NCBI RefSeq assembly: GCF_030122845.1
Contig: NZ_CP126084.1
Span: 1,922,001 to 1,986,000, forward strand
Length of the DNA: 64,000 nt
Direction of reading: 5' to 3'
Source: Paenibacillus woosongensis
GTDB taxonomy: Bacteria; Bacillota; Bacilli; Paenibacillales; Paenibacillaceae
In this document: one piece after another, positions 1 through 64,000 of the stretch
Position numbering within the stretch: position 1 is the stretch's first letter
Layout: every line of letters begins with the position of its first letter
Translations under genes and position numbers: made by a program
The notes under the pieces: model-generated
Databases searched by the model: none
What the model saw: only the letters and a program-made list of their open reading frames with translations
What the model was told of the DNA's origin: nothing

Positions 1-2
1 TG

Positions 3-1235
3 CCAAACAACAACAAAGATGAGGAAGAGCCCGATTATTACAAATTTCATGGGGGGCAAATTTTTAAATATAGTTATTTGACGGACAAGTCGGAACGCGA
101 CAACTTATCCGATGCGGAGCAGCAGGAGCTTGATGGCCTGCGGGAAATGATTCCAAGGCAATATCTGAATGATTTCATCGAGCGCAGAGCGGTTAACCAG
201 GGGATCAATCACTATGCATTAGAGCTGGCGCAATATGGCATTATCGATCATTTGATTATTCCGCTGGATGACAATTCCCAATACGGCTTCTCCCCGCGAG
301 AGCAGCAGATGATGATTTGCCGGACTCAGGAATTGGATATTATGGACCGCGTCATGATTTATCCAGGTGCCGATGAAATCGGGTGTACGATGCTCTCGCA
401 TATATTTTGCCAACTTAAAAACTATCAGCCCGAAATATTTGTGCGTTATTCGTCCACTCAGGGACCGTTTATTAAGCCAAAATACGAAGACCGGAGCCTA
501 AATGAGAGCATCAAATCGCATTTGACCGCTTCAGGTGCCGTGATGGCGGATCATTCCCAGGAGACGCCGTTAGTGCTGGTTGTGCATTCCCCGGCTGTCG
601 ACCAGGCGGGCATGGCGGAGCAGATCCCGTTCAAGGACAGACATCGCTCTTACTTCTCCGAAATTCATTACCGCGAGATTGTGGAGGCCATGCAAAATTA
701 TTTGCGCAAAGGGAAGCTGGTTGCCCTGGGTGATGTCGCAACCTGTAACGGCGGCGATCCGGTGTTAATAAATCTGCTGAAGCAGAGGGGACTGCTGGAT
801 CAATTGACAGCCTATGCCGGCTGGAATACTTCGGGCAACACGCTTGGCACGGTCATCGCTCATTTTATTATCATTTCTTATTATATGGAGCGTTTGGAGA
901 GCGGAAGCGGGAACAAGGCAGAGAATAGCAATGACATCCTGAAAAGTATCGTTTTGGAGAGCCGCAAATTTTACTACCATCGTCTCGTCGAGGATTTTAT
1001 TTATCAATCTTTGGTTCGTCAGGATATGTTGGAGAATGATTTGCCGGGCTTGAACGCGAGCTATTACGTGATTGAACACTGTCTGGATGAAGTGCAGGCA
1101 ATACTTGCCGCTAAAATGAACAGCGCTGTAGCGCAGTATTTGGGCGACATAAAGGAAGGCCGCATCAGGCTCGGAAATTTGCATTTTCCATGGATTCGAA
1201 TGTTTGAAATCGGATTTGAGCTGGCAATCGACTAG
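3..1235 (+). CDS. DUF4127 family protein, 5' truncated by the window edge
   Basis: The frame is open from base 3, so the gene starts upstream of the window; the in-frame TTG at 78 lies inside the coding sequence and has no ribosome-binding site. About 410 codons are visible. The protein resembles the DUF4127 family (usually around 500 residues), with conserved stretches such as PGADEIG, a GDVATCNGGDP block and AGWNTSGNTLGT. No catalytic activity is established for the family as far as I know. It has no signal peptide or membrane segment in the visible part. It ends 121 bases before the next gene, and a palindromic operator lies between them, so it probably belongs to a separate transcript. 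The operon that follows suggests, but does not show, a role in carbohydrate or amino-sugar metabolism. Confidence 0.8.
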   Translation, partial: PNNNKDEEEPDYYKFHGGQIFKYSYLTDKSERDNLSDAEQQELDGLREMIPRQYLNDFIERRAVNQGINHYALELAQYGIIDHLIIPLDDNSQYGFSPREQQMMICRTQELDIMDRVMIYPGADEIGCTMLSHIFCQLKNYQPEIFVRYSSTQGPFIKPKYEDRSLNESIKSHLTASGAVMADHSQETPLVLVVHSPAVDQAGMAEQIPFKDRHRSYFSEIHYREIVEAMQNYLRKGKLVALGDVATCNGGDPVLINLLKQRGLLDQLTAYAGWNTSGNTLGTVIAHFIIISYYMERLESGSGNKAENSNDILKSIVLESRKFYYHRLVEDFIYQSLVRQDMLENDLPGLNASYYVIEHCLDEVQAILAAKMNSAVAQYLGDIKEGRIRLGNLHFPWIRMFEIGFELAID

Positions 1236-1316
1236 TAGGACAGAATAGGCACACCGGATTTAGTCGGAGACAAACATTATAACGTTATATTTACTTTCCG
1301 GCACAGGCGTGTTAAC

Positions 1317-1336
1317 TTAAACATTATAATGTTTAA
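1317..1336 (+). promoter_or_regulatory. 20-bp perfect palindrome over a -10 box, probable GntR operator
   Basis: Bases 1317-1336 form a perfect palindrome with half-site TTAAACATTA. It contains TATAAT at 1325-1330, so a bound protein would block the promoter. A related but weaker copy lies at 1272-1289 (AAACATTAT followed by ATAACGTTAT). The natural candidate ligand is the GntR/UTRA regulator at the end of this operon (5323-6039). The pairing of site and regulator is inferred from position only. Confidence 0.6.
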
Positions 1337-1356
1337 AACGGAAATGGGTGATAGTT

Positions 1357-2478
1357 TTGAGTGATTCAAGCGATAGAATCGTGCTTCGCGATGTAAAAAG
1401 GGTGAGCGGTGAGACAATCGACATAGTCATCGAGGATGGCAGGATTGCGGAAATTACCGCCGCCGGTAAAGGAAACGGGCAATTGCTGGCCAATGTTGCG
1501 GGCGCTTATGTGTCGAGCGGCTGGATTGATATGCATGTCCATGCTTTTCCCGAGTTTGATCCCTATGGGGATGAAATCGATGAAATCGGCGTGAAGCAGG
1601 GAGTTACAACGATTGTCGATGCCGGGAGCTGTGGCGCAGATCGGATTGCCGATCTGATATCTGACAGCATAAGGGCCAAGACGAAGGTGTACGCTTTTTT
1701 GAACATTTCGCGGATCGGATTGTCTAGAATTGATGAGCTGTCCCAGCTGGAATGGATCGATAAGGAACAGGTCAAACAGGCAATAGCAGTATACGAAGAT
1801 TTCATCGTCGGACTCAAGGCGCGGATCAGCAGAAGTGTCGTCGGTGACAGCGGCTTGGAGCCGCTTCGTATAGCCCGGGAACTGTCTGACGACACGGGAC
1901 TGCCGCTTATGGTGCATATCGGTTCAGGACCTCCGGATATCCAAGAGGTAATTCCTCTTTTGCAGCGAAAAGATATCATTACGCACTATCTTAATGGGAA
2001 GACGAACAATTTATTTGATGCGGAAGGCCATCCGCTGCAAGTATTGAACGATGCGATAGCGAGGGGTGTTCATTTGGATGTTGGCCACGGGACGGCCAGC
2101 TTCTCCTTTCAGGTGGCCAAAGCGGCCAAGCGGCACGGAGTTGGGCTGCATACGATCAGCACCGACATTTACCGCGGCAACCGGCTGAACGGTCCGGTCT
2201 ACAGCATGGCTAACGTGCTGACCAAGTTTCTCAGCTTGGGTTATTCGTTAGAAGAGACGATCGATGCGGTTACCTGCCATGCGGCTGATTGGCTGGGCAA
2301 GCCGGAGCTGGGCCGGATTCAGGCGGGGGATGCCGCCAACTTGACGTTGTTTACATTGGAAGACGAACGGGTGGAACTGGTTGATTCCGAAGGAGAGCGA
2401 AGAGTCGCGAACCGACTTATTACAGCTAAAGGAGTGGTTACAGGTGGGGAATACATTGAATGCGAAGTACGGGCTTAA
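1357..2478 (+). CDS. Amidohydrolase/deacetylase family metalloenzyme
   Basis: A metal-dependent hydrolase of the amidohydrolase superfamily, like the EF_0837/AHA_3915 (COG3964) group. The HVH metal motif is near residues 60-62 (preceded by GWID), a VHIGSG block supplies a later histidine, and the C-terminus has the usual closing beta-sandwich (AGDAANLTLF). Length (373 aa) fits the family. I chose TTG 1357 because GGGTG lies 6 bases upstream and the likely transcript starts near 1337; GTG 1348 would have almost no leader. It overlaps the next gene by 35 bases. Next to DgaE and DgaF homologs, a likely role is removing an acyl group from an N-acylated amino-sugar acid before ammonia release. The substrate is inferred. 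Confidence 0.8.
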   Translation: MSDSSDRIVLRDVKRVSGETIDIVIEDGRIAEITAAGKGNGQLLANVAGAYVSSGWIDMHVHAFPEFDPYGDEIDEIGVKQGVTTIVDAGSCGADRIADLISDSIRAKTKVYAFLNISRIGLSRIDELSQLEWIDKEQVKQAIAVYEDFIVGLKARISRSVVGDSGLEPLRIARELSDDTGLPLMVHIGSGPPDIQEVIPLLQRKDIITHYLNGKTNNLFDAEGHPLQVLNDAIARGVHLDVGHGTASFSFQVAKAAKRHGVGLHTISTDIYRGNRLNGPVYSMANVLTKFLSLGYSLEETIDAVTCHAADWLGKPELGRIQAGDAANLTLFTLEDERVELVDSEGERRVANRLITAKGVVTGGEYIECEVRA

Positions 2479-3547
2479 GCGGGTTATTAATGCTAGCGGA
2501 CGGATGAGCATCCTGGGCGTGTCCGCGCCGAGCGATACGGTTATGGAGGCGATGAAGCAGGGCGGGCAAAGCTATGTCGAGATCGCCGATCTGGTGGACA
2601 AAGCAGGAGATCACATCGCGCGGATCGTTGGATCGGAAGCGGCAGTAATCGTTAACTCGGCATCCAGCGGGATTGCCCTCTCAGTAGCGGCCATAGTGAC
2701 TCAGGGCAATCACCGCCGCAGCGAGCGTCTGCATCAGGAGATCATCCCCAAAAATGAGATCATCATTTTGAAAGGGCATAATGTGCAATACGGCGCTCCT
2801 GTAGAGACGATGGTTTATTTGGGCGGCGGCAGGCTGCTGGAGGTAGGCTACGCTAATGAAGGCCGGGCCGAGCATATCGAGGATGCGATCACTGACAAGA
2901 CCGCAGCTATCCTTTACGTAAAATCACATCACGCCGTGCAAAAAAATATGATTTCGGTGGAAGAGGCCTGGGAGGTTGCCCAACGCAATGGAGTTCCGCT
3001 TATCGTGGATGCGGCGGCGGAAGGGGATCTCCAGAAATACGTAAAATGCTCTGATCTGGCGATTTACAGCGGCTCCAAAGCCATTGAGGGCCCAACATCA
3101 GGCATCGTTGCCGGTAAAAGAACCTTCATCGAGTGGGTCAAAGTTCAATTGCATGGAATTGGCCGCAGCATGAAGGTGGGCAAGGAGACGTCCTTCGGCT
3201 TGCTGCAGGCACTGGATGAATACATGGTGAAGGAAGACAAGAGCGAGCAGGAGAAGGCGCTGCTGGAAGCATTAATGCCATTAAATGATATCGCCGGAGT
3301 TCATGTATCGATTGTGCAGGATGAAGCAGGGCGGGCGATTTACCGCGGCCGGATTCAGATCGATGCGCATCAGGCTGGCATCACCGCCAAGGAAGTCGCG
3401 GAACGGCTGCAGAACGGTGAGATTGCCATATATACACGGGACTACGGCGTTCGCCAAGGGTATTTCGATATCGACCCGCGGCCGCTGCTTGGAGATGACA
3501 TTGTCGTTATCGAGGCTAAAATACGCGAATTAACAGGGGGACGTTAA
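2444..3547 (+). CDS. dgaE: D-glucosaminate-6-phosphate ammonia-lyase-like PLP enzyme (DgaE/SelA-like)
   Basis: A PLP-dependent enzyme of the SelA-like group. Known DgaE converts D-glucosaminate 6-phosphate to 2-keto-3-deoxygluconate 6-phosphate plus ammonia. The PLP lysine is residue 212 in SGSKAIEGPTSG, preceded by the DAAAE block. I chose GTG 2444 because AAAGGAG at 2428-2434 sits 9 bases upstream; TTG 2455 is an alternative and the in-frame TTG at 2381 lacks a binding site. Predicted length is 367 aa. It overlaps the 3' end of the amidohydrolase gene and is followed after one base by the DgaF-like aldolase, which would use its product. The exact substrate here could be a related amino-sugar acid. 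Confidence 0.85.
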   Translation: MGNTLNAKYGLKRVINASGRMSILGVSAPSDTVMEAMKQGGQSYVEIADLVDKAGDHIARIVGSEAAVIVNSASSGIALSVAAIVTQGNHRRSERLHQEIIPKNEIIILKGHNVQYGAPVETMVYLGGGRLLEVGYANEGRAEHIEDAITDKTAAILYVKSHHAVQKNMISVEEAWEVAQRNGVPLIVDAAAEGDLQKYVKCSDLAIYSGSKAIEGPTSGIVAGKRTFIEWVKVQLHGIGRSMKVGKETSFGLLQALDEYMVKEDKSEQEKALLEALMPLNDIAGVHVSIVQDEAGRAIYRGRIQIDAHQAGITAKEVAERLQNGEIAIYTRDYGVRQGYFDIDPRPLLGDDIVVIEAKIRELTGGR

Positions 3548-3548
3548 T

Positions 3549-4304
3549 ATGTCACAGATCGCCAAACGGTTTTACAAAGGCAGAGTCGCATTAAATGTAC
3601 TGGCCAAGGACGTGGAAAATGCCAAGGAAATATTTGAGGCTGCGGAAGGATACGTACTGGTTGGCGTCCTATCCAAGGACTATGCAACAGTGGATGCAGC
3701 CGTAGCGGCCATGAAGCAATACGGCCGGGAAATCGATGAGGCAGTTTCGATCGGGCTCGGCGCCGGTGATAACCGTCAAGCGGCAGTGGTGGCGGAAATT
3801 GCTAAACATTATCCTGGAAGCCACATCAATCAGGTATTTCCTGCTGTCGGGGCTACCCGGGCCAATCTCGGGGAGAAGGACAGCTGGATCAACAGTCTGG
3901 TATCACCAACGGGCCGGGCAGGATATGTGAATATATCAACTGGGCCGATTAGTGCGGCAGGCAGTGAACCGGCAATTGTGCCAATTCGCTCGGCGATTTC
4001 CCTCGTCCGCGATATGGGCGGCAATGCCCTGAAGTATTTCCCGATGGAGGGGCTGAGCCGTGAAGAGGAATTCCGTGCCGTAGCCAGAGGTTGTGCTGAG
4101 GAAGGTTTTGCCCTCGAACCGACGGGCGGCATCGATATGGATAATTTCGAGGCTATTCTGCGGATCGCCTTGGAAGCGGGAGTTCAGCAAGTGATCCCTC
4201 ACGTATATTCTTCAATCATTGACAAGGCATCGGGAAAAACGAATGTCCAGGATGTACGCGATTTACTCGCGATCATGAAAAGGCTGGCTGATCAGCATGG
4301 CTAA
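3549..4304 (+). CDS. dgaF: 2-dehydro-3-deoxy-phosphogluconate aldolase, DgaF-like
   Basis: A Schiff-base class I aldolase of the KDGP aldolase (DgaF) family, cleaving 2-keto-3-deoxy-6-phosphogluconate to pyruvate and glyceraldehyde 3-phosphate in the cytosol. Recognisable blocks are INQVFPAVGATRA, VNISTGPISA, the lysine region NALKYFPMEGL near residue 160, and EPTGGID. Its 251 residues match the DgaF type, which is longer than the classical KHG/KDPG aldolase. A GGGGG ribosome-binding site precedes the ATG. It lies one base after dgaE and overlaps the kinase gene by 8 bases, so translation is probably coupled. Confidence 0.9.
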   Translation: MSQIAKRFYKGRVALNVLAKDVENAKEIFEAAEGYVLVGVLSKDYATVDAAVAAMKQYGREIDEAVSIGLGAGDNRQAAVVAEIAKHYPGSHINQVFPAVGATRANLGEKDSWINSLVSPTGRAGYVNISTGPISAAGSEPAIVPIRSAISLVRDMGGNALKYFPMEGLSREEEFRAVARGCAEEGFALEPTGGIDMDNFEAILRIALEAGVQQVIPHVYSSIIDKASGKTNVQDVRDLLAIMKRLADQHG

Positions 4305-5313
4305 GCGGATAGCCGCCTTTGGCGAGGTTATGATGCGTCTGCAGGTGCCAGGGTATGATCTGCTGTCGCAGGGCAATACGCTGCACTATACGTTTTCCGG
4401 TACCGGTGTTAATGTTGTCTCGACGCTAGCTAGATTCGGACATACGGGGAGCCTAATCTCCCGCTTGCCAGCCAATTCGTTGGGCGAGGCCGCCAGAGCC
4501 TATTTGCGCAAGCTGGGAATTTCCACATCATCCATTCTAGAGGGCGGAAATTATATCGGCATGTATTTCCTGGAGAATGGATTCGGCGCCAGACCCAGCC
4601 GCGTAACCTACAGTAACCGCTTGGACAGCAGCTTTAATACAGCTCCTGAGGGTGTGTACGATTATGATAATATTGCCCGGGGAATGGATGCGATTCATTT
4701 CTGCGGGATAACGCTGGCGATGAATGATGGCGTCAGGCAGCATATGAAAGCGCTGGCTCGTGCGCTCAAGGCGCAGGGAGGCCTCGTTGTTTTCGATTGC
4801 AATTATCGGCCTTCTCTGTGGGGCGAAGGCGGATATGCCCAGGCAAAGCCGCACTATGAGGAAATGCTGCGCTTGGCAGACATCGTGATGATGAACGAAA
4901 AAGACGCCATCTGCACTTTGGGGATGAGCACACAAAAGGAGCATCGCGAAGAGCAGCTTAAGGAGCTCATCCCTTTCGTTGCCAAACAATATCAAATCCC
5001 GGTTATCGCTGGTACGCACCGCTCCATCCATGGCGACAATTCGCATTCCTTGCGCGGGTTTGTGTACAAGGATCAGAGTTTCACTTTTTCGGATATGCTG
5101 ACCTTTTCCGTCTATGATAGAATAGGAGCTGGGGATGCCTTTGCGAGCGGGATTATTCATGGCGAACTGGCGGGTTTCCTGCCAGAGAAGACGGTCGCGT
5201 TCGCGGTGGCGGCGGGCATGCTGGCGCACACGGTATCAGGCGATACCCCTATGTCAACCGAAGAGGAAATACTGCGGGCGATGACAAGGCCCGCTGGCGA
5301 TGTAGAAAGGTAG
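4297..5313 (+). CDS. PfkB-family sugar kinase, probable 2-keto-3-deoxygluconate kinase
   Basis: A ribokinase/PfkB-family carbohydrate kinase of 338 aa. It has the N-terminal FGEVMMRL strand with the early GTGVNV substrate loop, and the C-terminal GAGDAF motif with the general base at about Asp280. The closest named activity is 2-keto-3-deoxygluconate kinase, which would feed unphosphorylated KDG into the same aldolase made by the gene upstream. The ATG overlaps the 3' end of dgaF by 8 bases. The gene order means both phosphorylated and unphosphorylated keto-deoxy acids could enter this route. The specificity for KDG rather than another sugar acid is inferred. Confidence 0.85.
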   Translation: MAKRIAAFGEVMMRLQVPGYDLLSQGNTLHYTFSGTGVNVVSTLARFGHTGSLISRLPANSLGEAARAYLRKLGISTSSILEGGNYIGMYFLENGFGARPSRVTYSNRLDSSFNTAPEGVYDYDNIARGMDAIHFCGITLAMNDGVRQHMKALARALKAQGGLVVFDCNYRPSLWGEGGYAQAKPHYEEMLRLADIVMMNEKDAICTLGMSTQKEHREEQLKELIPFVAKQYQIPVIAGTHRSIHGDNSHSLRGFVYKDQSFTFSDMLTFSVYDRIGAGDAFASGIIHGELAGFLPEKTVAFAVAAGMLAHTVSGDTPMSTEEEILRAMTRPAGDVER

Positions 5314-5322
5314 TGGAAATAA

Positions 5323-6039
5323 GTGAGCTTGTCCAGAAAGGATAAACCGCTATATTTGCAAATCAGGGATATTTTGAAGGATCGGATCTTGCACGGCGTT
5401 TACCCCTTAGGCCAGAACATCCCTTCGGAGCCGCAATTGGAGCAGGAATTTTCCGTGAGCAAAATTACCGTTCGAAGTGCGATTCAAGAGCTTGTCCAGG
5501 AAGGGTATCTTGAAAAAGGCAGCGGAAAAGGAACCAAGGTCATTCGCAATAAAGCGGCTTCCAAACTGTCGAAATGGAAGCACTTCACCGAAATTTTAGT
5601 AGAGGAAGGGCATCGCATCCAAAAGCAGTGGCTTCGGGCCGAGACGGTTCAGACCGAAGCGGATGCCGAGCTGCGCCGCTTATTTGGTGAACACTGCTTC
5701 AGGCTGGAGCGGGTGTACTTTCTTGATGAAAGGCCATACGTTTACTATACGCATTATTTGGCGATGGCTATGGGCGAGCTGGAACTTGCCGATTTAAATG
5801 CCCGATCCTTGTACGAACTGCTGGAAGAGCACAATATTTCTTTGGATCGGCTGCGCGATGAGTTCTCGGTTGCCGTGCCTCCGCCGGAGGCGGAAGCGAT
5901 TCTGCAGCTTGAGGGCAAAGGGATGCCGCTGCTCAAGAGATCCCGTTATTCTTATGACGAGCACGGCAAGGTTAGGGAATACAGCATCGGATATTACAAT
6001 ACAGAGCTGCAAAATTATATCGTAAATTATGATGTGTAA
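5323..6039 (+). CDS. GntR-family transcriptional regulator with UTRA domain
   Basis: A 238-aa GntR/HutC-subfamily regulator. The N-terminal winged helix (residues about 5-72) has the typical PLYLQIRDILKDRI opening and the recognition segment EPQLEQEFSVSKITVRSAI. Residues about 90-235 form the UTRA ligand-binding domain, ending in REYSIGYYNTE. It starts at GTG 5323, 9 bases after the kinase gene, and ends the operon. Regulators of this class are usually repressors released by a sugar phosphate or related metabolite. The palindrome at 1317-1336 is its likely operator, giving self-regulation of the whole operon. Confidence 0.88.
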   Translation: MSLSRKDKPLYLQIRDILKDRILHGVYPLGQNIPSEPQLEQEFSVSKITVRSAIQELVQEGYLEKGSGKGTKVIRNKAASKLSKWKHFTEILVEEGHRIQKQWLRAETVQTEADAELRRLFGEHCFRLERVYFLDERPYVYYTHYLAMAMGELELADLNARSLYELLEEHNISLDRLRDEFSVAVPPPEAEAILQLEGKGMPLLKRSRYSYDEHGKVREYSIGYYNTELQNYIVNYDV

Positions 6040-6059
6040 TATGGTATCAGTAACTGTTG

Positions 6060-6107
6060 AAAAGGCTGTTCCCGTATGCGGTTTTCCGCTGCGGGGGCGG
6101 CTTTTTT
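6060..6107 (+). terminator. Rho-independent terminator after the GntR operon
   Basis: An imperfect GC-rich hairpin (left arm from AAAAGGCTG, right arm ending GGGGGCGGC) is followed by six T at 6102-6107, 20 bases after the GntR stop codon. It separates the amino-sugar-acid operon from the GH130 gene. Confidence 0.75.
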
Positions 6108-6245
6108 CATACCTGTGAATGCGCCGAAAATAATACCCGCATTATTCAGATGTTTTCGAAAGTTTATAGGATATTTTGTACCGAAGCACCGGTCTATAAT
6201 AGCCCTATACACAAATATAAAGGGCTTTCATAAGGAGGCAGACCG

Positions 6246-7262
6246 ATGAAAATTACAAGACATCCGGATAATCCGATTGTGGTTCCGGGAGGATATGAAT
6301 GGAGGAAGGTCACCGTATTCAATCCGGCGGTAATTATTGATAACGGTAAATTCTACATGATTGAGCGTACGGCAGGCTCGCTCACACCTTGCAAAAACTA
6401 CCTGGGGCTTCTGGAAAGCGAGGACGGCGTAAACTTTACGCATGTGAAGGACGAGCCTGTCCTTACCCCAGACATGCTGGGTTTCCCATACGGAAGCGTG
6501 CAGGATCCCCGGATCGTGAAAATAGATGATACCTTCTACATGAACTATGCACTGCGGCCTTGCGCAATGAGCTATTATCCGACAGGTGCAGGCATCCCGG
6601 AGCGTTCGATCCCTACGTATCCTGACGGCTGGGGAGAGCAGGAAGGTCATTGGCTGACCCGCTCATCGATCGTTACCTCCAAGAATCTGATTGACTGGGA
6701 GTTTCTTGCGGACACGACGCCGCTGGATATTAATGATCGGGACAATATCCTTTTCCCGGAAAAAATCAATGGCAAATACGTCCTGCTGCGCCGTCCGGAG
6801 GAATATGTGGGCGAAGCCTATGGCACCGAGAAAGCGGCCATGTGGATCACTTATTCGGAGGATCTGATTCATTGGGAGGAGCCAAAGCTGCTCGCCAAAG
6901 CGGAGAACATGGCCTGGGAGTCGAGAAAAATCGGTGGCTCCACGCCGCCAGTCAAAACCGATCGCGGTTGGCTTGTCCTCTATCACGGGGTGGATGATGA
7001 CGTCGTTTACCGGGTAGGCGCTATGCTGCTGGATCTGGACAATCCGGAGAAAATCATAGCCCGCACGAAGAATTTCATTATGGAGCCTGAAACATATTAT
7101 GAGAAATTCGGGTATCAAATTCCAAACGTTATTTTCCCGACGGGCAATGTGGTGAAAGATGGCTTGCTGTATATTTATTACGGGGTTACGGATACGGCGA
7201 TTGCGCTGGCTACGGTGCCTCTGGATGATCTGGTGGATTATATTTTAAACGAACCACAATAA
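6246..7262 (+). CDS. GH130 family beta-mannoside phosphorylase/hydrolase
   Basis: A 338-aa five-bladed beta-propeller glycosidase of family GH130. It shows the family's NPAV strand near the N-terminus, the DPRI motif in SVQDPRIVKIDD that carries the catalytic acid aspartate, and the later GGSTPPV and LYHGVD blocks. There is no signal peptide, so it acts in the cytosol on imported sugars. Most family members phosphorolyse beta-mannosides to mannose 1-phosphate; some are hydrolases, and the sequence alone does not settle which. A strong AAGGAGG lies 7 bases upstream of the ATG. It sits directly upstream of a sugar ABC transporter, which fits uptake of short mannosides. Confidence 0.88.
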   Translation: MKITRHPDNPIVVPGGYEWRKVTVFNPAVIIDNGKFYMIERTAGSLTPCKNYLGLLESEDGVNFTHVKDEPVLTPDMLGFPYGSVQDPRIVKIDDTFYMNYALRPCAMSYYPTGAGIPERSIPTYPDGWGEQEGHWLTRSSIVTSKNLIDWEFLADTTPLDINDRDNILFPEKINGKYVLLRRPEEYVGEAYGTEKAAMWITYSEDLIHWEEPKLLAKAENMAWESRKIGGSTPPVKTDRGWLVLYHGVDDDVVYRVGAMLLDLDNPEKIIARTKNFIMEPETYYEKFGYQIPNVIFPTGNVVKDGLLYIYYGVTDTAIALATVPLDDLVDYILNEPQ

Positions 7263-7315
7263 ATATCAGCTGAATATTTCGGATATAATCGAAGATTTGT
7301 GGGATACAGCCTGAA

Positions 7316-7329
7316 TGAAAACGTTTTTA
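7316..7329 (+). promoter_or_regulatory. Candidate cre (CcpA) site upstream of the ABC transporter
   Basis: TGAAAACGTTTTTA matches the catabolite-response consensus TGWNANCGNTNWCA with one mismatch. It lies 88 bases upstream of the sugar-binding-protein start, a usual place for carbon catabolite repression. CcpA itself is not in the window. Confidence 0.45.
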
Positions 7330-7416
7330 TACTAAATGTATAGCAGATGCAAATAAATAAAGTACACATCTGTTAGGCAGCACTAGTCTTTCAATCATAA
7401 GAAAAGAGGGTTGGGT

Positions 7417-8730
7417 ATGGGAAAAACAAACAAAGGCAAAAAAGCAGTGCTTCTCGGCCTGGTCGCGATGCTCGTTCTGCTAACAGCAGCGTGCGGCAAG
7501 GACAACGCAGCGGGAGAGAACAACAAAGGAGCGGCGGAAGCGGAGACAATCACCTTGACTATGATGCATCCTTGGACTTCGCCGAACGTGGACAATGAAG
7601 TCTACAAGGCCCGGATCGCCGAATTTGAGGAGCAGCATCCGAATATCAAAATCAAACAGGACGGCGTGCCGGCAGCGCAGTACAAAACCAAGCTCCGTAC
7701 GTTAGCCGCGGCTAACAATTTGGCGGATATCAACGTAGTATGGCCGGGAGCGGATCTAGACCCGCTCGTAGCAGGCAACTTGCTTGCACCAATCAATAAC
7801 ATGATGGAAAACTGGGCCTCCATTTTGCCGGACAGTGCTTTGGATGGATTCAATGTTGATGGCCAGCAGTATGCCATACCGACAAAGCAAACGTTCGTGG
7901 ACATTATCTATTACAACAAAGAAATGTTTGCACAAGTAGGCTATGATCAATTCCCAGATACCTACGACAAATTCATTGACGCGGTGAAGAAACTGAAGGA
8001 AGCGGGAATTACCCCGATTTCTCTAGGGAACAAGGAACAATGGCCGCTTCAATCCTCTTACATCTCCATCATTGGTGATCGCTATACAGGCAGTGATTTC
8101 CTGCCGGGCGTGCTGGAGAAAAAAGCGGAATTTACCGATCCTGGATTCGTAAAAGCGCTTGCGGTCATCGATGAATTGACCAAACTGGGAGCCTTCAATA
8201 CGGATGCCAACAACATGGACTCCGTACAAGGACAGGATTATTTCATCCAAGGCAAAGCGGCGATGCATATTTCGTCCTCGACAGTCGACGGAAGAGTGCG
8301 CATCAACAACGATGAAGGGGACAAATTCGGCATTGCATTGTTCCCGAGCGTAGAAGGCGGCAAGGGTGATCCGGTTAAAAGCGCCGGCGTCGTTCAATAC
8401 GGCATTGCCATCAAGAGCGGACTGGATGAGAAAAAACAGCAGGCAGCCGAAGAGTTCCTGAAGTTTTTCGTAAGTGAGGATTTGTATAAAGAATTGATCC
8501 GCAACGGAATTGTCGTTCCGGCGAAAGTAGATGTACCGGAAGATGCCAGCAAATATTTGAAAGAGATGCTGGCATTAACGGGCAACGGAACTGCTCCGGT
8601 ATTTGATAGCGTTATTCCGACACAGGTGGTCGATGTGCTGCAGAACGGATTGCAAGCGCTGACCATGGGCAGAGGAACGCCTGAAGAGCTGGCTAAAGAA
8701 GTTCAAGAAGCCTTTGACACGATGAATTAG
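7417..8730 (+). CDS. ABC sugar transporter, extracellular solute-binding lipoprotein
   Basis: A family 1 solute-binding protein (437 aa). It has a positively charged N-terminus, a hydrophobic segment, and an LTAAC lipobox with the lipidated cysteine at residue 26, so it is tethered to the outer face of the membrane. The mature part has the typical WTSPNVD, PTKQTF and AMHISSS blocks of carbohydrate-binding members. I chose ATG 7417 (AAGAGGG 6 bases upstream) over TTG 7411. It is the first gene of the transporter set and is followed by a hairpin and two permease genes. No ATPase gene is present, so a shared MsmX-type ATPase elsewhere probably powers it. Confidence 0.92.
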   Translation: MGKTNKGKKAVLLGLVAMLVLLTAACGKDNAAGENNKGAAEAETITLTMMHPWTSPNVDNEVYKARIAEFEEQHPNIKIKQDGVPAAQYKTKLRTLAAANNLADINVVWPGADLDPLVAGNLLAPINNMMENWASILPDSALDGFNVDGQQYAIPTKQTFVDIIYYNKEMFAQVGYDQFPDTYDKFIDAVKKLKEAGITPISLGNKEQWPLQSSYISIIGDRYTGSDFLPGVLEKKAEFTDPGFVKALAVIDELTKLGAFNTDANNMDSVQGQDYFIQGKAAMHISSSTVDGRVRINNDEGDKFGIALFPSVEGGKGDPVKSAGVVQYGIAIKSGLDEKKQQAAEEFLKFFVSEDLYKELIRNGIVVPAKVDVPEDASKYLKEMLALTGNGTAPVFDSVIPTQVVDVLQNGLQALTMGRGTPEELAKEVQEAFDTMN

Positions 8731-8773
8731 AAATCTATTTTATATGATTCTGTCATTCAAATCCGACGTTGTG

Positions 8774-8798
8774 AGAAAACCCGAAACCCGGGTTTTCT
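8774..8798 (+). terminator. Intra-operon hairpin between binding protein and permeases
   Basis: A perfect 10-bp stem (AGAAAACCCG / CGGGTTTTCT) with a 5-base loop lies 43 bases after the binding-protein stop. The tail has only a short T-rich stretch, so it may be a partial terminator or an RNA-stabilising hairpin. Either would give more binding protein than permease, a usual ratio in such systems. Confidence 0.55.
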
Positions 8799-8846
8799 TC
8801 ATTCATCGGGATTGAAAGCAGGATAAGAACAAAGGAGGAACCCCTG

Positions 8847-9722
8847 ATGCAAACATTAAGAGGAACGAAGCTGGCGATATTTTTCGGATTGTTTCCTGCC
8901 TTGTTGATTTACTTGGGAATAGCCATCGTTCCGATCGGGTTGTCCTTATACTACTCCGTGATGAACTGGAATGGTATCGGGTCGATGGCGTTTGTCGGCA
9001 TCGATAATTACGTAAAGATTCTGAGCAATGCCACCTTCTGGCTGTCCGTGAAAAATAACGTCATTATTATGGTTACCGGCTTGATCGGCCAGCTCCCGCT
9101 TGGTTTGCTGCTGGCGCTGTTGCTAAGCCGCGGGCTTCGAGGCTCCGGGTTTTTCCGGACGATCGGTTTTATGCCTGTCGTAATTTCCTCCGTTATGGTC
9201 TCCCTGATCTGGGGAATGATTTACAACACGGAGTACGGGATGCTGAACAATCTGCTTGCAGCTGTAGGCTTGGAGAGCTGGCAGCAGAACTGGCTTGGCG
9301 ATGATAAATGGTCGATGCTGTCGATCAGTATCGCTTATATTTGGCAAAACTGCGGACTGTATATGGTTATTTTTCTGGCTGCTCTGCAAAGTATACCTGA
9401 TGAGGTCAATGAGGCAGCAGAACTGGACGGAGCTACCGGATTCAAACGGACGATGCGGATTACAATTCCGATGATCCGCAGCACCATTATGGTGTGCGTC
9501 GTCTACAGTATCAGTAATTCCTTCCGGGTATTTGACCTTATCCAGATTTTGACGGGCGGAGGTCCGGCGCATCAAACCGAGGTTATGACGATTTATATGT
9601 ACAACAGTGCTTTCATGAACATGCGCTACGGTTACGGCAGCGCGGTTTCCATTCTGATTTTGCTGTTCAGTCTCGTTGTCATTTCAGTAATGAACCGGCT
9701 GGGCAGTGAGAAAGATGCTTAA
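8847..9722 (+). CDS. ABC sugar transporter permease (MalF/UgpA type)
   Basis: A 291-aa inner-membrane permease with about six transmembrane helices. The cytoplasmic EAA loop is visible as EAAELDGATGFKRTMRITIPMI, shown here only to mark the EAA and following glycine region that docks on the ATPase. It starts at ATG 8847 with AAAGGAGG upstream and is followed after 18 bases by the second permease. Together they form the heterodimeric channel for the sugar delivered by the 7417-8730 lipoprotein. Confidence 0.92.
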   Translation: MQTLRGTKLAIFFGLFPALLIYLGIAIVPIGLSLYYSVMNWNGIGSMAFVGIDNYVKILSNATFWLSVKNNVIIMVTGLIGQLPLGLLLALLLSRGLRGSGFFRTIGFMPVVISSVMVSLIWGMIYNTEYGMLNNLLAAVGLESWQQNWLGDDKWSMLSISIAYIWQNCGLYMVIFLAALQSIPDEVNEAAELDGATGFKRTMRITIPMIRSTIMVCVVYSISNSFRVFDLIQILTGGGPAHQTEVMTIYMYNSAFMNMRYGYGSAVSILILLFSLVVISVMNRLGSEKDA

Positions 9723-9740
9723 GGAAAGGAGGTATAAGCC

Positions 9741-10571
9741 GTGAAGAAGAAGTCTGGGCTGTTCCAGTTATTCGCATACACATTTCTGAGCCTGTTCGCT
9801 ATTATGAATATAGTTCCTCTTTTTTGGATGGTGGTTAACTCCTTGAAGAAAGAACAGGAGTACGCGGCAAATCCGTTTTCGTTCCCGACGAGCCTGCAAT
9901 TTTCGAATTACATGCAGGCGTGGAAGGTTGCCAACATGGATGTGTATTTTTTCAACAGTATTCTCGTTACTTTTGTCTCCTTGATTGTGACTGTATTATT
10001 GGGGGCATTGGCTGCTTATTTTCTATCCCGGTTCAAATTCAAGCTTCGCGGGCTGACTTACAGCTTATTTCTGCTGGGGATGCTCGTCCCGATTCATGCC
10101 ACATTGATTCCGATTTTTCTGATTATGCAGAAGCTGCATTTAATTGATACCTATTTGTCGCTGATTTTGCCGTATACGGCATTTCATTTGTCCTTGACCG
10201 TTTTCATTCTGGAAGGCTTCATGAGAGGATTTCCTAAAGATATGGAAGAATCCGGCGTGATGGACGGGGCGGGGATATACCGCATATTCTGGTCAATTAT
10301 TTTGCCGATTACGAGGCCCGCACTGGCCACGGTCGTTATTCTGAATTTTATCTACAATTGGAACGAATATTTATTTGCACTCGTGTTGATCACATCATCC
10401 GAGTTTAAGACGCTGCCGCTCGGACTCGCCAATTTTGTCGGCATCGAAACGGCAAGTTTGACTTTGCAGATGGCCGCGCTGACGATCGCCCTGATTCCGA
10501 TTATTATTTTCTACCTGCTGCTGCAGAAGCAACTGGTTAACGGAATGACGGCGGGAGCTGTGAAGGGCTAA
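9741..10571 (+). CDS. ABC sugar transporter permease (MalG/UgpE type)
   Basis: A 276-aa permease with about six membrane helices and the MalG-type EAA loop in its second half (MEESGVMDGAGIYRIF, then LPITRPA). It starts at GTG 9741 with AAGGAGG 7 bases upstream. It partners with the 8847-9722 permease. A 53-base gap separates it from the sensor kinase gene, so transport and sensing genes are likely co-transcribed. Confidence 0.92.
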   Translation: MKKKSGLFQLFAYTFLSLFAIMNIVPLFWMVVNSLKKEQEYAANPFSFPTSLQFSNYMQAWKVANMDVYFFNSILVTFVSLIVTVLLGALAAYFLSRFKFKLRGLTYSLFLLGMLVPIHATLIPIFLIMQKLHLIDTYLSLILPYTAFHLSLTVFILEGFMRGFPKDMEESGVMDGAGIYRIFWSIILPITRPALATVVILNFIYNWNEYLFALVLITSSEFKTLPLGLANFVGIETASLTLQMAALTIALIPIIIFYLLLQKQLVNGMTAGAVKG

Positions 10572-10624
10572 TTCTAAGCTGATGCAAAGGCCGGGCCGGG
10601 GTAGCGCAGGAAGGAGAACAGCTA

Positions 10625-12430
10625 ATGGGGACAACCATGGGAAGGCTCCTGGGCAGCTTTGGCTTAAAGCGAAAAGCGCTTGTCATTTTTCTGCTCTTTG
10701 TCATTCTGCCTACCTTTGGCGTTGGTGTGGTTGTGCAGTATAAGTTTAATGAGATATTAAGAGAACAATTTATCAATTCTACGAAACGCAATTTGGATAA
10801 CGTCACTAATCAGCTTGGCGAGCAGACCAAAATGGTTGAGGATATGGCCAACTATCTTATTCTTAGCCCAGATATGCGTATGTTCCTGCGTACCTCTCCA
10901 CCGCTCAGCAGCGAACAGAGAGCGGATCTCAAGCGAAACATCGAAGGTTTTCTGACGTTTCAGCTGATGTCGAGAAGCTATATCCGTTCAATTGAAATAT
11001 CCGGGTTCAACGGCAGTTTCATCGAGATGGGTGAACCGTTCAGCGGAGATGAGACGAAATGGGAGCGGCAGGCGGATGACCGCAAGGGAGGCATCGTTTG
11101 GACGGAAGGCTATAATCTGAACAGCGACTGGTATGGCGATGTCCGAATTATGTCCATGTTCCGCATTCTGAATTCCTATAGCCAAATCACAAAGCCGGTT
11201 GGCAGGCTAACGATCCGGATGGATGAGGCGAGCATTGTTCATCTGCTGGAAAAAGGGATATTCAAGGATGGGGCGGGCACGGTATTTATTGTTGGGGACA
11301 AGGGCCAGCTAATTCTCGGCTCCAAGCTTCCCCTGGCGGATGATTTCATTCCAGGTAAGGACTTGCTGGACAAGCTGGCTACCAGCAAGGGAGGATTTGT
11401 GACTTATCTTGTTCAGGGCGAGCGCTACCTGGCGTTGTACCAAGGAATCGAGAACACGGGCTGGAAAGTGATTGCCATGATTCCGGAGACCACCGTGGCA
11501 GAGGAGTTCCTGGGCGTGAAAGTGATTATGGTGGTTATCCTGACAGCTATTCTGCTGCTCGGGCTGACGGCGCTCATTGGATTTCATTATACGATTATCT
11601 TGCCGATCCTTCGCTTGAAGAAGGAAACGAATCGCGTAATGCATGGGGATTTCAATGCCCGTGTACCCGTGAATTCCCGCGATGAAATCTCTGAGCTGAA
11701 CCGCAAGTTTAACGAAATGGTCTTTACGATCAAGCAGTTGATCGATCATAAATACAAGCTGGAGCTCCGGGAACGGGAATCCGAGCTGAAGCTGATGCAA
11801 AATCAGATGGATCCTCATTTTCTATATAACACCTTGGATATGATCCGCTGGACAGCGCGGCTGGAGAATGCTGCTAAATCCAGTCAGCTGATTGAGATGC
11901 TGTCGAAGTTTTTCCGCGCCAGCGTGAATAATGGCAGCTATCAGACTACGCTGCGCAAGGAGCTGGAATTTGCTCAATCGTATTTGTATTTGCAGCAGCG
12001 CCGCCTCGGAAACAAGCTGAAGTATTCATTATATGCGGAGGCTGATATTGGGGACGCGGTAACACTCAAAGCTACGATACAGCCCTTGGTTGAAAATTTT
12101 ATCAAGCATGGCTTCGACCGCAATAAAAAGTTTGCCGAAATTAAAGTAAGATGCTACAAGGCTGGGGACGAAATTTGGGTCGATGTGATCGATAACGGAA
12201 AAGGCATGGCGCCGGTAAGGGAAGATGAAGTGCGAAGCTCGCTGCAAAATGGGGGCAAATCCGGCAGCAGGGAGGGAGCCATGAATAACATCCATGAGAG
12301 ATTATCGATATTTTTCGGACGGGACTATGGTTTGGAGATTATAAATAACTCGGCGGAAGGAATGCGGGTGCGGCTCAGATTCCCTTGCACAACAGCCGAC
12401 AAGCATGGTGGTGAACAGCATGAGCGATAA
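10625..12430 (+). CDS. YesM-type sensor histidine kinase
   Basis: A 601-aa membrane sensor kinase. A first membrane helix (about residues 15-37) and a second (about 300-322) flank an extracellular sensor domain. A HAMP linker follows, then the His_kinase region with MDPHFLYNTLDMIRW carrying the phospho-accepting histidine, and a HATPase domain ending with DNGKGM and a GAMNNIHERL block. The YesM class typically senses sugars or sugar-bound binding proteins. AAGGAG lies 8 bases before the ATG. It overlaps the response regulator gene by 11 bases. The context suggests control of the neighbouring transporter and the GH130/GH3 genes. Confidence 0.92.
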   Translation: MGTTMGRLLGSFGLKRKALVIFLLFVILPTFGVGVVVQYKFNEILREQFINSTKRNLDNVTNQLGEQTKMVEDMANYLILSPDMRMFLRTSPPLSSEQRADLKRNIEGFLTFQLMSRSYIRSIEISGFNGSFIEMGEPFSGDETKWERQADDRKGGIVWTEGYNLNSDWYGDVRIMSMFRILNSYSQITKPVGRLTIRMDEASIVHLLEKGIFKDGAGTVFIVGDKGQLILGSKLPLADDFIPGKDLLDKLATSKGGFVTYLVQGERYLALYQGIENTGWKVIAMIPETTVAEEFLGVKVIMVVILTAILLLGLTALIGFHYTIILPILRLKKETNRVMHGDFNARVPVNSRDEISELNRKFNEMVFTIKQLIDHKYKLELRERESELKLMQNQMDPHFLYNTLDMIRWTARLENAAKSSQLIEMLSKFFRASVNNGSYQTTLRKELEFAQSYLYLQQRRLGNKLKYSLYAEADIGDAVTLKATIQPLVENFIKHGFDRNKKFAEIKVRCYKAGDEIWVDVIDNGKGMAPVREDEVRSSLQNGGKSGSREGAMNNIHERLSIFFGRDYGLEIINNSAEGMRVRLRFPCTTADKHGGEQHER

Positions 12431-14009
12431 GATGATGCCAAACAACAGACGGATCAGGATGCTAATTGTAGATGACGAGCCTGTCATTTGCGAAGGCCTT
12501 CGCTGCACGATCAATTGGGACGAACTTGGCGTTGATGTTGTAGGGGAAGCCTACGACGGGCAGGAAGCGCTGCGGCTGGTACAGGAGCATGATGTTGATT
12601 TTCTGCTCTCCGATATCCGAATGGAAGGCATGGACGGCCTGCAATTGGCCGAACAGCTGATGCAGCGGTTTCCGAGAGTTAGGATCATTATAATCAGCGG
12701 TTACGAGGATTTTGAATATGCTCGTCAGGCGATTCGGCTGGGTGTCAGCGATTATTTGCTTAAGCCGGTTGATATCGAAGAACTAACCACAGTCGTAAGC
12801 AAGGTTGTGGCCAGCATTCATAAGCGGGAACAGGAAGGAGCCTCCGAGGAAGCCAAGCTGTGGCTGCTCGATATGTTTCGTCATGGGAGCGCATACAGCA
12901 AAGAAGCACCGGCCTCGCTGCATGGGGTGCAGTTCCGTATTGTGGTGACGCAGCTGGATAATTTCTATGAAGGTTACGACACAATGCCGCCTGTTGAGTA
13001 TAAAAAGATTCAGGATAGATGGCTGCGCATGCTTCATGGCTGTTTGCAGCGTTCTGAGCTGCAGCTGGTATCCGTTTTTTATCATGAGAACCTGCTGATC
13101 ACGTTAATGCTGTCAAATGCGAAAATGGACCGGAGAGCTTGGGATGAGCTGCTGGCTGCCACCATCCTTTCCTTGCAAAAGGATATCGGCTTATATGGCG
13201 GTGCCTCGCAGCCCTATGATGATCTTGCCGATACTGCGGTTTATTGCGCCGAAGCAGCCGAGCTCCTGCCGTATTATGTTTTGGAAGGGGTTCCGTTCCT
13301 GCTTCCGGAGTATAGGGATAGGATCGGGACGAACCGGCAGCTGCCCGAGCTTGATATTGCAGGGCATGTGCAAGGAATAGTAGCCGCTTTGTTTAAGCAG
13401 GACTGGGATGAAGTGAAGGAGCAGGTCGCCTCGATGTTTCAATTTTTTCGGGAGAAACGCTTCCTGCTGCGGGACATCGTAAAAATTAATGAAGAGCTCT
13501 TTGCTTTGCTGCGCCAGCGGCTGCGCAAAAGCGGAATGACTGACTTAGAGTACGGGCATAAGGGTACCCCGAACTTGAACGTTTACAACTCTTACGCGGG
13601 GCTGGAGGTATTGGTCCTGGATGAGATTCAGCAGTTATTGCTGCTCATCGAAAAGCAGGGAATCGATAAGTCCTACTGGATTATCGAGAAGGCCAAGAAG
13701 TATATGAACGATCATTACCAATCGGATTTGAAGGCGTCCGAGGTGGCCTCCTGGCTAAAGATTACGCCTAGCTATTTCAGTTATATTTTCAAGCAGAGCA
13801 CGGGCAAAGGCTTCACAGAATATATGAACGAGGCCAAAATCGATCACGCCAAACAGCTGCTGGCCACAACCCACGACAAGGTGTTCGAAATTGCGGACAA
13901 GGTAGGTTACAAGGAATATAAATATTTTGTATCTGTGTTCAAATCGTATACAGGTATGACACCTAAAGAATATCGCGGGTTAAGCGCCAGCAAGGATGCA
14001 GGAAAGTAA
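12420..14009 (+). CDS. YesN-type response regulator with AraC DNA-binding domain
   Basis: A 529-aa response regulator. The receiver domain has the acidic DDEP pocket near the N-terminus, the phospho-acceptor aspartate in LLSDIRMEGMDG, and the LLKPVD lysine. A long middle region (about 140-420) has no clear motif. The C-terminal AraC double helix-turn-helix is complete (ASEVASWLKITPSYFS and GYKEYKYFVSVFK regions). I chose ATG 12420 rather than 12405 because GGTGGTG lies just upstream and the start overlaps the kinase stop. It is the cognate partner of the YesM-type kinase and probably activates this sugar locus. Confidence 0.92.
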   Translation: MSDKMMPNNRRIRMLIVDDEPVICEGLRCTINWDELGVDVVGEAYDGQEALRLVQEHDVDFLLSDIRMEGMDGLQLAEQLMQRFPRVRIIIISGYEDFEYARQAIRLGVSDYLLKPVDIEELTTVVSKVVASIHKREQEGASEEAKLWLLDMFRHGSAYSKEAPASLHGVQFRIVVTQLDNFYEGYDTMPPVEYKKIQDRWLRMLHGCLQRSELQLVSVFYHENLLITLMLSNAKMDRRAWDELLAATILSLQKDIGLYGGASQPYDDLADTAVYCAEAAELLPYYVLEGVPFLLPEYRDRIGTNRQLPELDIAGHVQGIVAALFKQDWDEVKEQVASMFQFFREKRFLLRDIVKINEELFALLRQRLRKSGMTDLEYGHKGTPNLNVYNSYAGLEVLVLDEIQQLLLLIEKQGIDKSYWIIEKAKKYMNDHYQSDLKASEVASWLKITPSYFSYIFKQSTGKGFTEYMNEAKIDHAKQLLATTHDKVFEIADKVGYKEYKYFVSVFKSYTGMTPKEYRGLSASKDAGK

Positions 14010-14065
14010 GCAGACGCGACTTCAACGCTAGGCTATTTCAGTATTTATGTGGGGTGATGCATAGG

Positions 14066-16381
14066 ATGGAAAAGTACAAGATGTCCTCTGTTCCCGTAGA
14101 AGAGCGGGTACAGGACTTGCTGTCCAGGATGACGCTTCAGGAGAAGGTGGGACAGTTAAACCAGCGGATGTATGGATGGGATGCCTATGTCCGAAACGAT
14201 GAAGGAATTGCACTTACCGAAGCCTTCAAGCAAGAGGTGGCCTTTGGCGGGGGCATGGGGGCGTTGTATGGATTATTCCGCAGCGATCCCTGGTCGGGAG
14301 TCAATTATGAAAACGGTATCACGGCAGCGGAAAGTGTGGAAACGGCGAACATGGTGCAGCGGTATGTTATAGAGAATACACGGCTGGGCATCCCTGTGTT
14401 GTTATCGGAGGAATGCCCGCATGGACACCAGGCGCTGGACGGTACGCTTCTGCCTGTTAACCTGGCTGTCGGCTCAACCTGGAATCCCGTGCTAATGCAG
14501 CAGGCTTATTCGCATGCAGCTGCGGAGATCAGAAGCCGGGGAGCCCATATCGGCCTTGTGTCGGCGCTGGATATTTTACAGGAGCCCCGCTGGGGACGAT
14601 CTGAGGAATGCTTTAGCGAAGACCCTCATCTGGCAGCCCGTTTCACGGAAGCTGTCGTCCGCGGGATGCAGGGTGAGACGCTGGATGACATGGCTTCTCC
14701 AAATAAGGTTGCCGTTGTGCTCAAGCATTTATGTGCGCAGGGTGCGGCACAGGGAGGGCGGAATGCAGGGCCTGCTGTGATCGGGCAGCGCGAGCTGCGC
14801 GAAATTCATTTGCCGGCCGCGAGGGCTGGAATGGCTGCAGGGGCGGCGGGTTTCATGGCGGCGTATAACGAAATAGACGGCATTCCTTGCCACGCCAACC
14901 GGGAGCTGCTCACTGGCATTTTGCGAGAGGAATGGAAATTCGACGGGATCGTGATGGCGGACGGCTGTGCGGTCGACCGGCTGCTGGCGCTGACCGGAAG
15001 CCATGAATCAGCGGCCGCATTGGCCTTGTCCTCTGGCGTGGATTTGAGTCTTTGGGACACAGCGTTCTCCACATTGGAGAGCGCCGTGAAGCAGGGGCTT
15101 GTGTCGGAAGCGCTGATTGACCAGGCGGTAAGCCGCGTGCTGCTGCTCAAGTTCCGGCTCGGCCTGTTTGATCGGCCTTATAGCGAGAAGATGCGGGCGA
15201 TTTCCGTTGTCGGCAGGCCGGAGTTTCAGCAAATAAATTTGCAGGTGGCGCGTGAATCGGCAGTGCTGCTGAAAAATGAAGGGAATTTGCTGCCCCTTGG
15301 CGAATCGGGCAGGCTGCGGCGGATTGCGGTAATCGGCCCCAATGCGGATCGTTTGTACAATCAATTGGGTGATTATACAAGCGTTCAGCGTAAAGGAACC
15401 GGGACAACGGTGCTGCAGGGCATTCGCATGTGCGCGCCGCAAGGCGTAGAGGTTGTGCACGTTTGGGGCTGCGGCATCCGCGATACATCAACGGCAGGCC
15501 TGGACGAAGCAGTGGAGGCCGCAAAAGGGGCTGATGTCGCTATTCTGGTGCTCGGCGGCAGCAGCGCACGGCAATTCGGAGGCGAATTCGACAGCAATGG
15601 AGCGGCGATCATCTCCGAGGGAAGTCCGTCTGAGATGGATTGCGGCGAAGGCGTAGATCTCGCGGAGCTTTCGCTTGGCGGATTGCAGCAGCAGCTCGCT
15701 GAGGCGGTCGCCGAAACAGGTACGCCCGTAGTGACGGTGATCATTCAAGGCCGGCCGCATGCGTTGTCCAGCATCGCTGAGAGCAGTAGTGCCTTGCTGT
15801 GCGGATGGTATCCCGGCACGGAGGGCGGTCGCGCGATCGGCGAAATTTTGTTTGGCCATGTAAATCCAAGCGGAAGGCTGCCGGTTTCGCTGCCGCGTTC
15901 ATCTGCGCAGTTGCCCGTTTATTACAATCAGAAGGATCCAGGCCGGCCGCGTACTTATGTGGATATGCCTTCTGCTGCTCTGTATCCTTTCGGGTATGGA
16001 CTAAGCTACACTACTTTCGAATACGGGCAGGTTGTCTTGTCAGAGCATGAAATTTCCACAGCCGCATTGGAAGAGGGAAAGCGGATTACGGCAACGGTAT
16101 CGGTTAAAAATACAGGGGAGCTCAGCGGGGCGGAGACGGTTCAGCTATATATCCGGGCCAGCGAATCTGGGATTACCCGGCGGTTGGCCGAACTGAAAGC
16201 CTTTCGCAAAATCGAAATTCCTCCAGGGGAGCGGCGGACGGTTAGCTTCAGTTTAGGTATAGAGGAGCTGGGATTTTGGAACCGGGAGATGAAGTTCACT
16301 GCGGAGCCATGCCAGGTTGCCGTTCAAATCGGCGGCAGTTCCAAAGATACGGCTTCAGTGAAGTTGCAGGTGACGGGCTAA
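14066..16381 (+). CDS. GH3 family beta-glucosidase/beta-xylosidase
   Basis: A 771-aa cytoplasmic glycoside hydrolase of family 3. The N-terminal barrel carries the nucleophile aspartate in GIVMADG. The alpha/beta sandwich domain starts near VLLKNEGNLLPL, and a fibronectin-III-like domain closes the protein (SVKNTGELSGAETVQLYI). It has no signal peptide. I chose ATG 14066 because GGGGTG lies 9 bases upstream; GTG 14054 and ATG 14057 are too close to it. It follows the response regulator and probably hydrolyses oligosaccharides imported by the upstream ABC transporter. Whether glucosides, xylosides or another sugar is preferred cannot be told here. Confidence 0.9.
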   Translation: MEKYKMSSVPVEERVQDLLSRMTLQEKVGQLNQRMYGWDAYVRNDEGIALTEAFKQEVAFGGGMGALYGLFRSDPWSGVNYENGITAAESVETANMVQRYVIENTRLGIPVLLSEECPHGHQALDGTLLPVNLAVGSTWNPVLMQQAYSHAAAEIRSRGAHIGLVSALDILQEPRWGRSEECFSEDPHLAARFTEAVVRGMQGETLDDMASPNKVAVVLKHLCAQGAAQGGRNAGPAVIGQRELREIHLPAARAGMAAGAAGFMAAYNEIDGIPCHANRELLTGILREEWKFDGIVMADGCAVDRLLALTGSHESAAALALSSGVDLSLWDTAFSTLESAVKQGLVSEALIDQAVSRVLLLKFRLGLFDRPYSEKMRAISVVGRPEFQQINLQVARESAVLLKNEGNLLPLGESGRLRRIAVIGPNADRLYNQLGDYTSVQRKGTGTTVLQGIRMCAPQGVEVVHVWGCGIRDTSTAGLDEAVEAAKGADVAILVLGGSSARQFGGEFDSNGAAIISEGSPSEMDCGEGVDLAELSLGGLQQQLAEAVAETGTPVVTVIIQGRPHALSSIAESSSALLCGWYPGTEGGRAIGEILFGHVNPSGRLPVSLPRSSAQLPVYYNQKDPGRPRTYVDMPSAALYPFGYGLSYTTFEYGQVVLSEHEISTAALEEGKRITATVSVKNTGELSGAETVQLYIRASESGITRRLAELKAFRKIEIPPGERRTVSFSLGIEELGFWNREMKFTAEPCQVAVQIGGSSKDTASVKLQVTG

Positions 16382-16462
16382 AAGACAAAAGGCAGCTGTC
16401 CAATCATGATGAATGTCTCCGCATATGATGTTAGTGGATATTATTTGAAAGGAGAAGACATT

Positions 16463-16702
16463 ATGGGATTGTATGCGCACCATCATAAAGGAGGACATTG
16501 CTGTCCTCCGGGAGAGGCGATTATCGATCCTCCGCAGTATGTAGTGAACGATTATTTCCATCCCCAAATCGTCCCGGTGATTCATCCGATTCAAATCATC
16601 AATAAACATCATTGCGTCCCGGTTCCTCATCATCAGTATACGGTTCAAACTAAGGATGTTTTTTGTCCCACGGATTATCGTGCGAAGAAGGGCAAAAGAT
16701 AG
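16463..16702 (+). CDS. cotD: CotD-like spore coat protein
   Basis: A 79-aa His/Pro/Cys-rich protein with the spore coat CotD pattern: HHHKGGHCCPP near the start, then repeated HP, VPVIHP and a HHCVPVPHH block. I chose ATG 16463 because AAAGGAG lies upstream; the earlier ATG at 16406 lacks a binding site. Coat proteins of this type are made in the mother cell late in sporulation. It is flanked by a terminator and is unrelated to the sugar genes before it or the nos-like genes after it. Confidence 0.85.
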   Translation: MGLYAHHHKGGHCCPPGEAIIDPPQYVVNDYFHPQIVPVIHPIQIINKHHCVPVPHHQYTVQTKDVFCPTDYRAKKGKR

Positions 16703-16723
16703 TTTGATATTTCCGAAGGCAGG

Positions 16724-16751
16724 AGCAGCTCTCAAGCAGAGCTGCTTTTTT
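16724..16751 (+). terminator. Rho-independent terminator after cotD-like gene
   Basis: A 9-bp perfect stem (AGCAGCTCT / AGAGCTGCT), a 5-base loop and six T at 16746-16751. Confidence 0.85.
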
Positions 16752-16783
16752 CTGTGTCTGCGGCATATGGAGAAATATTAGAT

Positions 16784-16799
16784 TGTCATAAAAATGACA
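16784..16799 (+). promoter_or_regulatory. Dyad TGTCA-N6-TGACA upstream of nosD
   Basis: A perfect dyad lies 134 bases upstream of the nosD-like start. Its halves fit the TnrA/GlnR half-site pattern (TGTNA ... TNACA), but the spacing is one base shorter than the 17-base consensus. It may be an operator for a different regulator. The rest of the 16752-16932 gap is AT-rich with no clear gene. Confidence 0.3.
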
Positions 16800-16932
16800 T
16801 AAAAAGAAGCGAAAATCGGCTAAAAGCGACTCTAATGGGCTATATTAGTGAGAAATGTAATAGATTATCATTTTAATCAAGTAGTTCTATACGTTTTCCA
16901 AGGAAAAAAAGGGGGCAATAGAAGTTAAGCTT

Positions 16933-18339
16933 ATGAGGAGTAAAGGAGTTGCGCGATTTCTCGTCCTTGCGGGGCTGCTCCTGCTGAATCTAGCATTTGC
17001 CGGCACAGCTTCTCCTATATTGGCGGAGTCTTCGGCGAAGGATGAAACCTTCGAGCAGCCGGTGCCATCCCTGCAGCAACTGGTGGATGAAGCAGGGCCC
17101 GGAGATACCGTCGTGCTGAACGAAGAGAAATATACAGGCCCTGTCGTCATATCCAAGAGGCTGACTATCGAAGGCGGAAAGAAGGCGATCCTCTACAATA
17201 GCACTTCGGAGGCGGCGATTCGGATTGAGGCGCCCGAAGTTATCGTACGGGGAGTCAATATTCTGCAGGAGAACGCCGGCGAAGAAACTGCGGCCGTAGC
17301 AGTTCACGCCGATCAGGCTGTTCTTGAGGAGCTCAGAATCAAAACCGCCGGCTTCGGCATCATGCTCCGTGATGCGAACCATGCTCTGCTTCAAAGCAAC
17401 GAAATCTCCTGGCTGCGCACAGAGAACGAAGCCGATGTGAAAATGGGCCAGAAGGGAAACGGCATCGATCTGTACAATTCGCATGACAACCGGATCAAGA
17501 AGAATACGATTGCCGGTATGAGGGACGGTATCTACCTGGAGAACAGCAATAGGCAGAAAATCGAAAACAATCGGCTGTACGGCTCGCGTTACGGCATCCA
17601 TTGCATGTATGTGAAGGATACGCAGATAGTTAACAACCGGGGGGAATTCAACGTAACGGGCGCTATGATCATGGGCGTTAGAGACGCCTACGTAGCGGAT
17701 AATTCCTTCGCGAAGCAAAGCCAGAACGTGAATTCGCAAGGCATTTTATTGTTCGATGTGCAAAATTCGGTCATTGAGCGAAATCTCGCCGAAGGCAACC
17801 GGGTCGGATTATATATCGAATTGTCCAAGGATAATCAAGTGATCGAAAATGCGATCGTTCGAAACTTCATCGGGATTCAATTCAAACAGGCCGAGGGCAA
17901 CAAAATACAGGCCAACGATTTCGTGGCCAATGTCATCGAAGCGGAAGCGACCGACAGCAGAGACAATGAACTGTCAGGAAATTATTGGGATTCGGCGACT
18001 GGCCTGGATATGGATAATGACGGTATTAGTGATATCCCGTACAAAATCAATCCTTTCTATCAAGAGTTGATCGCAAAGACGCCCGCTTTTCAGCTGTTCT
18101 TCCAATCGCCGGGCATGACGTTTCTGAGCGGCATGTACAGCGATCACCAGGAACGCTGGACGACGGACCGAGCGCCACAAATGAAGCTGGCATCGGCTAT
18201 GCTGCCGGTGCAAGCGGAAGATATTCAGGCTGCTTCGGATCCGGTCATTTCCGATCAAACATTAATTTTGATTATCGCTTCGATGCTGCTGGCAACAGCG
18301 GTTATAACCATACTATATTCGGGGGTATCCAAATCATGA
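16933..18339 (+). CDS. nosD: NosD-like copper-site maturation protein
   Basis: A 468-aa exported protein. It has an N-terminal signal peptide (cleavage near ILA-ES), a long right-handed parallel beta-helix with CASH/NosD repeats (many N-x-I/L turns between residues 90 and 350), a GNYWDSATGLDMDNDGISD block typical of NosD, and a C-terminal membrane helix at about 440-460. NosD works with NosF and NosY to deliver or assemble the copper-sulfur site of nitrous oxide reductase. The start ATG 16933 has only a distant GGGGG, so initiation may be weak. It overlaps nosL by 4 bases. No nosZ is present in the window. Confidence 0.88.
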   Translation: MRSKGVARFLVLAGLLLLNLAFAGTASPILAESSAKDETFEQPVPSLQQLVDEAGPGDTVVLNEEKYTGPVVISKRLTIEGGKKAILYNSTSEAAIRIEAPEVIVRGVNILQENAGEETAAVAVHADQAVLEELRIKTAGFGIMLRDANHALLQSNEISWLRTENEADVKMGQKGNGIDLYNSHDNRIKKNTIAGMRDGIYLENSNRQKIENNRLYGSRYGIHCMYVKDTQIVNNRGEFNVTGAMIMGVRDAYVADNSFAKQSQNVNSQGILLFDVQNSVIERNLAEGNRVGLYIELSKDNQVIENAIVRNFIGIQFKQAEGNKIQANDFVANVIEAEATDSRDNELSGNYWDSATGLDMDNDGISDIPYKINPFYQELIAKTPAFQLFFQSPGMTFLSGMYSDHQERWTTDRAPQMKLASAMLPVQAEDIQAASDPVISDQTLILIIASMLLATAVITILYSGVSKS

Positions 18340-18923
18340 AAAAATGGTCATTAGCCATAGTAATTATGCTTGCATTTACTTTTCTTGTCGGTTGCGGCCA
18401 AAACAAATATGCCGCGCAGGCAATCAATGAAGATGTCGATGTGTGCGCAGTGTGCAATATGCAGGTAAAAGACGACGCCTTTGCCACGCAAATCGTAACG
18501 AAGGACGGCAAAAGCTTGAAATTCGACGATCTGGGCTGCATGAATACTTGGAAGCAGGAGAACGGTACGGACAATATCGGCATGGACTATGTCCGCGACT
18601 ATAACGACAAGGAATGGGTCGAGTTCAGCAAAGCGACCTATGTGTATGATGCTTCGATCCGCACGCCAATGGCCTATGGAATCGTCAGCTTCAAGGATAA
18701 ATCCGCTGCGGAAGCCTTTATCAAAGAGCAAGGCGTGGGACAAATTCTGACCGCTAATGAGCTGGCAAACCATACATGGCAGCAGAGTCAAGATATGATG
18801 CATCATGATCACGGCGAGGCACACGGGCATGATGAAAGCCATAGCGACGAGCATACGGACGACCATAGCGTTGAGCATGGACAAGAGCACAGCGACAGCC
18901 ATGACGACAGCAGTCATCCATAG
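18336..18923 (+). CDS. nosL: NosL-like copper chaperone lipoprotein with His-rich tail
   Basis: A 195-aa lipoprotein with an LVGC lipobox (Cys20). The NosL copper(I)-binding motif C-x-x-C-x-M is at residues 37-42 (CAVCNM). The core ends near residue 150. A roughly 40-residue C-terminal tail then alternates His with Asp/Glu/Ser, an extension not needed by the family core, and probably binds metal. NosL passes copper to the NosDFY system. Its ATG overlaps the nosD stop codon, so the two are translationally coupled. Confidence 0.9.
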   Translation: MKKWSLAIVIMLAFTFLVGCGQNKYAAQAINEDVDVCAVCNMQVKDDAFATQIVTKDGKSLKFDDLGCMNTWKQENGTDNIGMDYVRDYNDKEWVEFSKATYVYDASIRTPMAYGIVSFKDKSAAEAFIKEQGVGQILTANELANHTWQQSQDMMHHDHGEAHGHDESHSDEHTDDHSVEHGQEHSDSHDDSSHP

Positions 18924-18940
18924 AAGATGAGGTTAGAACG

Positions 18941-19762
18941 ATGACCGATATGCTTCAAGTGGCAAAAAGAGAAATCAAAATCGGGCTCCGCAATCCGTGG
19001 GCCTATTCTTTTCTCATTTTATTTTCCGTATTCAGCGTAAGCCTGCTGCTCGTCAATTCCCAGAACGCCATTACCGGCTATTCTGCAATCACCGGCTCGA
19101 TGCTCAGCCTGATACTGTATTTGCTGCCGCTGATGACGCTGTTTCTCGGCTCGTTCTCCCTGACGGGGGAGAAGGAGGAGGGGAGCTGGCAGCTGCTGTC
19201 GACGTATCCGCTTGGCACCATGCCTTTCATTATTGGCAAATATGTAGGGTTGTCCGTCGTTCTGCTGACGATCGTCTCATTCGGCTATGGCTTGATGGGC
19301 ATTATTTCGGTAGCAGCGGGCAAAGCTTTTGAGTTGACGACTTACTTGCTGTTTCTAGCGTTCTCCTGCGGTTTGGTGCTGCTCTTCTTAGCGGTTGCCT
19401 TATTGATCGGTTCCCTGTCCAAAAATCGCTGGCAGGCGTTGACGTTCTCCGTCATGATCTGGTTTTTTACCGTGATCGGCTGGACGACGATATTGATTGC
19501 TGTGCTGGGGCTGCTGCCTTATCTCTGGATCAAGCCTGTTCTCATCGCGTTAACGTTTCTTAACCCGGCGGAGCTGGTGCGCCTGTTTGTCGTCATCAAG
19601 CTGGGCGGGGGTTCTGTGCTCGGCCCGGAGTATTACGAGTGGGTAACCTGGATTCATCAGCCCGGCGGCAGCCTCCTGTTTTTAACAGTATGCCTGGCAT
19701 GGATCGGCATCTTCATAGCGGCAGTATATTGGATTTGGGAAAGGGGGCGATCTCGTGGCTGA
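18941..19762 (+). CDS. nosY: ABC-2 type permease, NosY-like
   Basis: A 273-aa membrane protein with about six helices and the ABC-2 permease pattern, including FSLTGEKEEGSWQLLSTYPL after the second helix, typical of NosY-like transporters. It forms the membrane part of the NosDFY complex with the ATPase encoded next, whose start overlaps its end by 8 bases. Order D-L-Y-F differs from the common nosDFYL order. Confidence 0.88.
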   Translation: MTDMLQVAKREIKIGLRNPWAYSFLILFSVFSVSLLLVNSQNAITGYSAITGSMLSLILYLLPLMTLFLGSFSLTGEKEEGSWQLLSTYPLGTMPFIIGKYVGLSVVLLTIVSFGYGLMGIISVAAGKAFELTTYLLFLAFSCGLVLLFLAVALLIGSLSKNRWQALTFSVMIWFFTVIGWTTILIAVLGLLPYLWIKPVLIALTFLNPAELVRLFVVIKLGGGSVLGPEYYEWVTWIHQPGGSLLFLTVCLAWIGIFIAAVYWIWERGRSRG

Positions 19763-20495
19763 ACCGTTCGTACAGGTCGTTGGCGTAGACAAAATCATCA
19801 AAAAGCAAAAGCTCGTGGAGAATATCAACCTGCGCATCGAGGCGGGCAGCATCGTTGGCCTGTGCGGCGGAAACGGCGCGGGCAAAAGCACGGTTCTGCG
19901 AATGATTGCCGGCATTATGCAGCCGACGGCTGGTGAAATTACCGTAAATCAGCATCAGTGGAAAAAGGACAGGAAGCAATTTTCGCAGCAGATCGGCTAT
20001 ATGCCGGATGATTTTCAGTTTTCGCCCGGCCTGACGGCAGCGGAGGCGCTGTCCTTCTGGGCCGCCCTTCGTAAAGTTCCAGCGAGCCGGGTTGATGAAG
20101 TGCTGGAGATCGTGGGCCTGCAGGACAAGCGCGGCAAGCAGTTGCATACCTTCTCCAAAGGCATGCGGCAGCGCGTCCTGTTCGCCCAGGCGATGCTGGG
20201 CAAGCCGCCGCTGCTCATTATGGATGAGCCGACGAACGGGCTTGATCCGTACTGGATGAATGAATTCGTCCGGTTGTTGCAAATGATCCGAAGTGAAGGC
20301 CATACCGTGCTGTTTTCCACGCACCAGCTGGAAATTGCTGAGGAGGTTGCGGATTATGTGGTTTTCTTGAACAGCGGCCGAAATTACGGGGAGGGTACGG
20401 TGGAGCATTTCCGCGAGCAATACGGCGCTTACCCGCTGCACGCAGCGTTTCAACAGAGCTTGGGAATTCATTCTACAGCAGGTGATTCGAAATGA
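19755..20495 (+). CDS. nosF: ABC transporter ATP-binding protein, NosF-like
   Basis: A 246-aa ATPase. Walker A is GGNGAGKST at residues 38-46, the signature is the FSKGMRQR variant usual in ABC-2 exporters, and Walker B reads LLIMDEPTNGLDP, followed by the switch histidine in STHQLE. It starts at GTG 19755 with AAAGGGGG upstream and overlaps nosY at its 5' end and the thioredoxin gene at its 3' end. It powers the NosY-like permease. Confidence 0.92.
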   Translation: MAEPFVQVVGVDKIIKKQKLVENINLRIEAGSIVGLCGGNGAGKSTVLRMIAGIMQPTAGEITVNQHQWKKDRKQFSQQIGYMPDDFQFSPGLTAAEALSFWAALRKVPASRVDEVLEIVGLQDKRGKQLHTFSKGMRQRVLFAQAMLGKPPLLIMDEPTNGLDPYWMNEFVRLLQMIRSEGHTVLFSTHQLEIAEEVADYVVFLNSGRNYGEGTVEHFREQYGAYPLHAAFQQSLGIHSTAGDSK

Positions 20496-21055
20496 GCCAA
20501 ACAGTAAGCAAAGGATGGCGTTTAAGCTCCGTAATTACCCTATTGTTGGGTTTGTTTGCGATAGGAGCGATCGTGTGGATCATTGTATCGCCCGATAAGG
20601 ACGAGGCTAGACCGCAGAAGTCAAGGCTGGCCATCGGGGAAGAAGCTCCGGACTTTGAAGTGACGAATACCCATGGGAACAAGGTGGCACTGTCCGACTA
20701 TAAAGGCAAAGTGGTGGTGCTCAACTTCTGGGCTTCCTGGTGCGAGCCCTGCGTGAAGGAGATGCCGCTGATCAATGAAGTATATCAATCAAATCGCTCG
20801 GATGTGGCTGCCTTATTCGTGAATGCGGGCGAATCGAAAGGCACGGTCAATGAATTTTTGACTGCGCATCAGTTTGAGTTTCCGGTCATGATCGACGTTA
20901 CCGGCAAAGTGTCGGGACTGTACGGAATCGTCGGCCTGCCGGTTACTTTCATTATGGATAAGAACGGGAATCTTCACCAATCCATCGTTGGCGAAATTAC
21001 AAGCCGCGAACAGCTTCAGGCCTATATTCAGTCCGCAGCTGCAGCAGGTGATTAA
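20492..21055 (+). CDS. Membrane-anchored thiol-disulfide oxidoreductase (ResA/TlpA-like)
   Basis: A 187-aa protein with one N-terminal membrane helix (about 13-33) and an extracellular thioredoxin fold. The active site is CEPC at residues 84-87 in FWASWCEPC, and the cis-proline loop is seen in VGLPVTF. ResA/TlpA proteins reduce cysteines of apocytochromes c or of copper-binding proteins. Its ATG overlaps the nosF stop (ATGA), so it belongs to the copper-site operon, where it could keep the thiols of a copper protein or of NosL reduced. Confidence 0.9.
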   Translation: MSQTVSKGWRLSSVITLLLGLFAIGAIVWIIVSPDKDEARPQKSRLAIGEEAPDFEVTNTHGNKVALSDYKGKVVVLNFWASWCEPCVKEMPLINEVYQSNRSDVAALFVNAGESKGTVNEFLTAHQFEFPVMIDVTGKVSGLYGIVGLPVTFIMDKNGNLHQSIVGEITSREQLQAYIQSAAAAGD

Positions 21056-21071
21056 AGGAGAGGAATATTCC

Positions 21072-21932
21072 GTGACTTATAAACAAATCAAATGGATGAT
21101 TCTGTTCATACCGACGATTACCGTGGGGATATGGGAGTATGTCCGTCATCAGTTCCTGCTCCCCTACATCTCTATGGATTTAGGCAATTGGCTGACTCCG
21201 GTTCTGGTATACCTTGTAAGCGTGACTTTGCTGAACAGGCTGTTTCATATGCTGGAGAGAATTCAGCAGGAGCTTCAGACGGAACGGACCGCCAATGCGG
21301 CGCTGGAAGCGAGAGAACACCTGGCCAAGGAGCTGCATGACGGCATTGCCCAGTCGGTATTCTTGTTATCTGTCAAGGTCGACCGACTGGAATTTACGTC
21401 AGATCAGGCCAAATACGACAAGGATATTTTTCAAATCCGCAAGACGGTGCATGAGGTGAACCGTTATGTGCGCCAGGCGATCGCCAATCTTAGGTATGCC
21501 GCTACAGAGGAAACGATGGTGCTGCAAAAGGAAACATTAAGTGAGAAGGTCAAGCAAATCGCCGAGGAGGTACTCGTTCCGATTGAGGTTGAGTGGAGTA
21601 TTCCTGACGAGTTGCTGACCCCCAAAGAAAAGGTGGAGCTTCTGGCCAGTATCCGGGAAGCCGTTGTGAATATCCAGAAGCATGCCCAGGCTACAAAGGG
21701 ATGGATCAAGGGGGAACTAGCCGTCAACCGGGTCGGATGGAATGCCCAGATTATAGATAACGGCATAGGCTTCAAGGGAGATCTGAATCAATTGGGAGAC
21801 AGCTATGGCCTGCTCATCATGCAGGAAAGAGCGAAAGAAATGAACTGGGAATTCCGGATTTTCTCGGAAAATGGGTATTCGGTGGTGGAGCTTAGGCATC
21901 TAGAAGCAAACATGGATAGACAGCCCGGATAG
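21072..21932 (+). CDS. Sensor histidine kinase, NarL-type partner class (HisKA_3)
   Basis: A 286-aa sensor with two N-terminal membrane helices (about residues 8-25 and 37-58), a short coiled linker, and a HisKA_3 dimerisation domain with the phosphorylated histidine in AKELHDGIAQS. The HATPase domain has NIQKHAQA and DNGIGF. Start GTG 21072 has AAAGGAG upstream; the in-frame TTG at 20988 lies in the preceding gene. This class pairs with NarL/LuxR-type response regulators, but none lies next to it or elsewhere in the window. It closes the nos-like operon and may sense the redox or copper state. Confidence 0.88.
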   Translation: MTYKQIKWMILFIPTITVGIWEYVRHQFLLPYISMDLGNWLTPVLVYLVSVTLLNRLFHMLERIQQELQTERTANAALEAREHLAKELHDGIAQSVFLLSVKVDRLEFTSDQAKYDKDIFQIRKTVHEVNRYVRQAIANLRYAATEETMVLQKETLSEKVKQIAEEVLVPIEVEWSIPDELLTPKEKVELLASIREAVVNIQKHAQATKGWIKGELAVNRVGWNAQIIDNGIGFKGDLNQLGDSYGLLIMQERAKEMNWEFRIFSENGYSVVELRHLEANMDRQPG

Positions 21933-21947
21933 GGCTGTTTGTTATTT
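21920..21947 (+). terminator. Terminator overlapping the histidine kinase stop codon
   Basis: ACAGCCC / GGGCTGT forms a 7-bp stem with a 5-base loop; the TAG stop at 21930-21932 lies in the hairpin. The tail TTGTTATTT is T-rich. It ends the nos-like operon. Confidence 0.65.
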
Positions 21948-22029
21948 CGCTGTGAAAATACTTTATAAGGCACGCTTCCATCGTACACAATATTAAAGTT
22001 GCTATTTACATCAAGGGGGAACAAATATT

Positions 22030-22821
22030 ATGAACATGAGGACAATATTGTTTGGCTGGGGATTTTTACTCATCCTTATGTTATTGTTTTCACGTGTTCG
22101 GGTTGGATGGCGACATGTCAAACAGCTGCTGCTTGCGGGAATTCCGATGATTTCAACGAGCATTTTATATGGATATGCGGTAGAGCAGCTGCCTGCTTCA
22201 CTGGCTGTACTCCTTCTGTTTCAATTCACCTGGATCGGCGTAATTTTGGAAGCGGTGATGCAGCGGAGATTCCCGAGCAAGGGCAAGCTGGTTTCGCTCG
22301 TTGTCCTGATCGCAGGCACGCTGCTGGCGGGCGGCGTACTCGAGCAAAGCAGCGGGGGCTGGACGCTGAGCGGCGTGATCTTTGGGCTGCTCTCGGCCGT
22401 ATCCTTTGCTCTGTATATTTATTTAAGCGGAAATATCGCGACCGACGTTCCGGTGCTGTCCAGAACGTTCGTGATGGTCAGCAGCGCACTTGTGCTAGCG
22501 ATGATCTTCTTTACGCCGTCTATCTTATTCGACGGATCTATCGTGAACGGACTGTGGAAATACGGCATACCCCTAGGATTGTTGGGCATCATCGTCCCGG
22601 TGATCTTTTTTGCCATAGCCATCCCGAAGGTTGGATCGGGGCTTGGAACGATTCTTAGCGCCGCGGAGCTGCCGGCCGCGGTAATTGTGTCCGTAACCGT
22701 GCTGCGTGAACATGTTTCGATTTTGCAGTGGATTGGAATTGCCGTCGTGCTTGTCGGCATTGCTATCCCGCAGATGGTCTCGCTGCTCTCGAAATCACAT
22801 ATGAAGCCTGCGGACTCCTAA
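22030..22821 (+). CDS. EamA/DMT-family transporter, short at the N-terminus
   Basis: A 263-aa membrane protein matching EamA drug/metabolite transporters. The second EamA repeat is complete (from about residue 125 to 250, with AAELPAAVIVS and GIAVVLVGI). The first repeat seems to lack its first helix, since the protein opens with what is normally helix 2. The 97 bases upstream encode no missing helix in any forward frame. AAGGGGG at 22013-22019 precedes the ATG, so it may still be translated. Either a 5'-truncated remnant or a nine-helix variant; function as a transporter is uncertain. Confidence 0.75.
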   Translation: MNMRTILFGWGFLLILMLLFSRVRVGWRHVKQLLLAGIPMISTSILYGYAVEQLPASLAVLLLFQFTWIGVILEAVMQRRFPSKGKLVSLVVLIAGTLLAGGVLEQSSGGWTLSGVIFGLLSAVSFALYIYLSGNIATDVPVLSRTFVMVSSALVLAMIFFTPSILFDGSIVNGLWKYGIPLGLLGIIVPVIFFAIAIPKVGSGLGTILSAAELPAAVIVSVTVLREHVSILQWIGIAVVLVGIAIPQMVSLLSKSHMKPADS

Positions 22822-22968
22822 ATATTCTTTGTAAATACTGTATTGAAATCCATATTAATTCAAGTCCCTTATTAAACCGATATATATAGTAGGTGGAGAT
22901 AAAAACATCATCACAGACTGCTAAGCTGGAAGCATCTCCATAGATATAATCAGGAGGTATAGCAGAGG

Positions 22969-23838
22969 ATGAACATTAACAATGCAGTGTCCGGCACGCA
23001 AGCCGGGCAGGCGGCTGCCCCGCGCATTCATCGGGATCGGCATGAAAATACGGAGCGATGGGTAACGGGGAATCTATCGGATTACGTTCAACGCGACTAC
23101 GTGGAAATCAGCAGCATCGGGCGCGAGCTTGGTGCAGGCGCCATTCAGCACATGGCGGCCAAATACTACGGGACGGCGGATATCAATGCATCCCTAGAGC
23201 AAGTCCTAAGCGGCAAAGACCAGAAGGTTAGCAATGCGGTATATAGCGTCATTCAGTCTAACATGATCGTGGACGGTTCTTTGGACGATGCCGCGGAGCG
23301 CGATGTGCTCATCGATTTGGGGCTGGCTCAAGCGAAATTTATCGCTGCCCAGTATATGAATGATGAAGAGGCCGAGACTTTTATGGCGGCCATGAACAAG
23401 ATCGCGGCTATCGCGTTAACGCGGACGGTTGACCCGGAGACGGGGCAGGCCAGCTACGTAACGCCGATCCAAAAGCCGATTGGAGCTCCAGATGACTATG
23501 TAAATATTTCAGAGCTTATGAAGTTGGTTGATCCTGAAGCATATAAGAAATATATTGATGAAATTGGCGCCGGCAATCATGGCCTGGACGAATTTATTAA
23601 GTTCGCAAAGAAGGTCCCGAGCCACCCCGAATGGATCGAAAAATATAAGGAGTATAACGTTGAAGTACTAGATTATTTGCAAAATTTAAAACGTGAAAAC
23701 CGTTTTGAACAGGCGGACTATTCGTCCATGGATGTGTTTCAGGAGAGCGTACTGCAAATGCTGGGCGATGCGGCACTGAGCAATGTGGAGCTTTACGCTA
23801 ACAATATGCAGTACTTTGCATCATTACTTGCTGACTAA
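22969..23838 (+). CDS. Protein of unknown function, 289 aa
   Basis: I do not recognise this protein. It is soluble and has no signal peptide, membrane helix or known catalytic motif. The sequence is mostly predicted helix with many acidic and amide residues. A DDYVNISELMKLVDPEAY block lies in the middle and a repeated-looking helix near the end. AGGAGG lies 11 bases before the ATG. It stands alone, with 147 bases before it and a regulatory leader after it. The gap before it holds a 7-bp inverted repeat, TGGAGAT / ATCTCCA. Cytoplasmic, perhaps lineage-specific. Confidence 0.75.
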   Translation: MNINNAVSGTQAGQAAAPRIHRDRHENTERWVTGNLSDYVQRDYVEISSIGRELGAGAIQHMAAKYYGTADINASLEQVLSGKDQKVSNAVYSVIQSNMIVDGSLDDAAERDVLIDLGLAQAKFIAAQYMNDEEAETFMAAMNKIAAIALTRTVDPETGQASYVTPIQKPIGAPDDYVNISELMKLVDPEAYKKYIDEIGAGNHGLDEFIKFAKKVPSHPEWIEKYKEYNVEVLDYLQNLKRENRFEQADYSSMDVFQESVLQMLGDAALSNVELYANNMQYFASLLAD

Positions 23839-23897
23839 CAAATATAAAAAAAAGGCTTGTAATCGCTTTTATTTATGCTAAAATAGGAATCATAAAA

Positions 23898-23927
23898 AGG
23901 ATTGTGACCGGTAAAGCGGGCAATGCC
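23898..23927 (+). promoter_or_regulatory. RAT antiterminator site upstream of licT-like gene
   Basis: AGGATTGTGACCGGTAAAGC and the following GGGCAATGCC match the ribonucleic antiterminator bound by BglG/LicT proteins. Its 3' end overlaps the left arm of the terminator at 23925, so binding and termination exclude each other. Confidence 0.8.
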
Positions 23928-23984
23928 TAGGTTAATTATATTTCATTCGTACGAATGATATTTGATTAACTTGGGCATTTTTTT
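23925..23984 (+). terminator. Conditional terminator before licT-like gene
   Basis: A 12-bp stem, GCCTAGGTTAAT with ATTAACTTGGGC (two G-U pairs), encloses an inner hairpin TCATTC / GAATGA and is followed by seven T. It stops transcription unless LicT binds the overlapping RAT. Confidence 0.85.
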
Positions 23985-24016
23985 ATTTCTATAACTAACC
24001 TGGAGGCGAGCCACGA

Positions 24017-24865
24017 ATGATCATTGAGAAGGTCCTGAACAACAATGTTCTTCTAACTAAGAACGCAAAAGGCAAAGAGATCATTGTGATGGGAAGGGGC
24101 ATTTCTTTTAATAAAGTGGCGGGAGATACCGTCGATCAGGAGAAAGTCGACAAAATATTCATGATGAGCACCAATGAGTTGACCGCCAAGCTTACAGAAC
24201 TGCTCGATGACATCCCGGAATCTCACCTTGAACTGGTAAATGAAATTGTAACCCATGCCAATGAGGTGCTGAAAACGACACTTAGCGATAATATTTACTT
24301 GACGTTGACCGATCATATTCATTTTGCGGTTCAGCGGCATGAGAAGGGAATAGCCATTAAGAACGCTATGCTTTTCGAAATTCAGCGTTTCTATAAGAAG
24401 GAATTTCAAATCGGATTAGATGCGCTTCAAATTATTGAGCGGAGCACGGGCTATGCTCTCGGGGAAGATGAAGCGGGCTTCATCGCTCTTCACCTTGTGA
24501 ATTCCCGCATGGACGGCAGTGAAATGAAAGCTACGATGAAAATGACCGAAATCGTCCAAAATATCCTCAATATCGTGACTTATCATTACAACATCGTTCT
24601 CGATGATACGTCGTTGAATTACTCAAGATTCCTAACGCATTTGCAGTATTTTGCGATGCGGGTATTGCGGAAGGAAAGTCACAACAGCGGAGAGGACTTT
24701 TTGTATAACCAGGTCAAGAAAACGTACGCGAAAGCATTTGAATGTGCGGGCAAGATAAATGATTATTTGCAAAACACTTATGAACAATCCTTAAGTAAGG
24801 ACGAATATGTGTATCTGACGATTCATATTCAGCGAGTGACGGAACGCAACAGTTTTGAAGAATAG
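24017..24865 (+). CDS. licT: BglG/LicT-family transcriptional antiterminator
   Basis: A 282-aa RNA-binding antiterminator. The co-antiterminator domain (residues 1-55) opens with MIIEKVLNNNVLL and GRGISF. Two PRD domains follow (about 65-170 and 175-280), with regulatory histidines in DHIHFA, ALHLVNS, RFLTHLQYF and TIHIQRV that are phosphorylated by HPr and the PTS. GGAGG lies upstream of the ATG. A RAT/terminator pair precedes both this gene and the PTS gene, so LicT controls itself and its target in response to beta-glucosides and catabolite state. Confidence 0.95.
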   Translation: MIIEKVLNNNVLLTKNAKGKEIIVMGRGISFNKVAGDTVDQEKVDKIFMMSTNELTAKLTELLDDIPESHLELVNEIVTHANEVLKTTLSDNIYLTLTDHIHFAVQRHEKGIAIKNAMLFEIQRFYKKEFQIGLDALQIIERSTGYALGEDEAGFIALHLVNSRMDGSEMKATMKMTEIVQNILNIVTYHYNIVLDDTSLNYSRFLTHLQYFAMRVLRKESHNSGEDFLYNQVKKTYAKAFECAGKINDYLQNTYEQSLSKDEYVYLTIHIQRVTERNSFEE

Positions 24866-24890
24866 AATAAGATTAGAGAACTATCATTAC

Positions 24891-24920
24891 AGGGTGTTAC
24901 TGGTCATGCAGGCAAAACCT
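24891..24920 (+). promoter_or_regulatory. Second RAT site, upstream of the PTS gene
   Basis: AGGGTGTTACTGGTCATGCA followed by GGCAAAACCT fits the LicT/BglG RAT consensus closely, better than the first copy. It overlaps the terminator starting at 24914. Confidence 0.87.
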
Positions 24921-24985
24921 GAACTGATGGCAAAATGAACGTGATATTTACGTTGGTTCTGCCCTGAGTTCAGGTTTTTCTTTTT
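24914..24985 (+). terminator. Conditional terminator before the PTS gene
   Basis: AAAACCTGAACT pairs with AGTTCAGGTTTT at 24967-24978 and a T-rich tail follows. The loop has further small pairings. It is mutually exclusive with the RAT at 24891-24920. Confidence 0.85.
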
Positions 24986-25000
24986 ACCTAGGTAAAGTAG

Positions 25001-26950
<1,950 letters not shown>

Positions 26951-26963
26951 TTTATTCAATTGA

Positions 26964-28436
<1,473 letters not shown>

Positions 28437-28510
28437 GCAGTCTACGGTGCTAGTTAATAGTAAAGAAATAGAAATTTAAGCTTTGGCATAGGAACAACTT
28501 ACTTCAGGGA

Positions 28511-28539
28511 TTGACATTGTCATTTGGATGGAATATTCA
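28511..28539 (+). promoter_or_regulatory. SigA-type promoter for the carboxylesterase gene
   Basis: TTGACA at 28511-28516 and TATTCA at 28534-28539 are 17 bases apart. Transcription would start near 28546, after the in-frame ATG at 28528, which decides the start of the next gene in favour of ATG 28561. Confidence 0.75.
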
Positions 28540-28560
28540 CTAAAGGGAGTGTTTCGTTAT

Positions 28561-30813
28561 ATGAAAATAATTAAGCGTACAATAGCAGCAACGGCCATAG
28601 TGGGGATGTTAGTATCCTTCTTTCCGGAAAAGGAGCTTATGGCGCAACCAAACTTGCTTAACTCCGCAGTAAATCTAGAAAAGTTGGTGCAATCAGGCTT
28701 AATTAAAGGTAGCGGCCAGGGAGTAAATGAGCAATACTGGAATACTGGAGCCACTAAGATCCAGGGCGCTCTCCTGTATCTCCGTTTGATGGGACTCGAT
28801 CAAGAGGCACTAAGCTATGCGGGCGATATCACCTTTGAGGATGCAAAACAGGCAGGCAAACAGCTTGAGCCGGTGGTGGGTTACCTTAAGAATCATCCTT
28901 ACCTAGGCTGGATCGGATCCAATGATAATCGCTTTGAGCCGCAAGCTCCACTTACAGCAGAAGAGTATGCCAGAATATTGCTGAAGGCCCTTCGTAATGA
29001 AGAAGGCATAGACTACGCAACCGGATCGGCGGTCGCTTTCGCCGTAAAAAATGGGATAACATCTCTAGATGGAGCCAAGAAGTTAACGAATCGTCAAATG
29101 GCCGAAGCTGCTGCCCAGGCGCTTCAGAGTAAGCTTAATCATAATAATCTAACTCTCGAAGAGAGCTTGAGACTTACGCAAAATAGTGCGAAATATATGC
29201 CGGGCACGCTAAAGCAAACCAAGTATGGCCCGATTCAAGGTAATCTGGAAGCCGCCAGCATGACGTATAGCTGGCTTGGAGTTCCCTACGCCGAGAAGCC
29301 TGTCGGCGAACTTCGCTGGAAGGCTCCACAAGAGCCTAGGCCATGGACAGATACACTCAATACGCAACAATTTGCTAACAGCAGTCTGCAACTGGCGGGA
29401 GGCAAGACGATTGGCAATGAGGATTCATTATATTTAAATATTTGGCGTCCGGCTACGTCCAGTTCGAATTTGCCCGTTATGGTCTTTCTTCATGGCGGAG
29501 GAAATATGACCGGATCCGGCAAAGACTTTATTGGTGATCAATTAGCGCGGAATACCAACAGCATTATTATTACGGTCAACTACAGGCTGGGAGCGCTTGG
29601 CTTCTTTAAACATGAAGCACTGGTTACTGGGAATCCACTTGATGATTCGGGCAACTATGGTCTGCTTGACGCTCTCCGTGCCCTTGAGTGGGTGCAGGAT
29701 AATATCGCGGCATTTGGCGGTGACCCGGAAAATGTCACCTTATCTGGTCAATCTGCAGGAGGTAGAGATGTTCTAGCCCTATTGATATCACCGCTTGGCG
29801 AAGGCTTGTTCCAAAGAGCAATTGCCTTTAGTGGCGGGATGACAACATCCGCACCTGAGGACGGTGAAGCCAAGAGCAATGATGTGTTGATCCGCCTCGT
29901 GATGGAAGACGGTAAGGCTGCTTCCAAAGAAGCGGCACAAGCCTGGATTGCTCAACAGAAGCAAGAAGATTTAGCTAAATATTTGCGAGAGCAGCCAGCT
30001 GACCGGCTCGTGGAACTATTTGGATCTACCGCTATTCGTATGGAGCCGTTTCCTCATCTTTTCCGTGATGGAACAGTCATTCCGAAGGAAGGCTTTCAGG
30101 CGATCAAGAAGGGGGATTATAAAAAGATTCCGGTCATGTTGGGAAGCATGGAAACCGAATTCTCGGCTTTTACCTTCAACGATCCTTATTTTTCCCCTGC
30201 GGTTAGTGATGGTACTATTTTTACGGATTCAGCAAAGGCGGAGCAGTATACAGCCGCTCTAAAGTACGGAAGCGAGCTGTATGCGGGATTCAATGCTGAA
30301 AGAATCGCCGAGGTATTGACGATGCATGCCGACCAGCCTCCTGTATATGCCTATCGATTCGCTTGGGGAATTCAGCCGGGCGTTATTTCGGACAAACTTC
30401 GTCAATTAATTGGATCGACGCATGGAGCGGACATGGAGTTTTACACCGGCCATCCTACCGGCATAGCAGCTTATTTTCCAGAAGGCTATTTCAGTAAGGA
30501 GAATCAGCCTGGCCGAGATGAACTATCGAAGGCTATGGTTGCTTATTTGAAGTATTTTCTATATAATGGATTACCGAACAGTGGTGGATTATCTTCACAG
30601 GTCACATGGACACCATGGAATAGTGAAGTCGGTAAAGCTAAGATTTTGCGGTTGGATGCGAGCAGAACCCATGCAGACATTGAAATGTCAGCAGAATATT
30701 TTGAAGGCAAGGAAAAGGTTATGGAGCGGATGAAGGAAGAAATCTCGGAGGAAGCTTTCAAAGTTCTGGCGGACAACATATTGGATGGCCGGTTCTTCTG
30801 GGAGTTCGATTAG
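28561..30813 (+). CDS. Secreted type-B carboxylesterase with N-terminal SLH-like region
   Basis: A 750-aa exported protein. Residues 1-27 form a signal peptide (cleavage near LMA-QP). Residues about 35-190 contain degenerate S-layer-homology-like repeats, for example FAVKNGITSLDGAKKLTNRQ, which could hold it on the cell wall. From about residue 210 it is a type-B carboxylesterase/lipase: YGPIQGN, the GIPYA-like GVPYAEKPVG, NEDSLYLNIWRP, FLHGGG oxyanion loop and the nucleophile Ser398 in GQSAGG. The usual motif is GESAGG, so Gln replaces Glu. The acid and histidine residues lie in the C-terminal third (likely in THGADMEF). It has its own promoter. Confidence 0.85.
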   Translation: MKIIKRTIAATAIVGMLVSFFPEKELMAQPNLLNSAVNLEKLVQSGLIKGSGQGVNEQYWNTGATKIQGALLYLRLMGLDQEALSYAGDITFEDAKQAGKQLEPVVGYLKNHPYLGWIGSNDNRFEPQAPLTAEEYARILLKALRNEEGIDYATGSAVAFAVKNGITSLDGAKKLTNRQMAEAAAQALQSKLNHNNLTLEESLRLTQNSAKYMPGTLKQTKYGPIQGNLEAASMTYSWLGVPYAEKPVGELRWKAPQEPRPWTDTLNTQQFANSSLQLAGGKTIGNEDSLYLNIWRPATSSSNLPVMVFLHGGGNMTGSGKDFIGDQLARNTNSIIITVNYRLGALGFFKHEALVTGNPLDDSGNYGLLDALRALEWVQDNIAAFGGDPENVTLSGQSAGGRDVLALLISPLGEGLFQRAIAFSGGMTTSAPEDGEAKSNDVLIRLVMEDGKAASKEAAQAWIAQQKQEDLAKYLREQPADRLVELFGSTAIRMEPFPHLFRDGTVIPKEGFQAIKKGDYKKIPVMLGSMETEFSAFTFNDPYFSPAVSDGTIFTDSAKAEQYTAALKYGSELYAGFNAERIAEVLTMHADQPPVYAYRFAWGIQPGVISDKLRQLIGSTHGADMEFYTGHPTGIAAYFPEGYFSKENQPGRDELSKAMVAYLKYFLYNGLPNSGGLSSQVTWTPWNSEVGKAKILRLDASRTHADIEMSAEYFEGKEKVMERMKEEISEEAFKVLADNILDGRFFWEFD

Positions 30814-30840
30814 TCCATTCAATAGTAAGTTAAATGCTAG

Positions 30841-30870
30841 GCCCCTTTGCTATTTGCGGAGGGGCTGTTG
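30841..30870 (+). terminator. Weak hairpin after the carboxylesterase gene
   Basis: GCCCCT / AGGGGC with a 13-base loop, followed by TGTTGTT. A short stem with a poor T tract, so a weak terminator at best. The remaining 30871-31121 stretch is AT-rich with no recognisable gene or sigma-D promoter. Confidence 0.4.
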
Positions 30871-31121
30871 TTATGCATACTTCCTCGATAACCAACCGTC
30901 CATATTCAATCACTTCACGTTACATTCACTGTCATAATTTAAAAGAAAGGGGACAAAAATAAGAATTACAGCGAAATTTGTACACGTATAACTTGAGCCT
31001 CGTAGGTACAAACATACATACAAAAAAATACTAGAGAGAGAAACAATATTTCGGAAATGGAGTTGCATTAGAGATAGAAGCCATCAGATCATTATTTAGC
31101 AAAATTGTCGGTAATTTTAAA

Positions 31122-33062
31122 GTGAAGTTGTTTATATCCATTGGGATCATACTTCTAATCCCGTCATTAGTAGTTGGTATTTTGGCCACACAGAGCGCTA
31201 GAAACGGAATTCAAGAGCAAATTACGCAGAGTGCCACCGAATCTATTAAGCTTGTTGATTCCATGATTAACGATCTCGTTCAGCCGAAACTGCACGATGC
31301 CGATATTTTCGCGAAGAAGTTGCAAGGAAACTTGCTTGGGGAGGATGTGTTTGCGGGTACACGATCTTCGTTTGAGCAATATGCTGAACTTCATCCTGAG
31401 ACAAGCCGTATTTATTATGGAACGAAGGAAGGGAAGTTCCTGATTGTGCCCGATGCGCAAATGAACGACTTCGACCCGCGAGAAAGGCCTTGGTATGAAG
31501 AGGCAATGAAAGAGCCGGGAAAAGCTGTAGTGAGTCGTCCGTATATATCCGCTGATGATAATAAGGAAATTACAATTTCGGTATCTATGGCTGCAACAGA
31601 TGGTTCAGGAGTTTTCGGAATCGACTTGAAGTTGGAAAATATAAGAGAGACCTTCAGCGGGATTAAAGTTGGAAAGGAAGGCTACGCTATACTTTTGGAT
31701 GGTGAACAGCATTATATCGTTCATCCTGTCCATAACGCCGGAGAGAAAGCTGCAGATTCTGCAGAACAGAAAATGTATGACAGCGATTATGGCGAGTACA
31801 CTTTTGTCGTCGACGGCGAGCAGAAATATATGACGTATATAACTAATGCGCTGACCGGATGGAAAATTGGGGGTACAATTTATTTATCCGAGATCGATGC
31901 AGCCGCGAAGCCCATCATTTATAACACGCTGCTTACCGGAGTTATTTGTCTTCTCGTAGGATTCGTTTTTATATATCTCATGATTCAGTCGATAATTAAG
32001 CCGATTCGCAGGTTGAAAGAGCAGGCCGAAAGCGTAAGTGAAGGGGATTTAACCCAGGTCATCCAGGTGAAGTCCAATGACGAAATTGGCGATTTGGCCG
32101 CGGCATTTCAAGTCATGCAGCAGAAGCTTCGAAGCTTGATTGGCAAGGTAGGGGAAGGAGCCGAGCAAGTTGCTCGCTCATCCGGCGAACTGACTTCAAG
32201 CTCTGAGCAGACCGCAGAAACAAGTCATCATATAGCACAAGCGGTGCAGGAAATAGCCAGCGGAGCCGAGCGTCAAACAATGGGGTTGGAGCAAAATACG
32301 TCGGCGCTTGATGAGATCGCGCAGGGAGTGATGCTGATTGCCGAGCGCACGAGCGCCGTTGCCGAATTAGCAAAACACTCATCGGCACAAGCGGAGGAAG
32401 GCAGCCGTGCGGTTGAGCAGACAGGCAGCCAAATGGGCTCTATTTATCAAACAGTTGATCAGTCCAGCAGTAAGATCCGCTCGCTGCATGAGCGCACGCG
32501 TGAAATCGGCGAGATTACGAAGCTGATTGGGGAAATAGCCGGCCAGACGAATCTGCTGGCCTTGAATGCAGCCATTGAAGCGGCGCGCGCTGGTGAGCAC
32601 GGCAGCGGCTTTGCGGTTGTGGCTGGCGAGGTACGCAAGCTGGCGGAGCAATCGGCAACGGCCGCATTGCAAATCACGGGGCTCATCGAAGGCATTCAGC
32701 AGGATGCCGAGGAATCTGTACAGACGATGACCCAGGTGACGGCAGAGGTCGAAGAAGGGCTCAACATATCTGTCCTCACAATGCAGCGTCTTGAACAGGC
32801 TATGGGCGGTATCCGCGAGACGACGCCGCAGATCGCCGAAATTGCCGCGACCGCGCAGCAAATTTCAGCGAGCGTCCAGCAGATTGTGGCGACGGCAAAT
32901 GAGCTGGCAATGATCGCTACCGGCAATGCCTCAGCCGCGCAGGAGGTTGCCGCATCCTCCGAGGAGCAGCTGGCAGCGATGGAGCAGATCTCCTCGTCCG
33001 CGGTTATGCTTGCGGAGATGGCAGCCGAATTGAAGCAGACGATCGGGCATTTCAAATACTAG
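31122..33062 (+). CDS. Methyl-accepting chemotaxis protein with Cache sensor
   Basis: A 646-aa transmembrane chemoreceptor. A membrane helix at the start and another near residues 265-290 flank an extracellular double-Cache domain (motifs [31 protein letters not shown]). A HAMP domain follows, then the MCP signalling domain with the conserved hairpin tip [20 protein letters not shown]. The terminal region has Glu/Gln pairs for methylation. GTG 31122 has no ribosome-binding site. The frame is open upstream to 31035, and an upstream start at ATA 31074, 11 bases after GGAG, would add 16 residues typical of such receptors. Confidence 0.92.
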
Positions 33063-33091
33063 AACGAACACGGTGGAACATCATGCAAGTG

Positions 33092-33137
33092 AAGCAAGGA
33101 TCAAGCTGGCAAATCGGCTGATCCTTGCTTTATTTTT
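33092..33137 (+). terminator. Strong terminator after the chemoreceptor gene
   Basis: A 12-bp perfect stem AAGCAAGGATCA / TGATCCTTGCTT with TATTTTT tail. Confidence 0.9.
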
Positions 33138-33259
33138 AGAGAATCAGCCGCTACAATGATATTTGTTGCATGATTGCGGCGAAACCCCCTCATATTTCAA
33201 TAATTCACAGAATGTTAACAACTTGAGGGTTTAATTAGCCCACAATCGTCATCAAAGCC

Positions 33260-33279
33260 TCATAATTATGAGATATACT
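33260..33279 (+). promoter_or_regulatory. Palindrome abutting a -10 box, upstream of small secreted protein
   Basis: TCATAATTATGA at 33260-33271 is a perfect 12-bp palindrome ending 2 bases before TATACT at 33274-33279, a likely -10 box. A good -35 is not evident, so the promoter may need an activator, or the palindrome may be a repressor site. Confidence 0.4.
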
Positions 33280-33302
33280 GCCTGGTAAGGGAGGGAATAG
33301 CT

Positions 33303-33620
33303 ATAAAAAAGACAAGCATTGCCTTGACGCTAGTTGCGCTGATCTTGTTAAGCCTGTTCTTTATCCCGATCAACGTCAAGCCTTCAGGGCAGACGCGAAT
33401 GATTCTGGATCATACTCTGCATGTATACGTATCGCCGCCTTGCTTCGACGTTGCCCAGGTGACGAACAATATAGCAGAGTCTACACTTAACAGGGCCAGA
33501 GAGCTGCAATATGATGCAGATGCTCAATGTACGACGGATTCGCTAATGAGCAAGAAGATGAGTGTGATGGATGCTTTACTAAGCAGTCTTGGCATCATAA
33601 AAGGACCATGGAATTGGTAA
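33303..33620 (+). CDS. Small exported protein of unknown function; likely ATA start
   Basis: About 105 aa. The N-terminus from ATA 33303 reads as a lysine pair followed by a hydrophobic helix, a classic signal peptide or anchor. AAGGGAGGG at 33287-33295 is 7 bases upstream of this ATA. The first standard start, TTG 33324, would be 28 bases from it and lose the lysines. The mature part has two cysteines (SPPCFDV and AQCTTD) and ends KGPWNW. I do not recognise a family. It lies 30 bases before a YtkA-like lipoprotein, so it probably belongs to the extracytoplasmic redox/copper group that follows. Confidence 0.6.
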   Translation: MKKTSIALTLVALILLSLFFIPINVKPSGQTRMILDHTLHVYVSPPCFDVAQVTNNIAESTLNRARELQYDADAQCTTDSLMSKKMSVMDALLSSLGIIKGPWNW

Positions 33621-33650
33621 TGATTATGTTAAGAAGGGGTTCAGAACAAT

Positions 33651-34112
33651 ATGAAAAGATGGACGATTGCATGTCTCGTGCTTATGATCGTTATTCTCGC
33701 AGGATGCTCCTCTGCGGGCAGCCAGACAGGAATGCCGGACGGGATTCCCGAAATTATTGATGTACAAATCCAAAGTGAGCCTGAGAAGCTGAATCCCGGG
33801 GAGCCGGCTAGAATTCAAGCCAAGGTTACTCAGGGTGGTGAAGAAGTGACCGATGCCAAATCCGTAACTTTCGAAGTGTGGCTTAGCGGTAGCGATACGC
33901 ACGAAATGCTGGAGGGCACGCACGCTGGAAATGGAGTCTACAGTATTGACAAAACCTTTGAGCAGGATGGAGTTTACAATGTCATCGCGCACGTGACGGC
34001 TCGGGATATGCATAATATGCCGCGGAAGCAGCTTATCGTCGGCGAGGTGACGGAAGACGAAATCGAACAAGCAAAGGATTCGCTCTACGATAAGAGCTCT
34101 CATATGGACTAA
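33651..34112 (+). CDS. YtkA/FixH-like lipoprotein
   Basis: A 153-aa lipoprotein with an LAGC lipobox (Cys19) and a single immunoglobulin-like YtkA/FixH domain (about 35-130). It has the pattern INPGEPA-IQAKVTQGG, VWLSG, GVYSI and DGVYNVIAHV. Members lie near cytochrome oxidase or copper-handling genes and are thought to help copper insertion. His and Met residues around TARDMHNMPRK could bind metal. AAGGGG lies upstream of the ATG. It is followed by cytochrome c and SCO1 genes, consistent with assembly of an extracytoplasmic copper enzyme. Confidence 0.8.
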   Translation: MKRWTIACLVLMIVILAGCSSAGSQTGMPDGIPEIIDVQIQSEPEKLNPGEPARIQAKVTQGGEEVTDAKSVTFEVWLSGSDTHEMLEGTHAGNGVYSIDKTFEQDGVYNVIAHVTARDMHNMPRKQLIVGEVTEDEIEQAKDSLYDKSSHMD

Positions 34113-34135
34113 ATATCGATAAGGAGAGAACGCGA

Positions 34136-34510
34136 ATGAGAACGGGAAAAGGACCGCTGCTGCTGCTTGTAATGGCATTCGTTTTACTGGCTGTAACCGC
34201 TTGCGGTCAATCGGCTTCGACGGATAGCGGCTCGGCCTCCTCGCCAGCCGGAAGTAAGGCCGATGCCAAGCCGACGCTAATCTACAAACAGAGCTGTGCC
34301 AGCTGCCACGCCGTTGACCTTAGCGGAAAGGTAGGGCCAAGCCTGCAGGAAATCGGCTCCAAACTGAGCGAGGAAGAAATTTACGAGGCGATCAGTTCGG
34401 GAAGGCCGGGGATGCCCCCTTTCGAGAAGAGGCTGAAGACCGAGGAAATCCAGGCATTGGCTGCTTGGCTCGCCAACCATACGGCTGCTGATGAAGGGGC
34501 GGACCAATGA
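34136..34510 (+). CDS. Lipoprotein cytochrome c (class I)
   Basis: A 124-aa membrane-tethered c-type cytochrome. Cys23 in the TAC lipobox is lipidated. A Ser/Ala-rich linker leads to a small haem domain with CASCH at residues 54-58 and the distal methionine Met93 in GRPGMPPF. It resembles cytochrome c551/CccB-type and NosC-type electron carriers. AAGGAG precedes the ATG. The SCO1 gene overlaps its end by 4 bases. It likely passes electrons to an oxidase or copper reductase outside this window. Confidence 0.92.
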   Translation: MRTGKGPLLLLVMAFVLLAVTACGQSASTDSGSASSPAGSKADAKPTLIYKQSCASCHAVDLSGKVGPSLQEIGSKLSEEEIYEAISSGRPGMPPFEKRLKTEEIQALAAWLANHTAADEGADQ

Positions 34511-35103
34511 AGCGTACGAAGCGGATCATTGATATCGGAATTATTGCCTTGCTTGTTGTTGCTGCTATCGGACTGCTTGCTTTCTCCTGGGGAGGGGGCA
34601 AGCCGAATGATCTCAGCATACCGGTGGGATCATTCGAGTTCACCGACCAGGACGGCGGCCAGGTAGGTCTGGACGATTTAAAGGGCAAGGTTTGGGTCGC
34701 CCATTTCATGTTCACGAATTGCTCTACTGTATGTCCGACCCTTACTGCGAACATGGCAAAGCTGCAAAGCGAGATTAAGTCGGCCGGTCTTAAAGCGGAT
34801 CTCGTATCGTTTTCTGTCGACCCCGAGAAGGACACGCCGGAAGCCTTGAAGACGTACATCGGCAAGTTTACGGATGATTTGAGCAACTGGCATGCTTTGA
34901 CTGGCTATTCGTTTGAGGACATTCAGGCCTTTGGTCAACTGAGCTTTAAGACTGCCATCCAGAAGGATGCTATTGGGGATCAGGTCATTCACGGCATTTC
35001 CTTTTATCTTGTGGATGCTTCGGGAACCATCGTGACGAAATACGACGGGCAGGATCCGCCTTACAGCCAAATTATTAAACATATCAAAGCGTTATCCCGT
35101 TGA
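34507..35103 (+). CDS. SCO1/SenC family copper chaperone
   Basis: A 198-aa protein with one N-terminal helix (8-28) and a thioredoxin fold outside the cell. Copper ligands are Cys72 and Cys76 in CSTVC and His162 in VIHGISF. SCO proteins mature the CuA centre of cytochrome c oxidase, and similar proteins occur in nitrous oxide reductase loci because NosZ also has CuA. It overlaps the cytochrome c stop (ATGA) and its 3' end overlaps the convergent flippase gene by 12 bases. Confidence 0.92.
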   Translation: MKRTKRIIDIGIIALLVVAAIGLLAFSWGGGKPNDLSIPVGSFEFTDQDGGQVGLDDLKGKVWVAHFMFTNCSTVCPTLTANMAKLQSEIKSAGLKADLVSFSVDPEKDTPEALKTYIGKFTDDLSNWHALTGYSFEDIQAFGQLSFKTAIQKDAIGDQVIHGISFYLVDASGTIVTKYDGQDPPYSQIIKHIKALSR

Positions 35104-36582
35104 TAATTTACCTTTAAACCGAATGAATAAGAAGGCGCCGGCAGCCGAGAAGAACAGCACGGTTTGCAGCATGAAGCCGGATAAGCTGTCAGAGCCGCTC
35201 CCCCAGTGCTTTGAGATCAATTGGACCAGGAGCATGGAACCGATTAATATCAAAGCGTCTATAATGAGAGCGGGGAGCAGCCGGACTATGCGGGCCAGCT
35301 TGAACTTTAAGGCATATAAATTAACGAGTGCAGAAATCATCTCCATGGCCAGAATGCCGATCGCTGCCCCGATATAACCCCAGCCAGGGATCGCTATAAG
35401 CACATATTGGATGACGATGGAGCAGCTTATTCCGGCAAGCAAACCAAAGAAGGTTATTTTCTTGATATCCTGCGACCACAAAATGCTCGTGGATAGTTCG
35501 CGAAAGCCGACGATGACGGGAAGAAGGGCTAAATAACGAATGGGCTCTGCCGCCTCGGAAGTATTAAAAATAAACGTCGCCAGTTCAGGAGCGCATACAT
35601 ATATGTATATGGCCGCGGTTAATCCCCACAGCCAGGCTGCCTCCAGGGATAAGTAGAGCAGCCTGCGGAAGTCGGTCCAGAGTTTCTGTTGGGAGTAGCT
35701 GGCCAAGCGCATAGTGACGGTATGGCTTAGAGCCTGGGTGACAAGCGTAGGCGTGTAGGCCATGATGGCGGCCATTCCGGTTATTACACCGTACATGGCG
35801 GTTGCCCGGGAGGTGTCGTAGCCGGCAACCATCAGCCGGCCCGGGATCAGAATCGCGTCGATGAAATCGGAGGCTGGGATGAGAAGGCGCGTCAGCGAAA
35901 TAATGAAGGATGCTTTAAATAGCCAGACGAACGGCAGCTGGCGGACAGATACCGATGCTGCCGGGTTCTTTCGCTGATCAGTGGACACATATAGCGTAAG
36001 CAGCGTGTAAGAGACGAGGACGCCGATAAATGCAGCCAGCACCCCTCCGCCAACTGCAATATGTATGCCTTGGGGCAATAGGCAGCCGACGATGATCAGC
36101 ATGAAGAGAATTCGGCTTCCCTGCTCTGTCAATTCAGACAAGGCGATGATGTTGAACCGTTCCAGCCCCTGCAAATATCCTCTCAGCAAACCCAATAATG
36201 GAGCCGCGAAAATAGCCGGCGCCAGGTTCTGCAAAGCATATTGCAGATCCGGATTCCCCAACATGCTGGAAAGCGCGGGGGAATTCCAGAAGACGATCAT
36301 GCTCAAAATCCCCCCGAATAGCACAAGAAAGAGGGAGACCCACTTAAAAAAATGCCAACCGAACCATGGCTTTTTTGCGGTAATAATGGCCAGGGCAGTT
36401 GGCAATCCTCCGGAAATCATAAGCAGCAGCCCATATAAGGAATAAGCGATTTGGTACAATCCGATACCTTCAGCACCTACGAGTCTCGTCAAGACGACGC
36501 GCCCGATAAGGCCGATCAATTTTACGACGGCCATTGCCCCGGCTCTTATCGCGGATTGCTTTAACAGGCGGGATAGTTTCAT
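35092..36582 (-). CDS. Polysaccharide/lipid flippase, SpoVB-like
   Basis: A 496-aa membrane protein with about 12-14 helices, in the oligosaccharide flippase/MATE-like group. The opening RAGAMAVVKLIGLIGRVVLTRLVG and the following EGIGLYQIAYS resemble SpoVB and its relatives, shown here as two separate blocks. SpoVB-type proteins move lipid-linked precursors for cortex or exopolysaccharide; which one applies is not clear. The stop overlaps the SCO1 gene tail-to-tail by 12 bases, with no separate terminator visible between them. It begins about 83 bases before the amidase gene's end on the same strand. Confidence 0.82.
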   Translation of the reverse strand: MKLSRLLKQSAIRAGAMAVVKLIGLIGRVVLTRLVGAEGIGLYQIAYSLYGLLLMISGGLPTALAIITAKKPWFGWHFFKWVSLFLVLFGGILSMIVFWNSPALSSMLGNPDLQYALQNLAPAIFAAPLLGLLRGYLQGLERFNIIALSELTEQGSRILFMLIIVGCLLPQGIHIAVGGGVLAAFIGVLVSYTLLTLYVSTDQRKNPAASVSVRQLPFVWLFKASFIISLTRLLIPASDFIDAILIPGRLMVAGYDTSRATAMYGVITGMAAIMAYTPTLVTQALSHTVTMRLASYSQQKLWTDFRRLLYLSLEAAWLWGLTAAIYIYVCAPELATFIFNTSEAAEPIRYLALLPVIVGFRELSTSILWSQDIKKITFFGLLAGISCSIVIQYVLIAIPGWGYIGAAIGILAMEMISALVNLYALKFKLARIVRLLPALIIDALILIGSMLLVQLISKHWGSGSDSLSGFMLQTVLFFSAAGAFLFIRFKGKLSTG

Positions 36583-36665
36583 AAGTCCTCCAGTTTAGCG
36601 TCGATATCTTCAATTTCCATTGTATGACGTTAAACTGCAGTTATGCTGACAAGCCCGCATATACA

Positions 36666-37793
36666 TTAGTCTCTAATGTGTACCAGTAAGTATTTGGTAT
36701 GCTGATCCCACCCCAGGTCAAAGGGAACGCGATAACGGTCGGCCGAGTGCGAATTGACGAGGGGATAGCCGTAATCGTCGAATCCTACCACGATGGAGAA
36801 GTGATCCACATCGCTGCCGCTAATGATATATCCGATCAAATCGCCTGGCTGAATATGTGAAATTGCTCCATCCGGATATTTGGCCGAAGGAGCGACAATA
36901 TCCCGGAATTGTCCCCTGGCAAGCAGTTTTCCGTATCCGGAATATATCAGGAAATTATAGAAGGAATCCGTCCGGATCCACGCTTCGCTTCCGCCCTTCT
37001 TGGCAAAATATCGCCATGATCCGGTCATCGGCAGCCCTCCGCCTTCTTTTTCGTCGCCAACCGCCTGTGAAGCGAAATTGGTACAATCGCCGCCCTTGCC
37101 GGAGTAATCGGCATATTTGCGGTTATACCTGTGATTATTGCCGGCGCCCCAGGCTGTTCCCGCATATTTATTCGCATACTCCACGGCACGGGCCCGGCGG
37201 TATTTTTTGCCGTCCACGGGCTGCTGCCGATAATTGACAGAAGGGGAGGTTCCGTCATCCGTCACCGCAATTTTGTTTGGATTCTCGTCCAGAGGGTCCA
37301 GATACCATTCCTTATGGACCTTCCAGTCGTCATCCAGCTTCTTTAATGTAAGATAATGTTCAGTTCCGATTCCGAACGACTGAACGGGCACATTTTTGTT
37401 GGTATAGGTGTAATCCACCTTCAAGGAATGAACCAGGGATATTTTTGCTGTATCCTTTGAGGTTCTCAGACGCACGATTCGTATTTCGCTATTGGCCTTA
37501 AGGAGCTTGATTGCCCTCTTGATCGCCCATTCGTTAAGATAATTCGTTCGGTTAACTTCATTGTGGAGAGCGTGCTTGCTCACTTTGTTGTCATGAAGAT
37601 AAAGTTCTTTTAATCCATCAGTCTCCCGGCTGACAAGAATGTCAGCTCTCTGCTTGTACAGCTTATCCAGAAAGGCGCGCACCTCTTGTTCCTCTTGATC
37701 GCCCGAAGCCGCATAAACCTCCGCTTTGCAGGAAAGTAAAGTCATGCAGAGGATAAGGATGGCTGCTACAAATTTATTGGTCAAGTTCATCAT
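36666..37793 (-). CDS. Exported Amidase_6 domain protein
   Basis: A 375-aa secreted protein. The N-terminus is a signal peptide (cleavage near YAA-SG). Residues about 25-180 look like a linker or NTF2-like region. The C-terminal putative amidase domain (Amidase_6) shows RARAVEYANKYAG, GDCTNFASQAV with the probable catalytic cysteine, and DHFSIVVGF with a histidine. It may cleave a cell-wall or peptide amide bond. I chose the ATG at 37793 (GGACGG upstream), which overlaps the sortase gene by 20 bases, so the two are co-translated. Its true substrate is not known. Confidence 0.82.
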   Translation of the reverse strand: MMNLTNKFVAAILILCMTLLSCKAEVYAASGDQEEQEVRAFLDKLYKQRADILVSRETDGLKELYLHDNKVSKHALHNEVNRTNYLNEWAIKRAIKLLKANSEIRIVRLRTSKDTAKISLVHSLKVDYTYTNKNVPVQSFGIGTEHYLTLKKLDDDWKVHKEWYLDPLDENPNKIAVTDDGTSPSVNYRQQPVDGKKYRRARAVEYANKYAGTAWGAGNNHRYNRKYADYSGKGGDCTNFASQAVGDEKEGGGLPMTGSWRYFAKKGGSEAWIRTDSFYNFLIYSGYGKLLARGQFRDIVAPSAKYPDGAISHIQPGDLIGYIISGSDVDHFSIVVGFDDYGYPLVNSHSADRYRVPFDLGWDQHTKYLLVHIRD

Positions 37794-38436
37794 CACCGTC
37801 CAGCTTGGCAAAAACGATCAGTCTTTGCTCATGCTCCTTTTTTTTTCTGCTGTATTTTCCACTGCATGTCACCAGATTCAACCTGTGCTCTGTCGTATCC
37901 CCGAAAACCCGCTCGACGGGTGCTTCCGATGTAGGATAGGATTCAACGGCCTCCACAATATAGGTCAATTTCTGTTTGGCATGATCCCGTACAATGATTG
38001 AATCGCCGGGCTTTAACTTTTTCAAATTAAAAAAAATGGCCGGGCCGGTATAGCTATCGACATGGCCGTCCATCACTATATTTCCAGGTTCCCCTGCAAG
38101 TACGCCCGGATGCAGGACGCCGACGATATCCGTATGTTTCGGAACATCCATTTGCCCGTCCTCAAGCACCCCCACCGGCTCAACACTAGCCTTTACCTTA
38201 ATGGCAGGAATTATGAGCTCTGTTGGCATAAACGGTTTGGGTAGCGGCCTGCGCATGTTCTCCGCCGGCTGCATTTCTGTGTCATTCACCATTGGGGGGG
38301 ACGGCGGGGAGGGCAGGGAATGGGAATGCGGCTGCGGCTGTGGCTTGATGTTCTCCTTCGCCTGCTTGGCAGGACCGCAACCTGCGCAACTGACGGCTAA
38401 AACAATGGTAAACAGAATAACTAATCGTTTCATCAT
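37774..38436 (-). CDS. Class F-like sortase
   Basis: A 220-aa exported transpeptidase. Hydrophobic N-terminus with a possible lipobox cysteine (Cys20), a Pro/His-rich linker (30-70), then a sortase domain. The catalytic set is His125 (GHVDS), Cys191 (NLVTCSG) and Arg205. The sequence around VMDGHVDSYTGPAIFF is typical of class F sortases rather than class A-D. It lies between the amidase gene downstream and the small MPKTG protein gene upstream, which is its most obvious substrate. Confidence 0.88.
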   Translation of the reverse strand: MMKRLVILFTIVLAVSCAGCGPAKQAKENIKPQPQPHSHSLPSPPSPPMVNDTEMQPAENMRRPLPKPFMPTELIIPAIKVKASVEPVGVLEDGQMDVPKHTDIVGVLHPGVLAGEPGNIVMDGHVDSYTGPAIFFNLKKLKPGDSIIVRDHAKQKLTYIVEAVESYPTSEAPVERVFGDTTEHRLNLVTCSGKYSRKKKEHEQRLIVFAKLDGDDELDQ

Positions 38437-38450
38437 GATTGTATAAGAGA

Positions 38451-38474
38451 GAAAGAGGGAGCAAGCCCTCTTTC
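38451..38474 (-). terminator. Hairpin between MPKTG protein and sortase genes
   Basis: A 9-bp stem GAAAGAGGG / CCCTCTTTC with a 6-base loop, followed on the minus strand by a pyrimidine-rich, imperfect T tract. It may partly terminate transcription, giving more substrate than sortase. Confidence 0.5.
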
Positions 38475-38484
38475 ATCCTCCTTC

Positions 38485-38760
38485 TTATTCTGTTTGCTCG
38501 CTAGCTCCACCAAAACCAGTCTTCGGCATTTTGGTAGCCTTAGTTTTAATGCCCTTGGTTTTGATGCTTTTCGCTTTAATGCCTTTGTGGTGAGTTGACT
38601 TGGCTTTCGTTTTGTGAGTTTTATGAGTCTGATGCGTTTTATGCGTCGACTTGGTGTGCATTCCCTTCTTCCCATGCTCATTAGCTGGAGCGGCGCTTAC
38701 AGCAGAAGCGACAGAGAACAACAAACATGCTGATAGAAGGGCAGCAGACAATTTCTTCAC
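38485..38760 (-). CDS. Small secreted Lys/His/Thr-rich protein with C-terminal MPKTG motif
   Basis: A 91-aa protein. Residues 1-23 are a signal peptide (VSA-AP). Residues 30-77 are low-complexity, built from THKTH-like and IKTKG-like repeats and strongly basic. MPKTG at residues 78-82 is a variant of the LPXTG sortase motif, followed only by FGGASEQTE. The hydrophobic segment and positive tail of a normal sorting signal are missing. It starts at GTG 38760 with AAGGAGG 7 bases upstream. It precedes the sortase gene on the same strand, so it is a likely substrate. Confidence 0.8.
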   Translation of the reverse strand: MKKLSAALLSACLLFSVASAVSAAPANEHGKKGMHTKSTHKTHQTHKTHKTKAKSTHHKGIKAKSIKTKGIKTKATKMPKTGFGGASEQTE

Positions 38761-38916
38761 AGTGTTTCCTCCTTGAGTTTTATTTTATTTTTCCCCACAG
38801 ATAGGATATCCGCTGAACGTTTTTTCTAAGCAGGAAACTTATAGATAAACGGGGTTTACAAGGTTTGCTCTTTCGAATATCATGGGGCTAACACAACGAC
38901 AGGAAGGAACGCTGAC

Positions 38917-39633
38917 ATGGAAACCACTCGACTTACGAAACCCGAAGCCATGATCTTTGATATGGATGGTACGCTGTTCAAAACGGAGACGCTTCTGATC
39001 CCTGTATATCATCGCTTGTTTGATCAGCTTCGCGCAGAGAACTTGTATGAAGGAAAGACGCCCCCCGAGGAAAGAATACTTGGCGGGTTAGGCATGCTGC
39101 TGGATGACATTTGGAAAAGGGTGCTTCCGGACCACGATGAAATCGTGCACCGGCGTGCGGATGAATTGCTGCTGGAGCTGGAGCTGATCGGTCTGAAGGA
39201 GTATGTTACAGAGCTGTATCCGCAAGTGGCCGAAACGCTGAAGCAGCTTCACGAGCGCGGAATCAGGCTCTTTGTAGCCAGCAATGGGCTGGAGCATTAT
39301 GTAAAAGAGGTAGCGAATGCACATGGCATCTTCTCGCTGTTTGAGGGAATCTACAGCGCAGGCGAGCATCAGACGACGACCAAAGTCGATTTGGTTAGGC
39401 TTCTGCTCGATAATCATGGCGTAAGCAGCGCCTGGATGATCGGGGACCGATCCTCTGACGTGGAAGCGGGCAAGGAGAACGGCCAGACCGTCATCGGCTG
39501 TGCGTATGCCGGGTTTGGCCAAGGACAGGAGTTAAATGGCGCCGATCGGCTGATCTCCTCCTTCTCCGAACTGATCGCCCTGTACGATCAGGCAGAGGAA
39601 GCGCCCGAAGCGAAGCGATCCGCCCAATTCTAG
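38917..39633 (+). CDS. HAD-family hydrolase, phosphoglycolate-phosphatase-like
   Basis: A 238-aa HAD phosphatase. Motif I is FDMDGT with the nucleophile Asp15 and acid/base Asp17. Motif II is in FVASNG, motif III lysine is at KVDLVR, and motif IV is GDRSSDVEAG. A helical cap (about 25-90) places it in the subfamily I group of small-metabolite phosphatases. GGAAGG lies upstream of the ATG. It is divergent from the MPKTG gene, so the two may share a promoter region. The substrate is not known. Confidence 0.88.
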   Translation: METTRLTKPEAMIFDMDGTLFKTETLLIPVYHRLFDQLRAENLYEGKTPPEERILGGLGMLLDDIWKRVLPDHDEIVHRRADELLLELELIGLKEYVTELYPQVAETLKQLHERGIRLFVASNGLEHYVKEVANAHGIFSLFEGIYSAGEHQTTTKVDLVRLLLDNHGVSSAWMIGDRSSDVEAGKENGQTVIGCAYAGFGQGQELNGADRLISSFSELIALYDQAEEAPEAKRSAQF

Positions 39634-39637
39634 AAAC

Positions 39638-39672
39638 AAGCCGCTCTTCCGGTCAGGAAGAAGCGGCTTTTT
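39638..39672. terminator. Bidirectional terminator between HAD and yhe genes
   Basis: AAGCCGCTCTTCC pairs with GGAAGAAGCGGCTT (one bulge) and T or A tracts flank both sides. It overlaps the 3' end of the minus-strand YheC-like gene and can serve both convergent transcripts. Confidence 0.85.
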
Positions 39673-40759
39673 GTTTGTGCAGCCACATGGCGTATTCAAG
39701 CGGTCTTGCAATGGCTGCCCGGTATGCTTCGGGATCGCCGGACTGGTTGAACACCTCTCGGGCGGGCTTGGGATTGACCTCCAGCAAATAGACTTTTCCG
39801 CTGGGATCGATCGCAAGATCGAGAGCCAGCTCGCAGAGCGCGCCGTAATTCGCCTCCAGCGTTGCAGCGACATCGATGCTCAGTTTCTCGGCTGTACGGC
39901 GTATTTCCACGCGCTTCTCCTCGCTATGGGAGGCATGCTTCAGCAGCGTGTTCATAGGCACGGCATGCCCGCCGCCGTGCAGATTGGAGGTCACGCTTCT
40001 CGGTGGGCCGACCCTTCCGGCACATCCGGTCACCGCCCATTTCCCGGAGCCGTTCTTCTGAACGAGCATGCGGAAATCATGTACCCGGCCGTTAGGCAGT
40101 TTAATTTCAATCCCCTGCTGAACGAGATAGTTTTTTTTCGCTTTCCAGCGGATTAAATATGGAGCCAGCCTCGCCTTATGCATTTTTTGCGCCGGGATAA
40201 TTTTTCTGGCAAGCGTTCGGCCCTGAATCAGGTAAAGCTCCTTCCCCAATCGGTCGACCCGCAGTATTCCCCTTCCACCGGTGCCCTGCATGGGCTTAAC
40301 ATATATACACGAATAATTCCGCATGAATCGATATACGTCGCTCATATTCTGAAATATGGCGGTTTCCGGTAAATGGGGCCTGAATCTTGGCCTGCTGGAC
40401 AGAAGTTGGTAAATCGCCCATTTATCGCGAATCGGCCGATTCAGGAATGTGAAGGTGCTGTTATAGCGATTGCGAAATTTGACCAACTGCTCGAATCGCT
40501 TGTTTTTCTGAATACGCCCCCGGTCGAAGATGAGATTCGGAAAGCTGCGCCACTTGCGCGACCATTTCTTTGATTTTGGATCAAATTGCAGGGAATGAAC
40601 GAGTTTCTTCTCATGATGGACATCCATAGGAGTGAATACGAAGACATCCAGACCCATCTTTTGGCCTTCGACGATCATTTTCTGGTATATATGTCGTTCC
40701 TCCAGCTGCTTCTTATCATTCATATACAGCGTCAATATGCCAAGAACAGGTTGCGACAA
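39653..40759 (-). CDS. yheC: YheC/YheD-family ATP-grasp protein (short, C-type), copy 5
   Basis: A 368-aa ATP-grasp enzyme of the YheC/YheD family, linked to the endospore coat in B. subtilis but with no proven reaction. Glycine-rich ATP loop YVKPMQGTGGRG, DFRMLVQ, and the metal motif LEVNPKPAREVF near the end. I chose TTG 40759, which has AAGAAGGTG 6 bases upstream; GTG 40768 overlaps that site. ATP-grasp enzymes join a carboxylate to an amine or thiol through an acyl phosphate. Last of five adjacent family members. Confidence 0.88.
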   Translation of the reverse strand: MSQPVLGILTLYMNDKKQLEERHIYQKMIVEGQKMGLDVFVFTPMDVHHEKKLVHSLQFDPKSKKWSRKWRSFPNLIFDRGRIQKNKRFEQLVKFRNRYNSTFTFLNRPIRDKWAIYQLLSSRPRFRPHLPETAIFQNMSDVYRFMRNYSCIYVKPMQGTGGRGILRVDRLGKELYLIQGRTLARKIIPAQKMHKARLAPYLIRWKAKKNYLVQQGIEIKLPNGRVHDFRMLVQKNGSGKWAVTGCAGRVGPPRSVTSNLHGGGHAVPMNTLLKHASHSEEKRVEIRRTAEKLSIDVAATLEANYGALCELALDLAIDPSGKVYLLEVNPKPAREVFNQSGDPEAYRAAIARPLEYAMWLHKQKAASS

Positions 40760-40804
40760 TACGTTCACCTTCTTTATACGGTAGTCGGTTCACAATATTC
40801 CGGC

Positions 40805-41929
40805 TTAAGCGGATGGGTTCTTGGGTTGACTGGCCAAATGCTGACTGTATTGAAAAATTCGTTCGAGCGATTTTTTGCGGATTTGCGGTTCATCGAATTT
40901 CATCGGTTTGCTGTTCGCCTCAAAGAACCACATGTTTCCTTCTGTATCAATGCCGAGATCCATCGACATTTCACCAAGCATATGCCCTGATGCTTTTTCA
41001 ATTTGCTTGGCGATGAGCACGGCGTTGGATCTCAGGCGATTAATGATTGCGTTGGTCATCTCGCTGCCGAAAGTAGGGGTTAACAGCTTCTCGGGCGATT
41101 CGATGCTGCCGCCTTGAGGCACATGGGTAGTAATTCTTTTAGGGCCAGCGAGCCGTGCGCCAACGCCAGTGACCATCCATGCGCCTTTACCCGTTTTTTG
41201 CACGAGTATGCGCAGGTCAAAATTGCGGTCCCGGTATGTGGTGAGTTTGATGGCTTCCTGCATGATATATGGAGCTTTTCTCATTTCTCTTCTTATTCGT
41301 CTCCAGAGCAGGTCTAGCTTGTCGGTCCGGTAAATGATATTTCTGTATCTTTGGCCCTGGATCGTTAAACGAAAAGGTTTTTCATGCTCCTCCTCATATT
41401 GCAGGAGCATGATTCCTTTGCCGGCCTTGCCGGATTCCGGCTTTAAATAGAGGCGCCCGTAGATTAGGAGCATGGCCTCAAGCGTTCTGGGACTAAGAAG
41501 TCTCCGGGTATTTGGAACAAACGCTTTAGTAGAGCGGTTCCTCTTCAGCCATTCGAACAGCTTGCGTTTATTGAAAAAATAGGGGTTGTAGATATGAATT
41601 GTTCGATGCTGGATGCATGCATCGATTTTTTTGCGGACATTACGTTTTTGCTCGTCTTCCCGGTGTGGAATCCGATTATACACGACATCGGGAAGGGGGA
41701 ACCACTGCTTCGACCAGGTTTTACTCTCGGAGCTGTAATGGTACCCCCGGATCCGTTTGGCTGACAGCTTCAAATCCTTTGTAGTCACGACGTAGACGGG
41801 AAAGTCCAGATCCTTGCCGGTATTTATTATATCTCTGAAGTTGGCTTTATTTCCGCGGAAAAGGGATTCCGGGTCTTCTACAGTCAGAACGGCAACCACG
41901 GTTTTTTTTTCAGCGATGTGCTGGATCAT
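40805..41929 (-). CDS. YheC/YheD-family ATP-grasp protein (C-type), copy 4
   Basis: A 374-aa member with YLKPESGKAGKG, DLRILVQ and FEANSKPMKFDE, so both ATP and metal motifs are kept. The lead part (RGYHYSSESKTW) matches the other short copies. ATG 41929 overlaps the stop of the preceding long copy by one base, with GGAGG upstream, so the two are translationally coupled. Same-strand operon with 45882-39653. Confidence 0.87.
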   Translation of the reverse strand: MIQHIAEKKTVVAVLTVEDPESLFRGNKANFRDIINTGKDLDFPVYVVTTKDLKLSAKRIRGYHYSSESKTWSKQWFPLPDVVYNRIPHREDEQKRNVRKKIDACIQHRTIHIYNPYFFNKRKLFEWLKRNRSTKAFVPNTRRLLSPRTLEAMLLIYGRLYLKPESGKAGKGIMLLQYEEEHEKPFRLTIQGQRYRNIIYRTDKLDLLWRRIRREMRKAPYIMQEAIKLTTYRDRNFDLRILVQKTGKGAWMVTGVGARLAGPKRITTHVPQGGSIESPEKLLTPTFGSEMTNAIINRLRSNAVLIAKQIEKASGHMLGEMSMDLGIDTEGNMWFFEANSKPMKFDEPQIRKKSLERIFQYSQHLASQPKNPSA

Positions 41930-43302
41930 CAGCCTTCCCTCCTGCGGAATTTACTAAGATAGAGGCAGTGCTCCAAAATATGCTCAACGGATGCTTTTCC
42001 CTCGGCTCTTAGAGATGGATGCTGGAATATAGATCTTCCCGGCTTGGCATTAGCCTCGAACATCCATATTTTCTCGTCCTTGTCTATTCCGATATCGAAG
42101 CCGATTTCACCAATCAAATGCTGGTGGTGATACTCTATGGCTTGGGCCAGCGTAATGGCGACGTTCTTGGCATGACGCAGCACTTCATCCGCTCTTGAGC
42201 CGAAGGCACGGCCAAGTGCCTGTTCGGGAGTCAGCAGCGAACCTCCGTTCTTAAGATGGGTTGTTACGCTGCCTTTTCCTGCTTTCTTGGCTCCGATGCC
42301 GACAACAACCCAGTTGTTCCTGCCGTTCTTATGCATATGAAACCGGAAGTCGATGGGACAGCCGTCAATTTCGATTAGGCGGATACCCTGCTGCGCTACG
42401 TAGCTGCGGAGCGACCGGCCATGCCTTTCTTGGAGGGTGCGCATCAGGCTGCCGAAGGAGCTGAAGCGCAGCAGCGCATTTTTCCCCCGCAGACGGTAAC
42501 GGGCATAATAACCGTTTTTTGGGATATAGGAAAGTCTATAAATGCCATTTCCCAGGCTTCCGTTATTCGGTTTGTAATAAATGAGGGAGTGGCGGTCAAG
42601 CAAATTTTTAATTTGCTCGGGTGTAGGGTTCATAATCGATTCCGGTACGTAACGGTTGACCATGGGATCTCGTTCCAGCAGCTTATATATATCCGATTTG
42701 TTAAAGAAGCTCCAGTTGAAGAACGGAATTTTCTTGCGAATGAACCGCTCCCGAAGCAGGCCGATGGACGAGGTCGTCTCGGCCCGCCGGCTGGGCAGGC
42801 GGTTATAGACGACATCCGGCAGCGGAACTGTTTTGCGGTAAAAATGCCCGGATTCGTTCAGAAAATAGCCGTTGACGGTTTCCTGTTCCCAGTTGATATC
42901 GCGCGGGGTAAAGGCAAATATATAGGACTGTTTGCTTCCCAGCTTGAGAAGCTGCTTGATGAAGGTTGTTCTGGAACCGAACCGATTTTGGGTGGAGCCT
43001 GCGGGGCCGTCTGATAACACGCCGATTAGCGGGCCCAGATGGACCTCGCCATCTTGATTGCTGCGAAGGTATATGGCTCCTGATTTCGGAATTTTGATTC
43101 CTTTACGAACGCTCGATGCAAGGTAGATATGGTTGCCTGGTTTGTTAATCGGTTTGACTGTTGCAGGAATGCGGTCTTGGCCCAGTCTGAGATGAACGGA
43201 CTTCTTCCCTGATAATTTCAGGTTCTTCATTAATGATCCCGACACGTAGACGACCCTTTGGGGCTGCTGCGTGAAATGGACATTGCAGTAAGTCAAACTC
43301 AT
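41929..43302 (-). CDS. YheD-type ATP-grasp protein (long), copy 3
   Basis: A 457-aa member of the long type, with an additional N-terminal domain of about 90 residues (LRLGQDRIPATVKPI, AIYLRSNQDGEVHLG) before the ATP-grasp part. ATP loop YYKPNNGSLGNG, DFRFHMHK and FEANAKPGRSIF are present. AGGAGG precedes the ATG. The stem-loop at 43321-43337 lies just upstream of this binding site. It pairs with the following short copy as a long-short unit. Confidence 0.88.
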   Translation of the reverse strand: MSLTYCNVHFTQQPQRVVYVSGSLMKNLKLSGKKSVHLRLGQDRIPATVKPINKPGNHIYLASSVRKGIKIPKSGAIYLRSNQDGEVHLGPLIGVLSDGPAGSTQNRFGSRTTFIKQLLKLGSKQSYIFAFTPRDINWEQETVNGYFLNESGHFYRKTVPLPDVVYNRLPSRRAETTSSIGLLRERFIRKKIPFFNWSFFNKSDIYKLLERDPMVNRYVPESIMNPTPEQIKNLLDRHSLIYYKPNNGSLGNGIYRLSYIPKNGYYARYRLRGKNALLRFSSFGSLMRTLQERHGRSLRSYVAQQGIRLIEIDGCPIDFRFHMHKNGRNNWVVVGIGAKKAGKGSVTTHLKNGGSLLTPEQALGRAFGSRADEVLRHAKNVAITLAQAIEYHHQHLIGEIGFDIGIDKDEKIWMFEANAKPGRSIFQHPSLRAEGKASVEHILEHCLYLSKFRRREG

Positions 43303-43320
43303 GAATTTATCCTCCTAATC

Positions 43321-43337
43321 GTTTTGCGAAGCAAAAC
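43321..43337. repeat. Palindrome GTTTTGCGAAGCAAAAC between ATP-grasp genes
   Basis: A 7-bp stem with a 3-base loop in the 75-base gap between two ATP-grasp genes. A partial copy (TTTTGCGAAGCAA) lies at 43387-43399, and a close relative with CAAAG centre is at 51311-51329 in the dnaE upstream element. Probably a small dispersed palindromic repeat. Confidence 0.6.
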
Positions 43338-43377
43338 AGCTTCCAATGCCAGACTCAAAGCATAATACTGCATCAGG

Positions 43378-44499
43378 CTAGGCTAGAGTTTTGCGAAGCA
43401 ACAAGTATCGTGCATACTGTATCGGGTTTTCCACGGATTTTTGGGCGCCTTGCATATCGCCGATGCGGAAGAAGGATGATCTGCCCGGCTTGGAATTGAC
43501 CTCGAGAATCCATACATGTCCGCCCGGTTCAACGCCAAAGTCGATTCCGAGCTCTGCGAGCCGGCCAAAATGGGATTCCAAATGCTCAGGAATGGCTTCT
43601 GCAAGACGCTGAATAATTCGTACGGTCTGAATGCCGCGGTGTTCGCCGAACTCTTTGATCAGGTAAGGAACGGCTTTATGCGCAGTTCCGCCGCCATGCA
43701 GATTAGAGGTGAGGGAGTGCTTGCGTCCGGCTCGTACTGCCATACCTGTCATGCTCCACATGCCATTTTCATTTTTTTGCATCAGTACTCTGACATCGAA
43801 AGGTTCATCCCTGCTATTGTTCAGCCGCAAGTAGGGTTGCAGCAGGTATGCCCTGTTCGCGATGAACCGGTGTATCCAATCCAGTCCATCTTCCTTGGAA
43901 CGGAATTTTTTGCGGAACAATTGATTGCTGCCGCTTCTGCCTGTGATTATTAGCCCGACATCTAAACTCCCCTTGATATTTTGGACATGCAATGTCCGCT
44001 TTCCGTGCGTACCGTTTTGCGGCTTCAGGAAGGCTCCACCTTCCTGTGCGAGCAGCCACCGGTTCAAATGTTCAGGGTTTTCGTATCGAACCGTATCGGG
44101 AAGATAGGGGGCTATGAAGCGATGTTTTTTGAGTGCCTGGTAGACGGACCATTTGCCGGTAAGAGCGCGTGCTAGATAAACAAAGGGCTGCTTCTCGGAA
44201 AGGGACGCCAAACATCGCTGCTTGCGCCGCTGCTGTCTTTTGTCGTGGGAAATGCAGCGATCGTAAATGATTTCAGGAGCCGGAAACGGCTTTCGTATCC
44301 ATTTGCCGTTCTCAAACGTATATCCAGGGATGCTCCTGCTGCCCGGGGTAACCCACCCCGGACAAAAAACATATATCGTCATTTTCTGCCGGCGGCCGAT
44401 ATGACATAATTGACGGCAAAATGCCGCTTCCGCAAAAGGAAGGGGGCCTGCGCATTCGCTTACCATGATGCCTATAATGCCTTGTGAAGAGGGATTCAT
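43378..44499 (-). CDS. YheC-type ATP-grasp protein (short), copy 2
   Basis: A 373-aa member with FLKPQNGTHGKR, DVRVLMQ and LEVNSKPGRSSFF. The ATP loop differs from the others by Arg-Thr after GTHGK. AAGGAGG is 6 bases before the ATG. It is 15 bases downstream of copy 1. The N-terminal region has a cysteine-containing VFCPGW stretch not seen in the other copies. Confidence 0.87.
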   Translation of the reverse strand: MNPSSQGIIGIMVSECAGPLPFAEAAFCRQLCHIGRRQKMTIYVFCPGWVTPGSRSIPGYTFENGKWIRKPFPAPEIIYDRCISHDKRQQRRKQRCLASLSEKQPFVYLARALTGKWSVYQALKKHRFIAPYLPDTVRYENPEHLNRWLLAQEGGAFLKPQNGTHGKRTLHVQNIKGSLDVGLIITGRSGSNQLFRKKFRSKEDGLDWIHRFIANRAYLLQPYLRLNNSRDEPFDVRVLMQKNENGMWSMTGMAVRAGRKHSLTSNLHGGGTAHKAVPYLIKEFGEHRGIQTVRIIQRLAEAIPEHLESHFGRLAELGIDFGVEPGGHVWILEVNSKPGRSSFFRIGDMQGAQKSVENPIQYARYLLLRKTLA

Positions 44500-44514
44500 C
44501 GGATTCCTCCTTGC

Positions 44515-45882
44515 TTAGAAGCCGGACAAGAAGCGCGAATATTCGATCACTTGCTTGACGGAAGGACGTATTTTGCTCCCGCCAAGCGGCGTATTATCGT
44601 TTTTTGAAGGTTTGGAATTCACTTCAAGCAGCCAAATGCGGCCATGCTGGTCGACTGCGAGATCAATGCCGAGTTCTCCAAAATGAGCCGGAATTTGTTG
44701 GTCAATGCCAAGCGCGATGTCGAGAGCCGCCTTCTTGAGCCTGACATTTAACCTCTTCTTGGCTGCCGGGGGAAGTGTGCTGCGCGATATCGCATTCTTC
44801 AGCGTGCAGAGCGAGCCGCCTCGCGCCAGATTGGATACGAAATGCTGATCATTCGCAATCCGGGCGACAACGGAGGTAACGCTCCATTTGCCGAACCTGT
44901 TCTTCTGTACCAATGCTCTGAAATCCACTGGCCGCCGGTCCATAAGTATCAGGTGAAGTCCTTGCTGGATCTGGTACCGCGTCGATTTCATTTTCCCGGA
45001 TAGGGTAGTGAACAACTTGGAAAGACTGGCGTAATTGTGCTTCTGGGTGCCTCCGACTTGAGCGGTCAGTGTCTGATATCCGCCGCCGTCCAGCCGGGAT
45101 ATGCGGATAATCCCTTTGCCGAGGCTTCCTTTGATTGGCTTGAGGAACACGATAGGGTGCCTGCTGCACATCGATTTCAGCATGGCGTAATTGCGGAACA
45201 AGTGTGATTCTGGCATATATCCCGCCACCGAAGGAGCCTTGCCAAGCGCATCGAAAACCTCGGTTTTATCCAGGAATTTTTCATTGAAGTAATGGCTGCC
45301 GTAGAGGGATTTTACTTCTTTCATGAAATGCTGTACGCTAGGTTTATTCTCCAATTTGCGCGATGTCAGGCGATTATAGAACACGTTTGCGGCCGGAAGC
45401 TCGGTTTTCTTCCAGCCGTCTGCATAAAGCCATCCCGTCACCTTCGAGCTGCTGCTTCCGATATGGGACGGGGTAAAGAAATAAACAAAGACACCTTGTT
45501 GTTGACAAGCATTAGCGAGTTCCCGGCAGAACTGGGTGATGGGGCCAAAAGGCCTTTCCGTTACATCAGGGTAATCCTGGCTGATTAGGACACCGACAAT
45601 CGGACCAAGCTGAATGGTGGAGGATTGGGGGCGATAAAAGATCCGAAGCGTCGACCTCGCTGGAAGAGCCATGCTTTTGGCAAGTCCTTGGCTGATCCGG
45701 ATCCCGTCTAACCGGGATAAGGGAATGACTTTGACATTGTGCCGGAATGAACCGAAGGATAGCTGAAGCGGCTGATTGGTCGGAATTTTCAGCTGCTTAA
45801 TCAGCAGCTCTCCGACCACGAGACAGTCATCCTCCAGCAAACCCGGTTTCATGATTTGTACCTTAATTTTTTTGGAGTGCAT
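44515..45882 (-). CDS. yheD: YheD-type ATP-grasp protein (long), copy 1, first of operon
   Basis: A 455-aa member of the long type, with the additional N-terminal domain (LQLSFGSFRHNVKVI, STIQLGPIVGVL) and the ATP-grasp part with FLKPIKGSLGKG, DFRALVQ and LEVNSKPSKNDN. GGAAGGAG lies before the ATG. It is first of five tandem members and follows a sporulation-type promoter candidate, so it is probably expressed in the mother cell. B. subtilis has one yheC and one yheD. Confidence 0.88.
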   Translation of the reverse strand: MHSKKIKVQIMKPGLLEDDCLVVGELLIKQLKIPTNQPLQLSFGSFRHNVKVIPLSRLDGIRISQGLAKSMALPARSTLRIFYRPQSSTIQLGPIVGVLISQDYPDVTERPFGPITQFCRELANACQQQGVFVYFFTPSHIGSSSSKVTGWLYADGWKKTELPAANVFYNRLTSRKLENKPSVQHFMKEVKSLYGSHYFNEKFLDKTEVFDALGKAPSVAGYMPESHLFRNYAMLKSMCSRHPIVFLKPIKGSLGKGIIRISRLDGGGYQTLTAQVGGTQKHNYASLSKLFTTLSGKMKSTRYQIQQGLHLILMDRRPVDFRALVQKNRFGKWSVTSVVARIANDQHFVSNLARGGSLCTLKNAISRSTLPPAAKKRLNVRLKKAALDIALGIDQQIPAHFGELGIDLAVDQHGRIWLLEVNSKPSKNDNTPLGGSKIRPSVKQVIEYSRFLSGF

Positions 45883-45948
45883 GAAGCGGATCTCCTTCCA
45901 AGCTTAGGCTTGATGTCTTGGATGCGTCTTCGTAAATACATGTAATGC

Positions 45949-45976
45949 ATCATATGAGGACATAGAATCCTTGGTG
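45949..45976 (-). promoter_or_regulatory. Candidate SigK/SigE-type promoter of the ATP-grasp operon
   Basis: On the minus strand CACC (45976-45973) is followed after 16 bases by CATATGAT (45956-45949), close to the SigK pattern AC then CATANNNT. It lies about 67 bases before the start of copy 1, giving a plausible leader length. Mother-cell control would suit a coat-associated operon. Confidence 0.45.
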
Positions 45977-46061
45977 ATTAACCTATCTTTGAAATAACTT
46001 TGCACAGTTCATGATGCATATCGGACATATTTTTAAGGGACATACAGGGAGGATTTGAAGG

Positions 46062-47228
46062 TTGGCAGATTGGTTATACATTGTAGTTAGCGTCGCCATA
46101 GCTGCGTTTGTTGGCGGAGTCACGAATCATTTTGCAATAAAAATGCTTTTTCATCCGAGAAGCCCGGTTATGATCGGCAAATGGCGCGTCCCGTTTACGC
46201 CGGGGCTTATTCCAAAGCGAAGGGAAGACATTGCAGAGTCTTTAGGCAATGTGGTCTCCGATTATCTCGTTACGGCGGAAGGGCTGCAGGATATGGTAAT
46301 GCGGCCGGAGTTTCGTCTTCAGGCAGAGGAGAAGCTGGGCGAATTATTAAACCGCTGGGTCAGCAGCAGTCTGACGGTAAAGGAAGCGGCCTTGCGAATC
46401 TGGTCGGAAGAGGAGTGGGAAGCCGTTAAAGGCAGATCAGCCTCAGCTCTCACGGCAATTCTTCAGTACGGTTTCCGGCATGCATGGCATAAATACGGCT
46501 GGGAACAGAAACCGCTGAAAAGCTTGGTACCAGGCTGGTCAGAGAATAATCGTCAAGTGTGGAGCGAAGCGGCAGCCGATGCGATTCTAGATGCCGTAGC
46601 GGAGGAGCTGCTCTCCTCGCAAGGGCAGCGGCTGCTCGCCAAAATGGCCGCCGGACTTGCGGACAATGCAGGCGGATTTCTCGGAACGATGGCCGCGATC
46701 TTCATGGATGAGGAGAAGCTGGTTCAGAAGCTTACGCCTACCCTTGTCCGCGCTTTGCAGGGCGAAGAAGCCCGCGCAAAGGTCGCTTCCGCGATCCGAG
46801 CGCGCATGGAAATTTACGGCGAGAAGCCGGTCGGCGAGGTGCTGCGCTCTTTAGCGGGGAGCGAGCCAGAAGCCTGGATCGGGCAGAAGCTGGACGAGCT
46901 TCCGCTGGAGGCATGGATTGCCAAGGCTGAGGGCGTAAAGCTAGCTTCACTGCTTGAGCCGTGGTACAGTCAAGCTGCAGCTGCGGTACCCAGCCTTGCG
47001 AACCGCATGCTGCGCCTGATCGCTCGCGTCATACCGCCTGCGATGAAGGCGATCCGGCTGCCGCAGCTCGTGAAGGAGCAGGTTCAGAAGTTTCCTGTTG
47101 AACGGCTGGAGGAGGTAATACTCAGCGTCTCCGGCAAGGAATTTAGAGCTATTACCTGGCTCGGTGTACTGCTAGGCGGCATGATTGGGCTGATCCAGTC
47201 CTTGCTGCTGCTGTGGGTTGGGCGTTAA
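46062..47228 (+). CDS. yheB: DUF445 family membrane protein YheB
   Basis: A 388-aa protein with an N-terminal membrane helix, the DUF445 start VGGVTNHFAIKMLFHPR and PFTPGLIPKRRE, a long helical middle, and a C-terminal membrane helix (FRAITWLGVLLGGMIGL). It matches B. subtilis YheB in length and gene position. The function is unknown. It starts at TTG 46062 with GGGAGG upstream. It is divergent from the ATP-grasp operon and followed by yheA, so yheA-B-C-D stay together as in B. subtilis, though in a different arrangement. Confidence 0.88.
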   Translation: MADWLYIVVSVAIAAFVGGVTNHFAIKMLFHPRSPVMIGKWRVPFTPGLIPKRREDIAESLGNVVSDYLVTAEGLQDMVMRPEFRLQAEEKLGELLNRWVSSSLTVKEAALRIWSEEEWEAVKGRSASALTAILQYGFRHAWHKYGWEQKPLKSLVPGWSENNRQVWSEAAADAILDAVAEELLSSQGQRLLAKMAAGLADNAGGFLGTMAAIFMDEEKLVQKLTPTLVRALQGEEARAKVASAIRARMEIYGEKPVGEVLRSLAGSEPEAWIGQKLDELPLEAWIAKAEGVKLASLLEPWYSQAAAAVPSLANRMLRLIARVIPPAMKAIRLPQLVKEQVQKFPVERLEEVILSVSGKEFRAITWLGVLLGGMIGLIQSLLLLWVGR

Positions 47229-47258
47229 TGATTTATTACATTTTAGGAGGATATAACA

Positions 47259-47606
47259 ATGAACATTTATGACAAAGCACATGATCTGGCAAAGGCGCTT
47301 AAAGAAAGCCAGGAGGTGTCCGATATCACTTCGGCGATGAAGCTGGTGGACGCTGACCCGGAAAGCAAACGGATGCTGGATGATTTTCGCCAGAAGCAAA
47401 ATGAAGTACAACAGCGGATGATGAGCGGGGATATGCCGTCTCCCGAGGAAATGGAGCAAATGGAAAAGCTGTTCGAGGTGTTGAGCTTGAATTTGAACAT
47501 TCGCCGCTTGTTTGATGCCGAGCGCCGTCTTAGCGTCATCATCCAGGATGTAAACAAAATCATTACGGACAGTCTGCAGCACCTGTACGGTTCGGAGCTT
47601 TCTTAA
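47259..47606 (+). CDS. yheA: YlbF/YmcA-family protein YheA (UPF0342)
   Basis: A 115-aa helical cytoplasmic protein of the UPF0342/DUF964 group. Blocks are YDKAHDLAKALKES, LDDFRQKQNEVQ, and a C-terminal helix with RLFDAERRLSVIIQDVNKII. Family relatives YlbF and YmcA form a complex that modulates RNase Y and development, but YheA itself has no established role. AGGAGG precedes the ATG. It sits 30 bases after yheB. Confidence 0.9.
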   Translation: MNIYDKAHDLAKALKESQEVSDITSAMKLVDADPESKRMLDDFRQKQNEVQQRMMSGDMPSPEEMEQMEKLFEVLSLNLNIRRLFDAERRLSVIIQDVNKIITDSLQHLYGSELS

Positions 47607-47711
47607 TCTGGCAACGCAATACTATTTTTTGGCCAAGTCTCATATTAGCCGCATCTCCTTCATAGACTAGAAATATAGAGTTGTTTATAGATTCGGATGA
47701 AGGAGCTGCGG

Positions 47712-48041
47712 ATGATGAAAACAATGAAAACACTGCAACTAATCAAGAAGGAAAAAAAGCGGACCAAATGGAAGCACGCCATCTATTTGATCTTAGCCCT
47801 AGGGATGCTCGTATATGCTCTTCCGCTGATCTCATTTGGTCCAGGCGCAGGCTGGATATCGATTTTTGGCATCGTTTGGGCGGCCTTTGCCTTTATGGTT
47901 GTTGGCGCGCACCTGCATTTTCTGCTGGGCGTGAACGAGGAGAAGCAGCGGTCCCTCGAAGCCGTTCGCCGCGCCAAACTGCGCGAATGGCAAAACAGGC
48001 TGCAGAAGAAGGAATGGCCGGCGGAGAGCAAGCAGGGATAG
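47712..48041 (+). CDS. Small membrane protein of unknown function
   Basis: A 109-aa protein with a basic N-terminus, two membrane helices (about 22-40 and 50-75) and a basic, coiled-coil-like C-terminus (EEKQRSLEAVRRAKLREWQNRL). ATG 47712 has AAGGAG 7 bases upstream; the earlier ATG at 47697 is too far from any such site. I do not recognise the family. The overlapping frame at 47681-48055 is a shadow. Confidence 0.7.
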   Translation: MMKTMKTLQLIKKEKKRTKWKHAIYLILALGMLVYALPLISFGPGAGWISIFGIVWAAFAFMVVGAHLHFLLGVNEEKQRSLEAVRRAKLREWQNRLQKKEWPAESKQG

Positions 48042-48067
48042 AGCAGCAAGTTTGAAAATGACGTAAG

Positions 48068-48115
48068 AACCGCACTTCATTGTCGCAAATGCCGGCAACG
48101 GGGTGTGGTTTTTTT
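48068..48115 (+). terminator. Terminator upstream of ytoI
   Basis: AACCGCAC pairs with GTGTGGTT (one G-U), an inner TTGTCG/CGGCAA stem extends it, and seven T follow at 48109-48115. Downstream, GGTACA occurs twice (48118 and 48147) around the TATAAT at 48130, a possible regulatory site for ytoI. Confidence 0.75.
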
Positions 48116-48175
48116 GTGGTACAATTGTGTATAATAGATACAGATTGGTACAGATTTGGACGGGAGGTGTAACAG

Positions 48176-49513
48176 TTGCAAGGGCATGAAGAGAGCATTA
48201 CAAAGCACGAACAACTGCTACAGTATATCGAAGGGCTGAAGATCGGTACGAAAATTTCAGTCCGCAAGTTGGCGCGAAGCATGGGCGTCAGCGAGGGAAC
48301 GGCATACCGCGCGGTTAAGGAAGCGGAGAATCTCGGCATCGTCATTACGAAAGAGCGGATTGGCACGGTACGGGTCGAGAAGAAGCCGCGCAACATTTCC
48401 GATCAACTGACCTTCGGGGATGTCGTAGACATCGTCGAAGGGCATGTGCTCGGGGGCGGGGAAGGCCTGGATAAGACGCTGCACAAATACGTGATCGGCG
48501 CGATGAAGATCGACGCCATGGCCCGGTACATCGACGCCGGGAGCCTGCTGATCGTCGGGAACCGGGAAGATGCGCATTCCTTGGCGCTGGAGCAGGGCTC
48601 AGGTGTGCTCATTACCGGGGGATTCGGGACGAGCCGTGAAGTGAAGGCGCTCGCGGACAGGCTGAGCCTGCCGATCATATCCTCCAGGCATGATACGTTT
48701 ACCGTCGCTTCGATGATCAACCGGGCGTTGTTCGACCGGCTGATCAAGAAGAAGATCATGCTGGTCGAGGACATCGTTGCAGCTAAGCCAAGGCCCAATA
48801 TGCTGAAGGTGAACAGCAATATTTCGGATTTTGACCAGCTGTCCCTCGAAACGGGCATGCAGCATTTTCCGGTCGTCGATGAGTGGAACCGGGTCATCGG
48901 CATCGTCAGCCGCAAAAATGTCGAGGACATCGGGGGCGGAGACCACCATATCGAGAAATGCATGGTCCGCCATCCGATTACAGTGGGGCTGCAAACCTCG
49001 CTGGCTTCGGCGGCACAGATCATGGTATGGGAGGGGATCGATTTCCTGCCCGTCATCGACCGCAACCGGAAGCTCGTCTCCTCCGTTACCCGCAAGGAGG
49101 TGCTGCAGGCGATGCGGGATGCCCGCAATGAGCCGCAGCTCGGCGAGACGTTTGAGCATTTGATGTGGAATGGCTTCGTCGAGGAGCGGGACGAGGAGGG
49201 GCGGCTGTTCTTTCACGGCATCATTACACCGCAAATGTCGACGGATATCGGGACGATCTCCCATGGCGTGCTGACCTCGATCATGACCCAGGCCGGCCTG
49301 ATTGCCGCCAAGGATGCGGGCGGCGGGGATTATGTCGTGGATCATTTGACGACCTATTTTGTCCGGCCTGTGCAGATTGAGAACGCGGTCGTCATTACGC
49401 CGGTCGTTCTGGAGACGAGCCGCCGGGCCTGCAAGCTGGAAATCGTTATCACCCACCAGGACTTGCTGGTCTCCAAGGCAGTCATGACCTTGCAGTCGAT
49501 CGACCATGCCTGA
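48176..49513 (+). CDS. ytoI: YtoI-like protein: HTH, DRTGG, two CBS and hotdog domains
   Basis: A 445-aa multidomain protein. Residues 1-75 form a winged helix (VRKLARSMGVSEGTAYRAVKEAE). Residues about 80-185 form a DRTGG domain. Two CBS domains (about 195-310) probably bind an adenine nucleotide. The end (about 330-440) is a 4HBT-type hotdog fold with GVLTSIMTQAG and TTYFVRPVQ. The layout is that of B. subtilis YtoI; no reaction is established. TTG 48176 is preceded by GGAGGTG. It may act as a ligand-controlled regulator. Confidence 0.92.
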   Translation: MQGHEESITKHEQLLQYIEGLKIGTKISVRKLARSMGVSEGTAYRAVKEAENLGIVITKERIGTVRVEKKPRNISDQLTFGDVVDIVEGHVLGGGEGLDKTLHKYVIGAMKIDAMARYIDAGSLLIVGNREDAHSLALEQGSGVLITGGFGTSREVKALADRLSLPIISSRHDTFTVASMINRALFDRLIKKKIMLVEDIVAAKPRPNMLKVNSNISDFDQLSLETGMQHFPVVDEWNRVIGIVSRKNVEDIGGGDHHIEKCMVRHPITVGLQTSLASAAQIMVWEGIDFLPVIDRNRKLVSSVTRKEVLQAMRDARNEPQLGETFEHLMWNGFVEERDEEGRLFFHGIITPQMSTDIGTISHGVLTSIMTQAGLIAAKDAGGGDYVVDHLTTYFVRPVQIENAVVITPVVLETSRRACKLEIVITHQDLLVSKAVMTLQSIDHA

Positions 49514-49582
49514 TTTGCACATGGTCCGGCGGCGAATTTAACGACAGCCTGCTTGAAAACTGAAGAGTTTCTGGATAATGGC

Positions 49583-49632
49583 AAAGGACAATGCCTGACA
49601 TGCTTGGTTAAGCGCAGGATTGTCCTTTTTTT
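49583..49632 (+). terminator. Terminator after ytoI
   Basis: AAAGGACAATGCCTG pairs with CAGGATTGTCCTTT (one bulged base), with seven T at 49626-49632. It lies between the convergent ytoI and ytpI genes. Confidence 0.85.
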
Positions 49633-49657
49633 GTGGTACGGAAAAAGCATAGGTCTG

Positions 49658-49969
49658 TTAGGATTGGTTGGATTCAGCGTTATAACGCGACCAGAGCCCG
49701 TGATTGCGGATGCCGGCGAATATATTAAAAGCGCCCAATACCATGAAAATGGCTCCGATCACGACGCGGATCGATGAACCGCTGAAAATAAACATTTGGA
49801 TCAAAGCAAGAATGATAAGCATGAAGCCCATGCTGATATTCATTTTAGCGGCTGACAGGCCGCGAATCTTGCCATCTATAGAACGTCGGGACTTGATGCT
49901 GAAGAAGACGGAGAACACGCATGAAATCAATAATCCGGCATACAGCACGTATTGAATACTTTCGATCAT
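49658..49969 (-). CDS. ytpI: YtpI-like membrane protein
   Basis: A 103-aa membrane protein with three hydrophobic helices (near residues 6-25, 44-62 and 67-85), matching YtpI in length and pattern (FNIFAG near the end). ATG 49969 was chosen; the AAGGAG 13 bases upstream is a little far, and longer starts lack one. The function is unknown. It is convergent with ytoI, in the same neighbourhood as in B. subtilis. Confidence 0.8.
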   Translation of the reverse strand: MIESIQYVLYAGLLISCVFSVFFSIKSRRSIDGKIRGLSAAKMNISMGFMLIILALIQMFIFSGSSIRVVIGAIFMVLGAFNIFAGIRNHGLWSRYNAESNQS

Positions 49970-50060
49970 GGAACGGAAACAGCTCCTTTTTATTTGCAAG
50001 TGGCTTTGAAATGATTGCGCAAACTACGCAATATTATTGTAATCGCATACGGACAAAAAG

Positions 50061-50558
50061 TCAGCCCCTGATATACGGCCGCATGTCTATCCACACCTGC
50101 AGCACACCTTCGCTGACAAGCATCGTTTTGATCTGGATGCTGTACTCCTTGTCGCGAACAGCGTATATTTTGCGGTCAAGCAGGGTTCGCGCCATCTTGC
50201 CGTCCGAGTCGATTTCGAATATGCTTCGGCCGCGCAGGACGTCAAGCTCCTCATGCAGCTGCTTTACGACCTCCTTGACAGCAAGCGAATCAAGCGGAGG
50301 GTCGCGATCTTCGACACGGATTTTGACTTCTTTAATGACCGTCGCCCGCTTGTTGTATTTTTTCAGCGTCTTGTTATCCTCTTCCGCTTGGTACAGCTGG
50401 ATTTGCAGGTCTTTGTTCTGGATCCAGAGCGTGTTGTAGCTCGTCTGGTAAATGACATTATACACGACGCTTCCCGTAACCATGCCTAGGATGAAAACCG
50501 CCGTCAATTGCATAAACCTTCGGAAATCCTCCATCGTCGGCCGACGAAACGGACTCAT
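50061..50558 (-). CDS. ytrI: Sporulation membrane protein YtrI
   Basis: A 165-aa protein with one N-terminal membrane helix (about 15-35), a coiled-coil region (LQIQLYQAEEDNKTLKKYN) and an extracellular alpha/beta domain. ATG 50558 overlaps the ytrH stop by 4 bases (ATGA) with GGAGG 9 bases upstream, which decides it over GTG 50582. In B. subtilis ytrI and ytrH are sporulation genes of the mother cell. The usual neighbour nrnA is not present between it and ytpI. Confidence 0.85.
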   Translation of the reverse strand: MSPFRRPTMEDFRRFMQLTAVFILGMVTGSVVYNVIYQTSYNTLWIQNKDLQIQLYQAEEDNKTLKKYNKRATVIKEVKIRVEDRDPPLDSLAVKEVVKQLHEELDVLRGRSIFEIDSDGKMARTLLDRKIYAVRDKEYSIQIKTMLVSEGVLQVWIDMRPYIRG

Positions 50559-50884
50559 CCCCGACTGCCTCCGCATACCCACCGGACAAGCTCCGATCCC
50601 ATATGCGCGCCAAGGAACGCAAATAACAGGTATAGTATTTGCTTGATCGCCGGCGATAAGTTCCCGTCAAAGAAATTGCTTTCGATGACACGCATCGGAT
50701 CGATCGTCCCTCCTACCGCGGCAGCCAGTGCCCAGATTTTGATCCGATCCGCCACATCCAGCATCGTCTGGGTTGGCGGCTGCAGGGATATGACGGCACC
50801 AATCCCCCCAACCAACGCCCCTCCCAGCACGATGCCGAAAGCAATAAAGAAGTCCATCACCGCTTTGGTCAGAAACGTGCTCAT
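50555..50884 (-). CDS. ytrH: Sporulation membrane protein YtrH
   Basis: A 109-aa protein with three or so membrane helices and the YtrH motifs AFGIVLGGALVGGIGA, AVGGTIDPMRVIES and a final GAHMGSELV. AAAGGAG lies 10 bases before the ATG. First gene of the ytrH-ytrI operon, divergent from dnaE, exactly as in B. subtilis. Required for normal sporulation in that organism. Confidence 0.93.
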   Translation of the reverse strand: MSTFLTKAVMDFFIAFGIVLGGALVGGIGAVISLQPPTQTMLDVADRIKIWALAAAVGGTIDPMRVIESNFFDGNLSPAIKQILYLLFAFLGAHMGSELVRWVCGGSRG

Positions 50885-51008
50885 GCTTCAAACTCTCCTT
50901 TCTATCGGCGAACTCATTCCGAAGGGCCACACGGCCTTGCTTCGCTTGTCCTCTTTACCATTGTATGGGCGCTTTTCAGCCCGATATGATAAAATATTTT
51001 GAGAGGAT

Positions 51009-51395
51009 GTTTAAAAAGTCACCTTTTGAAGATATAAAAGAAATTCTACTAGGGAAAACATCTTTTATATCGCAAGAGAAACTACCGCTATACGCGGTCT
51101 TGCTTCCTAGAAAGTGCATCGATAAAAGTTCTTCTTATCACGAAGTGTTTTATAAAAGTAATTCGGCGTCGAATCTTGCGTTCACCATCGGAAGCATATG
51201 CTTCCGATGTATGTTTCTTTCAGAAACATTGCAGGTGCTCATGTAGGCTTCTCCAGATTATGCTTTCGAAGCCGTTTTCTTCGAAAACGTGGAACTCCGC
51301 TCCTCCTGAAAGTTTTGCAAAGCAAAACTAACGTCGAAAGGATAAGCGCAAGGTTCACGCAACCTTCTCGGTGCTGAAAAGTTAACTTTTTAAAC
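51009..51395. repeat. 387-bp hairpin-rich noncoding element with 19-bp inverted ends
   Basis: The outer ends GTTTAAAAAGTCACCTTTT (51009-51027) and its inverse at 51377-51395 match at 17 of 19 bases. Inside are at least seven hairpins: 51031-51071 (11-bp stem), 51072-51103, a perfect 24-bp palindrome at 51186-51209, 51211-51229, 51273-51289, 51311-51329 and 51350-51366. No open frame is supported. It fills most of the 578-base gap between ytrH and dnaE. It looks like a MITE-type or structured repeat; no target duplication is obvious. Confidence 0.75.
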
Positions 51396-51462
51396 CTGAA
51401 TTGTAATAGGATATTGGAAGTTTTTGTAATCATGAGGATTGTCTTGGAAAGGAAGGAGACGC

Positions 51463-54400
51463 ATGAACGAATTTGTTCATTTGCACGTGCATAGTGAGTA
51501 CAGTCTGCTGGATGGCGCCGCCAGACTTCAGGATTTGGTAGCGAAAGCGGCAAGCTTCGGGATGAAGGCGCTGGCGCTGACCGATCACGGAGTCATGTAC
51601 GGGGCGGTTCCTTTTTATAAATATTGCAAGGCAAACGGCATTAAGCCGATCATAGGCTGCGAGGTGTATTTTACGGCCGGATCGCGCAAGGAACGGGGAA
51701 CGCGGAAGGAACAGCCGATCCACCATTTAATTCTGCTGGCCAAAAATGAGACGGGTTACCGGAATCTGATGAAATTGTCCTCAATTGGCCATCTGGAGGG
51801 CTTTCATTACAAGCCGCGGATCGATTGGGAGGCGCTGGAGCGGCACAGCGAGGGACTTGTCTGCCTAAGCGCCTGTCTTGGCGGGGAGGTGCCGCACCAT
51901 CTGCTGCACGGCAGGTACAATGAGGCGCGAAAGGCCGCGCAGCGCTATCAGGCGGTATTTGGCGAGGATTTCTATATCGAGCTTCAGGATCACGGGATTC
52001 CAGAGCAGAAAAAAGTGCTCCCTGAGCTGATTAAGCTCGCCCAGGAGCTGAATGTGCAATTGGTGGCAACCAACGATGTGCACTACTTGAATCAGGAGGA
52101 TGCCGAGGTACAGGATGTACTGATCTGCATCGGTACGGGCAAGTCGATACAGGATGAAGAGCGGCTGCAAATCCCGACGGATCAGCTGTATCTCAAAAGC
52201 GGCGCCGAGATGGCGGCGCTGTTCCCGTATGTCGCCGAGGCGGTCGCCAATACGAAAGCCATTGCCGACAAGTGTAATCTGGAGCTCCAGTTCGGGCGGC
52301 ATATTCTGCCGGCCTACCAGCCGATACCGGACGGGATGACCTCGGAATCTTATTTGGCCTCCTTATGCGGGCAAGGGCTTGAGGAGAGATACGGCCATCT
52401 TGACATGTGGCAGCAGGAGCATACGAGAGAACAGCTTCATCAGCGGCTGCATTATGAACTCAGTGTCATCGGCAGCATGGGCTTCTCGGACTACTTCCTC
52501 ATCGTCTGGGACTTTATCGCCTATGCCCACAGGCAGGGCATCGCCACCGGTCCGGGGCGCGGCTCCTCGGCGGGCAGCCTTGTGGCATACGTACTGAAAA
52601 TTACCGATGTCGATCCAATCAAATACAATCTTCTGTTCGAGCGGTTCCTTAATCCTGAAAGGGTGACGATGCCGGATATCGATATCGATTTCAGCGATGA
52701 GCGGCGGGACGAAGTTATCGCTTATGTGGCAGACAAATACGGCGCCGAGCATGTGGCGCAAATTATTACGTTCGGCACGATGGCAGCGCGGGCTGCGGTG
52801 CGGGACGTCGGCCGCGCGCTGAACATCCCGTTCGGCGAAGTAGATAAAGTTGCGAAGCTGATTCCCGGTAGCCTTGGCATGACGATCGAGCGTGCGATCC
52901 GGGAGAGCCCTGAGCTGAAGGGACTCTATGAGTCGCAGCAGCGCATTCAGGGCCTGCTGGACATGGCTCGGAAGGTGGAGGGAATGCCGCGCCACGCTTC
53001 CACTCATGCTGCCGGCGTCGTCATTTCGCGGGATCCGCTGACGGATACGGTGCCGCTGCAGGCTGGAGGCGAAGGAACGCCGCTTACCCAGTACTCCATG
53101 GAGCATCTGGAAGCGATCGGGCTGCTCAAGATGGATTTCCTGGGATTACGGACGCTGTCGATCATCGAGCGCTGTATGAACTGGATCCGCGAGCAGGAAG
53201 GGGAGGTGCCCGATTTTCGCCGGGTTTCCGATGACGACCCGCTGACGTATGAAATGCTTGGCCGGGGAGAGACGACGGGCGTATTCCAGCTGGAGTCTGC
53301 GGGGATGAGGAGGGTGCTCAAGGATTTGAAGCCCTCCACGTTCGAAGATATCATTTCTGTTCTCGCCTTGTATCGGCCGGGTCCGATGGAGTTCATTCCG
53401 AAATTTATCGCAGGCAAGCACGGGCAGACCGCGGTGGAATATCCGCATTCCGATCTGGTCCCGATTTTGAAGGACACGTATGGCATTATCGTTTATCAGG
53501 AGCAAATTATGCAGATCGCTTCGAAGATGGCCGGTTTTTCACTCGGCGAAGCCGATTTGCTGCGCCGGGCCGTCTCGAAGAAGAAACGCGAGGTACTGGA
53601 TGAAGAGCGGGGCCATTTTGTGTCGGGAAGCCTGGCCCAGGGATACCAAGCAGAGGATGCGAACGCGGTCTACGACATGATCGTACGTTTCGCCGACTAT
53701 GGATTTCCTCGCGCACATGCTGCAGCCTACGGGGTTCTGGCATTCCAGACGGCATATTTGAAGGCGCATTATCCGGTTTATTTCATGGCATCGATGCTGA
53801 CAGCAGTTATGGGCAGCCACCGCAAGGTGGCCGAGTACATTATCGAATGCCGCCGGATGGGAATCACGGTGCTTCCTCCGGACGTAAATGAGAGCGGTAT
53901 TTTATTTACGCCGCGGTTAGCCGCAGCCACTGACGGGGAGGCGGTACGGCAAACGGCTCTGGCGGGTGCACCGCTGGAAGCCACCCAGGCAGACAAGCCT
54001 TTGGAAGCCGCGGAAACGGCCGCAGCTTATGATGTGGAGGAATCTGGGGCTGCAGAAACGTCCGCTCCTGCTGCCGAAGAGGGATTGCAGGGAGTGATCC
54101 GCTTTGGCCTGGCCGCGATCAAGAATGTCGGCACTCAGGCGATGGAGAGTATTTTGCGGGAGCGCCGGGAGCGGCCTTTCGACAGCCTGCTCGATTTTTG
54201 CCGGCGGGTCGATCTTCGCACCTGCAACAAGCGCGTGATTGAGTCCCTGATCCAGGGCGGTGCTTTTGATTCGCTGCCGGGCCACCGGGCCCAGCTGCTC
54301 GCCATGCTGGACGAGACGGTGGAAGCGGCGCTGAAATGGCGGAAAGAGCGGGAGGATCTGCAAATTCAGCTATTTGATTTTGTGGAGACGCCAAACTGGA

Positions 54401-55101
54401 ACATTGAATACCCCGACATCCCTCCGTTTAGCGCGGGGCAGCAGCTGGATCTGGAGCGGGAGCTGTTAGGCTTGTATCTGTCCGGCCATCCGCTTGACGA
54501 TTATGACGAGCTGCTTGACGGCGAAGGAATCGACCGGCTGATGGATCTTGCGGAGAGTCCTGACGGCAGCAGGATAATTGTCGCCGGCATGGTCGTATCG
54601 GTGAAGGCGATCACGACCAAGCAGGGCAAGGCGATGGCCTTCATGGAGCTGGAGGATCAGGTCGAGCGCTGCGAGGTCGTGCTCTTTCCCGAGGTGTGGC
54701 GGCGCAGCGGGGAATTGGTCGCCAAGGGCGCCCTGCTGGCGCTGCGCGCCACCGTCCAGCAGCAGGACGAAGGCTTCAAGCTGCTGGCCGACGAGCTCGC
54801 GCCGCTTAGCGCCGCGAGCCTGGCGCAGCTTCGGCGCAGCCGCGGGGCGGCACCCGCGGCGCGGGCGGGGCCAACGCGCAGCCGCAGCCTGCAGCCCGGC
54901 GCGGGTCTGACGCCGCATTGGCGGCGGCGTCCCGCACGGCTGCAGCGCAGCGCAGCGAGGCCCCCGGGGCTGCGGCCGGATTGGCCGCGCAGCCCCATGA
55001 GCGGGCGGCCGCAGGCGCCCGCGATGCGAAGACGCCGGCGCAGCGCGTCTTCATCAAGATTTCGGCGGCGGCGGAGAACGCCCGCCTGCTGGAGAAGCTG
55101 A
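51463..55101 (+). CDS. dnaE: DNA polymerase III alpha subunit DnaE, frameshifted near the 3' end
   Basis: The replicative polymerase alpha subunit, DnaE type. A PHP domain opens it (HLHVHSEYSLLDG), and the palm has PDIDIDFSDERRDEV with the catalytic aspartates. The fingers and helix-hairpin-helix regions follow (RGSSAGS, FPRAHAAAYG). An OB-fold part follows near residue 1035. Between GILFTPRL and GVIRFGLAAIKNVG is an Ala/Glu-rich insert of about 55 residues. After about residue 1130 the frame turns into an Arg/Pro-rich tail of 1212 total, while the conserved end continues in another frame to 55265. AAGGAAGGAG precedes ATG 51463; the earlier TTG at 51439 is not used. Confidence 0.9.
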   Translation: MNEFVHLHVHSEYSLLDGAARLQDLVAKAASFGMKALALTDHGVMYGAVPFYKYCKANGIKPIIGCEVYFTAGSRKERGTRKEQPIHHLILLAKNETGYRNLMKLSSIGHLEGFHYKPRIDWEALERHSEGLVCLSACLGGEVPHHLLHGRYNEARKAAQRYQAVFGEDFYIELQDHGIPEQKKVLPELIKLAQELNVQLVATNDVHYLNQEDAEVQDVLICIGTGKSIQDEERLQIPTDQLYLKSGAEMAALFPYVAEAVANTKAIADKCNLELQFGRHILPAYQPIPDGMTSESYLASLCGQGLEERYGHLDMWQQEHTREQLHQRLHYELSVIGSMGFSDYFLIVWDFIAYAHRQGIATGPGRGSSAGSLVAYVLKITDVDPIKYNLLFERFLNPERVTMPDIDIDFSDERRDEVIAYVADKYGAEHVAQIITFGTMAARAAVRDVGRALNIPFGEVDKVAKLIPGSLGMTIERAIRESPELKGLYESQQRIQGLLDMARKVEGMPRHASTHAAGVVISRDPLTDTVPLQAGGEGTPLTQYSMEHLEAIGLLKMDFLGLRTLSIIERCMNWIREQEGEVPDFRRVSDDDPLTYEMLGRGETTGVFQLESAGMRRVLKDLKPSTFEDIISVLALYRPGPMEFIPKFIAGKHGQTAVEYPHSDLVPILKDTYGIIVYQEQIMQIASKMAGFSLGEADLLRRAVSKKKREVLDEERGHFVSGSLAQGYQAEDANAVYDMIVRFADYGFPRAHAAAYGVLAFQTAYLKAHYPVYFMASMLTAVMGSHRKVAEYIIECRRMGITVLPPDVNESGILFTPRLAAATDGEAVRQTALAGAPLEATQADKPLEAAETAAAYDVEESGAAETSAPAAEEGLQGVIRFGLAAIKNVGTQAMESILRERRERPFDSLLDFCRRVDLRTCNKRVIESLIQGGAFDSLPGHRAQLLAMLDETVEAALKWRKEREDLQIQLFDFVETPNWNIEYPDIPPFSAGQQLDLERELLGLYLSGHPLDDYDELLDGEGIDRLMDLAESPDGSRIIVAGMVVSVKAITTKQGKAMAFMELEDQVERCEVVLFPEVWRRSGELVAKGALLALRATVQQQDEGFKLLADELAPLSAASLAQLRRSRGAAPAARAGPTRSRSLQPGAGLTPHWRRRPARLQRSAARPPGLRPDWPRSPMSGRPQAPAMRRRRRSASSSRFRRRRRTPACWRS

Positions 55102-55265
55102 AGGCGCTGCTTCAGCTTCATCCAGGGCCCGTGGCCACGGTGCTCTATTATGAGAGCACCGGGAAGCTGCTTGCGCTGAGCGAGCGCTACAGCATCAAGC
55201 CATCGCCTGAGCTGTTTCAGGAGATGGAGCACATGCTCGGCGCCGGAACGGTCAGAATTAAATAG
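54870..55265 (+). pseudogene. dnaE: Conserved C-terminus of DnaE in the -1 frame
   Basis: This frame reads an Ala-rich linker and then a conserved DnaE end: RVFIKISAAAENARLL, LLQLHPGPVATVLYY and SIKPSPELFQEMEHML. It has no start of its own with a binding site. The switch from the main frame must lie before 54918. A GGGG run at 54867-54870 is the best site: one missing G in the sequence, or a -1 slip on GGG, would restore the product. A sequencing error, a real mutation or a programmed shift are all possible. Confidence 0.7.
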
Positions 55266-55885
55266 CAGCGCTTGCCGTACGGGGTCTTCCGCCGCTCGGA
55301 ATCTATTATCTTCTGATAGGATGCTTAACCTGTATACCGTCTGTTGGCCAGTGTCTGTCAGGACCGCACAGACGCTTCAAGCGTCCCGCCTCTTAATCAA
55401 GGAGTAGTTTTATGCCTGAGTCCTGACTGAAGCCGCTAGAAGCACCTTCTGGAGCCTTATAGGCCGCAGTGGACAGGGAAGTGGGGAGAATCGTTTTGAA
55501 TTAAGTTGGAAGAGCCTTATTCCGCATTTCAGAATAAGGCTCTTTTTAATTTTAATTGCCGAATGACCCGCTTTAACTCTGCCAGCCATTAAATGACGGC
55601 GGTGCATGGCGGGCTGCAATTCTCCTGCCTGCTGCTCTATTAACATATTTTCACGACAGTTTTTACGAACATTCTGAGCAGTCCCTGCATACACTTATGA
55701 ACACAGCATCTGTGTTGTCCCCTATCATCTCTGGCTGAACTCGATCCGCTATTTATCAATCTCAATCATCTTCTGGCAATGATAGACGCGGAGCCGGCGG
55801 GAGGTTCGAAAGTTGTTGGGAAGATGGCGAAAGACAGACGGAGACATAAGTACGCGAACTTTGGGAAATGCGGGAGGAATGACGG
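55266..55885 (+). other. 620-base gap between dnaE and pgpA
   Basis: No gene is supported here. A four-codon frame (ATG 55412, four codons then TGA) has AAGGAG 7 bases upstream. GAGCCTTAT occurs at 55452-55460 and again in the terminator arm at 55512-55520, so two pairings with the same 3' arm are possible. The last 300 bases have no clear gene or promoter. Confidence 0.5.
55510..55547 (+). terminator. Rho-independent terminator downstream of dnaE
   Basis: A 13-bp stem AAGAGCCTTATTC / GAATAAGGCTCTT with a 9-base loop and TTTTT tail, 245 bases after the DnaE C-terminal frame. Confidence 0.9.
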
Positions 55886-56377
55886 ATGTCGTATGAAATT
55901 GCCAAGGCCCAGCTGCTCCGCAGAGGGGTTACTTTGGAGGATATCGCTGAGATCGTATATTCGCTGCAGGCGGTCTATCATGCCGATCTGACGATGGAGA
56001 AATGCCTGGACAGCGTGAAGGCCGTCTTGCAGAAACGGGAAGTTCAATATACCTTATATACAGGGATTGCGCTGGATGAACTGGCGGAGAAAAAGCTTTT
56101 GCCGGAGCCGCTGCAGGCGATCATGGAGGCCGATGAGCCGCTCTATGGCGTCGATGAGACGATGGCGCTGGGCATTACCAGCGTGTTCGGCATGATCGGG
56201 CTGACGAGCTTTGGCTACCTGGACAAGGTTAAGCCCAAAATTATAGGCCAGCTGAATAACAAAAAAGGGGAAAGTATTCACGTTTTTCTTGATGACTTGG
56301 TTGCAGGGCTGGCGGCTGCGGCGTCGGCGCGGATTGCCCATAAGAGCGATTCGGCGAATGATTATTCCGCGCCTTGA
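55886..56377 (+). CDS. PgpA/YutG-family phosphatidylglycerophosphatase-like protein
   Basis: A 163-aa protein of the PgpA (YutG) family, whose members remove phosphate from phosphatidylglycerol phosphate. Blocks: LLRRGVTLEDIAEIVY, GIALDELAEKKLLPEPL, YGVDETMALGITSVFGMIG, then a C-terminal DDLVAGLAAA helix. It is a soluble version with no clear membrane helices. GGAGG lies 8 bases before the ATG. In B. subtilis ytsJ lies near this position, so the neighbourhood differs here. Confidence 0.82.
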   Translation: MSYEIAKAQLLRRGVTLEDIAEIVYSLQAVYHADLTMEKCLDSVKAVLQKREVQYTLYTGIALDELAEKKLLPEPLQAIMEADEPLYGVDETMALGITSVFGMIGLTSFGYLDKVKPKIIGQLNNKKGESIHVFLDDLVAGLAAAASARIAHKSDSANDYSAP

Positions 56378-56511
56378 AGCTCCTTTTAGCATAGTCCACT
56401 TGTTCATTGTAAATTAGCTTTGCCCCTTTGTTGCGGGATTTTTGAAAATTATGTTATCATTACTCTATTATACGGGCTCAAAACGAAAGGTTAGGGGGCT
56501 TTGGTAAGGAC

Positions 56512-56700
56512 ATGTGGACTGTAATGTATATTGCGCCTACCGCCAAAATTGCGGATATGATTAAATCGAGGCTTACGGAAGAAGGCTTTCTCGTCCAAAC
56601 ACGTCCTGTCAATTTATCGAAACAGCAGTTTGAAATATTGGTTCCTTCGGGTGAGCTCGAAGAGGTTCAAGAAGTGCTGAATTCCATTTTGCATCCTTGA
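56512..56700 (+). CDS. Small DUF2007-like protein
   Basis: A 62-aa protein with a single alpha/beta fold (WTVMYIAPTAKIADMIKSRL, then VLVPSGELEEVQEVL pattern), resembling the putative-signal DUF2007 family of short proteins. A weak TAAGGA site precedes the ATG. It lies upstream of accD-accA, perhaps transcribed with them after 86 bases. No function is known for the family. Confidence 0.72.
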   Translation: MWTVMYIAPTAKIADMIKSRLTEEGFLVQTRPVNLSKQQFEILVPSGELEEVQEVLNSILHP

Positions 56701-56785
56701 GTACAAGGTGAGGGCAAATCAGTAAAGCGATGTATCCTTGACTGTAGGTGCGGCCTAATAAATTAACGGCTGAAGAGGTGTAGTT

Positions 56786-57679
56786 GTGTTTAAAGATTTG
56801 TTCCATAAAAAAAGAAAATACGCGACCATTCCTTCAGGAAGTTTAGGGAATGAAGACAGTGTACAGCCGGAGGAAAGGCCCAAGCGCGAAATTCCAGAAG
56901 GCCTGATGAATAAATGCGGCAAGTGCGGGAGTATTCAGTACAGCAAAGAGCTGGAAAAGAACTTGAAGGTATGTCCTTCATGCGGATACCACATGCGGCT
57001 GAATGCGCTTGACCGGATTCGCATTACACTGGATGAGGGCAGCTTCGTTGAATATGATGCTGACCTGATTTCCGTGGATCCTTTGGAGTTCCCGGGCTAT
57101 GCCACGAAGCTGGAGCAGCAGACACTGAAATCGGGCCTCCGCGAGGCGGTGGTCACCGGACAAGGAACGATCGGAGGCTTGCCTGCGGTCGTAGCCGTCA
57201 TGAGCTTCGATTTCTTTACGGGGAGCATGGGCTCCGTCGTCGGCGAGAAGATTACCCGTGCGATTGAGGCTGCTATAGAGAAACGGCTTCCGCTTATTAT
57301 TTTCTCCACATCGGGAGGCGCCCGTATGCAGGAGAGTATTCTGAGCCTGATGCAAATGGCCAAGACCAGCGCGGCTCTGGCGCGGCTGAATGAACAAGGC
57401 GGACTTTACATTTCGGTCATTACGGACCCGACCACAGGGGGCGTATCGGCTAGTTTTGCCATGCTTGGAGATATTATTATTGCTGAGCCAGGAGCGGTCT
57501 TTGGCTTTGCAGGCCGGATCGTCATTGAGCAGACGATTCGCCAGAAGCTGCCGGACGATTTCCAGACAGCGGAATTTAATTTGCAGCATGGGCAGCTGGA
57601 CATGGTCGTCCATCGCAAAGAGATCAAGGCGACGCTATGCAAACTGCTTGACCTGCACGGCGTGAAGGGAGGAGTATAA
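56786..57679 (+). CDS. accD: Acetyl-CoA carboxylase carboxyltransferase subunit beta
   Basis: A 297-aa subunit. The N-terminal zinc ribbon has cysteines at 44, 47, 63 and 66 (CGKC and CPSC). The crotonase-like carboxyltransferase domain follows with [29 protein letters not shown] and [17 protein letters not shown]. It pairs with AccA to move the carboxyl group from biotin to acetyl-CoA in fatty-acid synthesis. GTG 56786 has GAAGAGG upstream. It touches accA with no gap. Confidence 0.96.
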
Positions 57680-58777
57680 GTGGCTGGAGAATTGCCTTTT
57701 GAAACGTCCCTGGTAAAGCTTCGCGAGAAGATTCAGGAGCTTGAGCAGTTTGGCAATGAGAAGGGAATCGATTTCACAGAAGAAATCGCCAGACTGGAGG
57801 AGCGCTACAAGCAGCTTGAGGACGAGATTTACAGCAATATTTCACCTTCCCAGAAGATGCATTTGGCGCGTCATCATCAGCGCCCTACGTCGCTTGATTT
57901 GATAAATCTCATCTTTACCGATTTCATCGAATTGCATGGTGACCGCGTATTTGGCGATGATCTGGCCATTGTTGGCGGATTGGCCAAATTGAACGGTATG
58001 CCGGTAACGGTCATCGGGCAGCAGCGGGGCAAGGACACGAAGGATAACATAGCCCGTTTCTTCGGAAGTCCGCATCCGGAAGGGTTCCGCAAGGCGCTGC
58101 GATTAATGCAGCAGGCGGACAAGTTCAAACGCCCGATCATTACGTTCATCGATACGAAGGGAGCTTACCCTGGCATTACCGCTGAGGAGCGTGGCCAATC
58201 CGAAGCGATTGCCCGCAATCTTCGCGATATGGCGACGCTGCGCGTGCCCGTTGTATGCGTAGTCATTGGCGAAGGCGGCAGCGGAGGCGCTCTTGCGCTA
58301 GGCGTCGGAAACCGGGTCGTCATGCTGGAGAACGCGATCTACTCCGTTATTTCTCCGAACGGAGCAGCCTCCATCTTGTGGAAGGACGCCTCCAAAGCGG
58401 ATCAGGCCGCGGAAGCGATGAAAATTACGGCACAAGACCTGCTGTCGATGGAGGTCATTGAAGAAATCGTGCCTGAGCCCCGCGGGGGAGCCCATCGGGA
58501 TTACGAGTCTACGGCGGAATCGATCAAGAATGCTCTCTTGCGCCAGCTTGAGGAATTGTCTGTGTTGAATGCGGACGAGCTTCTGGAGGACCGGTACCGT
58601 AAATTCCGGAAGATCGGCCGTTTTGCCGAGGCGCGCAAATCCGGCAAGCCTACGGAAGATGCTGCAGCGGATGACCGGCCAAACGCAGGCGACACCGCCC
58701 CCGAATCTGCAGCTGAAAGCGAAAAAGACGCAGAAAAGAGCGCCGTAGCAGACGCTGCGACAGTGGGCAAGGAGTAG
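57680..58777 (+). CDS. accA: Acetyl-CoA carboxylase carboxyltransferase subunit alpha
   Basis: A 365-aa subunit, longer than the usual 315-325 residues. Motifs [49 protein letters not shown], and [10 protein letters not shown]. The last 45 residues are an acidic Ala/Asp/Glu/Pro-rich tail not found in the core family. It starts at GTG 57680 with GGGAGG upstream, immediately after accD. The tail is probably unstructured. Confidence 0.96.
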
Positions 58778-58899
58778 TATAAAATGCTTCAGATCTTGAC
58801 GATATGACAAACTTCCTATACAAAATGGGAAAACTGTAGTAAATTTAGATGTTGGAAAAGACGATATAGAGAGAACAAAACAAAACGGAGGAAACCCAA

Positions 58900-60321
58900 A
58901 TGCGCAAAACAAAAATCGTATGTACTATCGGTCCTTCAAGCGAATCGTTAGAGAACACCAAGAAATTGATCATGGCCGGAATGAACGTCGCTCGCCTGAA
59001 CTTCTCCCATGGAGATTTTGAGGAGCATGGCAATCGGATCAAAGTGATTCGCCAAGCGAGCGAAGAGCTGGGGAAATCAGTCGCCATACTGCTAGATACG
59101 AAAGGTCCGGAAATCCGCACCGGCAAACTGAAGGAAGAACCGATTGAGCTTGTTCAGGATGAGTTCATTACCTTGACGACAGAGGAGATCCTCGGTGACA
59201 AGGATCGCATCTCGATCACTTATCAAAATCTTCCTCATGACGTGGAAGTTGGTTCGACCATTCTAATCGATGACGGATTGATTGGCCTAACCGTAGTTGA
59301 TATCCAAGGTACGGAAATCAAGTGCCGCGTAATCAACGGCGGTCCGATCAAGAGCAAGAAAGGCGTTAACGTTCCTGGAGTTGACATCTCCCTTCCGGGC
59401 ATCACTGAGAAAGACGCTAACGATATTCTATTCGGGATTGAACAGGGCATCGATTTCATTGCCGCATCCTTCGTACGTAAAGCTAGCGACGTTCTTGAGA
59501 TCCGTCAATTGCTCGAGCGTAACAATGCATCCCACATTCAGATCATCTCCAAAATTGAGAACCAGCAAGGGATCGACAATTTGGATGAAATTTTGGAGGT
59601 TTCGGACGGCTTGATGGTTGCCCGCGGAGACCTTGGGGTTGAAATTCCAGCGGAGGACGTACCTCTTGCTCAGAAGAAAATGATCGAGAAATGTAACCGG
59701 GTAGGCAAGCCGGTTATTACAGCCACGCAAATGCTGGATTCCATGCAGCGCAACCCAAGACCGACACGCGCGGAAGCAAGTGACGTTGCGAATGCTATTT
59801 TCGACGGTACCGATGCAATCATGCTGTCTGGCGAGACTGCGGCAGGTAAATATCCGGTTGAGTCTGTCTTGACGATGTCCCGCATCGCGGAGAAAGCGGA
59901 ATCTGCGCTGGAGTATCGCGAAATTTTCATTAAACAGAGCAATGCGCAGCAAACCACGGTTACAGAAGCGATCAGCCAGGCTGTTGCCAACTCTGCGCTT
60001 GAGTTGAACGCCAAGGCGATCATCACCTCGACGGAAACCGGTTATACGGCCCGTATGGTGTCCAAATATCGCCCGAAAGCTCCGATCATCGCGGTGACGA
60101 CACAGGACAACACCATGCGCCGTCTCGCTTTGAACTGGGGAGTGACGCCTGTTAAAGGCGCCGTGGCTTCTTCCACGGATGAGATGTTCGATAATGCAAT
60201 GAAGGGCGGACTGGACAGCGGAGTAGTCAAAGAAGGCGATCTTGTCGTAATTACGGCAGGAGTACCGCTAGGACGTTCCGGTTCCACGAACCTGGTTAAA
60301 ATCGGCCAAGTTCGCAAATAA
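58900..60321 (+). CDS. pyk: Pyruvate kinase
   Basis: A 473-aa pyruvate kinase, turning phosphoenolpyruvate and ADP into pyruvate and ATP. N-terminal [23 protein letters not shown], the active lysine in [10 protein letters not shown] and [12 protein letters not shown]. It lacks the additional PEP-utilising C-terminal domain of B. subtilis Pyk. AACGGAGG precedes the ATG. A TTGACG at 58796 with TATACA 15 bases later is a possible promoter. In B. subtilis pfkA lies between accA and pyk, but here the gap is 122 bases. Confidence 0.97.
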
Positions 60322-60358
60322 TTTGCGATAGCTTATATACGATTAAGGATAAATGGAC

Positions 60359-60404
60359 AAAGGCAATGGGCATTCGGAGTTACACCGGATACCATTGCTT
60401 TTTG
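60359..60404 (+). terminator. Terminator after pyk
   Basis: AAGGCAATGG / CCATTGCTTTTT stem with T tail, 37 bases after the stop. Confidence 0.8.
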
Positions 60405-60432
60405 TTTCCTGACCAGAAGGAGGAGAAGGCAT

Positions 60433-60852
60433 ATGTATGTCAGCAAGCAGGTGATTGTTCCGAAATATTTTGAATTCGATATGATGGGCATTATTTATCA
60501 CGCCCATTATTTGGGATGGTTTGAGCTTGGGCGAACCAAGCTGTGCGAGGATCTGGGATTCAAATATATCGATATGGAGCGGGCAGGCTATATTTCTCCG
60601 GTTCACGAGATGAATGTGAAATATCATAAGGGCATTACGTATGGAGATGAGGTCATTCTTCAGACCCGGATTTTGGATAACGGGGGCGTCAAGACGGTTT
60701 ACGGCTACGAGCTCTTCAACGGGGAAGGGACGCTGTGCGTTGAAGGGAAGTCTTCGCATTATGTCGTGAGACGTGAGGATTTCAAGCCGGTAGCCTTCAA
60801 AAAGGTGTTTCCAGAATGGTACGCGGCATTTGACCGGGCAAGCAAACTTTGA
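60433..60852 (+). CDS. Acyl-CoA thioesterase, YbgC-like (4HBT)
   Basis: A 139-aa hotdog-fold thioesterase. The catalytic pattern YFEFDMMGIIYHAHYLGWFE has the aspartate and histidine positions of 4-hydroxybenzoyl-CoA-type thioesterases, and the strand SPVHEMNVKYHKGITYGDEV follows. It likely cleaves short or medium acyl-CoA. GAAGGAGGAG precedes ATG. A terminator separates it from pyk. Confidence 0.9.
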   Translation: MYVSKQVIVPKYFEFDMMGIIYHAHYLGWFELGRTKLCEDLGFKYIDMERAGYISPVHEMNVKYHKGITYGDEVILQTRILDNGGVKTVYGYELFNGEGTLCVEGKSSHYVVRREDFKPVAFKKVFPEWYAAFDRASKL

Positions 60853-60933
60853 AAAAGCGGGCATGAAGCGGTAAAATACTCTTATTGACCATTCTCATCC
60901 GCACCGGATGTTTCATTGTAAAGGAGTTTTTAC

Positions 60934-61326
60934 ATGCGCAAATGGATCGCTGTCATTATTGCTCTGGCGTTTGTCGCTGAGTTTTGGGCTTACGTCGAAG
61001 TGGGTGAGCGGCTCGGAGTTGGCAAAACGATATTTCTTACCCTAGCTACCTCGATTATCGGGGGATTGATGATGCAGTTCGAAGGACGTAAGGTCATGGC
61101 TGACGCAAAGGCGCAAATGACCGGAGGACAGGTTCCCGGCCGAATGATGCTGGATGGCATTTGCGTGTTCGCCGGAGGCATCATGCTGCTTGCCCCGGGC
61201 TTTATTACGGATCTCATCGGTTTTACCATGGTATTTCCGTTGACCAGACCGCTTTATCGCCTGCTGCTCATGAAATGGATCGGAAAGAAGATCAAGGAAG
61301 GCAAAATTACATTTTTTCGCCGTTAA
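60934..61326 (+). CDS. fxsA: FxsA family membrane protein
   Basis: A 130-aa membrane protein with FxsA features: two N-terminal helices with a conserved EFWAYVEVGERLG and the LATSIIGGLMMQFEG loop, and then helices after ICVFAGGIMLLAPGFITD. FxsA in E. coli affects phage exclusion, while its role in Bacilli is not known. AAGGAG precedes the ATG. In B. subtilis the homolog also lies between pyk and ytvI. Confidence 0.92.
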   Translation: MRKWIAVIIALAFVAEFWAYVEVGERLGVGKTIFLTLATSIIGGLMMQFEGRKVMADAKAQMTGGQVPGRMMLDGICVFAGGIMLLAPGFITDLIGFTMVFPLTRPLYRLLLMKWIGKKIKEGKITFFRR

Positions 61327-61335
61327 ACCGTACGC

Positions 61336-61365
61336 AGCCGGACTCCCGAGAGCCCGGCTCTTTCT
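61336..61365 (+). terminator. Hairpin between convergent fxsA and ytvI
   Basis: AGCCGG / CCGGCT with an inner CTC/GAG and a 4-base loop; tail CTTTCTGTT. A reasonable terminator for fxsA. Confidence 0.55.
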
Positions 61366-61387
61366 GTTAATGAAGAGATATTTAAAT

Positions 61388-62506
61388 TTAGCGGAGCCGC
61401 CCGCTGACGATATAATTTCGGAGGTCACGAACCACTCCTGCACGAATGGTTGCTCCGATGATGACCAGAGATACAGGGCCGATAATCAAGCCAAGCACGC
61501 CGAATAATTTCAATCCGGCAAACGTGGCGATTAATACGGGCAATGGTTCAAGCCCTACGCTAGTGGCTAGCACCTTGGGCTCGATAAGCTGGCGCGAGAC
61601 GAGAAGCAGGCCGTACAGAATTGACAATCCAATGCCAAGCGACAGGTCACCGCTTACGTAAGCATAAACGAGCCAGGGGATCATGATTGTCCCGACACCA
61701 AGATAGGGCAGAAGATCTACGAAACCGATTAAAAGGGCGTAGGTAAAGGCGGACTCGACCCCTAGAATCAATAGTCCGATCAATACGATGACAGCCGTAA
61801 TTGAAATCATAATAAACTGAGTCTGCAGGTAGCCGAATAAGGCTTTTTGCAGGTCGTTCCAAATCTCCCGGGCTGTTTGCTGAAAAGGCTCCGGGATGAA
61901 ACGGGTGAGCAGCTGCAAATTTTGATTCCAGTTTTTGCTCATAAAGAACGCGGCAAGCAAAATAACGAGCACGATGATGCCAAGGCTGGGAAGGGAGGTC
62001 AGCAAATTGACGACACCGTTTAATAGGCTTGCTACCGCACGGGAAATGGCGCTGCTGATGTTCACGGCTGTGGAATCAAAGTTCTTATGCAGGGTGTTGG
62101 AATAACCGGGATGGCTTGCGATAAAGCGGTTGATCTCGTTAAGAATGCTTTGAAGCTTTTCGTTCTGGCTCCACTCCAAGAAGGCGTTTTTCCATTTCTC
62201 GATGCTTAGGTCCAGAGACTCTGTAACATGGATTAATTCTTTGACGAGCCGGGTGACTGCGGCAGAGAAGACGATGATTGCGCTCCCGAAATAGACCAGC
62301 AGCGCCAGGATGACGGATAACCAGCGGGGAAGGCGGAAATGCCGGTCAAGCCATGAAACGAATGGATTCATCATATAGGCAACAAACCAGGCGATCAGGA
62401 AGGGGTACAGCAGAGGAATCAGCCAGTAAGCAAGCAGCAGCAGGGCCACAAGCAATGAGCACACCCAGGCGCCTCGCAGCACGCGTTTAACAAATACGTT
62501 GTTCAC
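61388..62506 (-). CDS. ytvI: Sporulation integral membrane protein YtvI (AI-2E family)
   Basis: A 372-aa AI-2E family membrane protein with about seven or eight helices; YtvI is named as a sporulation protein. Conserved parts include LLYPFLIAWFVAYMMNPFV, GLLILGVESAFTYALLIGFVDLLPYLGVG and LIEPKVLATSVGLEPL. The start at 62506 has GGAGGA upstream. Divergent from citZ, as in B. subtilis, so the regulatory region between them is shared. Confidence 0.9.
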   Translation of the reverse strand: MNNVFVKRVLRGAWVCSLLVALLLLAYWLIPLLYPFLIAWFVAYMMNPFVSWLDRHFRLPRWLSVILALLVYFGSAIIVFSAAVTRLVKELIHVTESLDLSIEKWKNAFLEWSQNEKLQSILNEINRFIASHPGYSNTLHKNFDSTAVNISSAISRAVASLLNGVVNLLTSLPSLGIIVLVILLAAFFMSKNWNQNLQLLTRFIPEPFQQTAREIWNDLQKALFGYLQTQFIMISITAVIVLIGLLILGVESAFTYALLIGFVDLLPYLGVGTIMIPWLVYAYVSGDLSLGIGLSILYGLLLVSRQLIEPKVLATSVGLEPLPVLIATFAGLKLFGVLGLIIGPVSLVIIGATIRAGVVRDLRNYIVSGRLR

Positions 62507-62579
62507 ACGTTCTCCTCCTTCCTAAGATAAATCTATTAATGCGTATGGACGAGTATGAGTATGTCTGTAAAATTTCACT

Positions 62580-62644
62580 CATTGTGATCAATGTCATTGC
62601 AATCTGCAATCGTTTACAAAAAAACTTTTATCACTGTAATAAAA
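62580..62644. promoter_or_regulatory. Three clustered dyads in the ytvI-citZ intergenic region
   Basis: CATTG-TGAT-CAATG (62580-62593), ATTGCA-ATC-TGCAAT (62596-62610) and TTTTAT-CACTGTA-ATAAAA (62626-62644) lie within 65 bases, about 200 bases before citZ. They could be operators for citZ or ytvI. The third resembles an inverted CcpC-type half-site order, so CcpC itself is not supported. The rest of the 335-base gap holds the cre candidate and no gene. Confidence 0.5.
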
Positions 62645-62784
62645 CATTTTGATAAACGTGTTTCTCTCAGATTGTTCCCTTGCTTCCGTAAATCCAGTAT
62701 GATGATTTAGGAGGCATTTTAGAGTAGTGTTGTATCATAAATGGCGTCCTCCGGCCATATTTTAAAAATTTTAATCTTTTAAAA

Positions 62785-62798
62785 TGTAAATGTTTTCA
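62785..62798 (+). promoter_or_regulatory. Candidate cre site upstream of citZ
   Basis: TGTAAATGTTTTCA matches TGWNANCGNTNWCA with one mismatch. It lies 44 bases before the citZ start, in the leader. CcpA control of citZ is known in B. subtilis. Confidence 0.45.
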
Positions 62799-62841
62799 TC
62801 CGCTAGTTTTATCATAATTCGTAACAAAGGAGAGATATACT

Positions 62842-63954
62842 ATGACAGCTACTAAAGGCCTCGAAGGTATTGTCGCAGCTACATCCTCGATCAGCTCCAT
62901 TCATGACGGCGTCCTCGCTTACCGCGGGATCAATATCGACGAACTGGCAGAACGTGCAAGTTATGAAGAGACTGCTTATTTACTTTGGTACGGCAAATTG
63001 CCTACGAAATCCCAATTGTTGACCCTGCAGCAGCAGCTTAGCGAATACGCAGCAGTACCTCAAGCGGTACTGGAGCAAATGAAGCTCTATCCAAAGGATG
63101 CCAATACGATGGCCGTGCTGCGGACCGGCGTGTCGGCTCTTGCTTTGTATGATGAGAATGCAAATGATATCTCCCGGGAGAGCAATCAGTTGAAGGCGAT
63201 CAAGCTGCAAGCCCAGCTGCCGACGCTGATCGCTGCTTATGCACGCATCCGCGACGGCAAGGATCCGATTGCGCCATTAAAGGATGTATCTCTTGCTTAC
63301 AATTTCCTTTATATGCTGTCCGGCGAGAAACCGGATGAGGTTGCGGTTCGCGCCTTGGACCAAGCTCTTGTGCTGCATGCCGATCATGAGCTGAATGCTT
63401 CGACGTTCTCGGCACGCGTAACCATTGCAACGCTGTCTGATATTTATTCCGGGATTACTTCGGCTATTGGAACGTTGAAAGGGCCTTTGCATGGAGGCGC
63501 TAACGAAGCCGTAATGAACATGCTTAGCGAAATCGGAACGCTGGATAAGGCGGAAGGATATATTCAGAATAAGCTGAACAACCGGGAGAAAATTATGGGC
63601 TTCGGCCACCGCGTTTATAAAAACGGGGATCCGCGCGCCAAGCATCTGCAGAAGATGTCCCGAGAGCTTAGCGTCTTGAAGGGCGATTCTACGCTGTATG
63701 ATATTTCCGTGAAGGTCGAAGAGCTTGTTACCGGACAAAAGGGATTGAAGCCGAACGTAGACTTCTATTCCGCGTCCGTATATACGCTGCTGGGCATCCC
63801 TAGCGACCTTTTTACGCCGATCTTTGCAATCAGCCGCCTCTCGGGCTGGACGGCTCATATTTTGGAGCAGCTCGATGACAATCGGATCATTCGTCCGCGC
63901 GCTGATTATGTTGGTCCGACGAATCAACGTTATATTCCGATCGATATGAGGTAA
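62842..63954 (+). CDS. citZ: Citrate synthase
   Basis: A 370-aa citrate synthase, joining oxaloacetate and acetyl-CoA at the entry of the TCA cycle. Motifs LKGPLHGGANEAVM, FGHRVYKNGDPRA and the catalytic aspartate in PNVDFYSASVY are present. Length fits the short bacterial type. AAAGGAG lies 9 bases before the ATG. As in B. subtilis it follows ytvI, with icd and mdh expected next beyond the window. Confidence 0.97.
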   Translation: MTATKGLEGIVAATSSISSIHDGVLAYRGINIDELAERASYEETAYLLWYGKLPTKSQLLTLQQQLSEYAAVPQAVLEQMKLYPKDANTMAVLRTGVSALALYDENANDISRESNQLKAIKLQAQLPTLIAAYARIRDGKDPIAPLKDVSLAYNFLYMLSGEKPDEVAVRALDQALVLHADHELNASTFSARVTIATLSDIYSGITSAIGTLKGPLHGGANEAVMNMLSEIGTLDKAEGYIQNKLNNREKIMGFGHRVYKNGDPRAKHLQKMSRELSVLKGDSTLYDISVKVEELVTGQKGLKPNVDFYSASVYTLLGIPSDLFTPIFAISRLSGWTAHILEQLDDNRIIRPRADYVGPTNQRYIPIDMR

Positions 63955-63969
63955 ATTGAATGAAGCATC

Positions 63970-64000
63970 CGGTCTTCAATCTATGATAGAATGGAGACCG
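63970..64000 (+). terminator. Near-palindromic hairpin after citZ, cut by the window end
   Basis: CGGTCT / AGACCG and most inner bases pair to give a long stem (about 15 bp with two imperfect positions). Any T tract would lie beyond the window. Probably the citZ terminator or an mRNA-stabilising hairpin. Confidence 0.5.

Follow-up and report, generated by a model that had tools for sequence, protein, structure and literature searches.

A stretch of Paenibacillus woosongensis DNA, 64 kb long and referred to here as the window, carries on its minus strand (39653-45882) five complete YheC/D-type ATP-grasp open reading frames arranged head to tail. Judged by sequence comparison, this array is an ancient gene set maintained across spore-formers and not a local duplication. 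Its products may be distinct amide ligases that act in series on the spore coat, with CotE as the prime acceptor candidate, a reading whose probability can be put at roughly one half.

Gene content of the array

ORF calling and profile matches confirm the five intact tandem genes described in an earlier, sequence-only reading of the window. Their assignment to the YheC/D family is borne out by PF14398 (ATPgrasp_YheCD), which all five proteins match at 243-273 bits (E 3.2e-72 to 2.5e-81; curated cut-off 26.8 bits). In order of transcription, the genes are:

44515..45882, minus strand: position 1, long YheC/D ATP-grasp, 455 aa; PF14398 E 2.4e-76; in a position-1 clade with other families (support 99)
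43378..44499, minus strand: position 2, short YheC/D, 373 aa; PF14398 E 3.2e-72; its counterpart is the first gene (yheC) of Bacillus-type loci, with L064_1 and L074_1 in its clade
41929..43302, minus strand: position 3, long YheC/D, 457 aa; PF14398 E 2.5e-81; its counterpart is the second gene (yheD) of Bacillus-type loci, with L064_2 and L074_2 in its clade
40805..41929, minus strand: position 4, short YheC/D, 374 aa; PF14398 E 5.5e-73; position-4 clade support 100
39653..40768, minus strand: position 5, short YheC/D, 371 aa, GTG start as called; PF14398 E 1.4e-78; position-5 clade support 98
39644..39662, minus strand: weakly supported hairpin of terminator type over the end of position 5; such sites number 6 in the region and average 9.5 after shuffling (folding z -1.3)

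At position 5, an in-frame TTG lies 9 nt inside the called GTG start. The spacing had been described as coupled or near-zero, which suits two of the four gaps (15, 75, -1 and 36 nt in transcription order) and is loose for the other two. Pairwise identity among the five window proteins is 23.6-28.7%, which supports the earlier view that several distinct enzymes, and not near-identical copies, are encoded.

Active site and predicted fold

The residues K202, K244, G248, G251, D403, E416 and N418 (position-3 numbering) are present in all five window proteins, which supports the intact ATP loops and metal motifs reported for them. Following the ATP-grasp fold, the two lysines are taken to bind ATP, G248 and G251 to form the glycine loop and the last three residues to be metal ligands. 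Low identity together with retained catalytic residues rules out recent or decaying copies, and excludes the near-identical duplicates with dead sites that the sequence-only reading had set against its own proposal. The catalytic residues are also conserved across 320 proteins from all five positions. This set was drawn from loci L012-L091 and the window, with L066, L072, L073, L075, L077, L079, L080, L084 and L041 omitted entirely, L065 used at position 3 only, L068 and L081 dropped at positions 1 and 4, and L091 at position 2.

YheC/D proteins are described as coat-associated and of unknown function, and B. subtilis YheD is reported to form rings and then a shell round the forespore and to interact strongly with itself, no other partner having been found (PMC7911427). 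The shell and the self-interaction favor an explanation in which the proteins are mainly structural, self-assembling coat components whose catalysis is secondary or lost. Such a role is improbable in view of the residues kept in the 320 proteins, because five separately conserved active sites are not needed for structure.

The predicted model of position 3 (mean pLDDT 91) has RimK and LysX/ArgX as its nearest folds, and a search of PDB sequences with a position-3 profile gave no match at E 0.01. RimK and LysX/ArgX join amino acids to acidic protein tails: RimK is a poly-alpha-glutamate ligase that acts on ribosomal protein S6, while LysX/ArgX act on the acidic carrier protein LysW. Despite the similar predicted fold, identity with RimK is 16-17%, and the window proteins fall far under the NCBIfam RimK cut-off (TIGR00768, 143.4 bits), with 21.2 bits for position 1, 19 bits for position 5 and no match at E 0.001 for positions 2, 3 and 4. 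The comparison with LysX/ArgX is also partial, since that system has one ligase whereas the array has five paralogues, and LysW is a carrier protein, a role not known for CotE, which belongs to the structural proteins of the coat. Because RimK, LysX/ArgX and glutathione synthetase lie within <2 Z units of each other in the position-3 comparison, the predicted fold cannot tell a protein-tail substrate from a small molecule.

Conservation and history of the five positions

Of 39 congeneric genomes, 38 have the five-gene order and the last has six pieces of it with broken frames. In trees, the five positions form five clades, each shared with the matching position of other families of Bacilli, and positions 1-4 occur in the same order outside Bacilli. 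Positions 2 and 5 are sisters (support 100), the only deep relationship among the five paralogues that these trees resolve. The AU test does not reject positions 3 and 4 together (p 0.402); their grouping is absent in the 62-row analysis and appears at 98 in a 91-row tree with deep rows.

The sequence-only reading had proposed that a yheD-yheC pair was duplicated locally, which could have served dosage or new substrates. Gene lengths do alternate in the window, where the long-short-long-short-short order is correct, and the AU test does not reject a topology that sets all short genes as one group apart from the long ones (p 0.256). Against this, the same test rejects (p 0.0014) the strict form of the duplication, which pairs position 2 with position 4. 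Among the rows listed, a short position 4 is confined to Paenibacillaceae; in the 15 relatives outside that family it measures 427-451 aa with an N-terminal module. With the array genus-wide, four positions ordered outside Bacilli and the five clades common to Bacilli families, a local pair duplication is largely refuted and barely credible.

The Bacillus-type pair itself corresponds to positions 2 and 3, where the trees place both genes of loci L064 and L074 (family f24). Because these genes fall in those two clades, gene loss is the simplest account of the two-gene state, and the Bacillus-type yheC-yheD pair looks like a remnant, and not the ancestor, of the array.

These results were obtained from selected rows. 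The 241-row tree omitted proteins shorter than 300 aa and 23 Paenibacillaceae loci, namely close relatives of retained loci and L041, whose frames are broken; in it, six loci (L066, L072, L073, L075, L079 and L084) depart from the five-position scheme, neither the first nor the second gene of any of them lying in the five clades. For the 114-row tree, the 62-row AU tests and the 91-row tree, loci were hand-chosen for clear gene order. The genus sample and the named loci overlap and contain close relatives, and their counts are not independent. As a distant anchor, yheB was matched in 20 of 79 genomes of the order at E 1e-20, and loci were therefore fetched by YheC/D coordinates.

Promoter and flanking genes

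Upstream of position 1 lie a promoter candidate and two divergent genes:

45948..45976, minus strand: sigma-K-like promoter, CACC-N16-CATATGATG (as TCACC-N16-CATATGAT, 45977-45949); site kept across nearly the whole genus sample
46062..47228, plus strand: yheB homologue (DUF445), divergent synteny anchor; PF04286 E 2.2e-47; adjoins the array in 28 of 39 genus loci
47259..47606, plus strand: yheA homologue (YlbF family), divergent synteny anchor; PF06133 E 4.4e-28; adjoins the array in 39 of 39 genus loci

The pattern TCACY-N16-CATANNNT has a single match in the window, which is the array promoter candidate (shuffled mean 0.18, with a match in 16 of 100 shuffles). A sigma-K-like site precedes the array in 38 of the 39 congeneric genomes and in 70 of 80 named loci, so that the candidate mother-cell site proposed earlier is real as a pattern and of sigma-K-like type. 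Relatives essentially all carry the same array, one half of what the sequence-only reading had named as evidence against itself; the other half, a lack of coat-stage expression, is contradicted so far as the conserved promoter tells.

In B. subtilis, where the same family (PF14398) is represented by two genes in place of the five of the array, yheC and yheD are described as sigma-E dependent and stimulated by SpoIIID (PMC517825), in contrast to the sigma-K-like site at the Paenibacillus array. The Bacillus-type loci L064 and L074, in which the pair adjoins divergent yheB-yheA as the window array does, lack a sigma-K-like site; this absence and the sigma-E/SpoIIID control count against the late coat ligation proposed below.

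Linkage to cotE, a COOH-NH2 ligase and a GNAT gene

In four non-Bacilli loci the gene order is cotE - Y1 - COOH-NH2 ligase - Y2 - Y3 - Y4 - GNAT - CotS-like. The COOH-NH2 ligase adjoins cotE in 29 of 30 Paenibacillus loci, and a GNAT gene lies between positions 4 and 5 in most Paenibacillus genomes sampled; in the window genome a relocated GNAT was sought and none was found, with a query that matches 31 of 39 genus genomes. Unlike the deep lineages, the window genome does not hold these genes as one cluster, the array being located at 1.96 Mb and cotE, together with the gene for the COOH-NH2 ligase, at 2.96 Mb. In Firmicutes the three families, cotE, the COOH-NH2 ligase (PF14395) and YheC/D, are linked in neighborhoods that Iyer, Aravind and co-workers reportedly described in 2009 and that Pfam text also mentions; that work reportedly gave no positional orthology, promoter or gene-loss history.

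The enzymes might instead build, in successive steps, a soluble or wall-bound spore peptide or amide metabolite comparable to glutathione or a coenzyme tail, with the cotE linkage reflecting shared timing only. This alternative is to be taken seriously, although it is unlikely: the array's direct linkage in deep lineages to cotE and a CotS-like gene, and the COOH-NH2 ligase that stays by cotE in nearly every Paenibacillus locus, point to a coat protein or surface. cotE is missing from the covered stretch in 5 of 15 deep loci, which were picked for PF14395 near YheC/D, making this count no random sample. In what is taken as one draw of 199 genomes of the phylum, a YheC/D match is lacking in 6 of 26 CotE genomes (G115, G147, G391, G451, G463 and G514) and CotE is present in just 20 of 58 YheC/D genomes, so neither requires the other everywhere. 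SpoIVA, found in 173 of the 199, is too frequent to test the tie between YheC/D and sporulation.

The C-terminus of Paenibacillus CotE is a nearly invariant acidic tail. Acidic protein tails are common, and this one may be conserved for protein binding alone.

Attachment of amino acids to a spore-surface polysaccharide or glycoprotein, as sugar-linked amides, was also considered. Positions 1 and 5 score above the Pfam threshold of PF14397 ('sugar-transfer associated ATP-grasp'), and another YheC/D gene of the window genome diverges from genes for glycosyltransferases and for a nucleotidyltransferase. The genes inside the arrays, however, are GNAT and COOH-NH2 ligase, and no glycosyltransferase occurs among the four recurrent flanking clusters run against Pfam (19 deep and class loci), which leaves this explanation decidedly improbable. 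A collagen-like gene beside a stand-alone YheC/D gene of the window genome was rejected as a substrate, since it is not conserved (2 of 30 loci).

Proposed function

Serial ligation on the coat is the likely chemistry of the array, which probably serves late in sporulation to attach amino acids to a coat protein; what we infer here is the timing, the chemistry, the serial action and the role of CotE as acceptor. The operon would be transcribed late in the mother cell and encode five different ATP-dependent carboxylate-amine ligases, each converting a carboxylate and ATP into an acyl phosphate that is then joined to an amino group, so that amide bonds would be formed successively on the growing coat. 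The acceptor would most likely be an acidic coat-protein tail, that of CotE foremost, because in deeper lineages cotE is the first gene of this operon. The COOH-NH2 ligase by cotE and the GNAT protein encoded between positions 4 and 5 in most relatives could add further bonds or cap the product. Our literature search turned up no chemistry for YheC/D.

A bolder version, doubtful at present, holds that CotE, the outer-coat organizer, is extended non-ribosomally: five RimK-like enzymes and the COOH-NH2 ligase would add amino acids to its acidic tail in a fixed order, an acyltransferase would cap the product in most relatives, and B. subtilis yheC-yheD would be a leftover.

The array names five separately conserved enzymes with ties to the genes for CotE, a COOH-NH2 ligase and a GNAT protein; it suggests that the Bacillus pair arose by reduction of a larger set, and it offers a specific acceptor and a time window. 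If the proposal is true, the spore coat bears an enzymatically built amide modification that has mostly been lost in the usual model organism.

Array organization and distribution

The five minus-strand YheC/D genes of the window (39653-45882), numbered here as positions 1 to 5 in transcription order, are complete ORFs of 455, 373, 457, 374 and 371 aa, and each is strongly matched by PF14398 (ATPgrasp_YheCD) in a profile search, as the initial description of five complete ATP-grasp paralogs had proposed. The intergenic gaps are 15, 75, -1 and 36 nt. Homologues of yheB (DUF445) and yheA are located upstream in divergent orientation, and a HAD-like gene (Pfam) lies downstream in convergent orientation; a sortase-domain gene is also found nearby (37774-38436, Pfam). 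Homologues of both genes also flank L064 and L074 (family f24), two-gene loci that are taken to be of Bacillus type. The closest named locus belongs to Paenibacillus woosongensis 12CR55, with 98% identity at position 3.

All 39 genus genomes sampled contain 8-14 PF14398 matches, and 38 of them carry exactly five YheC/D ORFs at the array locus. The remaining locus, L041, presents six YheC/D pieces that probably reflect frame errors of assembly; its PF14395 gene is split too. The array is adjoined by yheA in 39/39 and by yheB in 28/39 genus loci. Among 80 named loci, five ORFs were counted in 72, six in four (L127, L155 and L165 have five and a further one at a distance, and L169 has a split gene), four in three and three in one, which sits on a 3.7 kb contig. 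The family occurs in 169/250 genomes of the class Bacilli, where the 38 loci fetched from outside Paenibacillaceae carry four (25 loci), five (five), three (four), two (three) or one (one) YheC/D ORFs, often with yheB next to them. The array is shared by related genomes and is no local expansion. Since it is ordinary for the genus and a member of a known family, the oddity that the sequence-only reading saw in five copies is unwarranted.

The whole genome (5.29 Mb) contains ten PF14398 matches over the cut-off. Some YheC/D genes of this genome outside the array are listed below.

Other YheC/D genes of this genome (locus and its range, positions, description)
L173 (2697000-2711000), 5783-7577: stand-alone YheC/D gene, 252 aa, same strand as a collagen-like gene
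L175 (1228000-1242000), 3221-7395: YheC/D gene, 292 aa, divergent from ornithine-cyclodeaminase-like and PLP-dependent genes (Pfam)
L177 (1-14000), 6559-7338: YheC/D gene, 259 aa, close to the contig start
L176 (4311000-4326000), 7201-7863: YheC/D match with one internal TAA

At L173, 91 nt separate the YheC/D gene from the 314-aa collagen-like gene downstream of it; conservation of this pairing was rejected, with collagen-like repeats nearby in only 2/30 loci. The ornithine-cyclodeaminase-like and PLP-dependent genes of L175 presumably resemble a diaminopropionate pathway, and a 424-aa gene without Pfam match is also divergent from YheC/D. The neighbours of the L177 gene resemble dnaA, dnaN, recF, gyrB and gyrA, and the title of a 2014 paper reportedly places a yheCD-like sequence at Paenibacillus origins.

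Phylogeny of the five positions

Trees were generated using FastTree (241 rows) and IQ-TREE with a mixture model (114 rows). In both, each Paenibacillus position clusters with its counterpart from other families, which speaks against local duplication; the IQ-TREE supports for the clades of positions 1 to 5 are 99, 99, 96, 100 and 98. Phylogenetically, the five positions are five old lineages. In both trees, the first genes of L064 and L074 fall within position 2 and the second genes within position 3. The sister of position 2 is position 5 (support 100); a topology uniting positions 2 and 4 was rejected (AU p 0.0014) and one uniting positions 2, 4 and 5 was not (p 0.256). Outside Paenibacillaceae, the 15 position-4 proteins listed are 427-451 aa long and have an N-terminal module. 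In 14/15, a GPxx(G/A)I(L/M) motif resembling that of positions 1 and 3 closes this module. Since position 4 is long there, the long-short-long-short-short pattern is probably in part the result of truncation. The local duplication of a yheD-yheC pair, which had been read from the alternating gene lengths, thus fails in its strict form, given both the long position-4 relatives and the rejected grouping of positions 2 and 4.

Conservation of catalytic residues

A residue survey covered 320 proteins, to which positions 1 to 5 contributed 66, 69, 71, 66 and 48 (residue numbering of position 3). K202, K244, G248, G251, Q304, D318, R320, D403 and N418 are invariant. E416 is retained by 316 proteins and replaced by D in 4, and E399 is retained by 319, with D in the remaining one. 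The motifs are therefore intact as described, and near-identical dead copies are excluded by the retained active-site residues together with a pairwise identity of 23.6-28.7% among the window proteins. Judged by their sequences, the five proteins are putative enzymes, not relics. Other residues around the ATP loop and the metal site are fixed in a position-specific way; for example, from position 1 to 5, residues 249-250 are mostly SL, TH, SL, KA and TG, and residue 349 is N, N, H, H and N. Such a pattern would be expected of five enzymes acting on different substrates. At the last glycine-loop site, R is commonest in position 2 (33/69) and other positions nearly always have G. The loop of position 2 in the window (43378-44499) reads GTHGKR.

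A conserved promoter element

The promoter candidate proposed upstream of position 1 (45949-45976, minus strand) is borne out as a conserved element, present in 38/39 genus genomes, and is the sole match to TCAC[CT]-N16-CATANNNT in 64 kb.

Loci with motif matches (shuffled means in brackets) in the genus, other genera of the family, class and named sets
TCAC[CT]-N16-CATANNNT: 38/39 (0.0), 4/4 (0.0), 15/38 (0.04), 70/80 (0.04)
Looser form, MACM-N15..17-CATANNNT: 38/39 (1.28), 4/4 (0.0), 24/38 (0.92), 73/80 (1.48)
Strict sigma-K form, MACM-N16-CATANNNTA: 3/39 (0.14), 0/4 (0.0), 19/38 (0.12), 13/80 (0.08)

The sigma-K consensus served as the comparison standard. Most Paenibacillus sites end in TG instead of the TA of the strict form, and the element is therefore labelled sigma-K-like. 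An upstream motif search found no such site in L064 and L074, in keeping with the control of B. subtilis yheC and yheD by sigma-E and SpoIIID stated in a section of PMC517825.

A deeper operon with a COOH-NH2 ligase, GNAT and CotE

In most Paenibacillus genomes sampled, a GNAT gene (PF13673) lies between positions 4 and 5. It was detected in 31/39 genus genomes, each time at the array, and by profile in 41/80 named loci; the window genome and seven further genomes do not have it. A COOH-NH2 ligase gene is located within the array in four class loci (L066, L072, L073 and L079; PF14395 assignment shown for L066). In a phylum draw of 199 genomes, PF14395 occurs in 26 and PF14398 in 58, with all 26 among the 58; the nominal co-occurrence probability of 8e-17 is too small, the genomes being related, and the physical linkage is independent of it. 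In the 23 non-Paenibacillaceae genomes, the two lie 1.1-5.4 kb apart from start to start (<1.7 kb in 21), and in the three Paenibacillaceae they are ~1 Mb or more apart or on a different contig.

Fifteen of these 23 deep loci were fetched. CotE was found in 10/15 of them and in 6/42 loci of the family and class sets (PF10628 shown for L066). In every case it shares the strand of the closest YheC/D gene, and the distance between the two is no more than 300 nt in 13/16. Loci L210, L213, L215 and L219 share the order cotE - Y - ligase - Y - Y - Y - GNAT - CotS-like gene (Y, YheC/D). The L210 copy of this last gene gives a weak match to the CotS family (E 3.8e-11) that falls short of the curated cut-off. 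In gene order, the Y genes of L213 and L219 are relatives of positions 1 (support 92), 2/5 (94), 3 (99) and 4 (98). The COOH-NH2 ligase is present in 39/39 genus genomes and lies between cotE and mutS in 29/30 Paenibacillus loci; the thirtieth, L182, has no cotE match in the 3.7 kb covered. The array and GNAT lie beside yheA. The deep gene set is thus split apart in Paenibacillus, with the ligase at cotE and the array and GNAT at yheA. A gene family near the YheC/D - ligase clusters, with matches to AstE/AspA and M99 carboxypeptidase domains in its L209 member, occurs in 6/19 loci (L209, L214, L216, L217, L220 and L222) and is possibly a trimming enzyme.

CotE occurs in 26/199 phylum genomes, 18 of which have PF14395. 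Six of the 26 (G115, G147, G391, G451, G463 and G514) lack a YheC/D match at E 1e-10 and only 20/58 YheC/D genomes have CotE, so that each exists without the other. The same-family genome G060 (genus g4) is devoid of SpoIVA, CotE and PF14395 and has only four weak YheC/D matches, a single case that fits loss of coat genes along with sporulation.

Implications for the spore coat

The neighbourhood of YheC/D and CotE was reportedly already mentioned by Iyer and co-workers in 2009 and is said to appear in the Pfam entry PF14395. The literature searched yielded no account of the positional orthology, the Bacillus-type reduction, the conserved promoter or the retained GNAT. In B. subtilis, YheD surrounds the forespore and self-interacts, its function being given as unknown in part of PMC7911427, and an excerpt of PMC3533761 counts it in the coat base layer and reports it missing in Anoxybacillus flavithermus. 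A portion of PMC4431377 holds that, in other systems, ATP-grasp and other peptide ligases that are linked work one after the other. The array is a useful entry point to the problem of YheC/D function, moving it from "coat-associated, reaction undefined" to a named ligase set with a named acceptor candidate.
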